Assembly (NCBI RefSeq): GCF_004217555.1
Contig: NZ_SHKW01000001.1
Coordinates: forward strand, 992,001 to 1,056,000
DNA length: 64,000 nt
DNA from: Edaphobacter modestus
GTDB taxonomy: Bacteria > Acidobacteriota > Terriglobia > Terriglobales > Acidobacteriaceae
Direction of reading: 5' to 3'
This document shows positions 1-64,000 of the stretch, piece after piece (the first letter of the stretch is position 1; every line of letters starts with the position of its first letter). Both the position numbers and the translations under genes were made by a program. The notes beneath the pieces were generated by a model. That model was not told where the DNA came from. It did no database searches and was given only the letters and a program-made list of their open reading frames with translations.

Positions 1-158
1 GCATGCAGATCATGACGAAGAATCGCATTCGCCATCTTCCGGTAAGAGTGGGTGGAAGAGTAACAGGCATTCTCTCTATCGGCGATCTGGTGAACTGGAT
101 CATCACCGAGCAGGAAGAGACGATCCGGCATCTTGAGGCATACATCTGTGGCCAGTAA
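1..158 (+). CDS. CBS-domain protein, C-terminal fragment
   Basis: The window opens inside a gene; only about 51 C-terminal residues are visible, ending at TAA 156-158. The fragment reads through RHLPV, then GRVTGILSIGDLVNWI, which is the usual end of a CBS domain (the 'hLPVvd..g.lvGivs..Dl' pattern). CBS pairs bind adenosyl nucleotides and regulate partner domains or act as stand-alone sensors. The upstream part is missing, so it is not possible to say whether this is a stand-alone CBS-pair protein or part of a larger enzyme. It converges on the SCO-family gene with 16 bases between the stops. Confidence 0.7.
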   Translation, partial: MQIMTKNRIRHLPVRVGGRVTGILSIGDLVNWIITEQEETIRHLEAYICGQ

Positions 159-174
159 ATTCTCTCAAGAAAAA

Positions 175-1086
175 CTAAACCGCTGCCGCTTTTTTGATCG
201 CCTCCACCACGTCCGCTGGCTTCCAGTCGTTGGTTGGATACCAGGCGGCGATCTTACCGTCTTTCCCAATCACCACGGTTGAAAGAGAGTGGGTCAAGGT
301 CTTGTCCTCGCCAGTGGTCAGGCCCACGTCGAAGAACTCGAGCATGGCATTGAGCTCCTTCTCCGGAGACACGGCAAAGTCCCAGTGCGCGAAACTTTCC
401 TTCGTATACTTCCCCGTGTAGGCTCCGCCATAGCTGCGCAGCACAGCCGGAGTATCGTATGCGGGATCGAAGCTGATGCTGAGCAGATGCGTCTTTGCAT
501 AAAGCGTGCGATCCGTAGCCAGCGTTTGATCGATCTCCGCGAAGTTGCGACTCATAAGCGGACAGTAATCGGTGAACGGGCAACGTGTATAGATAAACGT
601 CGCAACCAGAACCCTGCCATGAAACTGGCTCAGATGGATGGTGTGGCCGCTCTGGTTTGTGAGACGAAAGTCCGGAACAGCCTCTCCCACCTGGGGAATA
701 TGGTACTGCTTCGCCGGCTTGTAATCGGGCCGCGCCTGTGCAACAACAACAATATTGTCGAGCGCCGCATCGTGATACCCTCCCTCATCCTGCTTCACAT
801 GAAGGGTCGCGGTAATGGTGTCTCCGGGATGCAGCTCGCTTATAACGCTCGGGTCCTTGAGCTTGTAAGGCATGGTCATGGCTTCCATGAAGCCCGGAAT
901 GGCCTCGTGAGCAAGCGTTACATGGGTAGCATCCGTGCCGATGACCCTACCCCGAATCGGAAAGCTCTTCTCCTGACTTGTCAGGGCAGTGTCTTCCGAT
1001 TTCGAAGATTGGCTCTTCCGGCAACCCGGCACCAACGTGGAGAGTAGAAGCAGAAGAGCGAAGAGACCGGGATGTTTCCAATTCAC
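175..1086 (-). CDS. SCO1/SenC-family lipoprotein with N-terminal CusF-like copper domain
   Basis: Predicted 303-residue exported copper protein, probably for cytochrome oxidase CuA assembly or thiol redox. A GTG start at 1086 is chosen because GGAGAGGAG lies just upstream and is followed at once by a signal sequence (poly-Leu, then VPGC with Cys22 as a lipobox-like cysteine). The open frame continues upstream opposite the next gene, but that part has no family resemblance. Residues about 44-115 resemble the CusF/copper-binding fold with the Met-rich stretch MEAMTMPY (67-74). Residues about 130-300 are the thioredoxin-like SCO domain with Cys169, Cys175 and His266 (LTHSLST). The cysteine spacing is C-x5-C (CPFTDYC) instead of the classical C-x3-C of SCO1. 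Family assignment is firm; the partner oxidase is not in the window. Confidence 0.85.
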   Translation of the reverse strand: MNWKHPGLFALLLLLSTLVPGCRKSQSSKSEDTALTSQEKSFPIRGRVIGTDATHVTLAHEAIPGFMEAMTMPYKLKDPSVISELHPGDTITATLHVKQDEGGYHDAALDNIVVVAQARPDYKPAKQYHIPQVGEAVPDFRLTNQSGHTIHLSQFHGRVLVATFIYTRCPFTDYCPLMSRNFAEIDQTLATDRTLYAKTHLLSISFDPAYDTPAVLRSYGGAYTGKYTKESFAHWDFAVSPEKELNAMLEFFDVGLTTGEDKTLTHSLSTVVIGKDGKIAAWYPTNDWKPADVVEAIKKAAAV

Positions 1087-1190
1087 GAGGCAGACTCCTC
1101 TCCTGATGATACGTGGACCACGGCGACGCGTCCTGACGTGCTTGGAGCGCCACTTTTCCAGTAGGATTCGGCGTATAACCAGAGATAGAT

Positions 1191-3917
1191 ATGGGCGCTG
1201 TGCTCCAGGTAGATCTTCCCCAGCCGATCGCTGATGCACTCCAAAGCGGAGCAACTGTAGTGACAGCGAACCAGCGCGCAGCCCGCACCCTGCGTTATTC
1301 CTTCGATCAGCACAATCTGCAATTGGGTCTGAAAAGCTGGGAGACTGCCCCGATTCTTCCCTGGGACGCCTGGGTAGCCAGTCTATGGAGAAACCTGCTC
1401 GTCCACGGAAGAGCCTCGGAGTTGCTGTTAAACCGCTTCCAGGAGCACAAGCTGTGGCGCGATGTTCTTGCCACGGACACGGATCTGGCCGCAAGCCTGC
1501 AGTCGCTGGACTCCCTCGCGGAGATGGCCGCGAACGCCTGGCAATTGTTGGCCCGCCATCATGGCCGGGAGCGACTGCGGGGATCCTGGGGCAGTCCTGA
1601 GACAAAAGCCTTTCAGCGTTGGGCTGCTGAATTCGAGCGTCGTTGCCGCATGCAAAAGCTGTTACCCCGGGCAGCTCTCGAAGACGCCCTGCGAGCAGCC
1701 ACCGAAGAGGGCCGCCTGCTCCACGCAAGGCCGATTGCCCTGGTCGGGTTCGATGAGATGACGCCTGCTCAACAGACTCTCGTCTCTGCAATCTCTTTAT
1801 CGGGCGCGCGCATCGACACGCTTCCCATCACACAAGCTCCTTTACACAGATTCATCGCACGCGCCGAGGACGAAATCAGCGAGATCTTCGTGGCCGCACG
1901 TTGGGCCAAGAACCTTCTCCGCACAGATGTAAATACACGCATCGCTGTCATCGTTCCCAACCTCGAGAGCCGGCGCAGCGCGATCGATCGTGTCTTCCGA
2001 GAAGTGTTGGCTCCTGAGCTTGAAGACATTCAGACAGCAAACCATACAGGACCGTACGAATTCTCGCTCGGTGTTCCACTTTCGGAGACACCGCTGGTAC
2101 GGGTTGCGCTCGATCTCGTCAGGTGGCCTATAACAGCTCTCCCGATAGAGCGAGTTAGCGCACTGCTCGTCTCACCCCTTTTCGCAATGGACGAGGGCGA
2201 ACGCAGCGCACGTGCAGCCTTTGACGCGTTCGAGCTTCGACGAGCGAAGCTTCTGCGTCCGGAGATCTCGCTTCCATGGCTTATCAATTCCTTCCGTCGA
2301 TCCCGTCATCGAATGCGTCCTTCGCGCCTGCTCGATGCGCTCGAAGCGTTGAACCGATCCGGCGCCAGCCAGACTCACGAGCTGCGTAGCCATGCGGCGT
2401 GGGCCGATCTTATCCGCAACCGCCTTCAGGCAGCGGGATGGGGTCGGGCCGAAGGCGAAGACAGCGCAGAGTTCCAGCTTCGCCAGAAGTGGGAGAGCAC
2501 ACTGGATGAGTTGACGGCTCTGGACTTTGATGGCGTCCCCATCTCCTTCGATCAGGCTCTGCGAGAGCTCGAACGCATGGCACAGCAGACCCTGTTTGCC
2601 CCCGCCTCTCATTACGCCCCGGTCCAGGTGATGGGCCCGCTTGAGGCAGCGGGCAATCGATTCGACGCAATCTGGTTTCTGGGTGCGGGCGATCTCGCAT
2701 GGCCCATGAAGAGTGCGACCAATCCCCTCCTCCCATGGCCGCTCCAGCGAGACCTTGGCGTTCCTGGTGCCGACCCCGCCGTCGACGACATGCGTTCGAG
2801 ACTTGTGACGGAACGAATCGGCCAAAGCGCTCCCTTTACCATCTTCAGCTACGCGGCCGAGGGTCCCGAAGGTGCACAACGGCCTTCGCCGCTTCTTCGA
2901 ACCCTGCACCTGGAAACCATCGACGCACAGACGCTGTCGCCTCCCGAGCCACAGAGGCTGACGGTTGAACTCGAAGAGTTTTCCGATCGGAATCCTCCGC
3001 CTCCCCTCCCCGATCACGCTGTCCCTGGTGGAGCGGAAATCCTCAAATTGCAGGCCGCGTGCAGCTTTCGTGCGTTCGCAGAACGACGTCTTGGATCTGC
3101 CGAGCTCCGTGAGATCGACTTGGGTATGGATGCGGCGGAGCGAGGAAGCATTGTTCATCGAGCGCTCGAACATCTCTGGAAGCAGGTGCGCTCCCATGCG
3201 GCACTTAAGGCGATGCCTCAGAATGACCGCGAGAGATTGCTGGCCGATTCCATAGAGTACGGTCTCGAGCGCGCTGCTGCCGCGACTACAACACGCTGGG
3301 AGGAGGCCTACGTCGATCTGCAGCGGGCCAGACTGGCAGGGCTCCTCAATTCGTGGCTCGACATCGAACTCAATCGCGGACCATTTACTGTCAAGCTCAG
3401 CGAGGAAGAGTTCAGGGACGTGCGCATCGGCCCCTTGCGGTTGAATGTCCGTGTTGATCGTGTGGACGTCACCGAGAATGGCGAGGTCATCATCGACTAC
3501 AAGACCGGAGGAGCAAAAGCGGCGCAGTGGCAGACGGAGCGTCCAGATGAGCCCCAGCTTCCTCTCTATGCTGTGCTCTCGACTGCGGCGCAGCCAGAGA
3601 TGACGCTTGCCGATATCGCGTTTGCGCAGGTTCGAACCGGCAAAGACATGGCCTTCGAGAGCTTCACGCGCAAGATTACAGCCGGGAAAGAGGCTTCAAA
3701 GCGTCCTGAGTTCTCCCTCGAGGATCAACTCGTCCGGTGGCGAGGGATTCTTGAGAACCTTGCCTCCGAGTTTCACCATGGTCTCCCGCTGGTCGATCCC
3801 AAAAGCTATCCAACCACATGCGCTCACTGCGCGCAGCGAATCTTGTGCCGTCTGAACCCGGCAGCCTTCGATGAGGATTTTGATGAAGAAACAGGCATCG
3901 ACTCTGGGAATGGGTGA
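1191..3917 (+). CDS. AddB-like PD-(D/E)XK nuclease subunit (probable DNA repair protein)
   Basis: A 908-residue protein resembling the AddB-type subunit of a helicase-nuclease that processes double-strand breaks for recombination. The C-terminal third is a RecB-family nuclease: the VIIDYKTG motif puts catalytic Asp769 and Lys771 in place. Cys624, Cys877, Cys880 and Cys886 (C-xn-C-x2-C-x5-C) match the four ligands of the AddB iron-sulfur staple. The N-terminal half has UvrD-like layout, but no Walker A P-loop is visible near the start (it begins LQVDLPQPIADAL), so it probably does not hydrolyse ATP itself. The gene overlaps the following helicase, as expected for an obligate pair. It corresponds best to the 'probable DNA repair protein' group rather than Bacillus AddB proper, so no symbol is given. 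Confidence 0.82.
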   Translation: MGAVLQVDLPQPIADALQSGATVVTANQRAARTLRYSFDQHNLQLGLKSWETAPILPWDAWVASLWRNLLVHGRASELLLNRFQEHKLWRDVLATDTDLAASLQSLDSLAEMAANAWQLLARHHGRERLRGSWGSPETKAFQRWAAEFERRCRMQKLLPRAALEDALRAATEEGRLLHARPIALVGFDEMTPAQQTLVSAISLSGARIDTLPITQAPLHRFIARAEDEISEIFVAARWAKNLLRTDVNTRIAVIVPNLESRRSAIDRVFREVLAPELEDIQTANHTGPYEFSLGVPLSETPLVRVALDLVRWPITALPIERVSALLVSPLFAMDEGERSARAAFDAFELRRAKLLRPEISLPWLINSFRRSRHRMRPSRLLDALEALNRSGASQTHELRSHAAWADLIRNRLQAAGWGRAEGEDSAEFQLRQKWESTLDELTALDFDGVPISFDQALRELERMAQQTLFAPASHYAPVQVMGPLEAAGNRFDAIWFLGAGDLAWPMKSATNPLLPWPLQRDLGVPGADPAVDDMRSRLVTERIGQSAPFTIFSYAAEGPEGAQRPSPLLRTLHLETIDAQTLSPPEPQRLTVELEEFSDRNPPPPLPDHAVPGGAEILKLQAACSFRAFAERRLGSAELREIDLGMDAAERGSIVHRALEHLWKQVRSHAALKAMPQNDRERLLADSIEYGLERAAAATTTRWEEAYVDLQRARLAGLLNSWLDIELNRGPFTVKLSEEEFRDVRIGPLRLNVRVDRVDVTENGEVIIDYKTGGAKAAQWQTERPDEPQLPLYAVLSTAAQPEMTLADIAFAQVRTGKDMAFESFTRKITAGKEASKRPEFSLEDQLVRWRGILENLASEFHHGLPLVDPKSYPTTCAHCAQRILCRLNPAAFDEDFDEETGIDSGNG

Positions 3918-6900
3918 GCTGTTCTCCTTTCCCTCTGAGCCAGAGAAGGCAACATCTTCCTCCACACAGCCACCCGACCTCGGGGAGCGCGAGCGTGCAC
4001 TGGATGTCACCCGGTCCTGGATCGTCGAGGCCCCGGCAGGCTCCGGCAAGACCGGGCTGCTGATCCAGCGTTACCTCAAGCTGCTGGCATTGCCCGGAGT
4101 TGAGCAGCCCGAACAGGTGCTCGCGATCACCTTTACCGTCAAGGCCACTGGCGAAATTCGGGATCGCGTCCTCGAGCAGCTGGAACAAGCCGCCGGTCCC
4201 GACAGGACGCACCATGCCTTCGAGCGCGAGACTCGCGCGTTTGCACTGGCTGTGCTCGAGCGCGACCGCAGTCTTGGCTGGGGCCTTCTCGAACATCCGC
4301 GCCGGCTCAATGTTCGCACCATCGATTCCATCTGCTCCGAGATCGCACGCGGCCTGCCCATCCTCTCCGGGAATGGAGCGCTGTCCCCTGTCGAGGATGC
4401 GTCCTCTCTCTACCGGCTTGCCGCGGAACATACACTGATGCAGTTGGGCGGCGACGACACCGCACTCAGTGATGCTCTTCGCCTGGTCCTCTTGCACCGC
4501 GATGGAAATCTTTCGCAGGTGCGAGAGCTGCTGGCCGAGATGCTTGCCCTGCGCGATCAATGGGCGCGACTGGTTCCTCTCGGACACGAGATGCTGGAGG
4601 AAGAGTACCTGGACCACACGGTTCTGCCGCAGATTGAACGTACTCTGGCCGATGCAATCTGCAGAGAACTGTCGAAGCTTACACGCCTGATTCCTTCCCC
4701 TCTGCTGCACGATCTCGCGACGGTGGCGGCTGAGATGGGAGGAAATGAAGGTCACAATGGTCAGCCATCGCCCATCTCCATCTGTGCGGGCCTGTATCGT
4801 GCTCCGGGTGAGACAGAAGATGATCTCGCGCACTGGAAAGCTCTGGCCCATCTCTTGGTGAAACCATCCGGAGGCTGGCGCGCCGGCTTCAATCGAAATC
4901 ACATCAACTTTGATATCGACAAGAGCCAGTCCAAGCGTTTGCGTGAAATCGTTCAACAATTTCAAGATCGGGACGACCTACTCAAAGCAATGGAGGGGGT
5001 AGCCGCACTGCCCCCGGCAAAGTATCCGCAGGACCAGTGGCGTGTGGCCAAAGCTCTCTTCCGGGTTCTTTATCGAGCATTGGCTGAGCTTCAGGTTGTC
5101 TTCGCGGAACGCGGGGAATGCGACTTCACCGAACCCGGCCTTCTGGCCCGCACAGCCCTCCGCAACGAAGGAGTGGCGCTCGAAACCACCATGGGAACCA
5201 GGCTTCAGCACATCCTCGTCGACGAAATGCAGGACACCTCGACGAGCCAGTATGAGCTGATTCAACTTCTCACGCAGGGCTGGGACGGACGAAGCCAGAC
5301 CGTCTTTCTCGTCGGCGATCCGAAGCAATCCATTTATCTTTTTCGGCAAGCGCGTGTGGAACGTTTTATCCGCACCATGCAGCAGGGACATCTTGGAGAC
5401 CTTGAACTCGGTTGCTGTCGCCTCACGACCAACTTCCGATCGCAGGGAGATCTTGTCCGTTCCTTCAACGACGATTTCAAGCTGCTGTTTCTCCCAGAGA
5501 TCGACCAGGAAAACTCGCAGGAAGCGCCCTACGTCGCAGCCGAGCCCGTTCGCGGACCCTCCAGAGAATCAAGCAGCGTTGTCTGGCATACCCAGATCGT
5601 GCCTTCCGCTCCTTCCGCTGGGGAAAGAAGACGCCTTCATCGCAGGAGTGCGCGGCGAGAGGCGCTCGAAGTACGGAGAATCGTCGATCAGTGGAGGTCG
5701 AGGCCTCCCCACTCCGACCGTTCGGGGCCTGTCAGGATTGCCGTCCTCGTTCGCAATCGAGCCCACTTATCCGAGATCATCGCAGAGCTGAAACGGGAGC
5801 GCAGCACGCCGCCGATTCCGTTCCGGGCAGTCAAGATTGAGTCGCTCGATGAGCGGCCGGAGATCCTGGACCTCTTCGCCCTGACCCGCGCCCTTCTTCA
5901 CCCTGCTGACCGCATCGCCTGGCTTGCTGTCTTGCGAGCTCCCTGGTGCGGCCTGGAACTCTCCGAGCTCCACCTTCTTACCGGCCAGGACGATCCCACA
6001 CTGACCGACAAGACGATGGAAGAGCTCATCCTCCAGCGAGGCCAAGAGCTAAGCGAGGAGAGTTGTCAGCGTCTGGCGAGAATCTGGCCAGTCCTGCAGG
6101 CAGCTCTCAGCCAACACTCCCGCCTCTCCCTGGCCGAGTGGGTCGAACGAACATGGCGATCCCTTGGCGGAGATGCACCGCTGACACAGGAGCAGCGAAC
6201 CAACGCCAGAACCTATTTCGAGTTGCTCGACCAAGTGGAAAGGCATGGCACCCTCGATCTCGCCCAGATCCGTCTCCGTCTCCAGTCTTTGTACGCCGAG
6301 CCCTCTGCGGCGACGGCAGGTGCCGTGGATTTGATGACCATTCATGGTGCCAAGGGCCTTGAATGGGATGTAGTGCTCGTTCCAGGGCTGGAGAGGAAGA
6401 GCCGCAATCATCGTAGCCGTCTCCTCTCGTGGAATGAGATGACCTCCTCGGATGAACACGCCGCACAGATACTGCTGGCACCCATCGCAGGCAAAGGGCG
6501 GGATTCCGAGGCCCTCAATTCATGGCTCAACCGTATCCAGCGATCGCGCGAAGATGCCGAATCCCGCCGTCTCTTTTACGTCGCCTGCACTCGCGCGCGC
6601 GAAGAGCTTCACCTGTTCGCATCACCAGAACAAAACAAGGATGGATCCATCCGCCAAACGGCCGGCAGCCTGCTTCAGGCAGCATGGGCGGCCGCAGAGC
6701 CGCACTTTGTCGATACCCAGCTCAGCTCCAGACCCTTGATCGCACCCGTCCTCGCCATGCCCCCTGCCGTCGAAAGTCTCGTCCTCCCAAGCCTCGCGGC
6801 AGAAGCTGAGGAGCCAAAGGCAGCCATCCTGCATCGACTTCCCTTGCAGTTCCATCCCTCCCCCCTCCTGCAGCCCACAAGCACCTTTGTGTTCGCGCCT

Positions 6901-7506
6901 AAGCCTGCTATCGCACAAAGATTCAGAAGACCGGAGGGTTCCTTCGAGGTTCGCGCATTCGGAACCGCGGTTCATCTCTTTCTCGAGACACTTTCGGCAG
7001 AGCTTTCTGCAGGATCGTCCACGCAGGACCTTCTGGAGAAGGTCGCCGGATGGTTACCTCGCATCGCAGCCGTCCTTCGCAGCTCCGGTCTTTCCCCTCA
7101 GGCCGTCGATCCACTTGCCGCGCGCGTACAAAAGGCTCTCAGGTCCACGTTGCAGGATCCCGAAGGTCTTTGGGTTTTGATGGCACGCAATGAGGCTTCC
7201 AGCGAACACGCCATCACCTCGTGGGAGCAAGAACGTTCGAGTGTGCGCATCGACCGGATCTTTCGTGCCGGTGCCGAACCGTTTGCTCCCGGTGACGACT
7301 ATCTCTGGATCGTCGACTACAAGACGACGCACTACACCGGTACGGCGCGAGAGGAATTTCTGGCGCGAGAGCGTGAGCGATATGCCGGACAACTGACCGC
7401 CTATGCACGCACGATGCTGAATGCCATACCTGAGGCATCCATCCGCCTCGGACTGTACTACCCGATGCTTCCCGGCCTCACCTGGTGGACCGCAGAAGCG
7501 GAGTAA
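3883..7506 (+). CDS. AddA-like UvrD-family helicase-nuclease
   Basis: About 1,207 residues; the motor and second nuclease of an AddAB-like complex. Visible motifs, numbered from the chosen start: Walker A EAPAGSGKTG (Lys56), helicase motif II HILVDEMQDTS (Asp447), GDPKQSIYLFR (motif III region), LMTIHGAKGLEWD (motif V-like), YVACTRAREELHL (motif VI), and a C-terminal RecB-type nuclease with IVDYKTTHY (Asp1145, Lys1147). Possible ATG starts are 3871, 3883 and 3910; 3883 is preferred because GAGG sits six bases before it. It overlaps the nuclease gene by 35 bases (8 if 3910 is used), indicating translational coupling. It converges on phoU with only 12 bases between stops. Function as a recombination exonuclease follows from family knowledge. 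Confidence 0.87.
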   Translation: MKKQASTLGMGELFSFPSEPEKATSSSTQPPDLGERERALDVTRSWIVEAPAGSGKTGLLIQRYLKLLALPGVEQPEQVLAITFTVKATGEIRDRVLEQLEQAAGPDRTHHAFERETRAFALAVLERDRSLGWGLLEHPRRLNVRTIDSICSEIARGLPILSGNGALSPVEDASSLYRLAAEHTLMQLGGDDTALSDALRLVLLHRDGNLSQVRELLAEMLALRDQWARLVPLGHEMLEEEYLDHTVLPQIERTLADAICRELSKLTRLIPSPLLHDLATVAAEMGGNEGHNGQPSPISICAGLYRAPGETEDDLAHWKALAHLLVKPSGGWRAGFNRNHINFDIDKSQSKRLREIVQQFQDRDDLLKAMEGVAALPPAKYPQDQWRVAKALFRVLYRALAELQVVFAERGECDFTEPGLLARTALRNEGVALETTMGTRLQHILVDEMQDTSTSQYELIQLLTQGWDGRSQTVFLVGDPKQSIYLFRQARVERFIRTMQQGHLGDLELGCCRLTTNFRSQGDLVRSFNDDFKLLFLPEIDQENSQEAPYVAAEPVRGPSRESSSVVWHTQIVPSAPSAGERRRLHRRSARREALEVRRIVDQWRSRPPHSDRSGPVRIAVLVRNRAHLSEIIAELKRERSTPPIPFRAVKIESLDERPEILDLFALTRALLHPADRIAWLAVLRAPWCGLELSELHLLTGQDDPTLTDKTMEELILQRGQELSEESCQRLARIWPVLQAALSQHSRLSLAEWVERTWRSLGGDAPLTQEQRTNARTYFELLDQVERHGTLDLAQIRLRLQSLYAEPSAATAGAVDLMTIHGAKGLEWDVVLVPGLERKSRNHRSRLLSWNEMTSSDEHAAQILLAPIAGKGRDSEALNSWLNRIQRSREDAESRRLFYVACTRAREELHLFASPEQNKDGSIRQTAGSLLQAAWAAAEPHFVDTQLSSRPLIAPVLAMPPAVESLVLPSLAAEAEEPKAAILHRLPLQFHPSPLLQPTSTFVFAPKPAIAQRFRRPEGSFEVRAFGTAVHLFLETLSAELSAGSSTQDLLEKVAGWLPRIAAVLRSSGLSPQAVDPLAARVQKALRSTLQDPEGLWVLMARNEASSEHAITSWEQERSSVRIDRIFRAGAEPFAPGDDYLWIVDYKTTHYTGTAREEFLARERERYAGQLTAYARTMLNAIPEASIRLGLYYPMLPGLTWWTAEAE

Positions 7507-7518
7507 CGAACGAAAACT

Positions 7519-8184
7519 CTATTGAGCCGGAGTTGCGTGGTGGCGAACGTCGGCTCCGCGAACCCAGAAGATGACGTCTTCCGCAATGTTGGTAGCGTGG
7601 TCGCCCACGCGCTCCAGGTTCCGCGCAATGATCAGGGCATTCAACGACTGCGGCGTCAGCTCAGGCTTATCTTTGATCAGCGTACTTAAAGCGTAATAGG
7701 CAGCGTCATTCATGTTGTCCACCTGATCATCCATCACGAAGACTGAATCCGCCAGATCCGCATCGCCCTCTATAAAAGCCTGTAGCGCCTTACGTACCAT
7801 CGCCGAAGCAAGCTCGGCGAGCTTTGGAATATCGACCGGAAGATCGATGTTGGCAAACGCACCCATCTCCCGCACGCGTACCGCAATATTGACCGCCTGA
7901 TCCCCTACACGCTCCAGATCGGCATTGATTCGAATCACAGAGAGGATGAAGCGAAGGTCGATCGCGGTGGGCTGCTCCATCGCCAGCAGATCGAGAGCCA
8001 TCTGATCGATCTCACGCTCCAGACGATTGATAGCAGGTTCCGACCGCAGGACGAGTTCGCAGATGCTTAGGTCGCGAGTGCGATAGGCTTCGATGGACCG
8101 TTGGATCGCCTGCTCTGCCATTCCCGCCATGACCAGCAGCCGTTCCTTCAGCTCGTCCAGGCTCTGATGAAATTTCACTCGCAT
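7519..8184 (-). CDS. phoU: Phosphate signalling regulator PhoU
   Basis: A 221-residue, all-helical cytoplasmic protein with two PhoU repeats. It begins RVKFHQSLDELKERLLVMAGMAEQAI, the standard PhoU opening, and contains ADLERVGDQAVNIA in the first repeat and ARNLERVGDHATNIAEDV in the second; these metal-binding E/D-x3-D type segments are diagnostic. PhoU couples the Pst transporter to the PhoR kinase and keeps it off when phosphate is plentiful. It is the last gene of the pst operon. Its ATG overlaps the pstB stop (ATGA arrangement at 8182-8186), so it is co-translated with pstB. Confidence 0.95.
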   Translation of the reverse strand: MRVKFHQSLDELKERLLVMAGMAEQAIQRSIEAYRTRDLSICELVLRSEPAINRLEREIDQMALDLLAMEQPTAIDLRFILSVIRINADLERVGDQAVNIAVRVREMGAFANIDLPVDIPKLAELASAMVRKALQAFIEGDADLADSVFVMDDQVDNMNDAAYYALSTLIKDKPELTPQSLNALIIARNLERVGDHATNIAEDVIFWVRGADVRHHATPAQ

Positions 8185-8942
8185 CAGCCGAACCTCCCGG
8201 TGATGTAATCCTCGGTTCGCTTATCGCGAGGATTGGTGAAAATCTTGTGTGTAGAGTCGAATTCGACCAGTTTTCCGTTCAGGAAGAATCCAGTATTCTC
8301 CGCGACACGTGCAGCCTGCTGCATATTGTGCGTCACGATCACAATCGTGTACTGCGTTTTAAGTTGGAAGATAAGGTCTTCGATCTTAGAAGTCGAGACA
8401 GGATCCAGTGCAGAGGCCGGCTCATCCATCAACAGCACCTCGGGATCGACTGCAAGCGCGCGAGCGATGCACATGCGCTGCTGCTGGCCTCCGGAGAGCG
8501 AGGCTCCGGATTTTTTCTTCAGATCGTCCTTGACCTCTTCCCAGAGAGCGGCCTGCTTGAGCGAGCGTTCCACTGTCTCATCCAGGACACGGCGATTGCG
8601 GAAGCCATTCAGCTTGAGGCCGCTGATCACGTTGTCGTAGATCGACATCGTCGGAAATGGATTCGGCCGCTGAAAGACCATGCCGACGCGGCGGCGAATC
8701 TCCACCGGAGATGCATCGCGATAGATATCGACATCTCCCATCTTCACAGTACCGGTGGCACGGGCAATAGGGTTGGTCTCGTGCATGCGATTCAGGCAGC
8801 GAACGAAGGTAGACTTTCCGCAGCCCGAAGGCCCAATGAGAGCGGTCGCATGGTTGGCCGGAATATGCAGGTTGATGTCCTGCAAGGTGTGCGTCGACCC
8901 ATACCACGCGTTCAAATCTTCAACTAAGATACCGACTCCCAC
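8184..8942 (-). CDS. pstB: Phosphate ABC transporter ATP-binding protein PstB
   Basis: A 252-residue ATPase that powers phosphate import. Walker A is GPSGCGKST, the ABC signature LSGGQQQR and Walker [13 protein letters not shown]; these match PstB closely, as does [15 protein letters not shown] start at 8942 is chosen: GGGAGGAA lies four bases upstream, the G of GTG is the last base of the pstA TAG stop, and the resulting length fits the family (about 250-260). The open frame reaches 9053, but that extension lies inside pstA and is not PstB-like. The downstream overlap with phoU is by the ATGA arrangement. Confidence 0.96.
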
Positions 8943-9847
8943 TAACTTCCTCCCTTGAGCATTCCGCGATTGGCGAAGATGCGGACAAGCGTCACCGAAA
9001 CCATAATAAGAGCGATAAGCACCAGCGCACCCGCCCATGCCAGCCGGTGCCACTCATCGTATGGGGCGATGGCGTACACAAAGATCTGGAGCGGTAGCGC
9101 GGCAATCGGCTGGTTCAGGTTGAAGCTCCAGAACTGATTTCCGAATGCAGTAAACAGCAATGGCGCCGTCTCACCAGCGACCCGCGCAAAGGCCAGCATA
9201 CAACCGGTGATAATACCCGGCGATGCGGTTCGCAGGCTGATGGAGATCGCCGTCCGCCACTTCGGCACGCCCAAACCCAGGGCCGCCTCTCGAACTGCGT
9301 GCGGAACCGTCGCCAGCATCTCTTCCGTCGTGCGGGTCACCGTCGGGATCATCATGATCGCCAGTGCAATGCCTCCGGCGAAAGCCGAATAGTGCTGCTG
9401 CGGTTTGACAACCAGCGAGTAGATCGCAATTCCCATCACGATGGACGGAACCCCGTTGAGAACGTCCGCGGTAAAGCGGATCGCGTTCCCCAGGAACCTT
9501 CCGCGGCCAAACTCCGAAAGATAAACCCCGGCTGCGATCCCGATCGGAATCCCCATCAGGCTGGCTAGCGCGAGGATGATTCCCGAACCCACAATGGCGT
9601 TGGCCATACCGCCGCCTTCTTCGCCCACCGGAGCCGGAATGCGCGTGAAAAAGGCGACGTTGAGCGACGAGGCTCCCTTGTAGACCAGATAGAAGAGGAT
9701 CGCAGCCAGCGGTGCGAGCACAACAACGGTTGCCAGAATCGCGAGACCACTCACAACATAATCAGCGGCTTGACGTCTCGCCACATTGGCGCGCGAAGGC
9801 TTGCGGGGATCTCCGAGCGGCTGAGCCCCGATGGGTTGTGTGCTCAT
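8942..9847 (-). CDS. pstA: Phosphate ABC transporter permease PstA
   Basis: A 301-residue inner-membrane permease with about six transmembrane helices. It has the binding-protein-dependent transport signature around [19 protein letters not shown] (EAA loop), which contacts PstB, and the PstA-typical start of the transport domain [24 protein letters not shown] (given in the order read). With PstC it forms the phosphate channel. The ATG at 9847 touches the stop of pstC, and its own stop overlaps the pstB start, so the three genes are tightly coupled. Confidence 0.95.
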
Positions 9848-10899
9848 CAGGAGGTCCTCGTAGGTGCGCCGCGCGTAACGGCCCAGACCATCAGGCGGGC
9901 GATTGCGTTGACGACGATGGTGACGAGAAAGAGGGCAAGACCGATCTCGATAAGCGCACTGTAGTACAGATCGCCGGTGGCCTCGGAAAACTCATTCGCA
10001 ACGACGCTGGCCAGCGTATATCCGGGAGCGAATAGACTCTTGCTGACAACCGGATGATTGCCGATCACCATCGTGACCGCCATCGTCTCACCCAAAGCGC
10101 GGCCGAGCCCCAGCATCACCGCGCCCACGATTCCGATTCGCGAATTCCGCAGAATGCCGATGCGAATCATCTCCCACCGCGTGGCTCCCAATGCCAGCAC
10201 TGCTTCGCGCTGGCTGTTGGGAACTGCCGTCATGATGTCGCGTGTCAGCGACGAGATGATGGGCAAGATCATGATCGCGAGAATCATGCTCGCCGTAAGC
10301 AGACCCACTCCAAAGTTGGGGCCTTCAAAGAAACCCGTCCAACCCAGCGTCTTTACCAGAAAGGGGCCAAGCCTGTCCCGCATCAGGGGTACCAGCACGA
10401 AGACCGCCCACAGGCCATAAACCACGCTGGGAATCGCGGCCAGCAACTCACTGAGGAACGATATCGGAGCTCGCAGCGGACGAGGGCATAGCTCGGTGAG
10501 AAAGATGGCCACGCCAAGCGCCAGCGGCACGGCCATTGCCAATGCAAGCAACGAAGTCGCCAGCGTACCGTAGATAAATGGAAGAGCCCCGAAGTCTCCC
10601 GAGACCGGATCCCACGCCTCGCGTGTAAAGAACTTCCAGCCGAAGGCGACAAGGCTCAAATGCGAATTACGAATCAAGATCCAGAAGATAAACAGGACAA
10701 TGACAAAGATGGTGCAGGCGCAGACCAGCATCAGCGTGGCAAAACTTGTATCTGCTATCCGTCCGCTGCCACGCGAGTTTAAAAAGCTACGGATTGCTGA
10801 GACCGGTTCCGACGAGGATGACAAGTTGCCTTCCGTCGCGGGAGCCGCAGGAATCGGAGCTCTAACGGGCGATGCGCCGTGTTCTCTTTGAATACTCAT
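9847..10899 (-). CDS. pstC: Phosphate ABC transporter permease PstC
   Basis: A 350-residue permease. A disordered N-terminal 50 residues precede the first membrane helix (LMLVCACTIFVIVLFIFWIL), followed by the PstC-typical WKFFTREAWDPVSGDFGALPF and GTLATSLLALAMAVPLALG. The EAA loop is EAVLALGATRWEMIRIGIL. It pairs with PstA. No strong Shine-Dalgarno site is seen directly before the ATG at 10899. The gene lies 108 bases after pstS, and that gap holds a GC-rich stem-loop that could trim the message so the binding protein is made in excess. Confidence 0.94.
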   Translation of the reverse strand: MSIQREHGASPVRAPIPAAPATEGNLSSSSEPVSAIRSFLNSRGSGRIADTSFATLMLVCACTIFVIVLFIFWILIRNSHLSLVAFGWKFFTREAWDPVSGDFGALPFIYGTLATSLLALAMAVPLALGVAIFLTELCPRPLRAPISFLSELLAAIPSVVYGLWAVFVLVPLMRDRLGPFLVKTLGWTGFFEGPNFGVGLLTASMILAIMILPIISSLTRDIMTAVPNSQREAVLALGATRWEMIRIGILRNSRIGIVGAVMLGLGRALGETMAVTMVIGNHPVVSKSLFAPGYTLASVVANEFSEATGDLYYSALIEIGLALFLVTIVVNAIARLMVWAVTRGAPTRTS

Positions 10900-10961
10900 G
10901 CGACGGGAGAAAAATAATTCCTGCTAAGGACGTTCAGTGTGATTGTATCCGGTAAAACAGG

Positions 10962-11001
10962 CACGCCGCGCGAATCCCGATAGCAAAACACGCGCGGCGC
11001 G
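10962..11001 (-). other. GC-rich stem-loop between pstS and pstC
   Basis: Arms 10962-10972 (CACGCCGCGCG) and 10991-11001 (CGCGCGGCGCG) pair over 11 positions with one mismatch, around an 18-base loop. No run of T follows on the minus strand, so it is not a full intrinsic terminator. Similar hairpins downstream of binding-protein genes in ABC operons stabilise the upstream message and reduce permease expression; that role is inferred here. Confidence 0.6.
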
Positions 11002-11007
11002 ATTCCA

Positions 11008-12015
11008 TTATTTGATCTGAGCAACCGTCTTGCGAACCATGTCCTGCACCTGCTTCGGCAACGAGGCATAACTCAAAGCTGAAGCCTCAGGCTCGCCGCG
11101 ATCGAGCATCCAGTTCAAAAAGTCTTTCAGCGCTTTTGTCTTCGCTGCATCGGTGGAATGGATCGGAACCAGCAGCCACGTGAAGCTGGAGATCGGGTAC
11201 GAAGCTGCTCCCTGCGCATTGGTGATCGATACGCGATAGTCAGCAGGCATCGATTTCGCTGCAGATGCAGCCGCCGCAGTCACGCCATCGGTCGAGGCCT
11301 TTACAAACTTGCCCGATGCGTTCTTCACCGAACCGAACGACATCTTGTTCTGCAACGCGTAGATCAGTTCCACGTAACCGAACGAATTCGGCGACTGGCG
11401 GACCATTCCAGCGACGCCCTCATTGCCCTTCTGCCCGATGCCGGTGGGCCATTTGACTGAAGCGTTCCTACCGACTTTGCTCAGCCAGTCAGGGCTGACC
11501 TTCGAGAGATAGTCTGTAAAAATAAAGGTCGTTCCGCTTCCTTCAGAGCGGTAGACGGGAAGAATCGCCTTATCCGGCAGGCTTACACCCGGATTATCTT
11601 TAGCGATACGGCCGTCATTCCACTTGGTGATCTTGCCGAGATAGATGTCGGCGATCACATCGCCCGAAAAGTTCAAATCTTTATTCACGCCGGGCAGGTT
11701 ATACACGGGAACCACCGCGCCTAGAACAGTAGGAATGGCCATGACCTTGACCTTCGCCTGCGCGAGTTGCTCGTCGGTCATCGTGACATCCGACGCACCG
11801 AAGTCTACGATTCCGTCCGATACCTGGCGAATCCCGCCGCCCGAACCGATGGACTGGTAGTTGATCTTCACCGAAGGATGCTGCTGGTTATACTCGCTGA
11901 ACCACTTCGAATAGATCGGATACGGAAACGTAGCTCCAGCCCCGTTCAAGTTCTGTGCGCCGGCTCCGATGGCCGCGAAAGCCAACACGCCTGCTGCAAT
12001 GATGCTCTTTTTCAC
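11008..12015 (-). CDS. pstS: Periplasmic phosphate-binding protein PstS
   Basis: 335 residues with a cleavable signal peptide (KKSIIAAGVLAFAAIGAGA, then Q). Phosphate-binding segments typical of PstS are present: GAGATFPYPIYSKW, SIGSGGGIRQ, DFGASD and RSEGSGTTFIF. A GTG start at 12015 is chosen because GAGGGGGAAGT precedes it and it starts exactly at the signal peptide; the frame extends another 13 codons without a signal-like sequence. It delivers phosphate to PstCAB. It is separated from phoR by 107 bases that contain a Pho-box-like promoter, so it is probably strongly induced when phosphate is scarce. Confidence 0.95.
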   Translation of the reverse strand: MKKSIIAAGVLAFAAIGAGAQNLNGAGATFPYPIYSKWFSEYNQQHPSVKINYQSIGSGGGIRQVSDGIVDFGASDVTMTDEQLAQAKVKVMAIPTVLGAVVPVYNLPGVNKDLNFSGDVIADIYLGKITKWNDGRIAKDNPGVSLPDKAILPVYRSEGSGTTFIFTDYLSKVSPDWLSKVGRNASVKWPTGIGQKGNEGVAGMVRQSPNSFGYVELIYALQNKMSFGSVKNASGKFVKASTDGVTAAAASAAKSMPADYRVSITNAQGAASYPISSFTWLLVPIHSTDAAKTKALKDFLNWMLDRGEPEASALSYASLPKQVQDMVRKTVAQIK

Positions 12016-12081
12016 ACTTCCCCCTCGCAAATAATATGCAGGCTGAACCCGCATACCTGCATTTAAGTGTGCGCGGGAATT

Positions 12082-12109
12082 GTTACGGCAAGGTTACATC
12101 GCAGTGAAA
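12082..12109 (-). promoter_or_regulatory. Candidate Pho box (PhoB site) upstream of pstS
   Basis: On the minus strand three related hexamers occur at exactly 11-base intervals: TTTCAC (12109-12104), TGTAAC (12098-12093) and CGTAAC (12087-12082). A weaker fourth, TGTTTT (12120-12115), continues the phase. PhoB binds direct repeats of 7-bp units with 11-bp periodicity that resemble CTGT(C/A)AY, so both sequence and spacing fit. A possible -10 element, TTAAAT, lies about 15 bases downstream, which would place the box over the -35 position as in class II Pho promoters. The location, just after phoR and before the pstS leader, supports the call. Binding itself is not shown. Confidence 0.7.
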
Positions 12110-12122
12110 CGACGAAAACAGG

Positions 12123-13472
12123 CTAGATAGCCCCACTCGAAGCTCTTGGCAGAGTGAAAATAAAGGTGCTTCCGGTACCAAGCTCGCTCTCCACCCGGAT
12201 CGTTCCCCCCTGCGTCTCCACGACATGGCGGGCAATCGCCAATCCAAGCCCGGTTCCCCCTGACTCTCGCGACCGAGCTTTGTCCACCCGATAGAACCTC
12301 TCAAAGATCCTCGACTGGTGCTCGGAAGCGATTCCCTGACCGAAGTCCTGGACACGGAATTCTACCCCCTCGATCTCAGCCTTCACGCTGACGAGCACCC
12401 GGCTCGGCTCTTCCGGGCGTGGCTTCCCATACTTGATTGCATTTTCAATCAGATTGCTTAACACCTGAACGACCGCATCCTGATCCGCATAGACTTCACA
12501 GTCCGTCGCCTCCCCTATCCTAAGAACAGCCTCTTCATCCTGCACCATCCCGCTCATCGCCTGAACTGCATCGCGCACGAGCATATCGGCGCGAACCGCG
12601 GCCGGATGAAGCTCCTGCTCGGACGACTCAACCCTCGCCATCACCAGAAGATCCTCGGTCAGGCGATTCATACGCGTCGCGTTCTTATGGATCGTCGATA
12701 AAAACTCGCGAGCCTGAGGGCTCAGGCTGTCCTCATGGTCCAATAAGGTCTCTACGTATCCTGTAATCGAGGTCAGCGGCGTCCGCAGCTCATGGCTCAC
12801 ATTCGCGACAAACTCGCGCTGGGTCCGTTCCATCTGCTCGATCCGGGTAATGTCGTGGAGCACGGCGACAGCTCCGCCTCCCGGCATTGGCGAGGCAGCC
12901 ACCTCGAAGATCCGGCCCGGCAAAAGCGAGGTAGACCGCCGCTCGCTCACCACACGTTGCTCCAGGGCAAGCCGCACGCACTCCAGCACTTCAGGGTCGC
13001 GAATGGTCTGCACCAGCGCGTGACCTATCCGGACGGAGCTCGAAAACGGCGTCCCCGGAATCAGTTTTTGCATTCGCTGATTCGTCCACTGGATGCGTCC
13101 CGCCACATCGACCGCAACGACGGCATCTTGCATGCTGTCGATCATCGCTTCCAGCTCCCGCCTGCTCTCGGCGGCGTTGGTCAGCATCTGTTCAACATGA
13201 TTGGAAGAGTGCGAAATCGCCTGAGCCAGCCCCTCGAAGTCACTGAACCGCGGAGTCGGAACGACCACAGGACTCGTGCCGATGGCCGCCGCGGCAGTTT
13301 CGAAGTTTGCGAGGTCTCGCTGCGGCAGACGCGACGCCAGGACGGCAACGAACACGCCGCATCCCAGGACGACCAGCATTTTAACGAGCCATCCGTCGAG
13401 TCCCAGTAAAGCAACGAAGGCCAACGCGACCGTTATGCATAGAAAAAACGAGAAAAACAGACGACGCGTCAC
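12123..13472 (-). CDS. phoR: Phosphate regulon sensor histidine kinase PhoR
   Basis: 449 residues. Two adjacent membrane helices (about residues 5-24 and 29-47) without a real periplasmic domain are typical of PhoR, which senses Pst/PhoU from inside. Next come a linker, a PAS domain (about 105-210, MQDAVVAVDVAGRIQWTN), the phosphoacceptor FVANVSHELRTPLTS (His227) and an ATPase domain with the N box, DFGQGI and GGTGLGLAI motifs. The start is GTG at 13472 with GAGGG twelve bases upstream. The gene follows phoB by 12 bases. The preceding response regulator and the pst genes downstream make the PhoR identity secure despite the large kinase family. Confidence 0.92.
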   Translation of the reverse strand: MTRRLFFSFFLCITVALAFVALLGLDGWLVKMLVVLGCGVFVAVLASRLPQRDLANFETAAAAIGTSPVVVPTPRFSDFEGLAQAISHSSNHVEQMLTNAAESRRELEAMIDSMQDAVVAVDVAGRIQWTNQRMQKLIPGTPFSSSVRIGHALVQTIRDPEVLECVRLALEQRVVSERRSTSLLPGRIFEVAASPMPGGGAVAVLHDITRIEQMERTQREFVANVSHELRTPLTSITGYVETLLDHEDSLSPQAREFLSTIHKNATRMNRLTEDLLVMARVESSEQELHPAAVRADMLVRDAVQAMSGMVQDEEAVLRIGEATDCEVYADQDAVVQVLSNLIENAIKYGKPRPEEPSRVLVSVKAEIEGVEFRVQDFGQGIASEHQSRIFERFYRVDKARSRESGGTGLGLAIARHVVETQGGTIRVESELGTGSTFIFTLPRASSGAI

Positions 13473-13484
13473 GGCTAACCCTCT

Positions 13485-14195
13485 TTAAGCCGGAATCTGC
13501 GCCGTCTTCGGGATTTCAAATCGGTATCCTGCACCGCGCATCGTCTTAAGAAAACGTGGCGTCTCAGCGTCCAGCTCGATCTTCTCCCGAATTCTACGCA
13601 CATACACGTCGACCGAGCGCGGCGTTACGAATCGCGCATCGCCCCAGACCGCATCAAGCAAGTGGTCACGGCTGAAGACTCGTCCAGGATGCCGAGCAAG
13701 ATAATCGAGAAGGCGAAACTCCGTCGCCGTCGTCGTCACCAGATCGCCACCGACACGAAGCTGCATCGCGCCGCCATCAATCTCAATATTCTCAAACTTC
13801 ACCACGGACGGCGTGGTTGGCCGTTCAAACCGACGCAACACGGCCTTCACTCGCGCCACCAGCTCGCGCGTTCCGAAAGGCTTCGTGATGTAGTCGTCTG
13901 CCCCTAGATCAAGACCGTGTACCCGATCGCTCTCCGCCGCGCGCGCAGTCAGGAAGATGATCGGCACCACGCTCAACGTAGGATTCTGCCGCAGTCTGCG
14001 GCAAAGATCCAGGCCATCTCCACCCGGGACCATGATATCCAGAAGAAATAGAGCGGGGGGTTGACGCTCTGCATCGGGAAGTACCTGTCCTACAGCAAGA
14101 TAGGGACGGACCGTGAATCCGGAACTTTCCAAGTGATATTGCACCAGCCGAGAGATATCGGCGTCATCTTCCAACAGAAAAATCGTCTGACTCAA
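13485..14195 (-). CDS. phoB: Phosphate response regulator PhoB
   Basis: 236 residues from a proposed TTG start at 14195 (GAGG nine bases before it), giving the usual OmpR/PhoB-family length; the frame runs further upstream but without family similarity. The receiver domain has acidic pocket EDD (9-11), phosphoacceptor Asp53 (FLLDIMVPGG), Thr/Ser in LTARA and Lys in TKPFG. The winged-helix DNA-binding domain spans about 135-230, with LLDYLARHPGRVFSRDHLLDAVWG and the RSVDVYVRRIREKIE recognition region. It is first in the pho-pst cluster. A TTG start can limit translation of a regulator; this is inference. Confidence 0.9.
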   Translation of the reverse strand: MSQTIFLLEDDADISRLVQYHLESSGFTVRPYLAVGQVLPDAERQPPALFLLDIMVPGGDGLDLCRRLRQNPTLSVVPIIFLTARAAESDRVHGLDLGADDYITKPFGTRELVARVKAVLRRFERPTTPSVVKFENIEIDGGAMQLRVGGDLVTTTATEFRLLDYLARHPGRVFSRDHLLDAVWGDARFVTPRSVDVYVRRIREKIELDAETPRFLKTMRGAGYRFEIPKTAQIPA

Positions 14196-14364
14196 AGGGA
14201 TCGACCTCAACCGAATTACGCGACGTTTCCGTCTACAGCTTAGCGTAATAAGAGTTCCAGAATTGCTAACGTACGGTAAATCCTCGGTGACTGGTTTCGA
14301 GGGACCTGCGTACGTATACTGAGAAGGGCGTCTGCTAGACTTTCCCTCTCGTTCCAACAGAACA

Positions 14365-14769
14365 ATGCTCGCCCTTGATGGAATGAATTTTATGGTGCAG
14401 AACCCCCACCTCGTTCTCTGTGTCGATGACGAACTGGTCGGACTCAAGGTCCGAAAGATTCTCCTTGAGCGGGCCGGCTACCAGGTCCTCACCGCCCTCG
14501 ATGGCACAAGCGGACTTCGTCTCTTCGAGACAGAGCCGGTTGAAGCCGTTGTACTCGACTATTCCATGCCCGGAATGCATGGTGGTGAGGTCGCAGGACG
14601 TATGCGCCAGATCAAGCCCCAGGTTCCGATTCTTCTTCTCTCTGCGTATATTGGTCTCCCCTCAGAAGTTACCTCTCTGGTCGACCTATACATGACCAAG
14701 GGGGAAGGGGCTCCCATTCTGCTGCAAAAGCTTCAGAGCCTGCTGCGACAATCCGTAACGACGCAGTAA
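14365..14769 (+). CDS. Stand-alone response regulator receiver protein
   Basis: 134 residues comprising a single receiver domain and no output domain. The acidic pair (VDDE, 21-22) and phosphoacceptor Asp65 (VVLDYSMPG) are present; the usual KP motif is replaced by TKGEG near the end. Start is uncertain: ATGs at 14365, 14383 and 14392 are in frame and none has a clear Shine-Dalgarno site. A -10-like TATACT (14315-14320) precedes it. It is followed after 21 bases by a histidine kinase on the same strand, so the two probably form a signalling pair in which the receiver relays or buffers phosphate. Confidence 0.85.
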   Translation: MLALDGMNFMVQNPHLVLCVDDELVGLKVRKILLERAGYQVLTALDGTSGLRLFETEPVEAVVLDYSMPGMHGGEVAGRMRQIKPQVPILLLSAYIGLPSEVTSLVDLYMTKGEGAPILLQKLQSLLRQSVTTQ

Positions 14770-14790
14770 CCGAGACAGGCCACCGACGAC

Positions 14791-16569
14791 GTGAATCTTA
14801 CCCAGTTCAATCGAATCCTGCGGCAGGTCTTTTTGCTTCCCGTCATCGCTCTGCTGATCACGGCTGGAGCACTGTACCTGCAGGTACGCGGAGCCAATGA
14901 GACCGTTCGGCTCATCCAGAAGGCCGACGCAAACATTGCGCAGGCTGCACAGGTCGCCAAACTCATCGCCGACGAAGAATCCGGCCTGCGTGGCTATGAA
15001 GCCACAGGAGATGATCGTTTTCTGGCGGATTTTCGCCAGGCCGAAGCCAACATCCCTGCGGAACTGGACAACCTCTCCTCGGCCGTTCGCCTAGACCCCG
15101 TGCAAAGGGACAATCTCCAGGATCTCCTCAACGAATATCAGAACTGGCATGACGCCTTCGCTCTTCCCATCATGGCCACCGTCCGGGCCGGAGGAAAGGC
15201 AAACGACGTCGATCTCAATCTCTATGGCAAGACGCTGATGAATAAGGTTCGGGAGGATCTCGGCGCCATTACAAAGCATGCCGAGGGCAGTCGATCCGTT
15301 CGCATCCGGGAGTGGCACCGCCAGGTCCTGAACATGGTGGAGGCTCTCATCGCCATCGCCCTTGGAATGGGCGTCCTCATCGGGCTCTTCACTCGCAGCA
15401 GGCTCAATGCTGTCTCCTCGGCCTATCGAACCTCCCTTGAGGTCCTCAGCCATCGCGCGGAGGAGATCTTCCAGTCAGAACAGCGTCTGCGCACCACCCT
15501 GGCCTCTATCGGAGACGGTGTGATCACCTGTGATTTCGAAGGTCGCATCCAGATGATGAACCCGGTGGCCGCCGAGCTTACGGGCTGGAGCCAGCAAGAA
15601 GCCTTCAACTGCCTGCTCGAAGACGTCTTCCGCATCGTCAACGAGAAGACCGGCGCAGTCGTCGAAACTCCGGTCGCCAAAGTCAAGCGCCTTGGTGGCG
15701 TTGTGGGCCTGGCCCATGACACTGCACTCATCCGTAAAGATGGAACACGGATTCTCATCGCCGACAGCGGCGCTCCGATCCCCGATCAGACGGGCGAGAT
15801 CGTTGGCATCGTCCTTGTATTCCGCGATATCACGCTCGAACGCCGTACTCAGGAAACTCTTCTCGCCAACGAAAAGCTTGCCGTAGCCGGACGCCTCGCC
15901 GCCACCATCGCGCACGAGATCCATAACCCCCTCGACGCCGTATCGAACCTTCTCTACCTTTTACGAACCGGCGGCACCGAGGAGGAATCTCGGCAGTTCA
16001 TTGACATGGCCGAAAGCGAGCTGGCTCGGGTTACACAGATCAGCCGCGCGATGCTGGGCCTCTATCGCGAGTCTCGCGCTCCCGTCCCTGTCGATCTCAA
16101 GAGCATCCTCGAAGACATTCTTCTTCTCATGGAGCACCGCTTTCACGAGCTCGGCGTCGGAATCCGTACCGATCTCCCCTCTCCGGTCGTCGTCGAAGCT
16201 TTTCCCGCGGAGCTCCGCCAGGTCTTTACCAACCTCATCACCAACGCGGCGGAAGCTGCCAGTCCCGGCGGGGAGATCCACGTTTCAGTCACCGGGGCTG
16301 GAGGACCTGGAGCCCTCGTGACCATCTCCGATAACGGCGCGGGGATCCCCGAAGTTGTCCGATCGCAGCTCTTCCGGCCCTTTTTCACAACCAAGGGGGA
16401 GCACGGGACCGGGCTCGGCCTGTGGGTCAGCCGCGGCATCGTCAGTAAACACGGTGGAAGGATTGAGATCGCCAGCGACACCAGTGCCGGCTCCCACGGC
16501 ACCGTCGTCACCGTATCCCTGTCAGAAAAACCGGAGATCGCTACTGCAGCAGCTCTGCCGCAGCTTTAG
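14791..16569 (+). CDS. CHASE3-PAS sensor histidine kinase
   Basis: 592 residues. A membrane helix (about 13-31), an all-helical extracytoplasmic CHASE3-like domain (35-178, [18 protein letters not shown]) and a second helix (about 183-201) are followed by a PAS domain (228-350, [20 protein letters not shown]). The kinase core has His375 in [15 protein letters not shown], then an HATPase domain ending with [17 protein letters not shown]. The start is GTG at 14791. The ligand is unknown; CHASE3 domains sense diverse signals. The kinase core closely resembles that of the soluble kinase at 18974-20164. The stop overlaps the convergent threonine aldolase stop by four bases. Confidence 0.85.
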
Positions 16570-17594
16570 AACGCTCCAAGCTCGGTCGCCACAACTCCCG
16601 CAGCTTCCCGGCAGTCTTCACGGCTAACGTCGTAGTGCGTCACAAAGCGGACACGATGCGGCCCGATCGCGCTCGCCAGCACGCCCTTCCGCTTCAACGC
16701 CGCGCAAAAGGCTGCCGCATCGGCCTCTCCGCGTAAGTCGAAGATTACGATGTTCGTCTCCACGGCATTCAGGTCGATCTCCGCGCTGGCCTGTTCCGCC
16801 ACCGCCTCCGCCAGCAACCTCGCATTGGAATGATCGTCCGCAAGCCGCTTTGTCATATCCTTCAAGGCGATCAGGCCTGCCGCCGCAATCACTCCCGCTT
16901 GCCGCATTCCTCCACCCAGCGCCTTGCGGAAGATCCTCGCCCGTTCTATCGCCTTTGTCGAGCCCACCAGCATAGATCCCACCGGCGCTCCCAGTCCCTT
17001 CGACAGGCAGAACATCACCGTATCGAATCCCTCCGTCAACTCGGCCACGGTCAGATTCAGCGCGGTCGCGGCATTGAACACCCGCGCCCCGTCCAGGTGC
17101 ACCGGCAGCCCTACTGCCTTCGCTCCACGCCAGATCTCCTTCAGCACTTCCAGCGGAGTAACCGTTCCGCCCGCCATATTGTGGCTATTCTCAAGACACA
17201 CCAGCCCCGTGGGCTGACGGTAATAGATCTTCGGTCCGATCGCGTGGCGGATCTTTTCCCACGTCAAAATTCCACGCTCCCCTTCGACGGTGCGCGCCTG
17301 GCAGCCCGCAAAGGCGGCCATCATGGCCATCTCCCAGTCCAGCACGTGCGACCGCGATTCGCAGATGACCTCCTGCCCATGCTCCGTATGCAGACGGATC
17401 GCAATCTGGTTTCCCATCGTTCCCGTCGGGACAAAGATCGCAGCCTCCCTGCCAAAGACGGTTGCGGCCTCCTTCTCCAGCCGGTTCACCGTCGGGTCTT
17501 CGCCGTACACGTCATCCCCCACTTCAGCCTCGGCCATAGCCTTTCGCATCGCCTCTGTTGGTCGTGTCACGGTATCGCTGCGCAGATCGATCAT
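16566..17594 (-). CDS. ltaE: Low-specificity L-threonine aldolase
   Basis: 342 residues, matching the family length. A PLP enzyme that cleaves L-threonine or L-allo-threonine to glycine and acetaldehyde. It begins [19 protein letters not shown] with [12 protein letters not shown], the hallmark of the beta-eliminating lyase/threonine aldolase group. The PLP lysine is in [15 protein letters not shown], and ENSHNMAGG and [11 protein letters not shown] form the cofactor pocket. The ATG at 17594 is chosen over 17624 because the homology starts there and GGAG lies upstream. It follows hemW by 34 bases and is probably in the same transcript. Confidence 0.92.
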
Positions 17595-17628
17595 GCTCTC
17601 TTTCTCTCCTGTCCTTTCACTCATGCTT

Positions 17629-18846
17629 CTAGGTCGTTGCGGGAGCCAGCAGACGGCTGAAGACCTCATTGGAGGCCAGCCGCCCTCGCGCCGTAAGCCA
17701 GACTCGATCGCCATGCCCTGCAAGAAACCCGGCCTCGCGAGCATCGCTCAAACCGGGCATCGTCCCGGCAACCATCGCTCGACCGAACTTCTCACGCAGG
17801 GAGCCGAGGTCTACGCCCTCGATCAGCCGGAGTCCAAGGAACAGCGACTCTTCGAAAGCCGCTTCCCTTCCTACCCATTCCGGCTCAGGTCTCTTTTCCT
17901 TATCCGCAAAGATAGCCAATGGCCCTTGTGCGGCGTCGCCCACGTAGACATCCAGGTCATCCACATTCTGAAATCGAACAGCGTCTTCCCCAGCTGCCAA
18001 CATCGAATGCGCGTCGAGCCCGAAGCCGACATAGGGCAAGCGCCTCCAGTACTTCATGTTGTGCCGCGACGTATATCCCTCGCGCGCGAAGTTCGAGATC
18101 TCGTACTGCCGCATTCCGTTTCCATTCAGAATCTCGCAGCCAATCTCATACCACGCAGCCGTCTCGTCCTCTTCGGGAACACTCGCAGCGCCATACCTTC
18201 CTCCCCCGGAGAGTACTTCGCGTCCTAACCGCGACTCTTCATCAACCTCCAGCATGTATACGCTCGCATGGGTCACACCGCTGGCCAATGTGCGTTCCAG
18301 CGATTCTCTCCACGTCGCCTCCGTCTGATGCGGCAACCCGACAATGAGGTCCATGCCGATCTTTGGAACTCCCGCCGCTCGCAGCCGTTCAATCTCCGTC
18401 TCGCACATCGCTCCTGTATGCAGCCGGCCCACTGCCTTAGCCTCGTGATCCACGAACGACTGCACGCCCAGGCTGATGCGGTTCGTCCCCTGACGCAGAA
18501 GCTCCTCCAGCGTCTTGTCTGCGAGCTGTCCTGGCGCACACTCCAGCGTCACCTCGGCGCCGGCGGCAATCTCGAACCTATCGCGTATCGCCGAAAAGAT
18601 GCGCTGAAACTGCTCTGCTGACAGCAGGCTCGGTGTCCCGCCTCCGAAGTACAGGGAGTCGGTCACGCTCTCCAACTGCGCTCCCAGGGCTTCCGCCGTT
18701 CGCCGCGCCTCGCGTATCTCTTCGCACAGCCGATCCACATAGGCATCCATCCGCGTGGCCCCGAATGCATCCGAAGCAAAGTTGCAGAAGCTGCACTTCG
18801 CCTTGCAGAACGGGATGGAAAGGTATAAGCCGACCGCGGGATTCAC
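17629..18846 (-). CDS. hemW: Radical SAM protein HemW (haem chaperone, CPO-III-like)
   Basis: 405 residues. The radical SAM cysteines are C14-x3-C18-x2-C21 ([12 protein letters not shown]), followed by [11 protein letters not shown], and the C-terminal HemN_C-type domain includes [19 protein letters not shown]. The motif starts at the very N-terminus and the protein lacks the longer N-terminal region of HemN, which favours HemW, a haem-binding protein that inserts haem into respiratory enzymes, over true oxygen-independent coproporphyrinogen oxidase. ATG start at 18846. It is followed by ltaE. Confidence 0.88.
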
Positions 18847-18973
18847 AGCGAGAATGCCTCGACCTCTATTGTTTCATGCGCGTCATGCAGGCGGGGCAAG
18901 AGGTACCGCATCCGCTTCATCCCAGGAGAAACGACCGAAGCTCGTCCCACAAAACACCCGGCACAACCTCAGC

Positions 18974-20164
18974 CTAGGATCGCCGAACCGGATCTTTATC
19001 GGACAATGCGCCGCGGTAAGGAAAGATCACCGAGAACACGGTGCCAGACTCGCCGGGCCTTTTGCTGCTCCGCACACTGATGCTTCCATGGTGTTTCTCG
19101 GCGATGCCTGCGCTCACCCAGAGTCCAAGGCCAGTCCCGGTAACCTCTTTCGTCGTAAAGAACGGGTCGTAGATGTGCTGCCTGGTCTCCGCGTCCATTC
19201 CGTACCCGTTGTCCGCCAGCGTAATCCGCACTCCACGGCTGCCGTCCCGCCAATCGCGCGCCGTACGAACCCGGATGCGCAGCTTCCCTCCCATCGGCAT
19301 CGCATCCAGCGCATTCCCAATCAGGTTGGCAAGCAGTTGCCGGATCTCTCCCGCATAACAGATCAGGTGCGGTGCATCGACCTCTTCGCTCTCTACCGCA
19401 ATGCTCGCCTGAGTGAATCTCCCCCGGTACAGGGATAGGACCGAATGCAGCAGATCCACGATATTGACGGATTCAGGAGAGCTTCTCTGCCTGCGGAACT
19501 GCAGCGTCTGGGCTGTGATGTGGGAGACTCGCATCAACTCCTGCTGCGCGGCCTCAATGTTGGCCCTCGTCGCCTCATCCGCCGATTGCGCGGCCAGATA
19601 CAAAAGATTCGTGACCGCTTCAAGCGGATTATTGATCTCATGCGCGATCGAGGATGCAAGCCTCCCCACAATCGCGAGTTTCTCCGATTCGCGCAATGCG
19701 ATCTCGGCCATCTTCATCTCTGTGATATCGGTGCACGATCCGATGAAGCCCAGGAACTCCTCCGATGCCCCGAATCTCGGTAAGCCATGATCGAGAACCC
19801 AGCGATAGACACCGTCCCTGCGCCGCAGGCGGTATTCCATCTGGAACGGCTCCTGCGTCTCGAAGTGTTCCGCATAAACCTTCAGACAGCGATCGAGATC
19901 GTCGGGATGGACGCCGGCCATCCACCCCTTTCCAAACTCCTGCTCCAGGGTGCACCCGCGAAACTCCAGCCATGGCTTATTGAACCAGGTGTACTGAGCA
20001 TCGGTTCCGGACAGCCAGATCAGGACCGGCGCCGAGTTGGCAATCTGCTGGAAATGCACTTCATCTTCCGGCGCGCGCACGTCCACGCAAACCGGTAGTC
20101 CGCCCGTCTTCTCCGAGCTTTCACTCACAAAGGGAATCCTCGAGGCCCAATCTTGCTGAGTCAA
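18974..20164 (-). CDS. Soluble PAS sensor histidine kinase
   Basis: 396 residues without any membrane helix, so cytoplasmic. One PAS/PAC unit (about 36-150: WFNKPWLEFRGCTLEQEFG, then VHPDDLDRC and the PAC segment YRLRRRDGVYRWVLDHG) precedes the kinase core with His175 in ASSIAHEINNPLEAV and an HATPase domain with DNGYGMD and [18 protein letters not shown]. No cognate regulator is adjacent. It is transcribed away from the tol-pal locus with a 145-base divergent gap. The core resembles the membrane kinase at 14791-16569, suggesting duplication with exchange of the sensor. Confidence 0.85.
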   Translation of the reverse strand: MTQQDWASRIPFVSESSEKTGGLPVCVDVRAPEDEVHFQQIANSAPVLIWLSGTDAQYTWFNKPWLEFRGCTLEQEFGKGWMAGVHPDDLDRCLKVYAEHFETQEPFQMEYRLRRRDGVYRWVLDHGLPRFGASEEFLGFIGSCTDITEMKMAEIALRESEKLAIVGRLASSIAHEINNPLEAVTNLLYLAAQSADEATRANIEAAQQELMRVSHITAQTLQFRRQRSSPESVNIVDLLHSVLSLYRGRFTQASIAVESEEVDAPHLICYAGEIRQLLANLIGNALDAMPMGGKLRIRVRTARDWRDGSRGVRITLADNGYGMDAETRQHIYDPFFTTKEVTGTGLGLWVSAGIAEKHHGSISVRSSKRPGESGTVFSVIFPYRGALSDKDPVRRS

Positions 20165-20309
20165 AGTATCCTACTCCTCTCCCGATCCACCTCGCGGGCG
20201 AACAAGCCTTCCATGCCTCTCGTACCCGTCATGTATCTGACTGTATGCTGCCCTTGCCTGTTTACGCCGCGTCCAACGATTTACACTACTTTCTGGTGGA
20301 CAAATAACT

Positions 20310-21113
20310 ATGGTCTGGACCCTAGCCCTCGCCCTTCACTTCCTTCAGGAAGACGCCGCCTCCGTTCCTCCGGCCAACACAGCCAGCTCCAGCGCAATTG
20401 CCGAGATGATCCACAACAGCGGACCGGTCGCTTTCGCCGTGCTCGTTCTCCTTCTGCTGGCTAGCATCTTCTCCTGGACCATCATGCTCTCCAAATGGTC
20501 GGGTCTGGGCCGCGCCGACAAGCAGAGCAAGCGGTTCCTCCGCGCCTTCCGCAAGTCCAGCCGTCTCAGCGAAGTCGCCACTGTCGCCGAACAGTTCCGG
20601 CCCAGCCCGCTCGTCTCCGTCTTCAACGAGATCCACGACGAGTACCAGCGTCAGAACGGTGGCCGCGGGCTCCCACGCAACCCCATCGCGCTCGAACGCG
20701 CCGCCGCAACCGCGTCCAGCGAATCCCTCACCCTCATGGAGTCGCGCATGACCTGGCTTGCCACGATCGCCGCCATCGCACCCTTCATCGGTCTCTTCGG
20801 AACCGTCTGGGGAATCATCGATGCCTTCCACGGACTCGGCACCGCAGGCGCCGCCACTCTCCGCGCCGTAGCCCCCGGAATCTCTGAGGCCCTCATCACC
20901 ACCGCCGCCGGCCTCGTCGTCGCTGTCCCCGCCGTCATCGGATACAACCAGCTCACCGCTCGCCTCCGTGAACAGGGTGCGCGCATGGACGACTTCGGTC
21001 GCGAGCTTCTCAACGCTATCGAGAACGCAGCCATGGTCACGCCGACGCAGCCGCCCCAGCCCCCGACCCCGACCTATGCCGCCGAAGAGCTGCCCCGCAG
21101 GAGGGCCTTTTAG
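20310..21113 (+). CDS. tolQ: TolQ/ExbB-type proton channel subunit
   Basis: 267 residues with three membrane helices: one near the N-terminus (VAFAVLVLLLLASIFSWTIML) and a pair around MTWLATIAAIAPFIGLFGTVWG and LITTAAGLVVAVPAVIGYN. The TVWGI and AAGL(V) segments are the conserved MotA/TolQ/ExbB core that conducts protons with TolR. Gene order (tolR, TonB/TolA-like, tolB, pal, cpoB) identifies it as the Tol-Pal energy unit rather than a TonB-ExbBD set. The ATG at 20310 is the first in frame. A gap of two bases separates it from tolR. Confidence 0.9.
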   Translation: MVWTLALALHFLQEDAASVPPANTASSSAIAEMIHNSGPVAFAVLVLLLLASIFSWTIMLSKWSGLGRADKQSKRFLRAFRKSSRLSEVATVAEQFRPSPLVSVFNEIHDEYQRQNGGRGLPRNPIALERAAATASSESLTLMESRMTWLATIAAIAPFIGLFGTVWGIIDAFHGLGTAGAATLRAVAPGISEALITTAAGLVVAVPAVIGYNQLTARLREQGARMDDFGRELLNAIENAAMVTPTQPPQPPTPTYAAEELPRRRAF

Positions 21114-21115
21114 CC

Positions 21116-21532
21116 ATGGCATTCAGCGCAAAGGGACGCACCCAGACCGCACTCGCCGAGATCAACATCACGCCGCTCGTCGACGTCGTCCTCGTGCTCC
21201 TGCTCATCTTCATGCTCACCGCGCCCGTCCTGCAGTCCGGCATCGACGTCGCCATCCCGAAGACCCGTACCGTCAGCCAGGTCACCGAAGACCGCATGGT
21301 CGTCACGATCGACCGCGAGCAGAATGTCTTCCTGCAGGACAAGCCCGTCAACGTCAACGAGCTTCCCGCGCGCCTGCGCACCACCGGCAAAGGTGACCCG
21401 GCCAAGCGCGTCATCTATCTTCGCGCCGACGAGCGTGTCCCCTTCGGAGCCTTTGCCTCCGTCATGGACGCAGTCAAGCTGGCCGGCATCACCAACATCA
21501 GCATCGTCACTCGACCCATCGAAAATAAGTAG
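21116..21532 (+). CDS. tolR: TolR/ExbD-type protein
   Basis: 138 residues. A single N-terminal membrane helix (LVDVVLVLLLIFMLTAPVLQ) contains the conserved Asp (INITPLVDVVLVLL) that protonates during energy transduction. It is followed by a periplasmic domain with IPKTRTVSQ and the C-terminal pattern VIYLRADERVPFGAFASVMDAVKLAGI, typical of ExbD/TolR. It works with TolQ to drive the TonB/TolA-like protein encoded next. Confidence 0.92.
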   Translation: MAFSAKGRTQTALAEINITPLVDVVLVLLLIFMLTAPVLQSGIDVAIPKTRTVSQVTEDRMVVTIDREQNVFLQDKPVNVNELPARLRTTGKGDPAKRVIYLRADERVPFGAFASVMDAVKLAGITNISIVTRPIENK

Positions 21533-21558
21533 CACCATAAAACCTGACCGAAGAAGAC

Positions 21559-22350
21559 ATGGCAGATCTCACCTGGAATCCCGACGAGCAACTTGCAGAC
21601 GACAACCTGCGCAAAAATTTCGTCGGCTCGCTCGTGCTCCATCTTGCCGTTGCCGCTCTCATCGGTGGACTCGCCTACTTCCACAATCGCGGTCATAACT
21701 GGGGAGAAAATGCCTCAACCGCAGGCGCGATCCAGGCCACGATGGTCGCCGCGCTTCCTTTGCCCCCCAAGCAGCGTGAGCTCGACACCGGCGTCCTCAC
21801 CTCCGAAAATCCCAGTCCTGCGCCCCTCATCGCACCGGAAAAGACCGAGCCTCCGCCCGAGCCCCACGAAGTGACGATTCCGGAGAAGGCGAAGCCGCCC
21901 AAGGTCGCCGAGAAGCCCACGCCTGCGCCTCCCAAGCATCCGCAGCCCACGCCGCCCCAGCCCAACAAGGCCGCTACCGGCGAGACTGCGGGCATCCGCA
22001 TCCCGCAGGCCACCCTCGAGCTCAAAAACGGCACCGCCTCCGCCATGGTGCAGGACCGTGCCTTCGGCAGCCGCTTCGCCTACTACGTCAACATCGTCAA
22101 CCGCACCGTCGCGCAGAACTGGTACACCCAGGAGGCCGATCCTCGTGCCTCCGTCGGCAAAAGCGTAACTGTCCTGTTTGATATCGACCGCTCCGGAGCT
22201 CCATCCAACCCACGCCTCGAGACACGCAGCGGTTCTCCCTCCCTGGACCAGTCGGCCCTGCGTGCCGTGCAGCGAGTCGAAGGCTTCGGTCCCCTTCCCG
22301 CCGGAGACCACATCACCGTCGAATACACCTTCCATTACACCCAGCCCTGA
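21559..22350 (+). CDS. TonB C-terminal-domain protein in TolA position
   Basis: 263 residues: a short cytoplasmic N-terminus, one membrane helix (VGSLVLHLAVAALIGGLAYF), a long Pro/Lys/Glu-rich spacer (about 80-150, many PEPP/KPP/PTPP elements) able to span the periplasm, and a C-terminal TonB/TolA fold (about 170-263) with GKSVTVLFDIDRSGAPSNPRLE and SLDQSALRAVQRVEGFGPLP. By position between tolR and tolB it should do the job of TolA, linking the TolQR motor to Pal/TolB, although the C-terminal domain reads as TonB-like. For that reason the symbol is left open. Confidence 0.83.
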   Translation: MADLTWNPDEQLADDNLRKNFVGSLVLHLAVAALIGGLAYFHNRGHNWGENASTAGAIQATMVAALPLPPKQRELDTGVLTSENPSPAPLIAPEKTEPPPEPHEVTIPEKAKPPKVAEKPTPAPPKHPQPTPPQPNKAATGETAGIRIPQATLELKNGTASAMVQDRAFGSRFAYYVNIVNRTVAQNWYTQEADPRASVGKSVTVLFDIDRSGAPSNPRLETRSGSPSLDQSALRAVQRVEGFGPLPAGDHITVEYTFHYTQP

Positions 22351-22364
22351 CGGCATAATCGTCC

Positions 22365-23147
22365 GTGTCCATCTTTCCCCGAATTGCCTCTTCTCTGCTC
22401 GTCCTGAGCCTGTCCGCGGCCGTTCTCCACGCGGAAACTAAAGTGCTCGTGTACACCCGCAACTACACCCCTGACGGCAAGGGCTACGTCCACGACAACA
22501 TCGCCACCAGCGTCGAAGCCATCAAAAAGATGGGAGCTGAGAGCCACTTCAGCGTTGACTCTTCCGACTCGTCCGACGTATTCACCGATGCCAATCTGCG
22601 CCAATACGCCGCCCTCATCTTCGCCAACAGCAATAACGAAGCCTTCACCACCGATGACCAGCGTGCGGCGTTCAAGCGTTACATCCAATCCCACCACAGC
22701 TTCGTCGCCATCCATTCGGCCTCAGGCTCAGAGCGAGCGTGGCCCTACTACTGGCAGGTTGTAGGCGGAAAATTTACGGAGCACCCTCGTCTGCAAACCT
22801 TCACGATTCACGTAGCCGACCCTGCTTTTCCGGCCACACGAGGTTTGGCAACCGACTTCTCCTGGACCGATGAGTGCTACTTCACCGATCACCTCAGCCC
22901 TGGTATCCACCCTTTCCTGACCACCGATCGAACCAAACTCGCTGGCCTCGAAAAGATGCGCACCGAGCCGAACAGCTACCCAAATCCCTTGCCCCTCGCC
23001 TGGTTCCAGACCTTCGATAGCAGCCGCGAGGTCTACCTTGCCCTCGGCCACCGCAAAGAGGATTACGAGAATCCGATCCTTTACAACCTCATCCGGCGCA
23101 GTATCCTCTGGTCCATCCACAAGAAACAGGGCGACGCTAAACGATAG
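22365..23147 (+). CDS. Secreted ThuA-like domain protein
   Basis: 260 residues with a signal peptide (IASSLLVLSLSAAVLHA, then E) and a ThuA-like glutamine-amidotransferase fold: KVLVYTRNYT.., YVHDNIATSVEAIKKMGAE, FVAIHSASGSERAWPYYWQVVGGKFTEHP (read in parts) and LPLAWFQTFDSSREVYLALGH. ThuA-like proteins are linked to sugar (trehalose, glycoside) metabolism, but the biochemical role is usually unknown. The GTG start at 22365 is 15 bases after the TonB/TolA-like gene and the gene is followed by tolB, so it sits inside the Tol-Pal operon, which is not a standard Tol component. Confidence 0.82.
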   Translation: MSIFPRIASSLLVLSLSAAVLHAETKVLVYTRNYTPDGKGYVHDNIATSVEAIKKMGAESHFSVDSSDSSDVFTDANLRQYAALIFANSNNEAFTTDDQRAAFKRYIQSHHSFVAIHSASGSERAWPYYWQVVGGKFTEHPRLQTFTIHVADPAFPATRGLATDFSWTDECYFTDHLSPGIHPFLTTDRTKLAGLEKMRTEPNSYPNPLPLAWFQTFDSSREVYLALGHRKEDYENPILYNLIRRSILWSIHKKQGDAKR

Positions 23148-23232
23148 AAACTCATGGCTGTATAAAGATTGGTTCGCGTTTCGCACATCAAAAATAACCC
23201 TGTCCGCCCTCTTTGCGTCTACGATAAAAGAG

Positions 23233-24612
23233 ATGATCTATCGTCAGGCTCGACCTTTGTCACAACTTCTTCTGCGTCCCGCCGGGCTCCTCCTCATAGC
23301 CTTCGCTCTGCTCTCCCTCCCCTCGGAGACTTTGCATGCCCAGGACTGGTTTAAGACCGAAACCTCCGCCGGCGTCTCCAACATCCGCATCGCGGTCGCC
23401 GACTTCAAACCCGTCGCCGCCGACGCGCAGACCACACCTCTCAAGCAGACCTTCGACACCACACTCTTCAACGATCTGACCAACGCCGGCATCTTCGACG
23501 TCGTATCGAAGAGTCTTCTGCCGCAGGCCTCCCCGGGAGCGCCCGGCGAGATCAACCTCGCCCAATGGTCCGTCGCACCCGCCAACGCTGCCATGATCGC
23601 CTTCGGAGCCTTCGGAACCTCCGGCGGCCTCATCACCGTCAACGGCTTTCTCTTCGACGCGAAGAACACCCAGTTCCCTCAAGTCCTCTCCAAGCAGTAC
23701 AACGAAGAGGCCAACGATGAGATGGCCCGCCAGGTCGCCCATCGCTTCGCCGACGAGATCATCTTCCGCCTCGGCGGCGGCGTCCCCGGCATCGCCGAGA
23801 CCAAGATCTACTACGTCAAGTTTGCCGGCGGAAATAAAGAGATCTGGGCAATGGACTACGACGGCGCCAATCAGCACGAGATCACCCATCTGGGCACCGT
23901 CTCCATCTCGCCTCGCGTCGCGCCCGACAACAGCCGCATAGCCTTCTCTTCGCTCGGTCGCGATGGCTTCCAGATCCGCATGTACTCGCTTCTGCTCAAC
24001 CGAATGGTCAACTTCCCATCCGCCGGCGGAACCAACCTCTCACCCGCATGGTCTCCCAACGGGCACGACATCGCCTTCTCTTCCTCGCGTACCAGCGATC
24101 CTGAGATCTATATCACCGACTCCAACGGCGGATCCGTGCGCCGGGTCACCAGCTTCCGCGGACCCGACGTCTCGCCCGTCTTCAACCCCAAGACCGGATC
24201 GCAGATCGCATGGGTCAGCGGACGCACCCATCTGCCCCAGCTCTACGTCATGGATGCCGACGGCTCGGCCGTCACGCGCATGACCGACGGCGGTTATGCC
24301 ACCTCGCCCTCGTGGTCGCCCAATGGCCAGTTCCTCGCCTTCGCCTGGGATCGCAAGTACGGCCCCGGAGCGCCCGGCGGGCAGGACATCTACGTGATGG
24401 AGGTCGCCACCAAGCGCTGGATTCAGGTCACCCATGAAATTGGCCGTTGCGACTTCCCCTCGTGGTCTCCCGATGGCCGCCACCTTGTCTTCGCCAACTC
24501 ACCTGACGGTCGTGCCTCCAGCACACGAATCGTCAGCGTGCTGGCCGACGGCACCGGTCGCCGTAACCTGACCGGCGCAGGAGCCGACATGCCAAACTGG
24601 AGCTGGAAGTAG
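23233..24612 (+). CDS. tolB: Tol-Pal system beta-propeller protein TolB
   Basis: 459 residues. An N-terminal signal peptide (PAGLLLIAFALLSLPSETLHA) is followed by the TolB N-terminal domain (SNIRIAVADFKPV..) and a six-bladed propeller built from PD40/WD40-like repeats: FSSLGRDGFQIRMYSL, LSPAWSPNGHDIAFSSSR, ATSPSWSPNGQFLAFAW, DFPSWSPDGRHLVFAN. TolB binds Pal and TolA in the periplasm. The ATG at 23233 is chosen since the signal peptide begins there; the frame is open upstream but overlaps thuA. Confidence 0.93.
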   Translation: MIYRQARPLSQLLLRPAGLLLIAFALLSLPSETLHAQDWFKTETSAGVSNIRIAVADFKPVAADAQTTPLKQTFDTTLFNDLTNAGIFDVVSKSLLPQASPGAPGEINLAQWSVAPANAAMIAFGAFGTSGGLITVNGFLFDAKNTQFPQVLSKQYNEEANDEMARQVAHRFADEIIFRLGGGVPGIAETKIYYVKFAGGNKEIWAMDYDGANQHEITHLGTVSISPRVAPDNSRIAFSSLGRDGFQIRMYSLLLNRMVNFPSAGGTNLSPAWSPNGHDIAFSSSRTSDPEIYITDSNGGSVRRVTSFRGPDVSPVFNPKTGSQIAWVSGRTHLPQLYVMDADGSAVTRMTDGGYATSPSWSPNGQFLAFAWDRKYGPGAPGGQDIYVMEVATKRWIQVTHEIGRCDFPSWSPDGRHLVFANSPDGRASSTRIVSVLADGTGRRNLTGAGADMPNWSWK

Positions 24613-24627
24613 TTATGCAACTCTCCC

Positions 24628-24652
24628 CTGCGAGAAGTTCCACTCCTCGCAG
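24628..24652 (+). other. Stem-loop between tolB and pal
   Basis: CTGCGAG (24628-24634) and CTCGCAG (24646-24652) form a perfect 7-bp stem with an 11-base loop, 15 bases after the tolB stop. No T tract follows. It may protect the tolB message or modulate read-through into pal; this is inference. Confidence 0.45.
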
Positions 24653-24711
24653 ATAACCTGAAACCTTAGTTCCATCTGGTTGAGAAAAAGAAAGAGCAGG
24701 AGAACCCTCCA

Positions 24712-25473
24712 ATGAACGTATCGCCCGCAAATTACCGCAAGGCTCTGGTTATGGCTGCTATTGTGGCCGCCCTTTGCACAGTCACTGGCTGCCATAAGAA
24801 AGATAAGGCGGTTAACCCCGCTTCGCTCGGCCCCATGCCGACATCTTCCCCCGCGCCTACTGCCACCCTTACGGCCGATCCAGTTGCCATCGATGTCGGC
24901 CAGTCCGTTGTGCTGAACTGGCGTACCACCAACGCCACCTCCGTCACCATCGACGGCATCGGCGAGGTCCCCGTCAACGGCACCCAGACCGTCTCGCCCT
25001 CTACCTCGACCGATTTCCATCTCACCGCCAAGGGTGACGGTGGCACCGCCGACTCGAACGTCCGCGTAACCGTCCGAGTTCCCCAGGCGCCCTCCGCGCC
25101 CTCCGACAGTGGCGACATGGGCTCCGAGGCGGCATTCCACCAGAACGTCAAAGACATCTTCTTTGACTACGACAGCTACGATCTCCGCCCCGACGCACAG
25201 GGCTCGTCGCAGACCGCTGCCTCCTACCTCAACTCGCACCCCGCCATCAAGATCGTCATCGGCGGTTACTGCGACGAGCGCGGATCGGCTGAGTACAATC
25301 TGGCTCTCGGCGAAAACCGCGCCAATGCAGCCAAGACCGCGCTGGTCAACGCCGGCGTAGCCGCATCGCGCGTCCGCGTCATCAGCTACGGCAAAGAGAA
25401 GCAGTTCTGCACCGAGCAGAACGAGAGCTGCTGGCAGCAGAATCGCCGGGCCCAGTTCTCGCTCGATCGCTAA
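24712..25473 (+). CDS. pal: Peptidoglycan-associated lipoprotein Pal with extra beta domain
   Basis: 253 residues. Signal peptide II with lipobox TVTGC. A Ser/Pro-rich linker and an Ig/PKD-like beta segment (about residues 47-125: LTADPVAIDVGQSVVLNWRT, then STDFHLTAKGDGGTADSNV) precede the OmpA-type peptidoglycan-binding domain (about 140-253: IFFDYDSYDLRPDAQ, GGYCDERGSAEYNLALGENR with the DAP-binding Asp/Arg, ending NRRAQFSL). Pal anchors the outer membrane to the wall and is contacted by TolB and TolA. Start supported by AGGAGAA nine bases upstream. The extra beta domain is not part of enterobacterial Pal. Confidence 0.92.
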   Translation: MNVSPANYRKALVMAAIVAALCTVTGCHKKDKAVNPASLGPMPTSSPAPTATLTADPVAIDVGQSVVLNWRTTNATSVTIDGIGEVPVNGTQTVSPSTSTDFHLTAKGDGGTADSNVRVTVRVPQAPSAPSDSGDMGSEAAFHQNVKDIFFDYDSYDLRPDAQGSSQTAASYLNSHPAIKIVIGGYCDERGSAEYNLALGENRANAAKTALVNAGVAASRVRVISYGKEKQFCTEQNESCWQQNRRAQFSLDR

Positions 25474-25499
25474 TCAAGGCAAGGTCGCACAACCTACGG

Positions 25500-25537
25500 C
25501 CCTCGCGTCTGCCGCTCGCTTTCAGGCAGCGCGAGGG
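25500..25537 (+). other. Strong stem-loop between pal and cpoB
   Basis: CCCTCGCG (25500-25507) pairs with CGCGAGGG (25530-25537); inside it CTGCC pairs with GGCAG, so about 13 pairs form with a single bulged base. It lies 27 bases after the pal stop. The downstream bases (TCTAAATC) are not a T run, so it is more likely a processing or partial-termination structure than a full intrinsic terminator. Confidence 0.55.
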
Positions 25538-25588
25538 TCTAAATCATCGGCACGCTGAAACAAAGAAATACGAGGCACAAAAGCCGCC

Positions 25589-26584
25589 ATGAACATCCCT
25601 ATCCCCATCTTCAGACGTTCGGTCTCGATGGCCTGCGCCGTCCTCGGGGCGTCCCTTCTCCTTCCAACCGCTCCTGCCTTCGCCGTAAGCAAGGAGATCG
25701 TGCAGCTTCAGACCCAGGTCCAGCAGCTTCAGGACGCCATAGCCCGTCTCCAGCAGTCCAATGACGAGCGTATGGGCGTCATGAAGGATCTCGTCCAGCA
25801 GAGCGCGGACTCGGTCAACCGCATGTCCGTCAACATCGACGGTCTGCAGAAGCAGCTCCAAACCCGCCAGCAGGCGCAGGACTCGAAGCTTGACCAGGTC
25901 TCTGGCCAGATCCAGTCGCTCAATGATTCCCTCGATGAGGTAAAGGCCCGGTTCGCCCGCCTTGAAAAGCTCACCCAGGACATCCAGAGCCAGCAGCAGC
26001 AGATGAACTCGAACATGCCTCCCGCGACCGGCGGAATCCCCGCTGACAACGCCGCCCCGCCTGCCAATACGCCGCCGCCCGTCACGAGCCCCGCGCCGGT
26101 TCGCAGGGGAAAGCCCTCAGCCGGCACGCCCCTGTCAGAGGCGGCGCCGGCACCCGAGTCTCCCACCGCAACCGCCGCACCAGCCGCACCGCCAGTTGAC
26201 GATCTCTACAAGACCGCCCTCGGCGATTACATGGGAGCAAAATATCAGCTCGCCTCTTCTGAGTTTGCCGACGTAGTCAAGTCCTATCCCGACCATCCCC
26301 TGGCCGGAAATGCCTCCTTCTACCAGGGCGAGATCGCCTATCGCGCCAGCCGCTACCAGGACGCCATCAAGGAATACGACCGCGTCATCGAGCAGTACGC
26401 CGACAGCAACAAGGTTCCCGTCTCCCACCTCCATAAGGGCCAGGCATTGATCGCCCTTAAGCAGAACGACGCCGGCATTCGAGAGCTTCGCGCCCTCATC
26501 CAGCGTTTTCCAAACTCTCCCGAAGCCATGCAGGCCCGCAGCAAGCTGAGCGGCATGGGTGTCACCGTCGTCCCCAAGCGTTAG
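25589..26584 (+). CDS. cpoB: Cell division coordinator CpoB (YbgF-like)
   Basis: 331 residues. A signal peptide (SLLLPTAPAFAV) leads into a coiled coil (about 35-140: EIVQLQTQVQQLQDAIARLQ, then heptads through LTQDIQSQQQQMN), then a Pro/Ala-rich linker and a C-terminal TPR domain (about 205-330: YKTALGDYMGAKYQLASSEF, FYQGEIAYRASRYQDAIKEY, SHLHKGQALIALKQNDAGI). This is the YbgF/CpoB architecture; the protein coordinates peptidoglycan synthesis with Tol-driven outer-membrane constriction. It ends the tol-pal cluster. Confidence 0.9.
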   Translation: MNIPIPIFRRSVSMACAVLGASLLLPTAPAFAVSKEIVQLQTQVQQLQDAIARLQQSNDERMGVMKDLVQQSADSVNRMSVNIDGLQKQLQTRQQAQDSKLDQVSGQIQSLNDSLDEVKARFARLEKLTQDIQSQQQQMNSNMPPATGGIPADNAAPPANTPPPVTSPAPVRRGKPSAGTPLSEAAPAPESPTATAAPAAPPVDDLYKTALGDYMGAKYQLASSEFADVVKSYPDHPLAGNASFYQGEIAYRASRYQDAIKEYDRVIEQYADSNKVPVSHLHKGQALIALKQNDAGIRELRALIQRFPNSPEAMQARSKLSGMGVTVVPKR

Positions 26585-26740
26585 ATCTACTCTCGCAACA
26601 CCCTTCCCCTTTTATCTTCTGCAATACCAAACCTTTCCCAGCCTATTCCGGTTCCAGCACTCCTGCTGATCCCCGCTGCCTATGCACTCTAGCAGTTGGC
26701 GGCCCACGGTTTGCAGGCCTCCCCATGGTTTGCATGGACC

Positions 26741-26786
26741 TGTAGACATGTAGACAGGCTGTCTACGGGCGTTACCCTGCCCGTAG
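26741..26786 (+). promoter_or_regulatory. Operator-like repeats and nested hairpins
   Basis: TGTAGACA occurs twice head to tail (26741-26748, 26749-26756) and once inverted (TGTCTAC, 26760-26766), so GTAGACA-GGC-TGTCTAC forms a perfect 7-bp palindrome. A second perfect 8-bp stem, CTACGGGC (26763-26770) with GCCCGTAG (26779-26786), shares the CTAC bases, so the two stems are mutually exclusive. Such repeats are typical of regulator operators. About 35 bases downstream is AGGAGGGG followed by ATG (26834), but the frame there is short and runs into repeats, so the regulated gene may be lost. Confidence 0.35.
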
Positions 26787-26881
26787 CTGACAAAATGCTC
26801 CTTGTAGTCAGGCTGTTCACTAGGAGGGGAAGTATGAAGAAGGAAGAAAGAGAGGAAGACGGAAAAACTGAAGCTGCCAAA

Positions 26882-27083
26882 GTGAGGTCTCATCCCCGTG
26901 ATGTCATTCCGACCAGTACGGTGCCACCCCATGAGGCATCATCCCGATCAGTGCGGTGTAACCCCGTGAGATGTCCTCCCCACCAGTGCGATGCCACGCC
27001 ATGAGGTCTCATCCCGATCAGTGCGATATCACCCCCATGAGGTGTCATCCCGACCGGAGCGAAGCGGAGTGGAGGGATCTGCG
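26882..27083. repeat. Degenerate ~35-bp tandem repeat array
   Basis: At least five imperfect units with starts near 26898, 26931, 26966, 27001 and 27037 (spacing 33-36), plus a partial unit from 26882. Each unit follows the pattern (A/G)TGAGGTNTCATCCCGA then CCAGTGCGATGTCACCCC. The last unit changes into GTCATCCCGACCGGAGCG followed by AAGCGGAGTGGAGGGATC, which reads like a dispersed intergenic repeat. It is probably non-coding. Confidence 0.75.
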
Positions 27084-27148
27084 TTCCTCCTCCCACAGAT
27101 AAACACCATTCGTTTTCTCCTCCAACCGCCAAAACATCTTCCAAAACC

Positions 27149-27174
27149 GTCATTCTGAGCGAAGCGAAGAATCT
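27149..27174 (+). repeat. GTCATTCTGAGCGAAGCG-type dispersed repeat
   Basis: A single 26-bp copy beginning GTCATTCTGAGCGAAGCG and ending AAGAATCT. From general knowledge this wording is a common intergenic repeat in acidobacterial genomes; in this window it is single and is related in form to the last unit of the neighbouring tandem array (GTCATCCCGA..GAGCGAAGCG). Confidence 0.55.
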
Positions 27175-27421
27175 AAGTATTTTTTGCGGAATGCCTGCCG
27201 AGTGCAAAACCAGAAAAACCTGTCAAGGCCATATCGCCCCTAAATGCCGATGATTCAGGAACATAAAATTGCCGATCAGTTTCGCCCCTGCTGTTAGCCT
27301 TAAAACATAAAGCAAGAAGAAAAAGACTTCCAGAACCATACCGCAGACTCAGACCTGTACCGAAGTACCAGGCTAAGTCTAATCTTTGGAAGATTTTGCA
27401 ACATATCAGTATGGGGGAGGG

Positions 27422-28465
27422 TCAGTTCCGTATGCCTGCCATCACCCTCTCGACGTCACTTCGCTGAGTCTCGGTCAGCGGCAGCAGCGGAAGCCGAGGA
27501 CGGCCGCCGAAGTATCCGTTCAGATCGCAGCCGAAGCGAACTCCCGGCACGCCCAGCTCCAACTCGACCTTCGCGATCGCCGGCGCAATCCGTGCCTGCT
27601 TCTCTTCGGCCAGAGGCTGGTCCTCATCCTTCCAGGCTGCATAAACCTCATAGCACGCCTGAGGAGCCGAAGCCGCAAACCCCGGCATGGCCCCCACAGC
27701 CCCGGAACGCAAGCCTGCGAGCATCCCAGCCGAGCTGGCGCAGACAACCTGGAAGCTGACCGTCTTCGACCGAGTCTTGATCGCAGGCTTAGGAGGAGCC
27801 GTCGCCAACGCCGCGCCGCCACCCAGGCTCTCAGCCGAAACAAACGTCGCCCCGCCGGCGGCCTCCTTCACCGCCAGCATGCGCCCGGTGACCGCGGCAA
27901 AGACCGTCGTCACCGTAACGTCCCGCCGGACCGAGGAGGTCCGCTCGCGTATCCTCTCGATCCGTCCGCCGGAAGCATCCTCATCCGCCAATCCAATCAC
28001 GCCCGGATGCGCCGCAAGCTCGGCGATTGTCTCAACCGAAAGCGGAGCGGACGCGACGGAGTACAGGATCACCGGCACAGGCGAGCGATCGGCGATCGCC
28101 TGAAAGAAGGTCAGGGTCTCGCGATGCTGCTCCTCCCTCAGAAACGCCGGACGGTTCACCAGAATCGCATCGTATCCAACAGTCGCGGCGAACTCCGCCA
28201 GTTCCAGCGTTCCCGCCACGCTTCCGCGTGAGACGCCCGCAATCATCACCTTGGTCTCGCCAGCAGCACCCATCGCGGTCTGGAGCGCCTCGCGCCTCTC
28301 AGCGTCCGAGAGCATCGCCGCCTCGCCGGTCTCACTGAGAACGACCAGACCGGCCGCCGGTGTCCTCGAGTAGCGGTCCACATTGTGCTCGATCTTACGA
28401 AGATTCAGCCGGCCATCGGGATAGAAGGGTGTGGTCAGCGGAAGATGAAGGCCTTCAAGTAGCAC
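27422..28465 (-). CDS. DapA/NAL-superfamily protein without the Schiff-base lysine
   Basis: 347 residues with the fold signature of dihydrodipicolinate synthase-like aldolases: [16 protein letters not shown] at the start, [19 protein letters not shown] (the TGE motif) and [12 protein letters not shown] with Tyr135. The expected GIKE(A/S)xG segment reads [10 protein letters not shown] at 158-167, so the catalytic lysine is missing, and the usual Arg after the Tyr motif (YNxPxRT) is also absent. An Ala/Pro/Lys-rich insertion occupies about residues 210-240. The GTG start at 28465 has AAGGA upstream and overlaps the carB stop by 11 bases, so it is co-translated with carB. True DapA activity is unlikely; a decayed, regulatory or different activity is possible. 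Confidence 0.75.
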
Positions 28466-31400
28466 TGATATAGTCCTTTCTCAACCGGCCAGCGTGCAGT
28501 TCCTGCAGACTGAAGACACTCAGCGTTCCGCGCTGCAAAGCCGAGATTCCCTCCGCAGCAGCGCGCGCTGCGGCCAGAGTGGTGATCGTAGGAATTCGAG
28601 CCTGCACCGCCGCTCGACGAATTGCCTTCTCGTCGAAGAACGTGTCCTGCCCGCGTGGAGTGTTGACGATCAACTGAATCCGATCGCCTTTGATCAGGTC
28701 CACAACGTTGGGCCTGCCCTCTTTGACCTTATAAACACGCTCTGGCTGCAGCCCGGCAGCCTCAAGCACTTCCGCGGTTCCATGCGTAGCCACAAGGTGG
28801 AAGCCCATCTCGACGAACTGCCGAGCGAGTGGCACTGCTCCTTTCTTGTCGTGATCATTCACGCTAAGAAAGACTGTTCCCTTCATTGGAAGCTGCTGTC
28901 CTGCGGCGATCTGAGCCTTGGCAAACGCTTCGCCGAAGTTGTCCGCAACTCCCATGACCTCACCGGTCGAACGCATCTCCGGTCCCAGCACCGGATCGAC
29001 GCCCTGGAACTTGCCCCATGGAAAGACAGGAGATTTGACGAAGAAGTGCGAACCTGTTCCAAGGTCCTTTCCAGACACGACCTGCTCCGGCAGAAGCTGC
29101 TTGAGCTTTTGCCCTACCATGATCCGCGAAGCAATCTTCGCCAGCGGAATTCCAGTCGCCTTGGAGACATACGGAACCGTGCGCGACGCCCGAGGATTCA
29201 CCTCGATCACGAAGACCGTGCCGCGCTGGATCGCAAACTGAATATTGACGAGACCGCGAACCTCGAGCGACATGGCAAGTTTGCGTGTGTAATCGCGAAT
29301 CGTATTCAGAACTTCGGGAGCAATATCGACGGCTGGAAGCACGCAGGAAGAATCTCCGGAGTGAATGCCGGCCTCTTCGATGTGCTCCATGATGCCTGCA
29401 ATTACCACGTCATCGCCATCGCATAGAGCATCGACATCGACCTCGGTCGCGTCCTCAAGGAAATGATCGATCAGCACCGGACGTTCCTGCGAGTATTCGA
29501 TTGCAGTCGTCATGTAGCGGACCACTGCGGCATCGTCATACGCGATGACCATCGCCCGTCCGCCCAGAACGTAGGAGGGGCGCACCAGCACGGGGTAGCC
29601 TACACGATTTGCACCTGCAACCGCCTCTTCCACGTTGGTCGCCATCGCGCCCTGCGGCTGCGGAATCTCCAACTCTTCAATCAGCTTGCCGAAGCGCTTG
29701 CGATCCTCTGCCAGGTCGATGGATTCCGGCGACGTTCCGATGATCGGCACACCCGCCTTCTTGAGCGGAAGCGACAGGTTCAACGGCGTCTGCCCTCCGA
29801 ACTGTACGATCATTCCGATCTCGGCACCGGACGATGCCTCATGTTCATAGACTGCAAGCACGTCCTCAAGCGTCAACGGCTCGAAGTAGAGCCGGTCGCT
29901 GGTATCGTAGTCGGTCGAGACAGTCTCCGGGTTGCAGTTGACCATGATGGTCTCGTAGCCGTCTTCGCGCAGAGCGAACGCGGCGTGGCAGCAACAGTAA
30001 TCGAACTCGATTCCCTGCCCGATTCGATTTGGCCCGCTGCCAAGAATGAGAATCTTCTTCTTCGACGTCGGCGCAGCCTCGTCCTCCTCGTCGTAGCAGC
30101 TGTAGAGATAAGGCGTAAAGCTTTCGAACTCCGCGGCACAGGTATCGACGAGCTTATAGACCGGCTGGACGCCGAGTTTCTTGCGCAACGCACGTACCTT
30201 CGCAGTGCCTTCCGCGCCAGTCAAGCCCCAGACGGCAGCAAGCCGTTCGTCCGAGATACCCATTCGCTTGGCGGTGCGAAGCTGATCGGCTGTTACTTCA
30301 TCGATGCCGACTCCCCCGATGGCCCTGATCTCATCGGTGATCTGCTTGATCTGATGCAGGAACCAGGGGTCCATCGTTGTCGCGCGCGCGACCTCGCGGA
30401 TGGTCATACCCTTCTCGAAGGCGTAGCGGATGTAAGCGAGGCGCTCGGGATGCGGAGTAACCAGACGCTGCGTCAAGCGGCGCGGCTCGATGTCGTCGGC
30501 CGAGGCTTTTTTGCCGGTTTCGAGCGAACGCACAGCCTTCATCATCGCTTCCTTGAAGGTGCGTCCAATCGCCATCACTTCGCCGACCGATTTCATCTGC
30601 GGCCCCAGAGTCTCGTCGGCGCCAGGGAATTTTTCAAACTGCCATTTTGGAATCTTCACCACGACGTAGTCGATGGTGGGCTCGAAGCAGGCAGGCGTTG
30701 CCTTGGTGATGTCGTTCTGGATCTCATCGAGTGTGTACCCGACGGCGAGCCGTGCCGCGATCTTCGCAATTGGAAAGCCGGTAGCCTTCGAGGCCAGAGC
30801 GCTGGAACGTGAGACGCGCGGGTTCATCTCGATTACAGTCATGCGACCCGTGATCGGGTTGACGGCGAACTGCACATTGCTTCCGCCGGTCTCCACACCG
30901 ATCTCGCGAATCACGCGGATCGCCGCGTCACGCATCACCTGATACTCGCGGTCGGTCAGGGTCTGCGCGGGTGCAACCGTAATCGAGTCACCGGTATGAA
31001 CTCCCATCGGATCGAAGTTTTCGATCGAGCAGATGATGATGACGTTGTCCTTGAGGTCGCGCACCACCTCAAGCTCGTACTCCTTCCATCCAAGCACGCT
31101 TTCCTCAATCAGGCACTCGTGCACTGGGCTGAGGTCGAGACCGCGCGAGAGGATCTCGGTCATCTCTTCGCGGTTGTAGGCGATACCTCCGCCGGAGCCG
31201 CCGAGCGTGAAACTCGGACGGATAACAGCGGGAAAACCGATCTTTGCAGCGAACTCGAGTCCTGCGCTCACGGTGTTTACAAGCTGCGACTTCGGCATAT
31301 CGAGGCCGATCTTATTCATCGCATCCTTGAACAGGAGACGATCCTCGGCTTTCTTGATTGCCTCAAGCTTCGCGCCGATCAACTCGACGCCGTACTTCTC

Positions 31401-31748
31401 GAGAAAGCCCGAGTCGGCGAGGTCGACTGCAAGATTCAGGGCCGTCTGTCCGCCAACGGTGGGAAGCACGGCGAACTTCCCCGAGCCTGCCGACATCATC
31501 TCCACTTCAATTCGGATGATCTCTTCAAGATAGGCGACGTTGAGCGGCTCGATGTACGTGCGGTCGGCGACCTCGGGATCGGTCATGATCGAGGCCGGAT
31601 TCGAGTTGATCAGGACAACTTCATAACCTTCGGCCTTGAGCGCCTTGCACGCCTGTGTGCCGGAGTAGTCGAACTCCGCCGACTGGCCAATCACGATCGG
31701 CCCGGAGCCGATCACAAGGATCTTCGCGATGTCATTTCTGCGTGGCAT
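28455..31748 (-). CDS. carB: Carbamoyl-phosphate synthase large subunit
   Basis: 1,097 residues, full length. Makes carbamoyl phosphate from bicarbonate, ATP and ammonia supplied by CarA, for pyrimidine and arginine synthesis. It begins [20 protein letters not shown] (the PRR start), has two ATP-grasp halves ([30 protein letters not shown]), an oligomerisation region and a C-terminal MGS-like allosteric domain ([38 protein letters not shown]). The ATG at 31748 follows carA by 90 bases containing a stem-loop. Its 3' end overlaps the DapA-like gene. Confidence 0.97.
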
Positions 31749-31786
31749 CTCTACGTCTTTCTTGTTGCTGAAACCTGCTGGCGTTT

Positions 31787-31814
31787 CAAAGGGCGCTTCA
31801 ATCTGCGCCCTTTG
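31787..31814 (-). other. Stem-loop between carA and carB
   Basis: CAAAGGGCGC (31787-31796) and GCGCCCTTTG (31805-31814) form a perfect 10-bp stem around an 8-base loop, 39 bases before the carB start on the transcribed strand. No T tract follows on the minus strand. It could set the carA:carB message ratio. I see no known riboswitch or UMP-attenuator layout. Confidence 0.55.
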
Positions 31815-31838
31815 TTGTAATGCCCGAGATCAAGATTG

Positions 31839-32972
31839 CTACTTCTTCCACTCTTCCATCATCTTGCGGAAGTCTTTGAAGAGGTAGTGGGAGTCGTGAG
31901 GACCTGGACTGGCCTCGGGATGGTACTGGACGCTGAACATTGGATCGGTCTTGTGTTTCAGCCCGGCGAGCGTCTGGTCGTTGAGGTTGGTGTGAGTCTT
32001 CTCGACGTTATCGGGCAGCGAGTCCGGGTCGACGTTGAAGTTGTGATTCTGGGCGGTGATCTCAACCTTACCGGTCTGATGATTCATGATCGGATGGTTG
32101 CCGCCGTGATGACCGAACTTCAGCTTGTAGGTCTTGCCGCCGAGGGCGAGGCCGAAGATCTGGTGGCCGAGGCAGATTCCAAACATGGGCTTCTTGCCCT
32201 GCAGCTTCTGCACGTTCTTGATGGCGTAGTCGAGTGGCTCCGGGTCGCCAGGGCCGTTGGAGAAGAAGATGCCGTCGGGATTCATCGCCAGGACTTCGTC
32301 GGCAGGTGTTTTTGCCGGGACGACGGTGACGTTGATGTTCTCGCGCGCGAGCATGCGCAGGATGTTTTCCTTGATGCCGAAGTCGTAGGCGACGACGTGG
32401 AGGGCGTCACCATCCGCAGACGGCTTCAGAAGCGGATCGCCGGTCTGGTTCTTGGGCTCGGTCGCGTCCCACTTGTACGGTTCCTTTGTAGTGACAACGC
32501 TGGCCAGATCGGTGCCTTCCATCCTGGGGATGGAGCGGGCCTTGGCGACGAGGGCTTCCGCGTCGAGGTTGTCGCCGCTGGCGATGACGCCGCGCATCAC
32601 TCCATTGGCACGGAGGTGGCGGACGATCGCGCGGGTGTCTACCTCGGCGATGACAGGAACGCCATAGCGTTCGAGGTACTCGTCAGCGACCTGGGTCGAG
32701 CGCCAGTTGGAGCTGACCGGCGAGAACTCGCGGGTGACGAGGCCTTCGATGTAAGGCTTCTTCGATTCGGCATCGTGCGGTGTGGTTCCGTAGTTGCCGA
32801 TGTGTGGATTGGTAAGGACGACGATCTGCCCCGCGTAGGAGGGATCGGTAAAGATCTCCTGATAGCCGGTCAGGGATGTATTGAAGACCACTTCGCCGGA
32901 GCACTCCGCCCGTGCGCCAAAACTTTTGCCGCGAAAGATGCGCCCGTCTTCGAGCGCCAAGATTGCTTGCAT
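31839..32972 (-). CDS. carA: Carbamoyl-phosphate synthase small subunit
   Basis: 377 residues. The glutamine amidotransferase subunit that hydrolyses glutamine and channels ammonia to CarB. The N-terminal CPSase domain begins [18 protein letters not shown] and has [20 protein letters not shown]; the class I GATase domain has the nucleophile in [15 protein letters not shown] and the His/Glu of [13 protein letters not shown]. It is first in the carA-carB-(DapA-like) transcript. ATG start at 32972. Confidence 0.97.
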
Positions 32973-33153
32973 TGCCTCTCCGAGGAGTGGATTTAATAGA
33001 TTCTAACAGCTTCCTCGGGTGCTCTGCTCGGCCATGCCGCGGCGCCTGGTTGCGGTTTCAACAGGTGCATCCCCACCCGGCGTTAATTGCGCAAAATCTT
33101 CGAACAAAGAGAGATAGGTCCGGACCTCGATCGCTCGCGGTAGTCTTCGCGGC

Positions 33154-33186
33154 AAAAAAGGAGGGCCCGGAATGTTGCTCCGGGCC
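33154..33186 (-). terminator. Intrinsic terminator after the aldehyde oxidoreductase operon
   Basis: GGCCCGGA (33164-33171) and TCCGGGCC (33179-33186) form a perfect 8-bp stem with a 7-base loop. On the minus strand it is followed by CTCC and six T (the A run at 33154-33159), the standard intrinsic layout. It lies about 80 bases past the last gene of the operon, upstream of carA. Confidence 0.75.
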
Positions 33187-33234
33187 TTTCTGTCTTCTGA
33201 ATTTATTTTATCGGGTGCGTCAAGGGGTGTGCTG

Positions 33235-33265
33235 TGGATTGGAACGCAGGTTGCGTTCCAATCCA
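33235..33265 (-). other. Perfect 14-bp hairpin at the end of the molybdenum-subunit gene
   Basis: TGGATTGGAACGCA (33235-33248) and TGCGTTCCAATCCA (33252-33265) are perfectly complementary with a 3-base loop, beginning one base beyond the stop codon. There is no T run, so it is probably a 3'-end protecting structure that works with the terminator 50 bases further on. Confidence 0.6.
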
Positions 33266-33266
33266 A

Positions 33267-35516
33267 TTAAGCGACGTGGGTTGTTTTGCTCACGGGATCG
33301 AGCAGGTCTTCGATGCGGATGGGGAGATTGCGCACGCGCACGCCGGTTGCATGATGAACGGCACCGGTGATCGCGGCAGCGATGCCTGCAAGGCCGATCT
33401 CGCCTACGCCGCGGGCGCCGAGCGCGTTGAGGTTGTAGTCCGGGTAGTCGAGGAAGGTGACGTCGATGTTGGGAGTGTCGGCGTTCACCGCGACGACATA
33501 GTCGGCAAGGTTGTTGTTGATCGGGGCACCCGTGCGGGGATCGTACATCGTCTCCTCGAAGAGGGCCATGCCGACACCCATCATGACCGCGCCTTCGATC
33601 TGGTTGCGGGCTGGGGGCGGGTTGAGGATGCGACCGGCATCGATGACGGTGACGACGCGGCTGACGCGGAGACGGGCGATCTCGGGCTGCCAGGTAACCT
33701 CGGCAAACTGCGCTCCGTAGGAGTGGAAGGAGAACTTCGGCTTACCGCCGAGAGTTCCATCGGATTTGCCCGTACCGGAGACGGCATTGATCTTCGCAGC
33801 GCGGAGGATCTCGCCCATGGGTACAGCTCCCTGAGCCTGCCCCTTGATGCGGACCATGCCGTCGGCCAGCTCGAGCTCATCCTGCTTTTTGCCTTTGAAG
33901 GGGGATCCCTCGGAGGTGGTCGCCACCTGGAGGAGAGACTTCGATGCCTTCTGTGCAGCTTCAAGGACGGATGGGGTCATGGAAGCGGTAACCCAGGAAC
34001 CACCCGAGATTGGACCGGGAGGAAGGGACGAATCCCCGAGGACCACATCGATCTTGTTGAGAGGAAGTCCGGTCTCGTGGCTAACGACCTGGGCCATGAC
34101 GGTGTAGGTTCCGCCGCCAATGTCCTGAGTCCCGCAGGCGATGCGAGCGGTACCGTCCTGGCGTAGCTCGACGGAGGCCTCGGTCTCAATGCGAGCGGCG
34201 ATCCAGGAGCACGCGGCGACTCCCCAGCCGAGGGTGAGTCCATCCTGCTTCATGGAGCCGATGCCGGGGGTACGGCGCGACCAGCCGAACTTCTCCGCGC
34301 CGGTGGTGAGGCATTCTTTGAGGTGACGAGAGGAGAATGGAATCCCAAGGCTCTCATCCATCGTGGGCTCATTTTTGATGCGGAGTTCGACGGGATCCAT
34401 CTTGAGCTGAATCGCGAGCTCATCCATGGCGGATTCGAGAGCGTAGAGTCCGGGGACGGCTCCAGGGCCACGCATGGCGGTGGGGTTGCCGACGTTGCGG
34501 CGGGCAAGACCACCGGTGACGAGCAGATTGGGTGTGCTGTAAATGAAGGGCGTGATCTCGCCGCAGCCCTCGTCGTAGTCGTCGAGGATGGAGGTGTGGT
34601 TGACGTAGTCCTGCTGGACTGCGGTGAGCTTGCCGTCAGGTGTAGCTGCAAGCTGGATGCGCTGATCGATGGCAGGACGGTGACCGACGCTCTGGAACAT
34701 CATCTGGCGGCTGACGACGAGCTTGACCGGCCGCTTGAGGTTGCGCGCACATGCGGCTGCGAGCAGGCCGTGGGGCCAGGGCCAGAGCTTGCCACCGAAG
34801 CCGGAGCCTAGGAAGCGGGTGATGACCTGAACCTTCTCCGGTGGAACGCCGAGCATCGCAGCCATCACGTCACGATGGTTCACGACGGCCTGCGAGGTCT
34901 CGTAGAGGGTGAACTTATCGCCGTCATAAACCGCGACCGAGGCGTGAAGCTCGATGGGGTTATGAGTCTCCACCGGCATGGTGTAGACCTCGTTGACCTT
35001 GAACTTCGCGTCTTTGAGCGCTGCAGCCGTATCGCCGCGCTTGCTCTTCTCCTCGGGCTTCGGTGAGGTGAGCGCGCTGTTCAGAAGCTTTCCATCTACA
35101 TTGTGTGTCTGCTTGTTGTAGGTGGTCTTCACGCATTCGGCGGCGGCACGAGCCTGCTCCACCGTCTGTGCGACGGCTACCGCGACGTACTGGCCGTGGT
35201 AGCGGATGGTGTCGTCCTCAAAGGGAGGACGCTTCTCGTCGACGATCATCGTGAAGCCGGCACTCGGTGGCGTGCGGTAGAGCTTGCCGATGTTTTGGCG
35301 ATGATAGATGGCGATGACGCCGGGCATCTTCTCTGCTGTAGCAGTGTCGAGCCCCGTGAGGGTTCCGCTGGAGATGGTCGCGCACACCGGCCACGCGTAG
35401 ACCATGCCCGGAAAGTGGTGGTCGGAGGCATACATCGCCGAACCCGAAACCTTGAGTGGGCCATCAACGCGAGGCGTTGCGACGCCAATCACCTTCGATT
35501 CCTTAATCTGATCCAT
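33267..35516 (-). CDS. PaoC/XdhB-type molybdenum-binding subunit of aldehyde oxidoreductase
   Basis: 749 residues of the xanthine oxidase family large subunit that binds the molybdopterin cytosine dinucleotide cofactor. The N-terminal aldehyde-oxidase/xanthine-dehydrogenase a/b hammerhead domain includes DGPLKVSGSAMYASDHHFPG, then the Mo-binding domain with GSGFGGKLWPWPH, AMRGPGAVPGLYALESAMDE and the C-terminal GARGVGEIGLAGIAAAITGAVH, which contains the catalytic Glu region (GVGE). ATG at 35516 is chosen because AAGGA lies five bases upstream. It is the last of three genes that match PaoA-PaoB-PaoC order. Substrates are probably aromatic or other aldehydes; this is inferred from the family. 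No PaoD/XdhC maturation gene is next to it. Confidence 0.88.
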   Translation of the reverse strand: MDQIKESKVIGVATPRVDGPLKVSGSAMYASDHHFPGMVYAWPVCATISSGTLTGLDTATAEKMPGVIAIYHRQNIGKLYRTPPSAGFTMIVDEKRPPFEDDTIRYHGQYVAVAVAQTVEQARAAAECVKTTYNKQTHNVDGKLLNSALTSPKPEEKSKRGDTAAALKDAKFKVNEVYTMPVETHNPIELHASVAVYDGDKFTLYETSQAVVNHRDVMAAMLGVPPEKVQVITRFLGSGFGGKLWPWPHGLLAAACARNLKRPVKLVVSRQMMFQSVGHRPAIDQRIQLAATPDGKLTAVQQDYVNHTSILDDYDEGCGEITPFIYSTPNLLVTGGLARRNVGNPTAMRGPGAVPGLYALESAMDELAIQLKMDPVELRIKNEPTMDESLGIPFSSRHLKECLTTGAEKFGWSRRTPGIGSMKQDGLTLGWGVAACSWIAARIETEASVELRQDGTARIACGTQDIGGGTYTVMAQVVSHETGLPLNKIDVVLGDSSLPPGPISGGSWVTASMTPSVLEAAQKASKSLLQVATTSEGSPFKGKKQDELELADGMVRIKGQAQGAVPMGEILRAAKINAVSGTGKSDGTLGGKPKFSFHSYGAQFAEVTWQPEIARLRVSRVVTVIDAGRILNPPPARNQIEGAVMMGVGMALFEETMYDPRTGAPINNNLADYVVAVNADTPNIDVTFLDYPDYNLNALGARGVGEIGLAGIAAAITGAVHHATGVRVRNLPIRIEDLLDPVSKTTHVA

Positions 35517-35527
35517 AGTCCTTATCC

Positions 35528-36532
35528 TTAGGCGTTCTGGCTCGCCTGGGCCATCGCGTGAACGAGACACCGCTTTGCCAGCTCGACCTTGAAACCGTTC
35601 TGGCTCTGAGGCTTTGCGCCGTGCAAGGCAGCCTCTGCGGCGGCACGGAAGTTTGCGGGTGTGGCGGTTTTGCCGTGCAGTGACTTTTCCGCCTCGAGGG
35701 AGCGCCAGGGACGGGTTCCTACACCGCCCATCGCGACACGGATGAAGTCGACCTTGCCGCCGGACTGTTTCATGACGATGGCGGCAGAGGCCAGCGCGAA
35801 CTCGTAGGAGGCACGGTCGCGCAGCTTGAGATAGTAACTCTTTGCCCCTGCGGGCAGTGCGGGAATCGTGACATGGGTGATGAGGTCGCCGGGCTCCAGA
35901 ACCGTCTCGTTCTGAGGCGTTGTTCCAGGGAGGAGGTAAAAGTCGGCGATGGGAATAGCACGAGGACCCTTGGAGCCTTCAATATGAATCGTTGCCTCGA
36001 GTGCGGTGAGGGCGACGTTCTGATCGGAGGGGTTGGAGGCGATGCAGTGCTCGCTGGTGCCGAGGATGGCGAGCATGCGGTTGTATCCGCCAATGGCGGA
36101 GCAACCCGAACCGGGCTCGCGCTTGTTGCAGGCAGTGGTGGTGTCGCGGTAGTAGACGCAGCGTGTCTTCTGAAGAAGATTGCCTGCGGTCGTGGCCATG
36201 TTGCGAAGCTGCGGCGAGGCTCCAGCGAGCAGTGCCTCGGAGAGTACAGCGGATTGGGCCTTGACGGCAGCATGATTGGCGACATCGGAGTTGCGTGCGA
36301 GCGCGCCGATCTTCATTCCGCCATCGGGCGTGGACTCGATCTGGGTGAGAGGGAGAGAGTTGATGTCGATGAGTTGCCTGGGCGTCTCGACATTGAGCTT
36401 CATGTAGTCGACGAGATTGGTGCCTCCGGCGATGAAGCGGACGTCGGCACGATTTTGTGCCGTGTTCGAACGGGCCTGAGCCTTGACGGCCTCAGGAACG
36501 GTTCGGGGGGTAACGAGTTCAAAGAGTTCCAT
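35528..36532 (-). CDS. PaoB-type FAD-binding subunit with extra iron-sulfur cysteines
   Basis: 334 residues of the CO dehydrogenase flavoprotein family. The FAD motif region FIAGGTNLVDYMKLNVE and the ATTAGNLLQKTRC segment are visible. Four cysteines in QKTRCVYYRD, TACNKREPGSGCSAIGG and TSEHCIAS match the unusual [4Fe-4S] cluster insertion described for the FAD subunit of E. coli PaoABC. It transfers electrons between the Mo/2Fe-2S pair and an acceptor. It lies 15 bases after the 2Fe-2S subunit and 11 bases before the Mo subunit. Confidence 0.88.
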   Translation of the reverse strand: MELFELVTPRTVPEAVKAQARSNTAQNRADVRFIAGGTNLVDYMKLNVETPRQLIDINSLPLTQIESTPDGGMKIGALARNSDVANHAAVKAQSAVLSEALLAGASPQLRNMATTAGNLLQKTRCVYYRDTTTACNKREPGSGCSAIGGYNRMLAILGTSEHCIASNPSDQNVALTALEATIHIEGSKGPRAIPIADFYLLPGTTPQNETVLEPGDLITHVTIPALPAGAKSYYLKLRDRASYEFALASAAIVMKQSGGKVDFIRVAMGGVGTRPWRSLEAEKSLHGKTATPANFRAAAEAALHGAKPQSQNGFKVELAKRCLVHAMAQASQNA

Positions 36533-36547
36533 CGCTCTATTCCTTTT

Positions 36548-37192
36548 CTACGCAGATCGACGGACCGATTGCACGGCAGCGACGATGTTGGGGTAGGCTC
36601 CGCAGCGGCAGATGTTGCCACTCATGCCTTCTTTCACGTCTGTGTCGGCAGGCCCCCAGGGCTCCTTGACCATGGCGGAAGCGGACATGATCTGACCGGA
36701 GGTGCAGTAGCCGCACTGGAAACCGTCGTGAGCAACGAAGGCAGCCTGCATGGGATGAAGATGCTCGGGGGTGCCGAGTCCTTCGATGGTCGTGATCTCC
36801 GAGTTCTGATGCATAGCGGCGAAGGTCAGGCAGCTATTGACGCGACGACCATCGAGGTGCACGGTACAGGCTCCGCACTGTCCGTGATCGCAGCCCTTCT
36901 TGGTACCGGTGAGATGGAGGGTCTCGCGCAGCGTGTCGAGGAGTGTGGCGCGGGGATCGATCTGGACAGCGTGCGATTCTCCATTGACCTTGAGGGTCAC
37001 GGGAATGGTTCCGGGGATCGCCGGCGCGGCGGTTGCGGTCTGTGCTGCGGGCTCTGCCGTCGCAGTCGCTGCAGCGAGCGGGGCGGCTGCGGTTGCGACT
37101 CCGGCAGCACCCATCCGCGAGAGGAAGGAGCGGCGTGTAAGCCTGCCAAGGGATGTTGCGGTGTCCTTATCCTGTTTTTCGTCGATTGCCAC
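36548..37192 (-). CDS. PaoA-type 2Fe-2S subunit with Tat signal
   Basis: About 214 residues. A twin-arginine signal (LTRRSFLSRMGAAGVATAAA) shows export to the periplasm, and the folded complex presumably carries its partners with it. Two 2Fe-2S clusters: plant-type GCDHGQCGACTVHLDGRRVNSC and the C-terminal GFQCGYCTSGQ with GNICRCGAYPNI. Start choice: AGGAGG (37202-37207) abuts an ATG at 37201 but is nine bases from the GTG at 37192, so GTG is preferred. First gene of the operon. The identity as an aldehyde oxidoreductase rather than xanthine dehydrogenase rests on the Tat signal, gene order and the PaoB-like cysteine insert. Confidence 0.87.
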   Translation of the reverse strand: MAIDEKQDKDTATSLGRLTRRSFLSRMGAAGVATAAAPLAAATATAEPAAQTATAAPAIPGTIPVTLKVNGESHAVQIDPRATLLDTLRETLHLTGTKKGCDHGQCGACTVHLDGRRVNSCLTFAAMHQNSEITTIEGLGTPEHLHPMQAAFVAHDGFQCGYCTSGQIMSASAMVKEPWGPADTDVKEGMSGNICRCGAYPNIVAAVQSVRRSA

Positions 37193-37415
37193 GATTGGCA
37201 TCCTCCTATACGTGGATCCTGCGGGGATAACGATTATATGCTTGACTGTTGAAATGTCATCGCGAGGCATGCAAAAGCAGCGTCGGCCACATGCAATGCG
37301 TGCGGCAACGACGCTGCAACAACGTGAACGTGTTGGCGTGGGCCCTGATCCTCGAGCTCACATGGAGAGACGTAGCTAGTAATTCGTGACGCAACAAACG
37401 GTTAGATGTGTGCTG

Positions 37416-38828
37416 CTACGAATCGGATGCTGGAATCTGCCAACCACCCGGAGGAGTGACGTTGGCTTGTACCTGGAGGGGAACATCGGTGGGTCCCCAT
37501 GTATCGGGAGCATAGGGATAGACTGGCGTAGCCGCTTTGAGGATCGGATCGACGATCCGCCAGGCCTCTTCGACATAATCCTGGCGCGCGAAGAGGGTCG
37601 CGTCGCCAGCCATTGCATCCGTGAGGACGCGTTCGTAGGCTTCCATCTCTTCGGGACGTGGATGACGGCAGGCTTCGAGTTCGACCGGCAGGCGCGGGCT
37701 GTTTTCGTCTCCCGCAGTTATCGAGACAGCGAGGGCGATGGTCATTTCGGGCATGATGCGGAAGCGCATGTAGTTCTGCGGACCGGGATCGGTAAGATGC
37801 GTCTGCGGAGGGCGCCGGAGCCGCGCGATGACTTCGGTGCAGGTGGTGGGCAGATTCTTTCCTGCGCGGATGTAGAAGGGGACGTCATCCCACCGCCAGG
37901 ATTTGATCTCGAGGCGCATGGCGGCGTAGGTCTCGACGGTGGAGTCTGGCGCAACGCCCTTCTCATCGTCATAGCCGATGAACTGACCTCGGACGAGATT
38001 GCAGGGCTCAATGGGAGGGATGGCTTTGAGGACCTTTACCTTCTCGTCGCGGATGGATTCGCTATCACGGCGCGCGGGACACTCCATGGCGAGATTGCAC
38101 ATGACCTGAAAGATGTGGTTTTCGATAACGTCGCGGATAGCGCCATTCTGATCGTAGAAGGCCCCGCGGCCCTGGATGCCGAAGTTCTCGGCCATGGTGA
38201 TTTGCACGCTTTCGATGTAGTCGCGATGCCAGAGAGGCTCAAGGAAAGCGTTGGAGAATCGGAAGGAGACCATGTTGTGCACGGGTCCCTTGGCGAGGTA
38301 GTGGTCGATGCGGAAGATGGCGGACTCGGGGAACGCCGAGAGCAGCACGCGGTTCAGTTCCTGTGCGGATGCGAGATCGTGACCGAAGGGCTTCTCGACG
38401 ATCATGCGGCCACCGCTGGAGCAGCCGGAGCTGACGAGTTGCTCGACTACTTTCTCGAAGAGAGAGGGCGGAATGGCGAGGTAGTGCGCAGGATGCCGGG
38501 CCGCGCCCAATTCCTTGCGGACGGCAGCGAAGGTTGCCGGATCCTCATAATCACCATCGACATAACGGAGCAGCGAGGAGAGTTTCTGCCAAGCGTCGTG
38601 GTCGACACCGCCGTGTTTCTCAAGCGAATCCTGCGCGCGCGCCTTGAGCTGATCGAGATTCCAGCCTGCCTTGGCGACTCCTATGACCGGTACGTTGAGG
38701 TGTCCTCGTTTGGTCATCGCCTGCAGGGCGGGAAAGATCTTCTTGTAGGCGAGATCTCCGGTGGCGCCGAAGAAGACGAGTGCATCGGAGGGAACGGCGG
38801 GCTGGACAGTGGGAGCTTGCGTGCTCAA
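37416..38828 (-). CDS. zwf: Glucose-6-phosphate dehydrogenase
   Basis: 470 residues. Oxidises glucose-6-phosphate to 6-phosphogluconolactone. Nucleotide-binding [17 protein letters not shown] near the N-terminus, the substrate/catalytic segment [21 protein letters not shown] with conserved His/Asp/Lys, and C-terminal [10 protein letters not shown] are diagnostic. It follows gnd by 25 bases on the same strand, so the two oxidative pentose-phosphate genes form an operon in the order gnd-zwf. A 6-phosphogluconolactonase gene is not in the window. Confidence 0.95.
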
Positions 38829-38853
38829 AGAATCTCTCCTTGTAGCTTAGGGG

Positions 38854-39876
38854 TTACTTGGTGGCCGGCTTCTCGAGATGGCCGCCGAACTCGTAGCGCA
38901 TGGCGGAGAGAAGCTTATCGGAGAAGCCGGCGAGACCGCGAGAGCTGAAACGCTCGTAGAGAGCCGTAGTGAGGACGGGAATCGGAACACCTTCGTCGAT
39001 GCCCGCCTTGACCGTCCAGCGTCCTTCCCCGGAGTCGGAGACGCGTCCGCTGAATTTTGAGAGCTGGGGGTCTTCGGCCAGCGCGGAGGCGGTGAGGTCG
39101 AGCAGCCAGGAGGCGATGACGGAACCGCGACGCCAGACTTCGGTGACTGCAGGAAGATTGAAGTCGTACTGGTAGTGCTCAGGATCGCGCAGTGGCGTGG
39201 TCTCGGCGTCGATCTCTTCGGTGTGCTTGCCGATGTTGGCTCCCTTGAGAACGCCGAGCCCTTCTGCGTAGGCAGCCATCATGCCGTACTCGATTCCGTT
39301 GTGCACCATCTTGACGAAGTGGCCAGCGCCGTTGGCTCCGCAGTGGAGATAACCCTGCTCGGCGGTGCCACCTATATTGTCGAAACCAGGTGTACGGGGA
39401 ACGTCGCCGGGACCGGGAGCGATGGCTTGAAAGATGGGATCGAGGTGCTGGACGACCTCATTCTCACCACCGATCATCATGCAGTAGCCACGCTCGAGGC
39501 CCCAGACTCCACCGCTTGTGCCGACATCGACATAATGGATGCCTTTGGGAGACAGGTCTTTGGAACGGCGGATGTCGTCGATGTAGTAGGAGTTGCCGCC
39601 ATCGATGAGGATGTCGTTGGACTTGAGGTGAGGGACAAACTCGGCCAGAGAGTGATCGACGACCCCGGCGGGAATCATCAGCCAGATGGGACGAGGCGGA
39701 GTGAGTTTGCTCACAAGATCTTCGGCAGAGGAAGCGCCGGTAACGCCCTTCACCTTTGCGAGCTCAGCAACGGCATCAGCGGAACGATCGTAGACGACAC
39801 ATTCATGTCCGTGTGCAGCCAGCCTGCGAACCATGTTCGCACCCATTCTTCCAAGACCTACCATGCCAAGCTGCAT
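38854..39876 (-). CDS. gnd: 6-phosphogluconate dehydrogenase, decarboxylating (short GndA type)
   Basis: 340 residues, the short form of the family (the long form is about 470). Converts 6-phosphogluconate to ribulose-5-phosphate and CO2. The Rossmann motif is LGMVGLGRMGANMVRRLA; the substrate segments are YVDVGTSGGVWGLERGYCMMIGG and GHFVKMVHNGIEYGMM with the catalytic Lys. Short forms are often NAD+-dependent, which would favour NADH production; this is family knowledge and not tested here. First gene of the gnd-zwf unit. Confidence 0.93.
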   Translation of the reverse strand: MQLGMVGLGRMGANMVRRLAAHGHECVVYDRSADAVAELAKVKGVTGASSAEDLVSKLTPPRPIWLMIPAGVVDHSLAEFVPHLKSNDILIDGGNSYYIDDIRRSKDLSPKGIHYVDVGTSGGVWGLERGYCMMIGGENEVVQHLDPIFQAIAPGPGDVPRTPGFDNIGGTAEQGYLHCGANGAGHFVKMVHNGIEYGMMAAYAEGLGVLKGANIGKHTEEIDAETTPLRDPEHYQYDFNLPAVTEVWRRGSVIASWLLDLTASALAEDPQLSKFSGRVSDSGEGRWTVKAGIDEGVPIPVLTTALYERFSSRGLAGFSDKLLSAMRYEFGGHLEKPATK

Positions 39877-40055
39877 CGGTTTCTCCTTTATTTTGAGCGT
39901 CCGCTAAGTTTGACCGGCGGATATCCCGATCAGTTACAGCAAAACTTCTGGAGATTCTTGTGGATAGGATGACCGATTGTGCGGAATCGTCGTATGGCTC
40001 TGGCCGTTTGCAAGCAACTGGGACCGAGACAGTATCTCCTATTTGAAGGATTTGT

Positions 40056-40096
40056 AAAAAAACAATGCGCCGATGCCGAAGGGCACCAGCGCATTG
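40056..40096 (-). terminator. Intrinsic terminator of enolase
   Basis: On the minus strand a 15-bp stem (two G-T pairs) starts 13 bases after the enolase stop: arm 40082-40096, tetraloop CTTC (40078-40081), arm 40063-40077, followed by seven T (A run 40056-40062). This is a textbook intrinsic terminator. Confidence 0.92.
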
Positions 40097-40109
40097 GGAT
40101 GGAGAGGCG

Positions 40110-41751
<1,642 letters not shown>

Positions 41752-42693
41752 ATGAAGATTCGGATGATTCCTGCAGCTGCGCTCGTTGTCGCAACACTGC
41801 CACTGGCGGCGCAAACCGGACGGACAGGGGTTTCCAACCCGGAACCCGTCACGATCGACGCGGACAACGGAGATGCGGCAGCTTCGTCAGCCAAGAGTGA
41901 GACAGAGACGACTCGACGTCCCCTGACGCAGGCAAAGCCCTCGGCTGCAAAGCCTGAGACCGCGGGCGAGACCTACGGACCTTATGTCCCTTATAAAAAC
42001 GCTGCCGTTGCACAGACGGCCGCCCCGGCTGCTGCGGTAGACGTGGACGCCCAGATCGTTACCAGCGTGCCGGAACGCGAAGGCGAGATCAACGAAGGCA
42101 CTCTGTTACATGTCCGGATGCGTGAGCAGCTTTCGACGGCCACGACGGAACCGGGCGCAAAGTTCACCGCAGAAGTGATGGAAGCTATCACAAACCATGG
42201 ACGGGTCATCATCCCGATCGGATCGGTTCTTGAAGGGCACGTCACGGCAGTTCATGCAGGCCGCCGCATCTCAGGCGTAGCCTCGCTGCACCTGGAGCCG
42301 GAGCATGTAACCCTGCCCGATGGAACGGTGTACCCCATTCATGCACAACTCATCGATACGACCCTGGGGAACTTCAATGTCGATCGCGAAGGAACGTTGA
42401 AGCGCCGGGATCGCGCGAAGGAGACCCTGGCGGTGGCGGCCCTGGCGACCGGCGGCGGAGCGGTGGCCGGAGCCATGCTCGGCGGAGGCGTTGGAGCCGT
42501 CGTGGGAGCCGGAGTAGGAGCTGGCGTAAGCACTGTGATGTGGTTGAAGCAGGAGCGTCAGGCGACGCTCGACCAAGGTTCACGGCTGGTGTTCAGCATG
42601 ACGATGCCGCTGACGCTGAAGCAGGTGGACGCAGCCCAGGGAACGGCGATGAACACGGATGCGGGGACTGCCCTCAGAGCTGCCAGCGAATAA
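41752..42693 (+). CDS. Exported glycine-zipper protein with TrbI/VirB10-like segment
   Basis: 313 residues with a signal peptide (IRMIPAAALVVATLPLAAQ). A low-complexity region (about 25-105) is followed by a beta-rich domain (about 115-220): EGTLLHVRMREQLSTATTEPG, VIIPIGSVLEGHVTAVH and LPDGTVYPIHAQLIDT. The 'IPxGSVLxGxV' wording resembles TrbI/VirB10 C-terminal domains, but there is no conjugation gene nearby. A glycine zipper (about 245-272, GGGAVAGAMLGGG then VGAVVGAGVGAGVS) could insert in a membrane. GGAGG lies 11 bases before the chosen ATG. Function is unknown; probably an envelope protein. Confidence 0.65.
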   Translation: MKIRMIPAAALVVATLPLAAQTGRTGVSNPEPVTIDADNGDAAASSAKSETETTRRPLTQAKPSAAKPETAGETYGPYVPYKNAAVAQTAAPAAAVDVDAQIVTSVPEREGEINEGTLLHVRMREQLSTATTEPGAKFTAEVMEAITNHGRVIIPIGSVLEGHVTAVHAGRRISGVASLHLEPEHVTLPDGTVYPIHAQLIDTTLGNFNVDREGTLKRRDRAKETLAVAALATGGGAVAGAMLGGGVGAVVGAGVGAGVSTVMWLKQERQATLDQGSRLVFSMTMPLTLKQVDAAQGTAMNTDAGTALRAASE

Positions 42694-42713
42694 GAACTGC
42701 TGGAGCGGTTCAG

Positions 42714-42750
42714 AAGAGGAGCGGGCATCGCCTCGCTCCTCTTTGCTTTT
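42714..42750 (+). terminator. Terminator between the glycine-zipper gene and the Ser/Thr kinase gene
   Basis: AAGAGGAGCG (42714-42723) pairs with CGCTCCTCTT (42734-42743), 10 bp, with further GGC/GCC pairing inside the loop, followed on the plus strand by TGCTTTT. The two flanking genes converge here, so it may serve both, but the T-rich side favours the plus strand. Confidence 0.75.
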
Positions 42751-42761
42751 GCAGATCTACT

Positions 42762-45254
42762 TTAGTCTCGAACCTGGGCGAGCAAGCGCTTCCAGTTCTT
42801 CTGATTGCGGCGGTAGCTCTTTTTGAGATCCTCGAGGATACGCTCGAAGTCGTTATGGCCGGAGAGCCGTTTCCAGGCCGGATTCTTCAAGAACCACGGA
42901 TAGTTTTCGTTGCCCAGGTAGATCGCGCGGCGCAGCCAGTGCAGGGCCTCGCTCTCGTCGCCATCGACTGCAAAGTATGTAGCAAGGCGGTAGGCCATCT
43001 CGCTGTCGGCTTCGGCCGCGGCCAGGGTCTCGTCGATGATGAAGGTCGCGGCCTTCTCCCGATTGCCGAGCTGTACATAACAGAGCGCAATAGTCGGAAA
43101 GACGATCCGCAGGGATTGCTCGTCTCGGATCACGTTTTCGAGGGTCTCGATGGCGGCAGGCAGATCGCCGGTACGCATCTGCTGATAGCCGCGCGAGATG
43201 CGCAGCAGCGGTTGACGAGGCTCGAGGGTAAGCCCCTTCTCGATCTCTTCGTCGGCGAGCTCGAGCTGGTTCTGGTACTGGTACACGCGAGCCCGATGGT
43301 TGTAGATCATGGCCGCGTTCGAAGGGTTCATTCGCAACGAAGCGTTGAACTGCTCGAGCGCATCCTCGTACATGCCGTCGAGGCGGAGCGTGATTCCGGC
43401 CACCATACGGACGTTCCAGTCGTTGCCGGCAGTGTGGAGGAGATGTTCGATTCCATGGCGCGCGGATTCCTTTTCGCCACGGGAAAGAAGCATATAGACG
43501 CGATAGAGATTGGCCTCCACGGAGCCGGGGTCGAGCTGCAATGCGCGATCGAAGGCGCGGCGCGCTTCGAGGACATGCATCTGGCCGCCGAGACCGTGAC
43601 GTGTGTACTGAAGGTGCGTGACTCCAAGACCGGACCAGGCGGGTGCGTAATTTTCGTTGGCCTTGATGACAGATTCGAAGAGCTCACGGGCGCGATCGAG
43701 ATCGTCGCGGCTTCCGGTACGGGTCATGAAGGAGGAGAGAAGCGCGCGGGCCTGGAGGTACTCCTCGGAGAGATCTTCGGTGAGGGAGGGTGAGCGGTGA
43801 TTCTCCTGTGTTCCACTGAATCCACCGACTCCCTGGAGCGTGCTGAAGACCTCATTGCATATCTCGGTCTGAACGCTGACCAGATCAAAAGAGGCGACGT
43901 TGATGGATCCACCGGCACGCACACTCTGTCGCGAGACGTCGAGCAGCTGCCAGTTGAGGTCGAAGCCTTTCTCGGAACGAAGAAAGTTTCCGGCAAGGAC
44001 GAAATCCACGAGCAGCTTCTTTCCCACGCTGAGAGGATCGAGCTGCTGGGTGGGGATGGAGGTGAGCGAACTCGACGGACGAACGACGAGCGACGTTACG
44101 CGTGCCAGGCGGGTTGCGATGGCATCGGCGAGGGCGTAGCCGTACAGGGGCGCGACGTCGGCGGGACCGTAGTTGATGAACGGAAGCACGACGATGCTGT
44201 TGGTCTCCTTGCTGGCTGCCGAGGAGCCGGACTCGCGGAAGCGCTCGGCGAGCATCGAGAGAATGCCAGTGGTGCGCTTCTCCTCTTCGGGCGGCTCGAG
44301 CGCACGGCGGCCCTGCGAGTGAAGCGAAAGCGATTCGCCGCCGGGCATGAGGACGGTATCGAGCTGCATGGAACGCATGACGGTCTTGAGCGACTCGCGA
44401 ATGTCTGCGGCAGACGCGAAACGCGCGGCAGGCTGTTTCTCGAGACAGCGCAGGATGACGCTTTCGAGTTCCACCGGGAGCGCGGGGTTGATCTCCCGCA
44501 GAGGCGGTGGATCCGCGAACTGGGTGGCGCGAATGGTCTGGAAGTCGGGGGCGTCGGGGCGATGAAACGGATGACGACCGGTGGAGAGCTCGTAGAGGAT
44601 GAGTCCGAGGGCAAAGAGGTCGGACTGGACCGACGATTGTCCCGTGACGAACTGCTCCGGCGCCATGTAGGCGATGGTTCCACCCCGCGCGGTGTAGGTT
44701 GCGCCCAGTGGAGGAAGCGATCGAGGATCGGAGGGGCCTGAGGGGTCGAAGTCGGTCTTGTCGAGCGAGAGGCGACGGGCGAGACCGAAGTCGAGGATCT
44801 TGATAAGGCCGCCGTCTGTGAGCATAACGTTGGCCGGCTTCAGGTCGCGATGAAAGATGCCGAGCGAGTGTGCGGCTGAAAGGCCGTCGGCTATCTGGAT
44901 TCCGGCGGAGAGGACGAGTTGGAGACTGGAAGCTCCCTCGGCGATGATCTTGTCGAGGGATTTGCCGGGAATGTACTGCATGACGATATACGCTTCTTCG
45001 GCGTCGCCGGATTCAGCGGGAGCCTCGCCGACGTCGTAGATGGCGCAGACGTTGGGGTGGTCGATGGCAGAGGCCAGGCGGGCCTCGCGAAGCTGGGTGG
45101 CACGCATCTGCTCGATGGTGAGGTTGCCGCGTTTGAGCAGCTTGATGACGACAGGGCGCTGGAGCAGGGTGTCGTTGGCCTGAAAGACAACGCCACTGCC
45201 ACCCGCGCCGATCTTGCGGATAAACTCATACTGCCGGATGATGCGCCGCTTCAT
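42762..45254 (-). CDS. Serine/threonine protein kinase with TolB-like and TPR C-terminus
   Basis: 830 residues. The N-terminal Hanks-type kinase (about 8-275) has the P-loop IGAGGSGVVFQAN, ATP-anchoring Lys in VVIKLLK, catalytic HRDLKPANVML, DFGLARR and APEQF. A linker leads to a TolB-N/FlgO-like segment (about 350-480: IVVLPFINYGPADVAPLYG and VDFVLAGNFLRSEKGF), then TPR repeats to the end (ARELFESVIKANENYAPAW, ARRAFDRALQLDPGSVEAN, ALEQFNASLRMNPSNAAM). No membrane helix is apparent, so cytoplasmic. This layout is common in acidobacterial kinases; substrates are unknown. Confidence 0.9.
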   Translation of the reverse strand: MKRRIIRQYEFIRKIGAGGSGVVFQANDTLLQRPVVIKLLKRGNLTIEQMRATQLREARLASAIDHPNVCAIYDVGEAPAESGDAEEAYIVMQYIPGKSLDKIIAEGASSLQLVLSAGIQIADGLSAAHSLGIFHRDLKPANVMLTDGGLIKILDFGLARRLSLDKTDFDPSGPSDPRSLPPLGATYTARGGTIAYMAPEQFVTGQSSVQSDLFALGLILYELSTGRHPFHRPDAPDFQTIRATQFADPPPLREINPALPVELESVILRCLEKQPAARFASAADIRESLKTVMRSMQLDTVLMPGGESLSLHSQGRRALEPPEEEKRTTGILSMLAERFRESGSSAASKETNSIVVLPFINYGPADVAPLYGYALADAIATRLARVTSLVVRPSSSLTSIPTQQLDPLSVGKKLLVDFVLAGNFLRSEKGFDLNWQLLDVSRQSVRAGGSINVASFDLVSVQTEICNEVFSTLQGVGGFSGTQENHRSPSLTEDLSEEYLQARALLSSFMTRTGSRDDLDRARELFESVIKANENYAPAWSGLGVTHLQYTRHGLGGQMHVLEARRAFDRALQLDPGSVEANLYRVYMLLSRGEKESARHGIEHLLHTAGNDWNVRMVAGITLRLDGMYEDALEQFNASLRMNPSNAAMIYNHRARVYQYQNQLELADEEIEKGLTLEPRQPLLRISRGYQQMRTGDLPAAIETLENVIRDEQSLRIVFPTIALCYVQLGNREKAATFIIDETLAAAEADSEMAYRLATYFAVDGDESEALHWLRRAIYLGNENYPWFLKNPAWKRLSGHNDFERILEDLKKSYRRNQKNWKRLLAQVRD

Positions 45255-45351
45255 GTCTCCATTATTGCAAGCGAATGCGTGGGAAAGATGAGCATGGTTG
45301 AATTACGCGCCTGCGACTGGCACTCTATTCCCGGATCAGGACGGTAAGAGA

Positions 45352-45606
45352 CTAAGGGCGCGGTGCGGAGCCCTTGCGCTCCCAGGGGCGGGGATTGACT
45401 GGATCGTCCTGCCATCGCTGACGGCGGCCCACAAGGTACATGACCGCGCCGAAGAGGAGCATGACCAGCCCCCAGTCGAGGTTGAGATTTACATCGAGCG
45501 AGCGTCCATAGATGGCCGAGTGACGAGTCACGAAGCCGTAACCAGTCATAATGCCGCCGAGGACGAGAAAGATAAGGCCGAGCGGAAGGCGGATGTCGAG
45601 TCCCAT
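45352..45606 (-). CDS. Small two-helix membrane protein
   Basis: 84 residues. Two hydrophobic helices (LPLGLIFLVLGGIMTGYGFV and LDWGLVMLLFGAVMYLVG) with a polar loop, ending in a basic, Pro-rich tail. AGGAG lies 11 bases before the ATG at 45606. No family is recognised with certainty. It lies between the kinase gene (97 bases downstream) and the symporter gene (59 bases upstream), all on the minus strand. Confidence 0.6.
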   Translation of the reverse strand: MGLDIRLPLGLIFLVLGGIMTGYGFVTRHSAIYGRSLDVNLNLDWGLVMLLFGAVMYLVGRRQRWQDDPVNPRPWERKGSAPRP

Positions 45607-45665
45607 GGGTGCGTGCTCCTGCTACGAGGATACAGAGTTACAAAGGTAAGGCGAACGCAATGAGA

Positions 45666-47516
45666 TCATGCGAAGACAAGATTGAGGATGATCAACATAG
45701 CGAGAACACCATAGGCCAGTGTGGAAGGCTTCTGATACCAGTTCAGGTGACTCTCCACTGGCCTGGGAGTCAACGAGTAGACGAGCCCTACCAGCTCGTG
45801 GTCTTCGCGCGGCCTGGTGACGAGGCTGACCGCGACTGTGATGATCAGGTTGACCGAGAAGGCAAAGATAGCCGTCCAGAAGTTTTGCGCCATGTCACTC
45901 GGATACCGATGGACGATAGTGATCCAGCCGCCGTGGATTCCAGGAGCCGTATCGGCAGGGATGGTGAGGCCGTGATGAATCAGGGCCGCCGCAGTTCCTG
46001 AAAGCAGACCGGTAAAGGCGGCGTGGCCCGTGGTGCGCTTCCAGAACATTCCCAGCAGGAAGGTGGCGAACAGGGGCGCGTTCACGAAGGAGAAGACCAG
46101 CTGCAGCGCGTCCATGATGTTGTTGAAGCTGGTGGCGGCATAAGCGGCCGCGATGGAGAGCAGGATACCGCCTACGGTCGCCATGCGGCCCATCCACAGA
46201 TAGTGGGCGTCGGTAGCCTTTTTGTTGATGTAGGCCTGATAGATGTCGTAGGTCCAGACGGTGTTGAAGGCGGTCACATTCCCGGCCATGCCCGACATGA
46301 AACTGGCAAGCAGGGCGGTAAGACCGAGGCCAAGAATTCCTGTCGGGAAGTAGTGAAGCAGGAGGACAGGAATGGCGAGATCGTAGTTATAGACCGGCTG
46401 ACCATTGCTATCGAGGACTGGCTGACCAGTGAGAGGGTTGGTCTTTTCCGGAACGATACCGTGAGGGTGGGAATCGTCCAGAACGGTCGGATTCTTCGAG
46501 GAAACAACAGCGGCAGCGGACGGAGAGGAGGAGCGAACGCCTGTGACGGGATTTCCAGAGGAGAGGACTTTCTGCTCGGGTGTCACCACCTTTGAAGTAA
46601 TGCTGACGGCGATGAGTCCCGGGAGGATGACCAGGAACGGAAAGAACATCTTTGGAATGGCCGCGATGAGCGGTACACGGCGCGCGGAGACCTCGGAGTC
46701 CGCCGCCATGGCGCGCTGAATGACGAGAAAATCGGTACACCAGTACCCGAAGCTGAGCACAAAACCGAGCCCCATGGAGAGGCCGATCCATTCGACACCG
46801 AGGGTATTGGTGCTGGCATGGGCCATGCCCCGCCACGAATGCGTCATCGCAGCAGGTAAGGTGTGCTTGATTCCCTGCCATCCACCTACATTGCGGAGAC
46901 CGATCCAGACCAGGGGAGCGAATCCGGCGACGATAAGAAAGAATTGCAGGACTTCGTTGTAGATGGCGCTGGTGAGGCCCCCGAGGAAGATGTAGGCAAG
47001 AACGATGATCGCGGAGAGGAAGACCGAGACGTGAAAGATGTACTGGTCGGGAATAATCCCGCGAAAGAGCCCGAGGGTCTGAATGAGCAGCGCCATGGCA
47101 TACATCGAGATGCCGGAGGAGAGCACGGTCATCATGGCGAAGGAGAAGGCGTTTAGCGCGCGGGTCTTCTCATCGAAGCGCATGCGGAGATACTCCGGCA
47201 CCGATCGGGCCTTGGATCCGTAATAGAAAGGCATCATGAAGATGCCGACGAAGACCATCGCCGGGATAGCACCGATCCAGTAAAAGTGGCTGGTGTTGAT
47301 GCCATACTTCGCGCCCGAAGCCCCCATACCGATGACTTCCTGTGCACCCAGATTCGCCGAGATGAAGGCGAGGCCGCAGACCCAGGCCGGAATGGACCGT
47401 CCGGCGAGGAAGAAATCGTTCGACGTGCGCATGTAGCGCTTGAGGGCGAACCCGATCCCAAGGACGAAGACGAAATAGACCAGCATGATCAGCCAGTCAA
47501 TAATGGACAGAGTCAC
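45666..47516 (-). CDS. Sodium:solute symporter (SSS family)
   Basis: 616 residues with about 13-14 membrane helices. Family signatures: FFLAGRSIPAWVCGLAFISANLGAQE (read in parts), the sodium-site region around GMAGNVTAFNTVWTYDIYQ, and YRIF-like YLRMRFDEKTRALN. A Ser/Ala-rich hydrophilic loop of roughly 80 residues (from VTPEQKVLSSGNPVTG to GQPVYNYD) is longer than usual. The substrate, such as a sugar, proline or myo-inositol, cannot be deduced. Possibly co-transcribed with the small membrane protein and the kinase. Confidence 0.88.
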   Translation of the reverse strand: MTLSIIDWLIMLVYFVFVLGIGFALKRYMRTSNDFFLAGRSIPAWVCGLAFISANLGAQEVIGMGASGAKYGINTSHFYWIGAIPAMVFVGIFMMPFYYGSKARSVPEYLRMRFDEKTRALNAFSFAMMTVLSSGISMYAMALLIQTLGLFRGIIPDQYIFHVSVFLSAIIVLAYIFLGGLTSAIYNEVLQFFLIVAGFAPLVWIGLRNVGGWQGIKHTLPAAMTHSWRGMAHASTNTLGVEWIGLSMGLGFVLSFGYWCTDFLVIQRAMAADSEVSARRVPLIAAIPKMFFPFLVILPGLIAVSITSKVVTPEQKVLSSGNPVTGVRSSSPSAAAVVSSKNPTVLDDSHPHGIVPEKTNPLTGQPVLDSNGQPVYNYDLAIPVLLLHYFPTGILGLGLTALLASFMSGMAGNVTAFNTVWTYDIYQAYINKKATDAHYLWMGRMATVGGILLSIAAAYAATSFNNIMDALQLVFSFVNAPLFATFLLGMFWKRTTGHAAFTGLLSGTAAALIHHGLTIPADTAPGIHGGWITIVHRYPSDMAQNFWTAIFAFSVNLIITVAVSLVTRPREDHELVGLVYSLTPRPVESHLNWYQKPSTLAYGVLAMLIILNLVFA

Positions 47517-47917
47517 TGTTTCCCTTTTGATTCCGCAAGCTTTGCTGTTGGGGTCACTCTAAATCGTTAACCTTTCCTCGTCTAGCGTATGGCAGGTCGG
47601 CCTCGAGTCATTCTTCGGGAACGGCACGATGGAATCGGGTGCCTTCCCTCGTCAGGCCCCGATATGAGAGCGAAACCCGCGATAACCAGAATTCTCGGAG
47701 ACAGCCGGAAAACCCGAGAGCCGCCGGACGCATCGCAGTTAGAAAGTACAGTTTGCAACAATGTTTGAGTCCGCCGTGGAGCGGAACAAAAGTTGCCAAG
47801 TTTGAATGACACTTGTGTAGTTCTCTTTGCGGATCATTTTCTCCGTCTCAAATTTATTCCATGTGGGGAGAGTGTGATCCGTATGCACGCCTGCCGAGAT
47901 TCTCCCCGGAGTTGTAG
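47517..47917. other. Divergent intergenic region, symporter and receiver genes
   Basis: About 400 bases without a gene. A hairpin lies at 47617-47648: GGGAA and GGCAC (separated by one bulged C) pair with GTGCC and TTCCC around an 11-base loop. The surrounding GTCATTCTTCGGGAACGG has the look of an intergenic repeat. GGAG seven bases before 47918 serves the receiver gene. No clear promoter was assigned. Confidence 0.5.
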
Positions 47918-48334
47918 ATGCTAACAAGGACAATTCTTCTCGTAGACGACAATGCCGTGCAAGCTGCGGCACGTCAGGCCATTTTGAAGCTAAATGGCTA
48001 CTTCGTGATTACGGCACTGAACCCGACCTATGCTCTGGAACAGTTTCGTAGTGGTGAACTTCCGTCGGAAGTCCATCTTGTAATCACCGATCACATCATG
48101 CCCGGCATGAGCGGCAGTCAATTTGCCCGCGAAATTCGAAATTTGATGCCACAGATTCCAGTCCTGGTGATCAGCGGGTTGGAAGAGGCGGAAGGTGAGT
48201 ACGAAGGACTCGATGTCGAGTTTCGGATGAAGCCGCTCCAACCAGAGCATTTGCTGGCCTGCGTGGAGCAAATGGCGGGCGCTGCTGTCATCGACGATTC
48301 CGCAGTACCGCTTGTGATTGCCGCACCCGCCTGA
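47918..48334 (+). CDS. Stand-alone response regulator receiver protein
   Basis: 138 residues with one receiver domain: acidic VDD (near residue 10), phosphoacceptor Asp in LVITDHIMPGMSG, Ser in LVISGLEEAEGE and Lys in FRMKPLQPEHL. There is no output domain. No kinase is adjacent, so it depends on a distant partner, or it acts in a phosphorelay. GGAG before the ATG supports the start. It precedes the ccm cluster by 80 bases and may share its transcript, but a link to cytochrome maturation is not shown. Confidence 0.85.
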   Translation: MLTRTILLVDDNAVQAAARQAILKLNGYFVITALNPTYALEQFRSGELPSEVHLVITDHIMPGMSGSQFAREIRNLMPQIPVLVISGLEEAEGEYEGLDVEFRMKPLQPEHLLACVEQMAGAAVIDDSAVPLVIAAPA

Positions 48335-48414
48335 AGGCTGCGCGATAACCGCCATGTTCTCTTCTTTCATTGCTTGATCTGCCAAACGCTTGAGAGAATG
48401 CAGGAGAGGACTTC

Positions 48415-50496
48415 ATGCGAACCCACCCCATGCCTGAGTTCGGGAGTTTTGCCCTGCTCCTGGCCCTTGCCCTGAGTACCTATACGCTGGTGTTTGGCGC
48501 AATCGCGCTCTGGCGCTCCCGATCAGCTACAGGTCTTACCGCTGGCGGCGACGGAGCCGGACGGCTGGGCGAAACGGCACGGCGGGCAGGCCTTGCGAGT
48601 TTTATTGCGTTGACCTGTGCGGCCTTTGCGCTGGTATGGGCCGCCTTTACGAACGATTATTCGGTCAGCTACATCCTGCACCACACCAACCGGGATCTAA
48701 GCACGGCCTATAAGTTTTCAGCCTTGTGGAGCGGCCAGGAGGGATCGCTTCTCCTCTGGGCGTGGCTGTTGAGCGCCTACGGGTTTGTCCTGCGGCTGCG
48801 GCACAAGGTGGATGTGCGGCTTTCGGCATATGCCTCGACCATCCTCGCCGGGGTACAGGTCTTCTTTCTTCTTCTGTTGAACTTTGCTGCTCCTCCCTTT
48901 GCCATTCAGCCGGGACCGGTCGCATTGGATGGTTTCGGACTGAATCCTCTGCTGCAGTATCCGGAGATGGTGATCCATCCGCCGATGCTGTACCTCGGCT
49001 ATGTAGGGTTCTCGGTTCCGTTTGCCTTTGCGCTGGGCGCACTGATGATGCGGTATCCCGGCGAAAAATGGATCCATATCACGCGCCGCTGGACGATGGT
49101 GACGTGGATGTTCCTGACCTGCGGTATCTTTCTTGGGGCACACTGGGCGTACAGCGTTCTGGGCTGGGGCGGGTATTGGGGCTGGGATCCGGTTGAGAAT
49201 GCCAGCCTGATGCCGTGGCTGACAGGGACGGCGTTTCTGCACTCGGTGATGATGCAGGAGAAGCGCGGGATGATGAAGACGTGGAACGTCTGGCTGATCT
49301 TCTCGACCTTCCTGCTGACGATCCTCGGAACCCTGCTTACGCGCTCGGGCATTGTGAGCAGCGTGCATGCCTTCGCGCAATCTTCCATCGGTGGCTGGTT
49401 CTATGGGTTTATCCTCGTGGTGTTCTCGGTCTGTTTGTTTACGTTCTTCAGGCAGAAGGATCATCTGAAGAGCGAGAACCGGCTGGAGTCTCTGGTCAGC
49501 CGCGAGTCGAGCTTCCTGTTCAACAATCTCATACTGCTGACGGCGTGCTTCACGGTCCTCTGGGGAACACTGTTCCCCGTTCTGAGCGAGTATGTGCAGG
49601 GTTCGAAGGTCACCGTCGGCGCGCCGTTCTACAACCGGGTCAACCTTCCTATTGGATTGTTCCTTCTCTTCCTCACAGGCATTGGTCCCCTGCTGGCCTG
49701 GCGTTCGACCTCGCTGCGTTCGATCCGGCGTAACTTCGTTCTGCCCTTGATCGCGATGGCCGTCACCTTTGTGGTGGTGATCGCCTGCGGTGTGCGTCCC
49801 TGGAGCGCAGGCGACGATATGCACGCGGAGCTCTTCTCGTTGATCACCTTCACGCTGGCCGCGGGTGTGATTACGGCAATCGGCGCGGAGTTTCTGCGCG
49901 GCGCCGGAGTTGTGCAGACCCAGACGGGAAAGAACCTGGCTGCTTCGACGGTACTGCTGGTACGCCGCAATACCCGGCGCTACGGCGGCTACATCGTTCA
50001 TTTCGGCATCGTCGTGATGTTTATCGGGATTGCCGGCGGGGCATTCAATCAGTCGCGCGAGCAGGAGATGGGCTTCGGTGATTCGATGACGATGGGAGCC
50101 TACCGTCTGGTGTGCCAGAGCTTTACGCAGGATTCAAACCCGAACTACGACACCGAGTATGCCCTGCTGGATGTATTCAAGGGATCGAAGAAGATTACGC
50201 AGCTTGCTCCCGAGAGACGTTTCTACCATGCAAGCCAGACGAGCTCGACGATGGTAGCGCTGCGCTCGACGCTGGCCGAGGACCTGTACGTCATCTACGA
50301 GGGTAAGAATCCCGACACCGACAAGCCGATCATCAAGGTCTTCATCAATCCACTGATGAACTGGATCTGGATCGGAGTGCTGATCGTGGTCATGGGCACC
50401 TTCCTTGCGCTGGTGCCGAACCTGACACGCGTTCCCGCCCAGGCGAGAGTTGCGGTTCCCTTACCTGTGGGCGAGGCCGAGGTGAATCATGCTTAG
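48415..50496 (+). CDS. ccmF: Cytochrome c haem lyase subunit CcmF
   Basis: 693 residues, about 15 membrane helices. Contains the haem-handling WWD motif WGGYWGWDPVENASLMPWL and the conserved flanking periplasmic histidine regions (HWAYSVLGWG; LHSVMMQEKRGMMKTWN). CcmF reduces and attaches haem from CcmE to apocytochrome c. AGGAGAGGA precedes the ATG at 48415. The stop overlaps ccmH by eight bases. Other ccm genes (ccmABCE) are not in the window. Confidence 0.95.
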   Translation: MRTHPMPEFGSFALLLALALSTYTLVFGAIALWRSRSATGLTAGGDGAGRLGETARRAGLASFIALTCAAFALVWAAFTNDYSVSYILHHTNRDLSTAYKFSALWSGQEGSLLLWAWLLSAYGFVLRLRHKVDVRLSAYASTILAGVQVFFLLLLNFAAPPFAIQPGPVALDGFGLNPLLQYPEMVIHPPMLYLGYVGFSVPFAFALGALMMRYPGEKWIHITRRWTMVTWMFLTCGIFLGAHWAYSVLGWGGYWGWDPVENASLMPWLTGTAFLHSVMMQEKRGMMKTWNVWLIFSTFLLTILGTLLTRSGIVSSVHAFAQSSIGGWFYGFILVVFSVCLFTFFRQKDHLKSENRLESLVSRESSFLFNNLILLTACFTVLWGTLFPVLSEYVQGSKVTVGAPFYNRVNLPIGLFLLFLTGIGPLLAWRSTSLRSIRRNFVLPLIAMAVTFVVVIACGVRPWSAGDDMHAELFSLITFTLAAGVITAIGAEFLRGAGVVQTQTGKNLAASTVLLVRRNTRRYGGYIVHFGIVVMFIGIAGGAFNQSREQEMGFGDSMTMGAYRLVCQSFTQDSNPNYDTEYALLDVFKGSKKITQLAPERRFYHASQTSSTMVALRSTLAEDLYVIYEGKNPDTDKPIIKVFINPLMNWIWIGVLIVVMGTFLALVPNLTRVPAQARVAVPLPVGEAEVNHA

Positions 50497-50977
50497 GCTG
50501 ATCACCCCCAGACGTTGGTGGCAGGGGGCGGCGATATGCCTGCTTGCCGTGATGATGCTGGGTGCGGCCGATTCGAGCTCGCGCTTCGGCAGGCTGGGTC
50601 ACGAGATGATGTGCGTATGCGGCTGCGGGCAGATTCTGCTGGAGTGCAATCATGTGGGGTGCCCGGACTCGGACCGCATGATCGGAGAGCTGCGGCAGCA
50701 GATCGGCTCCGGAGGCACGGATACTTTGATCCTCAACTGGTTCGCGGCGAAGTACGGCCCTACGGTGCTGGCAGCTCCGATTCGCGGGGGCTTCGATAAT
50801 GTCGCATGGATCGCCCCGATGGCCGTCTTTTTGCTTGCGACCGCCGGTACGGGGTTTCTGATAACGATATGGCGGAAGCGCAGCGCCGGGCGTCTGGTGT
50901 CCGCGGGAGGCCCCGACGATCTGAAGGCCACCGATGATGCCGTGCGGGCGCGTATCCGCCGGGAGACGGAGTACTGA
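50489..50977 (+). CDS. ccmH: CcmH-like thiol oxidoreductase with five-cysteine motif
   Basis: 162 residues: signal peptide, a short helical periplasmic domain, and a C-terminal membrane helix (IAPMAVFLLATAGTGFLITIW). The active-site region reads MCVCGCGQILLECNHVGC, with cysteines at 42, 44, 46, 53 and 58, instead of the single LRCxxCQ pair of classical CcmH/CycL. The rest of the domain (DRMIGELRQQIGSG..ILNWFAAKYG) is CcmH-like, and position between ccmF and a ccmI-like gene supports the call. It would reduce apocytochrome thiols for haem ligation. GAGGTGA precedes the ATG; the stop overlaps the next ATG (ATGA). Confidence 0.87.
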   Translation: MLRLITPRRWWQGAAICLLAVMMLGAADSSSRFGRLGHEMMCVCGCGQILLECNHVGCPDSDRMIGELRQQIGSGGTDTLILNWFAAKYGPTVLAAPIRGGFDNVAWIAPMAVFLLATAGTGFLITIWRKRSAGRLVSAGGPDDLKATDDAVRARIRRETEY

Positions 50978-51270
50978 TGGGAGCTATTGCCGGAGTTGTT
51001 CTTGCTATTGCACTCTTCGCGTTCATCTTCTGGCCAGAACGGAATCCGTTCTTTCAGGCCGACAAGACCCGCGTTGACTATCTGCGCGAACGCAAGGATG
51101 TGATCTACGAAAACCTACGCGATCTGAACTTCGAATATCTGGCGGGCAAGTATCCTGAGCAGGACTACGAAGAGCAACGCTCTGCGCTCGAAGACGAAGC
51201 CGCCAAGGTAATCGCAGAGATGGATTTGCTTGAACAGAAGGGCATGAGTGCACGCGGCAGCCGTGCCTAG
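50977..51270 (+). CDS. CcmI-like N-terminal membrane protein
   Basis: 97 residues. One N-terminal membrane helix (IAGVVLAIALFAFIFWPE) followed by a helical, charged segment with YENLRDLNFEYLAGKYPEQD and YEEQRSALEDEAAKVIAEMD. This is the organisation of the CcmI N-terminal part that links CcmF and CcmH, without the TPR apocytochrome-binding domain of proteobacterial CcmI. ATGA overlap with ccmH indicates co-translation. Confidence 0.7.
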   Translation: MGAIAGVVLAIALFAFIFWPERNPFFQADKTRVDYLRERKDVIYENLRDLNFEYLAGKYPEQDYEEQRSALEDEAAKVIAEMDLLEQKGMSARGSRA

Positions 51271-51313
51271 TTCCTCCGTCCGCGATTGTCTTCGTTTGAC
51301 GTAGACTTGAAGT

Positions 51314-52645
51314 GTGACCTGCTCATCTTTCAGCCTTCGACGCCTGGCGGCAATTGCAGCCATGGCTGCAGCCTTCTCCGGTTTCGCCCTCGCCGAGTCC
51401 ATCACCGGCACCGTTACCAATAAGACCAATAACAAGCCCGCGGCTGGGGACGATGTCGTGCTGATTCGCCTTGCCCAGGGTATGCAGGAGTCCACCAGGA
51501 CCAAGACCGACGCGAAGGGACAGTTTACGTTGGAGCTTCCGGACGCCGGAGTGCACCTGATCCGCGTGACCCATGATAAGGCGAACTACTTTCGGCCAGC
51601 GCCTCCAGGAACGCAGTCGGTTGACGTAGAGGTCTACGACGCCGCAGCGAAGGTCGCGGGGATAAGTAGCGAGGCCGACGTCATGCGCATCCAGACCGAT
51701 GAGAGCGGGAAGTCGCTGCGCGTGGTGGAGAACTTCTTCGTGAAGAACGATTCGACCCCACCGAAGACGCAGTTCGGCGATCGTCCCTTCGAGTTCTATC
51801 TTCCCGCGGGCGCGGTGGTCGAAGGCTCGGCGGCACTGGGACCGGGAGGGATGCCGGTACAGGCCTCGCCGATGCCCCTGAGCGACGCGAATCACTACAC
51901 CTTCGTCTTCCCGATTCGCCCCGGCGAGACCCGCTTTCAGATCACGTATCGGCTTCCCTACGACGGAAGTCTGAAGCTTGCTCCGAAGCCCACGATGAAC
52001 ACCGACACGGTCGCCATCATGATGCCGAAGAGCATGAGCTTTCAGCCGGGACCGTCGGCGAGCTATACACCCGTGACCGAGGAGACGACGGCTCAGACCT
52101 ATGTGGCGCGTAATGTGTCGCCATCCCAGCCCTTGGGATTCACGATCTCGGGAACCGGACAGCTTCCTCGCGATAGCGCGGCAACCCCGGCGGCAGAGGG
52201 TGGACAACCGGGATCCGCCGGCGCGCCACAGCAGGCTGGTACGGCGGCGACCGATACCCGCCCTGGAGGGGGACTGGGGAATCCGATTGACCCTGAAGGG
52301 ACCAATGATCCGTGGTCGAAGTACAAGTGGTGGATTCTTGGCGGCTTAGGGCTGGCCATGGCAGCAGGCGCGGGCTTCATGTTGAAGAACAATCCGCAGA
52401 GCGCCGATGCCACAGTCGGCGTGCTGTCAGGGGGAATGAATGTTCCCACCGGTCCCGGTGCGTTGCTCACAAGTCTGAAGGAGGAGCTGTTTGCTGTCGA
52501 AACCGACAGGTTGGAGGGCAGGCTGGGCGAAGCAGAGTATGCTGAACAAAAGGCGGCGCTCGAGGTTGTGCTGAAGCGGGCGCTGTCACGCAGAGAACGG
52601 GCCGGGACGTCTAATACTCAAGAGGTAAAACCTCTGCGAGGGTGA
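51314..52645 (+). CDS. Exported carboxypeptidase-regulatory-like (CNA-B/TTR-fold) membrane protein
   Basis: 443 residues. Signal peptide ([17 protein letters not shown]), then a transthyretin/carboxypeptidase-regulatory-like beta domain (about 28-115: [36 protein letters not shown]), a second beta region, a Gly/Thr-rich linker, a membrane helix ([19 protein letters not shown]) and a short cytoplasmic tail ending [22 protein letters not shown]. The tail resembles the end of the CcmI-like protein encoded just upstream. GTG start at 51314 without a clear Shine-Dalgarno site. Function is unknown; context suggests envelope or cytochrome-maturation support. Confidence 0.72.
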
Positions 52646-52646
52646 G

Positions 52647-53501
52647 ATGAATACCTTCAAAACGACGCTCCTTCTGGTACTACTGACCGTATTTCTGGTC
52701 TTCATCGGAGACCACTTCGGCGGACGGAACGGGATGGTATTGGCGTTTGTGCTGTCGGTTGCATTCAATTTCGGCACCTATTTCTTCTCCGACAAGCTGG
52801 CTCTTGCGATGTACCGCGCCCAACCGGCCACACGAGAAGAGTTACCGCGCGTGTACAACGTCGTAGAACGGCTGGCGGCGAAGCAGGGGCTCCCCATGCC
52901 CAAGGTTTACGTGATTCCAAGCGAGAGCCCGAATGCGTTTGCCACGGGTAGAAATCCAAAGCACGCCTCGGTCGCGGTAACGCACGGTATCCTGAATCTT
53001 CTGGACGATGAGGAGCTCGAAGGTGTGCTTGCGCATGAGCTGGGGCACGTCAAGAATCGCGACATCCTCACCAGCTCCATTGCGGCGACGCTGGCCGGCG
53101 CCATCACGATGGTGGCGCGTATGGGATACTTTGCGTCCCTCTTCGGAGGCTACGGCGGCCGCGACGACCGGGACCGCGGGGGCGGAGGCCTGACCGGCCT
53201 GCTCATGCTTATCCTGGCGCCGATTGCGGCGACTTTGATTCAGCTTGCGATCTCGCGTTCGCGCGAATACGAAGCAGATGCGACGGGGGCGAAAGAGACG
53301 GGAAATCCGTATGCACTGGCGCGCGCATTGCAAAAGCTTGACAACTATTCCCGGCGAATTCCCCTGCAGGCTTCGCCTACGACGGCGCACCTATTTATTG
53401 TTGCGCCGCTGCTGGGTAGTGGCGGATTCGCCAATCTGTTCTCCACGCATCCTCCGATCAAAGATCGGATACAACGCCTGATCGGGAGGGATCTGGTCTA
53501 G
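52647..53501 (+). CDS. htpX: Membrane zinc metalloprotease HtpX
   Basis: 284 residues. Two N-terminal membrane helices, then the M48 zinc motif [14 protein letters not shown] (His130, Glu131, His134) and the third ligand Glu in [12 protein letters not shown]-terminal [13 protein letters not shown] is typical of HtpX. It degrades misfolded membrane proteins as part of envelope quality control. It starts two bases after the previous gene and its TAG stop shares the G of the next GTG start. Confidence 0.94.
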
Positions 53502-54019
53502 TGTTCGAACGAATTCTTCGGGCCTTGCGATTGCTGGCGATGACAGCCTGGGTTGGTGGGCTGGCCTTCTTTGCGTTTGTAGTGGCTCCGGTCGCCTTCG
53601 GCCGGCTGCCAAGCACACACGATGCTGGACTTGTGGTGGGAGGCTCTCTCTCGATCCTGCACTGGATCGGTCTCGTTGGCGGGGTCCTGTTCTGTCTCGC
53701 CACCGCGACCCTCTGGTTCCGTGCCGAGGTACCGGCGCGAGTCGGTTTCGCGATCGAGATGGTCCTGGCCGGAATCATGCTTGCGGTCACGGCGTATTCT
53801 CAGTTCCAGATTCTTCCTTCCATGGAACGGGATCGAATCGCGGCAGGTGGCGCTATCGAAACGGCCGACATCTCCTCCCCCGCGCGAATCGATTTCGAAC
53901 GGCTGCACGTCTGGTCCGAGCGGCTTGAAGGGCTGGTCCTGCTCTGCGGGATAGGCGTGGTGCTGGTGCTGGCCCGCGAATCGCAATGGCCGGAGACAGG
54001 TAAAATTAGCAGGATATGA
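53501..54019 (+). CDS. DUF4149 membrane protein
   Basis: 172 residues with four membrane helices (LLAMTAWVGGLAFFAFVVAP; ILHWIGLVGGVLFCLATATL; EMVLAGIMLAVTAYSQF; LEGLVLLCGIGVVLVLA) and the pattern of DUF4149 proteins (WVGGLAFFAFVVAPVAFGRL at the start, RLHVWSERLEGLVLL near the end). GTG start at 53501 overlaps the htpX stop by one base. Biochemical function of the family is unknown. Confidence 0.8.
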   Translation: MFERILRALRLLAMTAWVGGLAFFAFVVAPVAFGRLPSTHDAGLVVGGSLSILHWIGLVGGVLFCLATATLWFRAEVPARVGFAIEMVLAGIMLAVTAYSQFQILPSMERDRIAAGGAIETADISSPARIDFERLHVWSERLEGLVLLCGIGVVLVLARESQWPETGKISRI

Positions 54020-54108
54020 ACCTTAGATTCATTGCGATGAGGGCCACCTGGCTCGAACGCTATCTTGTGGAAGACGGCGGACCCTTACGCTCCGCCAGGA
54101 ACGGATAG
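54016..54108 (+). CDS. Possible 30-codon ORF between DUF4149 and ZIP genes
   Basis: ATG at 54016 overlaps the DUF4149 stop (ATGA) and AGCAGGA lies just upstream; the frame ends at TAG 54106-54108, three bases before the ZIP ATG and in the same frame as it. The product would be 30 residues with a basic middle (MRATWLERYLVED). It may be a coupling peptide or chance; no family is recognised. Confidence 0.25.
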   Translation: MNLRFIAMRATWLERYLVEDGGPLRSARNG

Positions 54109-54111
54109 ACG

Positions 54112-54840
54112 ATGTCATCGCTTTGGTTGAGCCTGACGCTGGGAGCAGCGGCAGGACTCGCGGACTATCTTGGAGGTCTGCTTCTTGTACGACGCTCCCC
54201 CTCAGCACGCGCGCTACGCTACTTTGTTGCGCTGGGAGCAGGGTTTATGCTCGCCGCGGCGGTGCTGGAGATGGTGCCGGAGGGCCTGGCCCTGAATCCT
54301 CGATGGGCGCCAATTCTGATTCTCGCCGGTTACTGTGGCGTGCATTTGCTCGAGCACACGCTGGTCCCCCACTTTCACTTTGGCGAGGAGACGCACCATC
54401 ACGAATTTCTCTCGGCAAAGACAAGCTATTCGGTTCTGTTAGGACTTGCGGCACACACATTCTTCGACGGCATTGCGATCGGATCCGGCTTTGTGCTCTC
54501 CCATTGGCTGGGATGGGTCATCTTTATCGCGGTATTCCTGCATAAGCTGCCTGAAGGCTTCACGGTAGCCAGCGTCATGCTGGCAAGCGGCCGAGGAAAG
54601 CGTGCTGCACTCAATTCGGCGATGATTCTTGGCGCCATGACGCTGTTGGGGGTTTTCGTCATCAACCTGAAGCCCGGTTGGGTGCGGGCAGGATTGCCGC
54701 TGTCAGCAGGGGTGACCATCTATGTGGCCGCAACCGATCTCGTGCCGGAGGTGAACCGTGAACCTGGGATTCGGATGGCGCTGATCTTCTTCGCAGGGGT
54801 TGCGGTGTTCTTTTTGCTGAAGCTGTTGGCTCCGGCCTAA
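54112..54840 (+). CDS. ZIP-family metal transporter
   Basis: 242 residues with seven to eight membrane helices. The metal-binding helices are visible: LLEHTLVPHFHFGEETHHHEF (His-rich loop), AAHTFFDGIAIGSGF (ZIP motif in helix IV) and LHKLPEGFTVAS (helix V). It imports divalent cations such as zinc or iron. AGGA lies 11 bases before the ATG. Its TAA stop overlaps the stop of the convergent NHL gene. Confidence 0.9.
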   Translation: MSSLWLSLTLGAAAGLADYLGGLLLVRRSPSARALRYFVALGAGFMLAAAVLEMVPEGLALNPRWAPILILAGYCGVHLLEHTLVPHFHFGEETHHHEFLSAKTSYSVLLGLAAHTFFDGIAIGSGFVLSHWLGWVIFIAVFLHKLPEGFTVASVMLASGRGKRAALNSAMILGAMTLLGVFVINLKPGWVRAGLPLSAGVTIYVAATDLVPEVNREPGIRMALIFFAGVAVFFLLKLLAPA

Positions 54841-57293
54841 TTTGCGGCCTGAACGATGAGGGTCACGGTGGCCGTGTGCTGAAGAGTCGTTCCGGCATTG
54901 CCCAAGGCGGTCCCGGTAACCGTGATCGTGTAAGACTTCGGTGGAACTGTGGTGTCACTTCCCGTTCGAATGCGGTCGCCGCAACCAGTAAAGAGCGGCA
55001 GTGACGAGAAGAGAAGAACTGCAATCAGTCTCGGGCGCGAGGATCCATATCGTCGGCCGGCCCACGGAAGAAAGACGAGAAAGAACCCTGCAAAGACCAG
55101 GCGATTCATCTCCCGCCCTACATGTGCGGTCTTTGGCGTTGCGATGGTCATGACGAAGGACCCTGAAGGCGTTCCGGGCGGAAGGCTGCCTGGATTGAAC
55201 GAGGCCGTAGCGAGATCGGGTAAGCCTGACGCAGATAGAGTTACGGGACTGGAGATATTCCCGTTCGTATTGACGACCAGCGAAAAGTCGGCAGAGCCAC
55301 CGGAGACAACCGTCTGCGTGGTCGCACTGCTCGGCGCCAGCGTGAAGTCGCCAGGTCCGACCTGCGGCGTATCGACGACAAAAAGTGCGGTAGGTGATGT
55401 ACTCGACAGGAAGTTCGCATCGCCCGAATAGACTGCGCTGAGGCTGTGAGGACCAGCGGCAAGAGCCGAGGTTGCAAAGGTCAGATCGCCTGATCGGTTT
55501 GGGCTTGCCGCCGTGAGCAGGGTTGCGCCATCTGAGAGAAGGATGGTTCCCGTCGGAGTTACGGTGGTCGTCGTACTTACGTGAACGCTGAACTGAACAG
55601 GCTGACCGGCGTCGACGCTGCTGGCAGAGACGAGGGTCGCGGTGGCCACGTTCAGAGTTGTGATGGTGGCGGCCTTCGTAATCGTCAGGGTAGGCGCCGA
55701 CGAGACAGTATAGTTCCCTGCTGCCGATCCCGTCAGCGCCACGCCAACGGGATAGACTCCAACCCCGGGATGTACTGGCAGATCGACCGAATAGGTCGCC
55801 GAAATGCTGGACTGATCGCGCGGAAGAACCCCGCTGAGGCTCCCCTGGAGCGACGGGAGATCGTCTCCATAACGAAGCGAGGCCGGCGCAACGATGGCCG
55901 TGACGGGAAGCTGGTTGACCATCAACGAGAAGGCAGTACTCTGCGCGGCACTGTGAGATGCATCGCCGCTGTAGGAAGCCGTAATGGTATGCTGACCGGC
56001 CTGCAGCACGGACATGTCGAACACCGCCGCGTTCGAAGAGAGCGGAACCACAACGCTGGCACCGGAGGTCCCGGCGTATTGATCGAAGAAGACGACACTA
56101 CCCGTCGCCTCGGTCGATGAGGTGAGCGATGCCGTCAATTCTCCCGAGCCATAGGAGACCGTGCCGGCTCCAGACAGCGATATCTGAACCGGGATGGCCG
56201 ATCCAAGGCCCGCAATGGTCTGGATCGTATCCCCGGAGAGCTGGCGAACCCTCTGGTTTCCTCTATCCGCAATGGTAACGAGGCCGGAAGAAGAGAGAGT
56301 TGTGGCGCGCGGGCTGTCCAGGGAGGCAGACACCGGCGCGCCGCCGTCACCGGAAAAGCCCTGCGTGCCATCTCCGGCCACTGTCGTGATCATGCCAGTC
56401 GTTCCGTCGATGCGGCGAATGCGATGATTTGCAGTGTCCGCAAGATAGATGTTCCCGTCCGAACCCACAGAGAGGCCCTGCGGAAGCGCCAGTCTCGCTG
56501 CGGCAGAAGAGCTCGAATCGCCCGCATAGCCGAAGACGCCGGTGCCGGCAAGGGTCGTAATGATGCCTGTCACAGCGTCGATGCGGCGAATGCGATGGTT
56601 GTTCGTGTCGGCCACGTAGAGATTGCCGCCGGTGTCTACTGCAATTCCCTGCGGTGAATCCAGCAGGGCGGACACGGCGCGGGCGTTATCGCCCTCGTAT
56701 CCCTGAGCTCCTGCCCCCGCAACGGTTGTGATGACTCCCGTTCCGGCATCGATACGGCGGATGCGATGGCTGCCGGAATCAGCGATGTAGAGGTTGCTCT
56801 TTCCATCGAGGGCAAGCGCACCCGGACGATCGAGCAGCGCAGCGGCTGCCGGACCGTTGTCTCCTGCCGCGCCAGCCGTGGAACTACCTGCGATCGTGGT
56901 GATTATGCCGTTGATGAGATCAACCCTGCGAACGCGATGGTTGTGAGTGTCCGCGATGTAGAGGCCATGCGCGTCCACTGCCAGACCTTGCGGCGAATCG
57001 AGCAACGCAGAGATGGCCGCGGAGTTATCCCCGTCGTATCCCTGGGTTCCTGTTCCAGCTACTGCCGTGATGCCGCCCTCGCGGTCAACTTTGCGGATAA
57101 CATGATTCGCCGTCTCGGCGATGTAGAGGTTGCCCTGGGAATCAAAAGCGATCGCCGAAGGCAACAGGAGCGGAACACTTGTTGCGAGAGTCTGTGCTTC
57201 AGCAGCTACAGACAACAGCATCATCAAGCAAAAAGACGCCCACAGACGAGACGTCAGGTGACGATGCTGTTGAAAGGTGCTCCAGAAAATCAT
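54837..57293 (-). CDS. Secreted NHL-repeat beta-propeller protein with Ig-like repeats
   Basis: About 818 residues. The signal peptide SRLWASFCLMMLLSVAAEA supports a start at ATG 57293; GTG 57368 and ATG 57353 are also in frame. About six NHL blades follow (AFDSQGNLYIAETANHVIRK; GLAVDAHGLYIADTHNHRVR; ALDGKSNLYIADSGSHRIRR; IAVDTGGNLYVADTNNHRIR; LSVGSDGNIYLADTANHRIR), then Ig-like domains (SLSGAGTVSYGSGELTASL; LSAVYSGDANFLSSTSP). The last Ig domain is split by a hydrophobic, basic insert (RLVFAGFFLVFLPWAGRRYG then LFSSLPLFTGCGDR) before resuming SYTITVTGTALGNAG. Probably a surface adhesion or binding protein. Confidence 0.85.
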   Translation of the reverse strand: MIFWSTFQQHRHLTSRLWASFCLMMLLSVAAEAQTLATSVPLLLPSAIAFDSQGNLYIAETANHVIRKVDREGGITAVAGTGTQGYDGDNSAAISALLDSPQGLAVDAHGLYIADTHNHRVRRVDLINGIITTIAGSSTAGAAGDNGPAAAALLDRPGALALDGKSNLYIADSGSHRIRRIDAGTGVITTVAGAGAQGYEGDNARAVSALLDSPQGIAVDTGGNLYVADTNNHRIRRIDAVTGIITTLAGTGVFGYAGDSSSSAAARLALPQGLSVGSDGNIYLADTANHRIRRIDGTTGMITTVAGDGTQGFSGDGGAPVSASLDSPRATTLSSSGLVTIADRGNQRVRQLSGDTIQTIAGLGSAIPVQISLSGAGTVSYGSGELTASLTSSTEATGSVVFFDQYAGTSGASVVVPLSSNAAVFDMSVLQAGQHTITASYSGDASHSAAQSTAFSLMVNQLPVTAIVAPASLRYGDDLPSLQGSLSGVLPRDQSSISATYSVDLPVHPGVGVYPVGVALTGSAAGNYTVSSAPTLTITKAATITTLNVATATLVSASSVDAGQPVQFSVHVSTTTTVTPTGTILLSDGATLLTAASPNRSGDLTFATSALAAGPHSLSAVYSGDANFLSSTSPTALFVVDTPQVGPGDFTLAPSSATTQTVVSGGSADFSLVVNTNGNISSPVTLSASGLPDLATASFNPGSLPPGTPSGSFVMTIATPKTAHVGREMNRLVFAGFFLVFLPWAGRRYGSSRPRLIAVLLFSSLPLFTGCGDRIRTGSDTTVPPKSYTITVTGTALGNAGTTLQHTATVTLIVQAAN

Positions 57294-57407
57294 GGCAGAT
57301 ACCGCAGAGAGTACACGAAGGTCTGAAGTCTTCGTATCCCCTGTGAGCGTCATTACGAACTTCGCCACGATGTGCCGTGCAGATCGTACCGCTGCGTTGT
57401 CCTGAAG

Positions 57408-58289
57408 CTATTCTTCGGCGACGGTGCGATTTCGAAGGCTACCCAGCTTCTCAATCGTGATCACCATCTCTTCTCCCGGTTTCAGCCAGCGCTGCGGCGT
57501 TCGCCCAAGACCGACTCCCTCGGGTGTGCCGGTGCTGATGACATCACCGACCTCGAGCGGCGTTGTACTGGAGATGTATTCAATCAGAGCGGGAATCTTG
57601 AAGATGAGATCGCGGGTATTCGCCGACTGCAGCGTCTCGCCGTCGATGGTGAGGGAGATATCGAGAGCGTGCGGATCGGCAACTTCGTCGGCAGTGACGA
57701 CGGCCGGGCCAAGTGGACTAAAACTTGGGAAGGATTTGCCAAGGGTCCACTGCGAGGTCGCAAGCTGAATGTCACGCGCGCTGACGTCATTGACGATCGT
57801 GTACCCAGCGACGTACTGCTGCCAGTTGGAGGCTGCGATCTGGTAACCGGCCTTTCCGATGACGACCCCGAGCTCGGCCTCGTAATCAGGCTGGCTGCTG
57901 ACCTTCGGCAGAATCACAGGCGCATCCGGGCCAACGACGGAGCTCGACAGCTTCATGAAGACAGTCGGTACCTTCTGCACCGCCATCTTCGATTCAGCGG
58001 CATGGCTGGCATAGTTGAGCCCTACAGCAAAGATGCGAGGCGGACGGAGGGGCGCGTGCAGCGTAACCTCGGAGAGAGCGACGCGTGGCGCCTTATCCAG
58101 TTTCGCTCGAACCTCGGCCAGCGCAAGGTTGCCACCTTCAAGAATGGCGAGAACACTTGGGTACGCGAGACCCGTAAGATCGACGATCTCGCTGTCGATC
58201 AACACGCCTGGCGTAGGCACATCGCGACTGAAAGCCACGGAAGGATTCTGGGTTGAAGAGTCTTTTCCTGAGAACGTAACGAACTTCAT
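57408..58289 (-). CDS. Fumarylacetoacetate hydrolase-family protein, probable 2,4-diketo-3-deoxy-L-fuconate hydrolase
   Basis: 293 residues. The FAH fold is recognised from PDYEAELGVVIGKAGYQI (metal-binding Glu pair), IVNDVSARDIQL, TSQWTLGKSFPSFSPLGPAVV and ISTGTPEGVGLGRTP. In the L-fucose oxidative pathway a FAH-family enzyme cleaves 2,4-diketo-3-deoxy-L-fuconate to pyruvate and L-lactate; adjacency to FucD and an SDR supports this. ATG at 58289 overlaps the fucD stop (ATGA), so the genes are co-translated. Substrate is inferred from context. Confidence 0.87.
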   Translation of the reverse strand: MKFVTFSGKDSSTQNPSVAFSRDVPTPGVLIDSEIVDLTGLAYPSVLAILEGGNLALAEVRAKLDKAPRVALSEVTLHAPLRPPRIFAVGLNYASHAAESKMAVQKVPTVFMKLSSSVVGPDAPVILPKVSSQPDYEAELGVVIGKAGYQIAASNWQQYVAGYTIVNDVSARDIQLATSQWTLGKSFPSFSPLGPAVVTADEVADPHALDISLTIDGETLQSANTRDLIFKIPALIEYISSTTPLEVGDVISTGTPEGVGLGRTPQRWLKPGEEMVITIEKLGSLRNRTVAEE

Positions 58290-59590
58290 GCCTGCCCGCT
58301 CCATGCCTCGCCCTGCGGATACGCAAAGCGGTTGAGAGACTCTTCGCGAATCTCGATACTGTATCCCGCTTCGCTCGGCACTTGATAGTGACCGTTCCGA
58401 ATATGAACCGGGGTGACAAAGTGTTCATGAAGATGGTCGACGAACTCGATGACCCTATCTTCCATGGTCGTGGAGACGGAGAGAAAGTCGAACATCGACA
58501 GATGCTGGACGTACTCGCAGAGCCCAACTCCGCCTGCGTGCGGACAGACGGGAGTGTTGAACTTCGCTGCCAGTAGAAGTATAGCGAGATTCTCGTTCAC
58601 CCCGGCCACGCGACAGCTATCGAGCTGAACGACATCGAGCGCCTTCGCCTGGAGGAACTGTTTGAACATGACTCGATTGTGACAGTGCTCGCCGGTTGCG
58701 ATGCGAACCGCGGGAACCTCATGGCGAATGCGCGCATGGCCGAGAATATCGTCGGGATTCGTCGGCTCCTCCATCCACCAGGGCTTCAGCTCTGCGAGTT
58801 GGCGGGTGCGATCGATGGCCTCAAGCACGCCCCACTTCTGATTGGCATCCACCATCAACTTATTCGTCCAGCCGATCTCTTCACGAACGATGCGGCCGCG
58901 TCGAAGATCCTCAGCCGGATCTCCGCCGACCTTCAATTTGAAGTGTGTCCAGCCCTCGGCAAGAGCTTCGTGGCAAAGGCGCCGAATCTTCTCTTCGGAG
59001 TAACCAAACCATCCCACCGAGGTGGTGTAGGCCGGGTAGCCTGTTTCTTTTAACCGGGCCAGGCGGTCTGCTTTGCCGCTGCGCGCCTGCTCGAGAATCT
59101 CCCTTGCTTCATCCGGCGAGAGGGCGTCATCGATGTAACGAAAATCGACCGCCTTGAGCAGATGGCGAGGTTCAAGGTCGGAGAGGAGCTGCCATAACGG
59201 CTTCTTCTCGACACGGGCGTAGAGATCCCAGACCGCATTGATGAGAGCGCCTGCGGCCAGATGAATCACACCCTTTTCTGGCCCCAGCCACCTGAACTGT
59301 GTATCTTCGGTCAGTTGGCGCGAGAAGGCGCAGAGGTCGTCGGTGATGGAACCGAGGGAACGATTGACCACGTAGCGCGACAGATACTTTGCCGCCTGAA
59401 CCACGAGATCGGTGCCACGCCCAAGCGTAAACGTAAGGCCGTGGCCGGTCAGGCCGGCGTTGGTCTCGAGAACGCAATAAGCCGCCGAGTAGTCAGGATC
59501 CTTATTGACTGCGTCAGAGCCGATGTGCTCGCGTGAGGTGGGAAAGCGAAGATCGATGACGCGAAAACCGGTAATCAAAATCTCATTCAA
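58286..59590 (-). CDS. L-fuconate dehydratase (enolase superfamily)
   Basis: 434 residues. Converts L-fuconate to 2-keto-3-deoxy-L-fuconate. It begins ITGFRVIDLRFPTSREHIGSDA, as in Xanthomonas FucD. The acid-base and metal residues are visible in HFKLKVGGDPAEDLRRG (KxK), MVDANQKWGVLEAI (Asp), WMEEPTNPDDILGHA (Glu) and VCPHAGGVGLCE (His). A TTG start at 59590 is supported by GGAAGG eight bases upstream. Middle gene of the SDR-fucD-FAH operon. Confidence 0.93.
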   Translation of the reverse strand: MNEILITGFRVIDLRFPTSREHIGSDAVNKDPDYSAAYCVLETNAGLTGHGLTFTLGRGTDLVVQAAKYLSRYVVNRSLGSITDDLCAFSRQLTEDTQFRWLGPEKGVIHLAAGALINAVWDLYARVEKKPLWQLLSDLEPRHLLKAVDFRYIDDALSPDEAREILEQARSGKADRLARLKETGYPAYTTSVGWFGYSEEKIRRLCHEALAEGWTHFKLKVGGDPAEDLRRGRIVREEIGWTNKLMVDANQKWGVLEAIDRTRQLAELKPWWMEEPTNPDDILGHARIRHEVPAVRIATGEHCHNRVMFKQFLQAKALDVVQLDSCRVAGVNENLAILLLAAKFNTPVCPHAGGVGLCEYVQHLSMFDFLSVSTTMEDRVIEFVDHLHEHFVTPVHIRNGHYQVPSEAGYSIEIREESLNRFAYPQGEAWSGQA

Positions 59591-59652
59591 GGCTCAGACC
59601 TTCCCTTCTTCGGAATATAAAGAGTACAGATCATAAAAGCGGTGTCTGCCGT

Positions 59653-60402
59653 TTATGCGGCAGTCCATCCGCCATCGATGGGGATAACGGCGCCGTTGAT
59701 AAACTCCGCTTCTTTCGAGCAAAGAAAGCGGACAAGGGATGCAATGTCCTCAGGGGTTCCAAGCCTTCCGATCGGCTGGCGCGAAACCAGCTCGGCACGT
59801 ACCTTTTCCTTCTCGTGCGCGTGGTACTTTTCGAGATAGCCTTCGACGAAGGGGGTCTGGACAGTACCTGGGGCGATGCAGTTGACGCGCAGCTCTTTCG
59901 GGTAGTCCACCGCAATCTGTCGTGTCATTGCCTGAACCGCACCTTTGCTGGCACAGTACGCGAATCGCTGTTTCACACCGACCGAGCCCGCTACGGAGCC
60001 TATATTGACGATGGATCCTCGTGCAGCCAGCAACAGCGGCAGAGCAGCCTTGGTGACAAGAAAGACACTGCTGACGTTCACCCGCATCACCCGCTCGAAG
60101 TCCTCTTCCAACGTGCGCGAGATATCGCCCACCAGGCCAATGCCTGCGTTATTCACAAGGATATCGAGAGAAGGAATCCCGGCGAAGGCGAGCGCGATCG
60201 AAGCCGAGTCGGTTACGTCCATCTTCACCGCACGCGAACCCGGAAGCTCGGCCGCCAGCGCCTCCGCCGCCGGAAGATGGATATCCGCAAGGATGATTTG
60301 CGCACCGGCGCGTGAAAGCTCCCGTGCCGTTGCAGCCCCGATGCCGCTGGCGCCGCCTGTGACGAGAGCTACCTTGTTTTCCAGGTAAAAGGATTCACTC
60401 AT
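59653..60402 (-). CDS. SDR-family dehydrogenase, probable 2-keto-3-deoxy-L-fuconate dehydrogenase
   Basis: 249 residues, classical short-chain dehydrogenase: cofactor motif TGGASGIGAATA, NNAGIG, and catalytic Ser/Tyr/Lys with YCASKGAVQ. C-terminal NGAVIPIDGGWTAA is usual for the family. With FucD and the FAH hydrolase it makes a three-step path from L-fuconate, in which it would oxidise 2-keto-3-deoxy-L-fuconate. First gene of the operon; the IS element begins 86 bases upstream of its ATG, so its native promoter is probably separated or replaced. Confidence 0.87.
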   Translation of the reverse strand: MSESFYLENKVALVTGGASGIGAATARELSRAGAQIILADIHLPAAEALAAELPGSRAVKMDVTDSASIALAFAGIPSLDILVNNAGIGLVGDISRTLEEDFERVMRVNVSSVFLVTKAALPLLLAARGSIVNIGSVAGSVGVKQRFAYCASKGAVQAMTRQIAVDYPKELRVNCIAPGTVQTPFVEGYLEKYHAHEKEKVRAELVSRQPIGRLGTPEDIASLVRFLCSKEAEFINGAVIPIDGGWTAA

Positions 60403-60487
60403 ATATTGAAATACCGTTCCTCAGAAGCATACCTCGTTTCCAACGGATGGCCAATCCCGTCGGTCGCTCGGTGCCGCAACGCTTCTA

Positions 60488-61778
60488 GGAGCTTGTTGAA
60501 ATAGCTAGAGCTGACTCCTTTACTGATGAGGTTTTGGGTTGATGCAGGGGAGTTGGGTTGTTTATGACGGCTGGCTGGCGGATTCTGCGGCATGTTTTCT
60601 TGCCGGGTTGAAGACTCAACCGGCCTTCAGGCGCACTGCTGCTGTGGGTCCTGCTGAGTATGGCTTTGGATGAGCCTTGGCAGACGCAGCAGGTTATGTG
60701 CGGCGCAGCTGAAGACGAAGATCCAGTCGACCTTGGCGAGTCCTCGCACCTTCAGCTGGTCGAGCGGACCGGTCTGCTTCAACCAGCCAAATGTCTTCTC
60801 CACGAGCCAGCGGCGGCTGAGGCTGAGCGCATAGCCGGCGTGCCGGGTGGTCCTGCCATCGAGGTTCGAGCGGCGTCCCTTGTCGTTCTTCTGCACATGT
60901 GCGGTGACGTTGAGGGCGCGGGCTCCGGCGATGAAGTCCTTCGCGTCGTAGGCCTTGTCGGCACCAACCGTGATGCGCCGCGAGCTGTTCTTCTGCCGCT
61001 CGTCGAGCATCAGCAGGGCGGCGTCGCGCTCGGCATGGCCGTCGGCCTGGGTCGCCATCGCGGCGGCGATCAGGCCGTTGCGGTTCTCCACCAGCGCATG
61101 GCCCAGGTACGCGAGCTTCGACTCCTTGCCATAGCTCTTCTTGTAGAGCCGCGCCTCCGGATCGGTAGTCGATTGATGGGTCTCGTTCGACCTCTTCTGC
61201 CCACGGAAGTTAGTGCCGTCGCCATCATCGGAGCCATCCTTCGGCCGGAAGCTCTTCTGCGATGCCCAGGCCTGGATCAGCGTGCCGTCCACGGTGAAGT
61301 GCTCGTCACTCATGAAGCGCTTCGCCAGCACGTTCACCTCGGCGAAGAACCGCTGCGCCACGTCCGACGTCAGCAGCCGGTCGCGGTTCTTGGAAAACAC
61401 GGCATGGTTCCACACCGCGTCGTCCATGCCCAGGCCGACGAACCAGCGGAACAGCAGGTTGTAGTTCAGCTGCTCGACTAACTGGCGCTCCGAACGCACC
61501 GAATAAAACGCCTGCAACAACAGCGCCCGCAGCACATACTCGGGCGCAATCGAAGGACGGCCTGATGCCGAATATAGCGCATCGAAATCCTCGTTCAGCG
61601 ACACCAGAACTGCATCCGTCAACTTGCGAATCTCGCGCAAAGGATGATCCTGTGGAACCCGCTGCTCCAACGTCACACAACTGAACATCTCACCCTGAAC
61701 CCGCTCGTCGCCACGCATACAACAGAGACGGACCAACACCCAGATCAGACGAAGCCAGAACCTATTTCAACAAGCTCC
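60488..61778 (-). mobile_element. IS5-type insertion sequence
   Basis: 1,291 bp bounded by perfect 17-bp inverted repeats: GGAGCTTGTTGAAATAG (60488-60504) and its complement CTATTTCAACAAGCTCC (61762-61778). TA flanks both ends (or CTAG/CTAA if the outer G/C is counted as target), fitting the (C/Y)TAR target preference of IS5 relatives. It carries one intact transposase gene and looks recent. It lies between the fuconate operon and the divergent sugar porter. Confidence 0.9.
60627..61718 (-). CDS. IS5-family DDE transposase
   Basis: 363 residues from ATG 61718 (upstream in-frame codons begin at 61739). N-terminal EQRVPQDHPLREIRKLTDA and GRPSIAPEYVLRALLLQAFY, then the DDE core: FTVDGTLIQAWASQKSF (first Asp), ADKAYDAKDFIAGARAL (second Asp) and RWLVEKTFGWLKQTG (Glu), ending AAHNLLRLPRL. 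No frameshift or stop interrupts it, so it is probably active. It catalyses cut-and-paste type movement of the surrounding IS. Confidence 0.93.
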   Translation of the reverse strand: MRGDERVQGEMFSCVTLEQRVPQDHPLREIRKLTDAVLVSLNEDFDALYSASGRPSIAPEYVLRALLLQAFYSVRSERQLVEQLNYNLLFRWFVGLGMDDAVWNHAVFSKNRDRLLTSDVAQRFFAEVNVLAKRFMSDEHFTVDGTLIQAWASQKSFRPKDGSDDGDGTNFRGQKRSNETHQSTTDPEARLYKKSYGKESKLAYLGHALVENRNGLIAAAMATQADGHAERDAALLMLDERQKNSSRRITVGADKAYDAKDFIAGARALNVTAHVQKNDKGRRSNLDGRTTRHAGYALSLSRRWLVEKTFGWLKQTGPLDQLKVRGLAKVDWIFVFSCAAHNLLRLPRLIQSHTQQDPQQQCA

Positions 61779-62149
61779 TAAGTGACCCCGACCAGCCATG
61801 TTTTCGCGGGCAGGATTACGTCCGACGAAATACCTCTCCGTCCAGCAATAAGTCCGGATGGAAGATTCTTCAGCCTGCAGAACCAGAACGATCCGTGAAG
61901 GGAATTCGTCGTCTGCATGCCACAACGGTCTCCGATAGAGTTCTGCGTTTCCTATCTCGCCGAGGACTGATATCGTGTTCAGCATAGGTGAATTCGAAAA
62001 GGGATGACAGTCGACGGTCTTGTAGAGTGCGCCGGGAGCGCGCGGAGATCGACAAGGCCCATCGATTCCGAAACAACGATTTTTTGTGCGCTTTTTCTTC
62101 GTGGACCCGCTTTCATGCTGCATAACACAAGTTCAAACTTCGATGGCCT
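61779..62149. other. Region between the IS and the sugar porter
   Basis: About 370 bases without a convincing gene. It is probably the original upstream region shared by the fuconate operon (minus) and the porter (plus), now cut by the IS. Short open frames on the minus strand match no family known to me. TTTTTTGTGCG at about 62082 is part of a T-rich patch. No operator was assigned. Confidence 0.5.
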
Positions 62150-63955
62150 ATGACCTCTAACGCATCGCATTCCACTCCTGCCCAGCCTGTCGGGATGAAT
62201 TCCAAATACAACCGTTTTCTTCTTTTGGTGGCGGGACTTGGTGGCCTGCTGTACGGCGTAGACGTCGGCATTATCGGGGGAGCGCTACCTTACCTGGAAG
62301 CAACTTCCGGGCTGAATGCAGGCCAGCTCTCTATCATCGTAGCGGCGGTGCTGCTCGGCAGCGTCATCTCGACCCTCTTCGCCGGTCTTCTGGCCGACTG
62401 GATGGGCCGTCGGCCGCTGATGATGATCAGTGGGCTCACCTTCGTCCTCAGCATTCCCATGATCGCAGTCGCCCATGGCTATGGACCTCTCTTCTTTGGA
62501 CGGCTCCTGCAGGGCATCAGTGGCGGACTCATCGGCGTCGTCGTTCCGCTGTACCTTGCCGAGTGTCTGCCGGCAAGCAATCGAGGCAAAGGCACTGCCG
62601 TCTTTCAATGGCTGCTGACCCTCGGCATCGTCTCCGCCGCGCTGATCGGGATTTACTACAGTTACCGCGTCGAAACCGTGACCCGGATCTCCGACGCCGC
62701 CACCGTCTTCGCCTTCAAGGACCAGGCCTGGCGGCGAATCTTCTGGGTGTCCCTCCCCCCGGGAGTCCTGTTTGTCCTCGGGAGTTTTTTTGTGGCCGAG
62801 TCGCCCCGATGGCTTTTCCTGCGCGGCCGCCGCGAGAAGGCGATGGCGTCATTACTTCGTTCGCGCGAGACGGAGCAGGCAGAGATCGAGATGAAGGAGA
62901 TGGAGCGCATCGCTGCCGCGAAGGCATCTCCGCGCTCAGGCGAGGCCTTCAAGGATTCGCTTCTGCGGAGGAAGTACGTGATTCCCTTCCTTCTGGCATG
63001 CATCATCCTGTTCTGCAATACCGCGACGGGAATTAACTCGATCATCGGCTACAACACCGCCATTCTGCTGCAGAGTGGGCTCTCGGACCTGCATGCCCAC
63101 TGGGGCTACGTGGTTTTCACCATCGTCAATTTCTTGATGACGATCGTCGGCATGACCCTGATCGATCGTAAGGGGCGCAAGTTCCTCTTCATCGTGGGGA
63201 CCTCGGGCATCATCGTCTCCCTGGTTGGCGTAGGCCTGCTGTTTCTCGGCACGGAGAAGCTCAATCAGGACTGCCGCGACGCCGTACAAGCGATGGTGAC
63301 TCCCGATCAGACTGTCAACCTTGCCTTTAATCCGGCCGAGGCAAGACATCTGCTCGACAACGCCGGCGGCAAAGCAGGCTCCATCGATAGTCAGCGCGCA
63401 TCCCTGGCAGTCATCTACTCCTACGGAGACTTCACCGCAGCCACGAGCTTCGTCCGCTCTGACGATCCGAGCGCGGCGCCGATTCGGATCACGCGCGAGA
63501 GCGCTGTTCCCACAAACAGGGTCGAGGCGTTCTTCAAGAATCCTTTTGCCGATCTAGACGCGGCTCGCACAGCTCCACTCAAGATCGACCGCGCGCTCGT
63601 GGGCCGGGTTCCCGATTCACATCATGGCTGGCTGGTTGCCATCGGGCTGTATCTCTTCATGTCGTTCTATGCCATCGGTCCTGGCGTCGGCGTCTGGCTG
63701 GCTCTCTCAGAGCTCATGCCAACCCGAATCCGGTCCAATGGCATGAGCATTGCGCTGGTCATCAATCAGCTGGTCTCGACGACACTGGCAGGAATCTTCC
63801 TTCCCGTCGTCAGCAAGTATGGTTACTCGTTCATGTTCTTTCTCTTCGCAGGATTTACGGTGATCTACTTTATCGTGGCCGCTTTCTTTCTGCCGGAGAC
63901 CAAGGGGAAGACTCTCGAAGAGATCGAGCAATACTTTGAGGGGAAGCGGACATAA
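62150..63955 (+). CDS. MFS sugar porter with large periplasmic insertion
   Basis: 601 residues with 12 membrane helices of the sugar-porter family: GGLLYGVDVGIIGGALPYLE (helix 1), ADWMGRRPLMMISG (loop 2-3 motif), GRLLQGISGGLIGVVVPLYLAECLP (PESPR-type pattern precursor), VAESPRWLFLRGR and the C-terminal PETKGKTLEEIEQ. Between helices 9 and 10 (about residues 370-493) is a hydrophilic stretch of roughly 120 residues predicted to face the periplasm, much larger than in typical porters. Start may be ATG 62150 or 62195; neither has a clear Shine-Dalgarno site. Context suggests uptake of L-fucose or a related sugar; this is inference. Confidence 0.87.
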   Translation: MTSNASHSTPAQPVGMNSKYNRFLLLVAGLGGLLYGVDVGIIGGALPYLEATSGLNAGQLSIIVAAVLLGSVISTLFAGLLADWMGRRPLMMISGLTFVLSIPMIAVAHGYGPLFFGRLLQGISGGLIGVVVPLYLAECLPASNRGKGTAVFQWLLTLGIVSAALIGIYYSYRVETVTRISDAATVFAFKDQAWRRIFWVSLPPGVLFVLGSFFVAESPRWLFLRGRREKAMASLLRSRETEQAEIEMKEMERIAAAKASPRSGEAFKDSLLRRKYVIPFLLACIILFCNTATGINSIIGYNTAILLQSGLSDLHAHWGYVVFTIVNFLMTIVGMTLIDRKGRKFLFIVGTSGIIVSLVGVGLLFLGTEKLNQDCRDAVQAMVTPDQTVNLAFNPAEARHLLDNAGGKAGSIDSQRASLAVIYSYGDFTAATSFVRSDDPSAAPIRITRESAVPTNRVEAFFKNPFADLDAARTAPLKIDRALVGRVPDSHHGWLVAIGLYLFMSFYAIGPGVGVWLALSELMPTRIRSNGMSIALVINQLVSTTLAGIFLPVVSKYGYSFMFFLFAGFTVIYFIVAAFFLPETKGKTLEEIEQYFEGKRT

Positions 63956-64000
63956 ATCCGCCGCAGCATCGAATCGTCAAAAATGAAAAAGTAGCTGTAG

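Follow-up and report, generated by a model that had tools for sequence, protein, structure and literature searches.

Among the closest described systems for the protein presented here are E. coli DHDPS and human HOGA, both reported to assemble as dimers of dimers, with a Tyr of one subunit entering the active site of its neighbour (PMC3369909, PMC3188589). According to PMC3188589, the catalytic set of HOGA is formed by Lys196, Tyr168, Ser77 and Tyr140', which correspond to Lys161, Tyr133, Thr44 and Tyr107 in E. coli DHDPS, and GXXGE is described there as the pyruvate-carboxylate loop. Pseudoenzymes descended from this aldolase family seem to be little described: in the open-access full-text literature, with subscription journals mostly outside the scope, no paper on pseudoenzymes of DHDPS, N-acetylneuraminate lyase or class I aldolases was found. 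PDX1 is a lysine-using TIM barrel. Its plant relative PDX1.2, a pseudoenzyme of the PLP synthase family, is presented in PMC6071262 as a non-catalytic relative of the active subunits, an interaction partner of other PDX1 proteins and a likely positive regulator.

The DNA analysed is a stretch of 64,000 nucleotides of Edaphobacter modestus (contig NZ_SHKW01000001.1, positions 992,001 to 1,056,000), referred to below as the window, and the features concerned are collected in Table 1. To call the members of its lysine-less group dihydrodipicolinate synthases on the strength of the family match would be misleading. Across a large group of soil Acidobacteria this lookalike of a lysine-synthesis enzyme is without most of its catalytic site but remains intact and retains an unusual extra segment, which suggests that it now has a different, non-enzymatic job.

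Table 1. Features of the lysine-less locus, in positions of the window
Feature	Position	Strand	Basis
Lysine-less DHDPS/HOGA-type protein, 347 aa, GTG start	27422..28465	minus	ORF, Pfam, AlphaFold, structure alignment
Putative ribosome-binding site AAAGGA	28474..28479	minus	read from sequence
Degenerate GXXGE loop, residues 44-48, SETGE (GSTGE in relatives)	28322..28336	minus	alignments
Leu109, in the place of the equivalent of the subunit-crossing Tyr	28139..28141	minus	column counts
Tyr135, equivalent of the catalytic Tyr	28061..28063	minus	column counts
GCG codon of Ala160, which stands where the Schiff-base lysine is expected (Lys161 in E. coli DHDPS, Lys196 in human HOGA)	27986..27988	minus	alignments
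Residues 180-236, family-specific insertion separating helix 6 from strand 7	27758..27928	minus	alignment, model
Conserved insertion motif, residues 181-196	27878..27925	minus	column counts
Conserved insertion motif, residues 229-239	27749..27781	minus	column counts
carB (carbamoyl-phosphate synthase large chain), overlapping the gene start by its final 11 bases	28455..31748	minus	Pfam
carA (carbamoyl-phosphate synthase small chain)	31839..32972	minus	Pfam

The protein and its relatives

The intact frame, the ribosome site and the 11-base overlap with the end of carB had been predicted from the DNA and all hold, the frame running over 347 codons with 8 bases between AAAGGA and the GTG. The AlphaFold model (mean pLDDT 92.3, pTM 0.89) predicts a full TIM barrel of the DHDPS/HOGA type, and its least sure part is a linker at about residues 205-228. 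The protein belongs to the DHDPS/NAL superfamily PF00701 by 105.3 bits against a cut-off of 22.1; on the DapA model TIGR00674 it reaches 103.1 bits, below the curated cut-off of 206. It therefore has the superfamily in common with DapA, but differs from it in the missing Schiff-base Lys, in the degenerate GXXGE loop and in an insertion which splits the model match. Human HOGA1 is the best solved relative by sequence (PDB), by Foldseek and by VIA-align. Among the 50 VIA-align matches listed, DHDPS/HOGA structures score Z 36.7-40.6, and the fold of HOGA1 (PDB 3s5n, 3s5o) is shared over 290 aligned residues with Z 40.6, rmsd 1.7 and 28% identity. Unlike HOGA1, the window protein reads Ala160, Tyr135, Glu45 and Leu109 at the HOGA catalytic positions and carries the insertion in addition.

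Three more PF00701 proteins of 306-310 aa, all lacking the insertion, are encoded in the same genome (L284, L285, L286). By score L284 is a DapA (329 bits against the cut-off of 206); it reads GIKESSGN and adjoins a gene for a DapD-type succinyltransferase (NF008808, 299.5 against 204; under the TIGR00965 cut-off), so the idea that the window protein is the only DapA of the cell was rejected. L285 and L286 keep the lysine (GFKDG and GIKDSSG respectively), and L285 (G000:C1:5067138-5067992) lies between two ORFs resembling membrane transporters. A second insertion-bearing copy was not found in this genome. In that respect the protein differs from PDX1.2: the latter, of an unrelated family, occurs together with active PDX1 proteins, but beside the window protein the genome yielded no insertion-bearing member that has the lysine. 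Its lysine-bearing orthologues are found in other Acidobacteriaceae, for example Occallatibacter savannae (L228), Paracidobacterium acidisoli (L229) and Acidipila rosea (L267). They are of similar length and have the same insertion motifs, but in contrast to the window protein they keep the Lys, GSTGE and the Tyr.

Single origin of the main lysine loss

A protein search of 61 genomes returned a match in every one, including 36 of 36 from the genus of the window, of which one (G004, match to residues 1-280) is cut by a contig end and does not stand among the rows discussed below. When 250 genomes of the family were searched, matches at E 1e-14 or better were obtained in at least 228. The reading of loci covered part of the family genomes matched: 203 were read and 202 held a match. 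The tree was built from 185 rows (171 of the family and 14 of the outgroup) with proteins of at least 270 aa, DapA-type paralogues being left out and the catalytic and insertion columns removed beforehand.

The 54 rows which lack the Lys fall in two places of this tree, a clade of 53 (SH-aLRT 100) and the single row L111, and the lysine label changes twice in the whole tree. The clade consists of 40 rows from the genus of the window, the window included, together with 8 and 5 from two other genera. Every row read from these three genera is without the lysine, with open frames of 336-380 aa and no internal stops, and the Lys is kept in 117 of the 118 other family rows. The main lysine loss has a single origin. 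Separate losses in the three genera are not supported by the tree, and a sequencing or frame error was rejected because the loss is common to all 53 rows of one clade; the original prediction had asked whether related homologues share it. L111, left out of the set of 53, represents a second loss with Gln in place of Lys (GIQDSSG). L111 and L126 (genus code g29) both read GSDGE at the places of residues 44-48 and both lack the Tyr at that of 135; since L126 keeps its Lys, this suggests that in that genus the Tyr went before the Lys. Among the named loci (the best 80 of 399, overlapping the other loci) 28 are without the lysine, Edaphobacter aggregans DSM 19364, E. lichenicola, Granulicella rosea and G. 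aggregans among them. It is kept in Occallatibacter savannae, Paracidobacterium acidisoli, Acidipila rosea, Silvibacterium and Acidobacterium, and also in L218, a metagenome bin labelled Edaphobacter aggregans. The clade evolves faster, with a median root-to-tip distance of 1.58 versus 1.09. An orthologue was not found, among the matches listed, in several near-complete family genomes (for example G224, G250 and G175, which belong to the other two lysine-less genera), and the gene thus seems dispensable there.

The catalytic lysine was predicted to be missing, with the GIKE segment replaced by GLADED, and this is borne out by the alignment, the models and the rows of the clade. Residues 158-163 read G-L-A-D-E-D where relatives mostly have G-I-K-D/E-S-S, so that the Schiff-base lysine which DapA, HOGA and class I aldolases carry at the end of strand 6 is aligned with Ala160. 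As alignments made separately may disagree in the degenerate loops, position 160 was read from a named alignment throughout. The structural comparison asked for by the original prediction agrees: in two models Ala160 and the lysine of L228 each stand fifth in their strand, 156-161 for the former and 160-165 for the latter, the number 164 of that lysine being obtained by counting from the invariant His157. None of the 53 clade rows has Lys at this position, which is occupied by V, L, I, Y, A or T. A relocated lysine able to reach the barrel centre was looked for at hand-chosen C-terminal ends of the eight strands and rejected, as strand-end Lys is only sporadic and none is conserved in the 53 rows (at most 9 of 53, at position 104). 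A lost Arg after the Tyr motif had been claimed as well; the Arg is absent, but its loss was rejected since lysine-bearing relatives, reading for example YSIPKFT or YNFPQAT, do not have it either.

Erosion extends to the remaining catalytic positions. The Ser/Thr-Tyr-Tyr proton relay (45, 135, 109) is reduced to Tyr135 in the window; Tyr135 is present in 13 of the 53 clade rows, the window among them, and position 109, Leu in the window, is Tyr in 107 of 112 lysine-bearing relatives. GXXGE, Tyr109, Tyr135, Ser162 and Gly164 are gone in most of the 53 rows. When the four catalytic residues (Ser/Thr45, Tyr109, Tyr135, Lys160) are counted together, 36 of the 53 lysine-less rows keep none, 15 one and 2 two, in contrast to lysine-bearing rows, of which 106 of 112 keep all four and 6 keep three. 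This set of 112 is limited to proteins of at least 335 aa, by which five of 117 (L077, L078, L080, L084, L090) were left out.

Insertion, constraint and competing explanations

An insertion of 30 residues had been predicted; its presence was confirmed but not its size, which by alignment and model is larger, about 55 residues. It assigns the protein to an insertion-bearing subfamily of Acidobacteriaceae recognised by VTxxFxAVTxRM...KTRxKxVGFQ between helix 6 and strand 7. In the model it forms a strand (180-186), a helix (194-204), the low-confidence linker and a second strand (231-237). Thr186, Thr193, Arg195, Met196 and Arg232 are present in 53 of 53 lysine-less rows, and Arg195 and Arg232 also in all 112 lysine-bearing long rows; all 14 outgroup rows, from other families, are gapped at 186, 193, 195 and 196. 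A profile search covered 150 genomes of the order, 14 of them from the other family; 9 of these 14 stand among the matches listed, and each of their matches ends at model position 173-182. The same motifs occur in lysine-bearing members of the family, hence the insertion predates the lysine loss; judged by these motifs it is not part of the loss and is a family-wide trait that came earlier. Being placed between a helix and the next strand, it would lie on the side of the barrel opposite to the active site. In E. coli DHDPS the dimer-dimer interface involves Leu197, as stated in PMC3369909. Five family members are shorter, and three of them, the lysine-bearing L077 and L078 (g49) and L090 (g38) of 321-331 aa, have a shortened insertion and are possibly intermediate forms.

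Constraint was compared between the 53 lysine-less and the 112 lysine-bearing rows. In lysine-less rows column entropy is 2.17 bits higher at nine columns described as catalytic in the literature and 0.25 bits higher at the remaining columns (Mann-Whitney p 5e-6, kinship of rows ignored), and at the insertion motifs it is lower by 0.25 bits in lysine-less rows (p 9e-5, kinship likewise ignored). Pooled pN/pS, from 243 lysine-less and 448 lysine-bearing pairs, gives 0.757 versus 0.384 for the catalytic loops, 0.279 versus 0.388 for the insertion motifs and 0.515 versus 0.465 for the whole gene; the catalytic loops are thus under the weakest constraint of the three site classes measured in the clade. 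Median dN/dS is 0.36 in lysine-less versus 0.33 in lysine-bearing pairs chosen by dS, and 0.13 versus 0.11 in pairs chosen by identity (29 of 31 and 75 of 157 usable), the latter values being biased low and their lysine-bearing set including the outgroup. The level depends on the choice of pairs, and what can be relied on is only that the two groups come out alike. Purifying selection acts on the barrel and on the insertion motifs, and likewise on helix 273-292 and a segment of 10 residues at the C-terminus. Only Pro9, Val83, Gln269 and Asp280 are newly fixed in the clade by the conservation thresholds used, none of them in the catalytic loops.

The protein is intact, constrained and predicted to fold, and its catalytic residues are lost in comparison to active-looking homologues, which is what is expected of a pseudoenzyme. 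The pseudoenzyme reading offered at the outset is well supported by the one loss common to 53 rows, the eroded catalytic residues, the missing replacement lysine and the purifying selection. We consider it rather probable that the protein is a pseudoenzyme throughout the clade and has been retained because the insertion and the scaffold serve a non-catalytic role. From the residues lost we infer that the lysine-less clade would have no aldolase activity, with the counterpoint that the window itself keeps Tyr135; judged by its conservation the insertion is probably the functional part, and the lysine-less protein is most likely a scaffold or regulatory protein. The ancestor would have been a class I (Schiff-base) DHDPS/HOGA-type aldolase of Acidobacteriaceae which had already gained the insertion and may already have had a second, non-catalytic job carried by it, such as partner binding or oligomer building. 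Catalysis would then have been lost in the common ancestor of the genus of the window and the two related genera, with only the second job kept, so that the protein would now serve as a scaffold or regulatory subunit.

A more specific form is tentative: the ancestral enzyme could have been a moonlighting aldolase in which the insertion, with Arg195 and Arg232 invariant and Thr186, Thr193 and Met196 nearly so, carries a separate function, one clade having shed the catalytic half. If true, this would amount to a natural separation-of-function experiment over dozens of species. Active-looking and dead forms with the same module occur in one bacterial family, and the role of the module can therefore be tested apart from catalysis.

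It is unlikely that the protein is an inactive subunit which works by mixed assembly with DapA or some other active member of the DHDPS family, by analogy to PDX1.2 with PDX1. Such an assembly would fit the subunit-crossing Tyr of the two described tetramers and the three lysine-bearing family members in the genome. However, the equivalent of that Tyr, position 109, is missing from the window as from the greater part of the clade; the protein could therefore not complete the site of a partner in that way, and a heteromer of this kind is disfavoured; moreover, as the other members have no insertion, the partners would be distant relatives. Quite improbable, too, is an enzyme that has changed to a non-Schiff-base mechanism, for instance a metal- or acid/base-catalysed lyase or hydratase using the same pocket. 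The predicted fold is intact and Glu48 (47 of 53), Asp/Glu161 (46 of 53) and Thr12 (46 of 53) are still common. Nevertheless all 112 lysine-bearing rows have these three as well, which requires no new role for them, and a changed mechanism is at odds with the variety at position 160, with catalytic loops that are the least constrained part and with the lack of any new polar residue fixed there. Simple decay of a gene without function is very improbable: the catalytic residues do erode freely and the gene is absent from some related genomes (among the matches listed), but all 53 frames are open, pN/pS stays under 1, conservation of the insertion motifs exceeds that seen in lysine-bearing proteins and all of the same-genus genomes searched have a match.

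The carB neighbourhood

Loci used for the neighbourhood had at least 1.2 kb upstream, and many of them span less than 3.5 kb. Within this range carB lies upstream on the same strand, at up to 3.5 kb, in 42 of 50 lysine-less, 57 of 105 lysine-bearing and 2 of 12 outgroup loci; with the full 3.5 kb available the counts are 12 of 14, 38 of 71 and 2 of 10. The overlap in the window had led to the claim of translational coupling to carB. It stands as an overlap in this genome but not elsewhere, as the window is the only one of the 50 lysine-less loci in which the genes overlap. In 30 of the 32 lysine-less loci with a gap of at least 580 bp an ORF of the opposite strand lies between carB and the gene, and in all 12 lysine-less loci with a smaller gap it was not found. 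Conserved translational coupling was rejected on these two grounds. The counts describe an old neighbourhood and not a conserved operon, and a role in the control of pyrimidine or arginine synthesis is accordingly a mere neighbourhood hint.

If the insertion carries a function of its own, the proximity of carB would make it perhaps a partner or anion site tied to carbamoyl-phosphate metabolism. The intervening ORF is conserved, encodes about 160 aa with hydrophobic stretches (reference in L205, about 4382-4865) and has only weak Pfam matches below the cut-off (DUF1475, DUF3792, 7TMR-DISM_7TM); in the genome of the window it was not found by a search run without a positive control. L037 and L044, from other families of the class, are lysine-bearing, have no insertion and lie 2 and 39 bp after carB respectively, from which the carB neighbourhood may predate the family.
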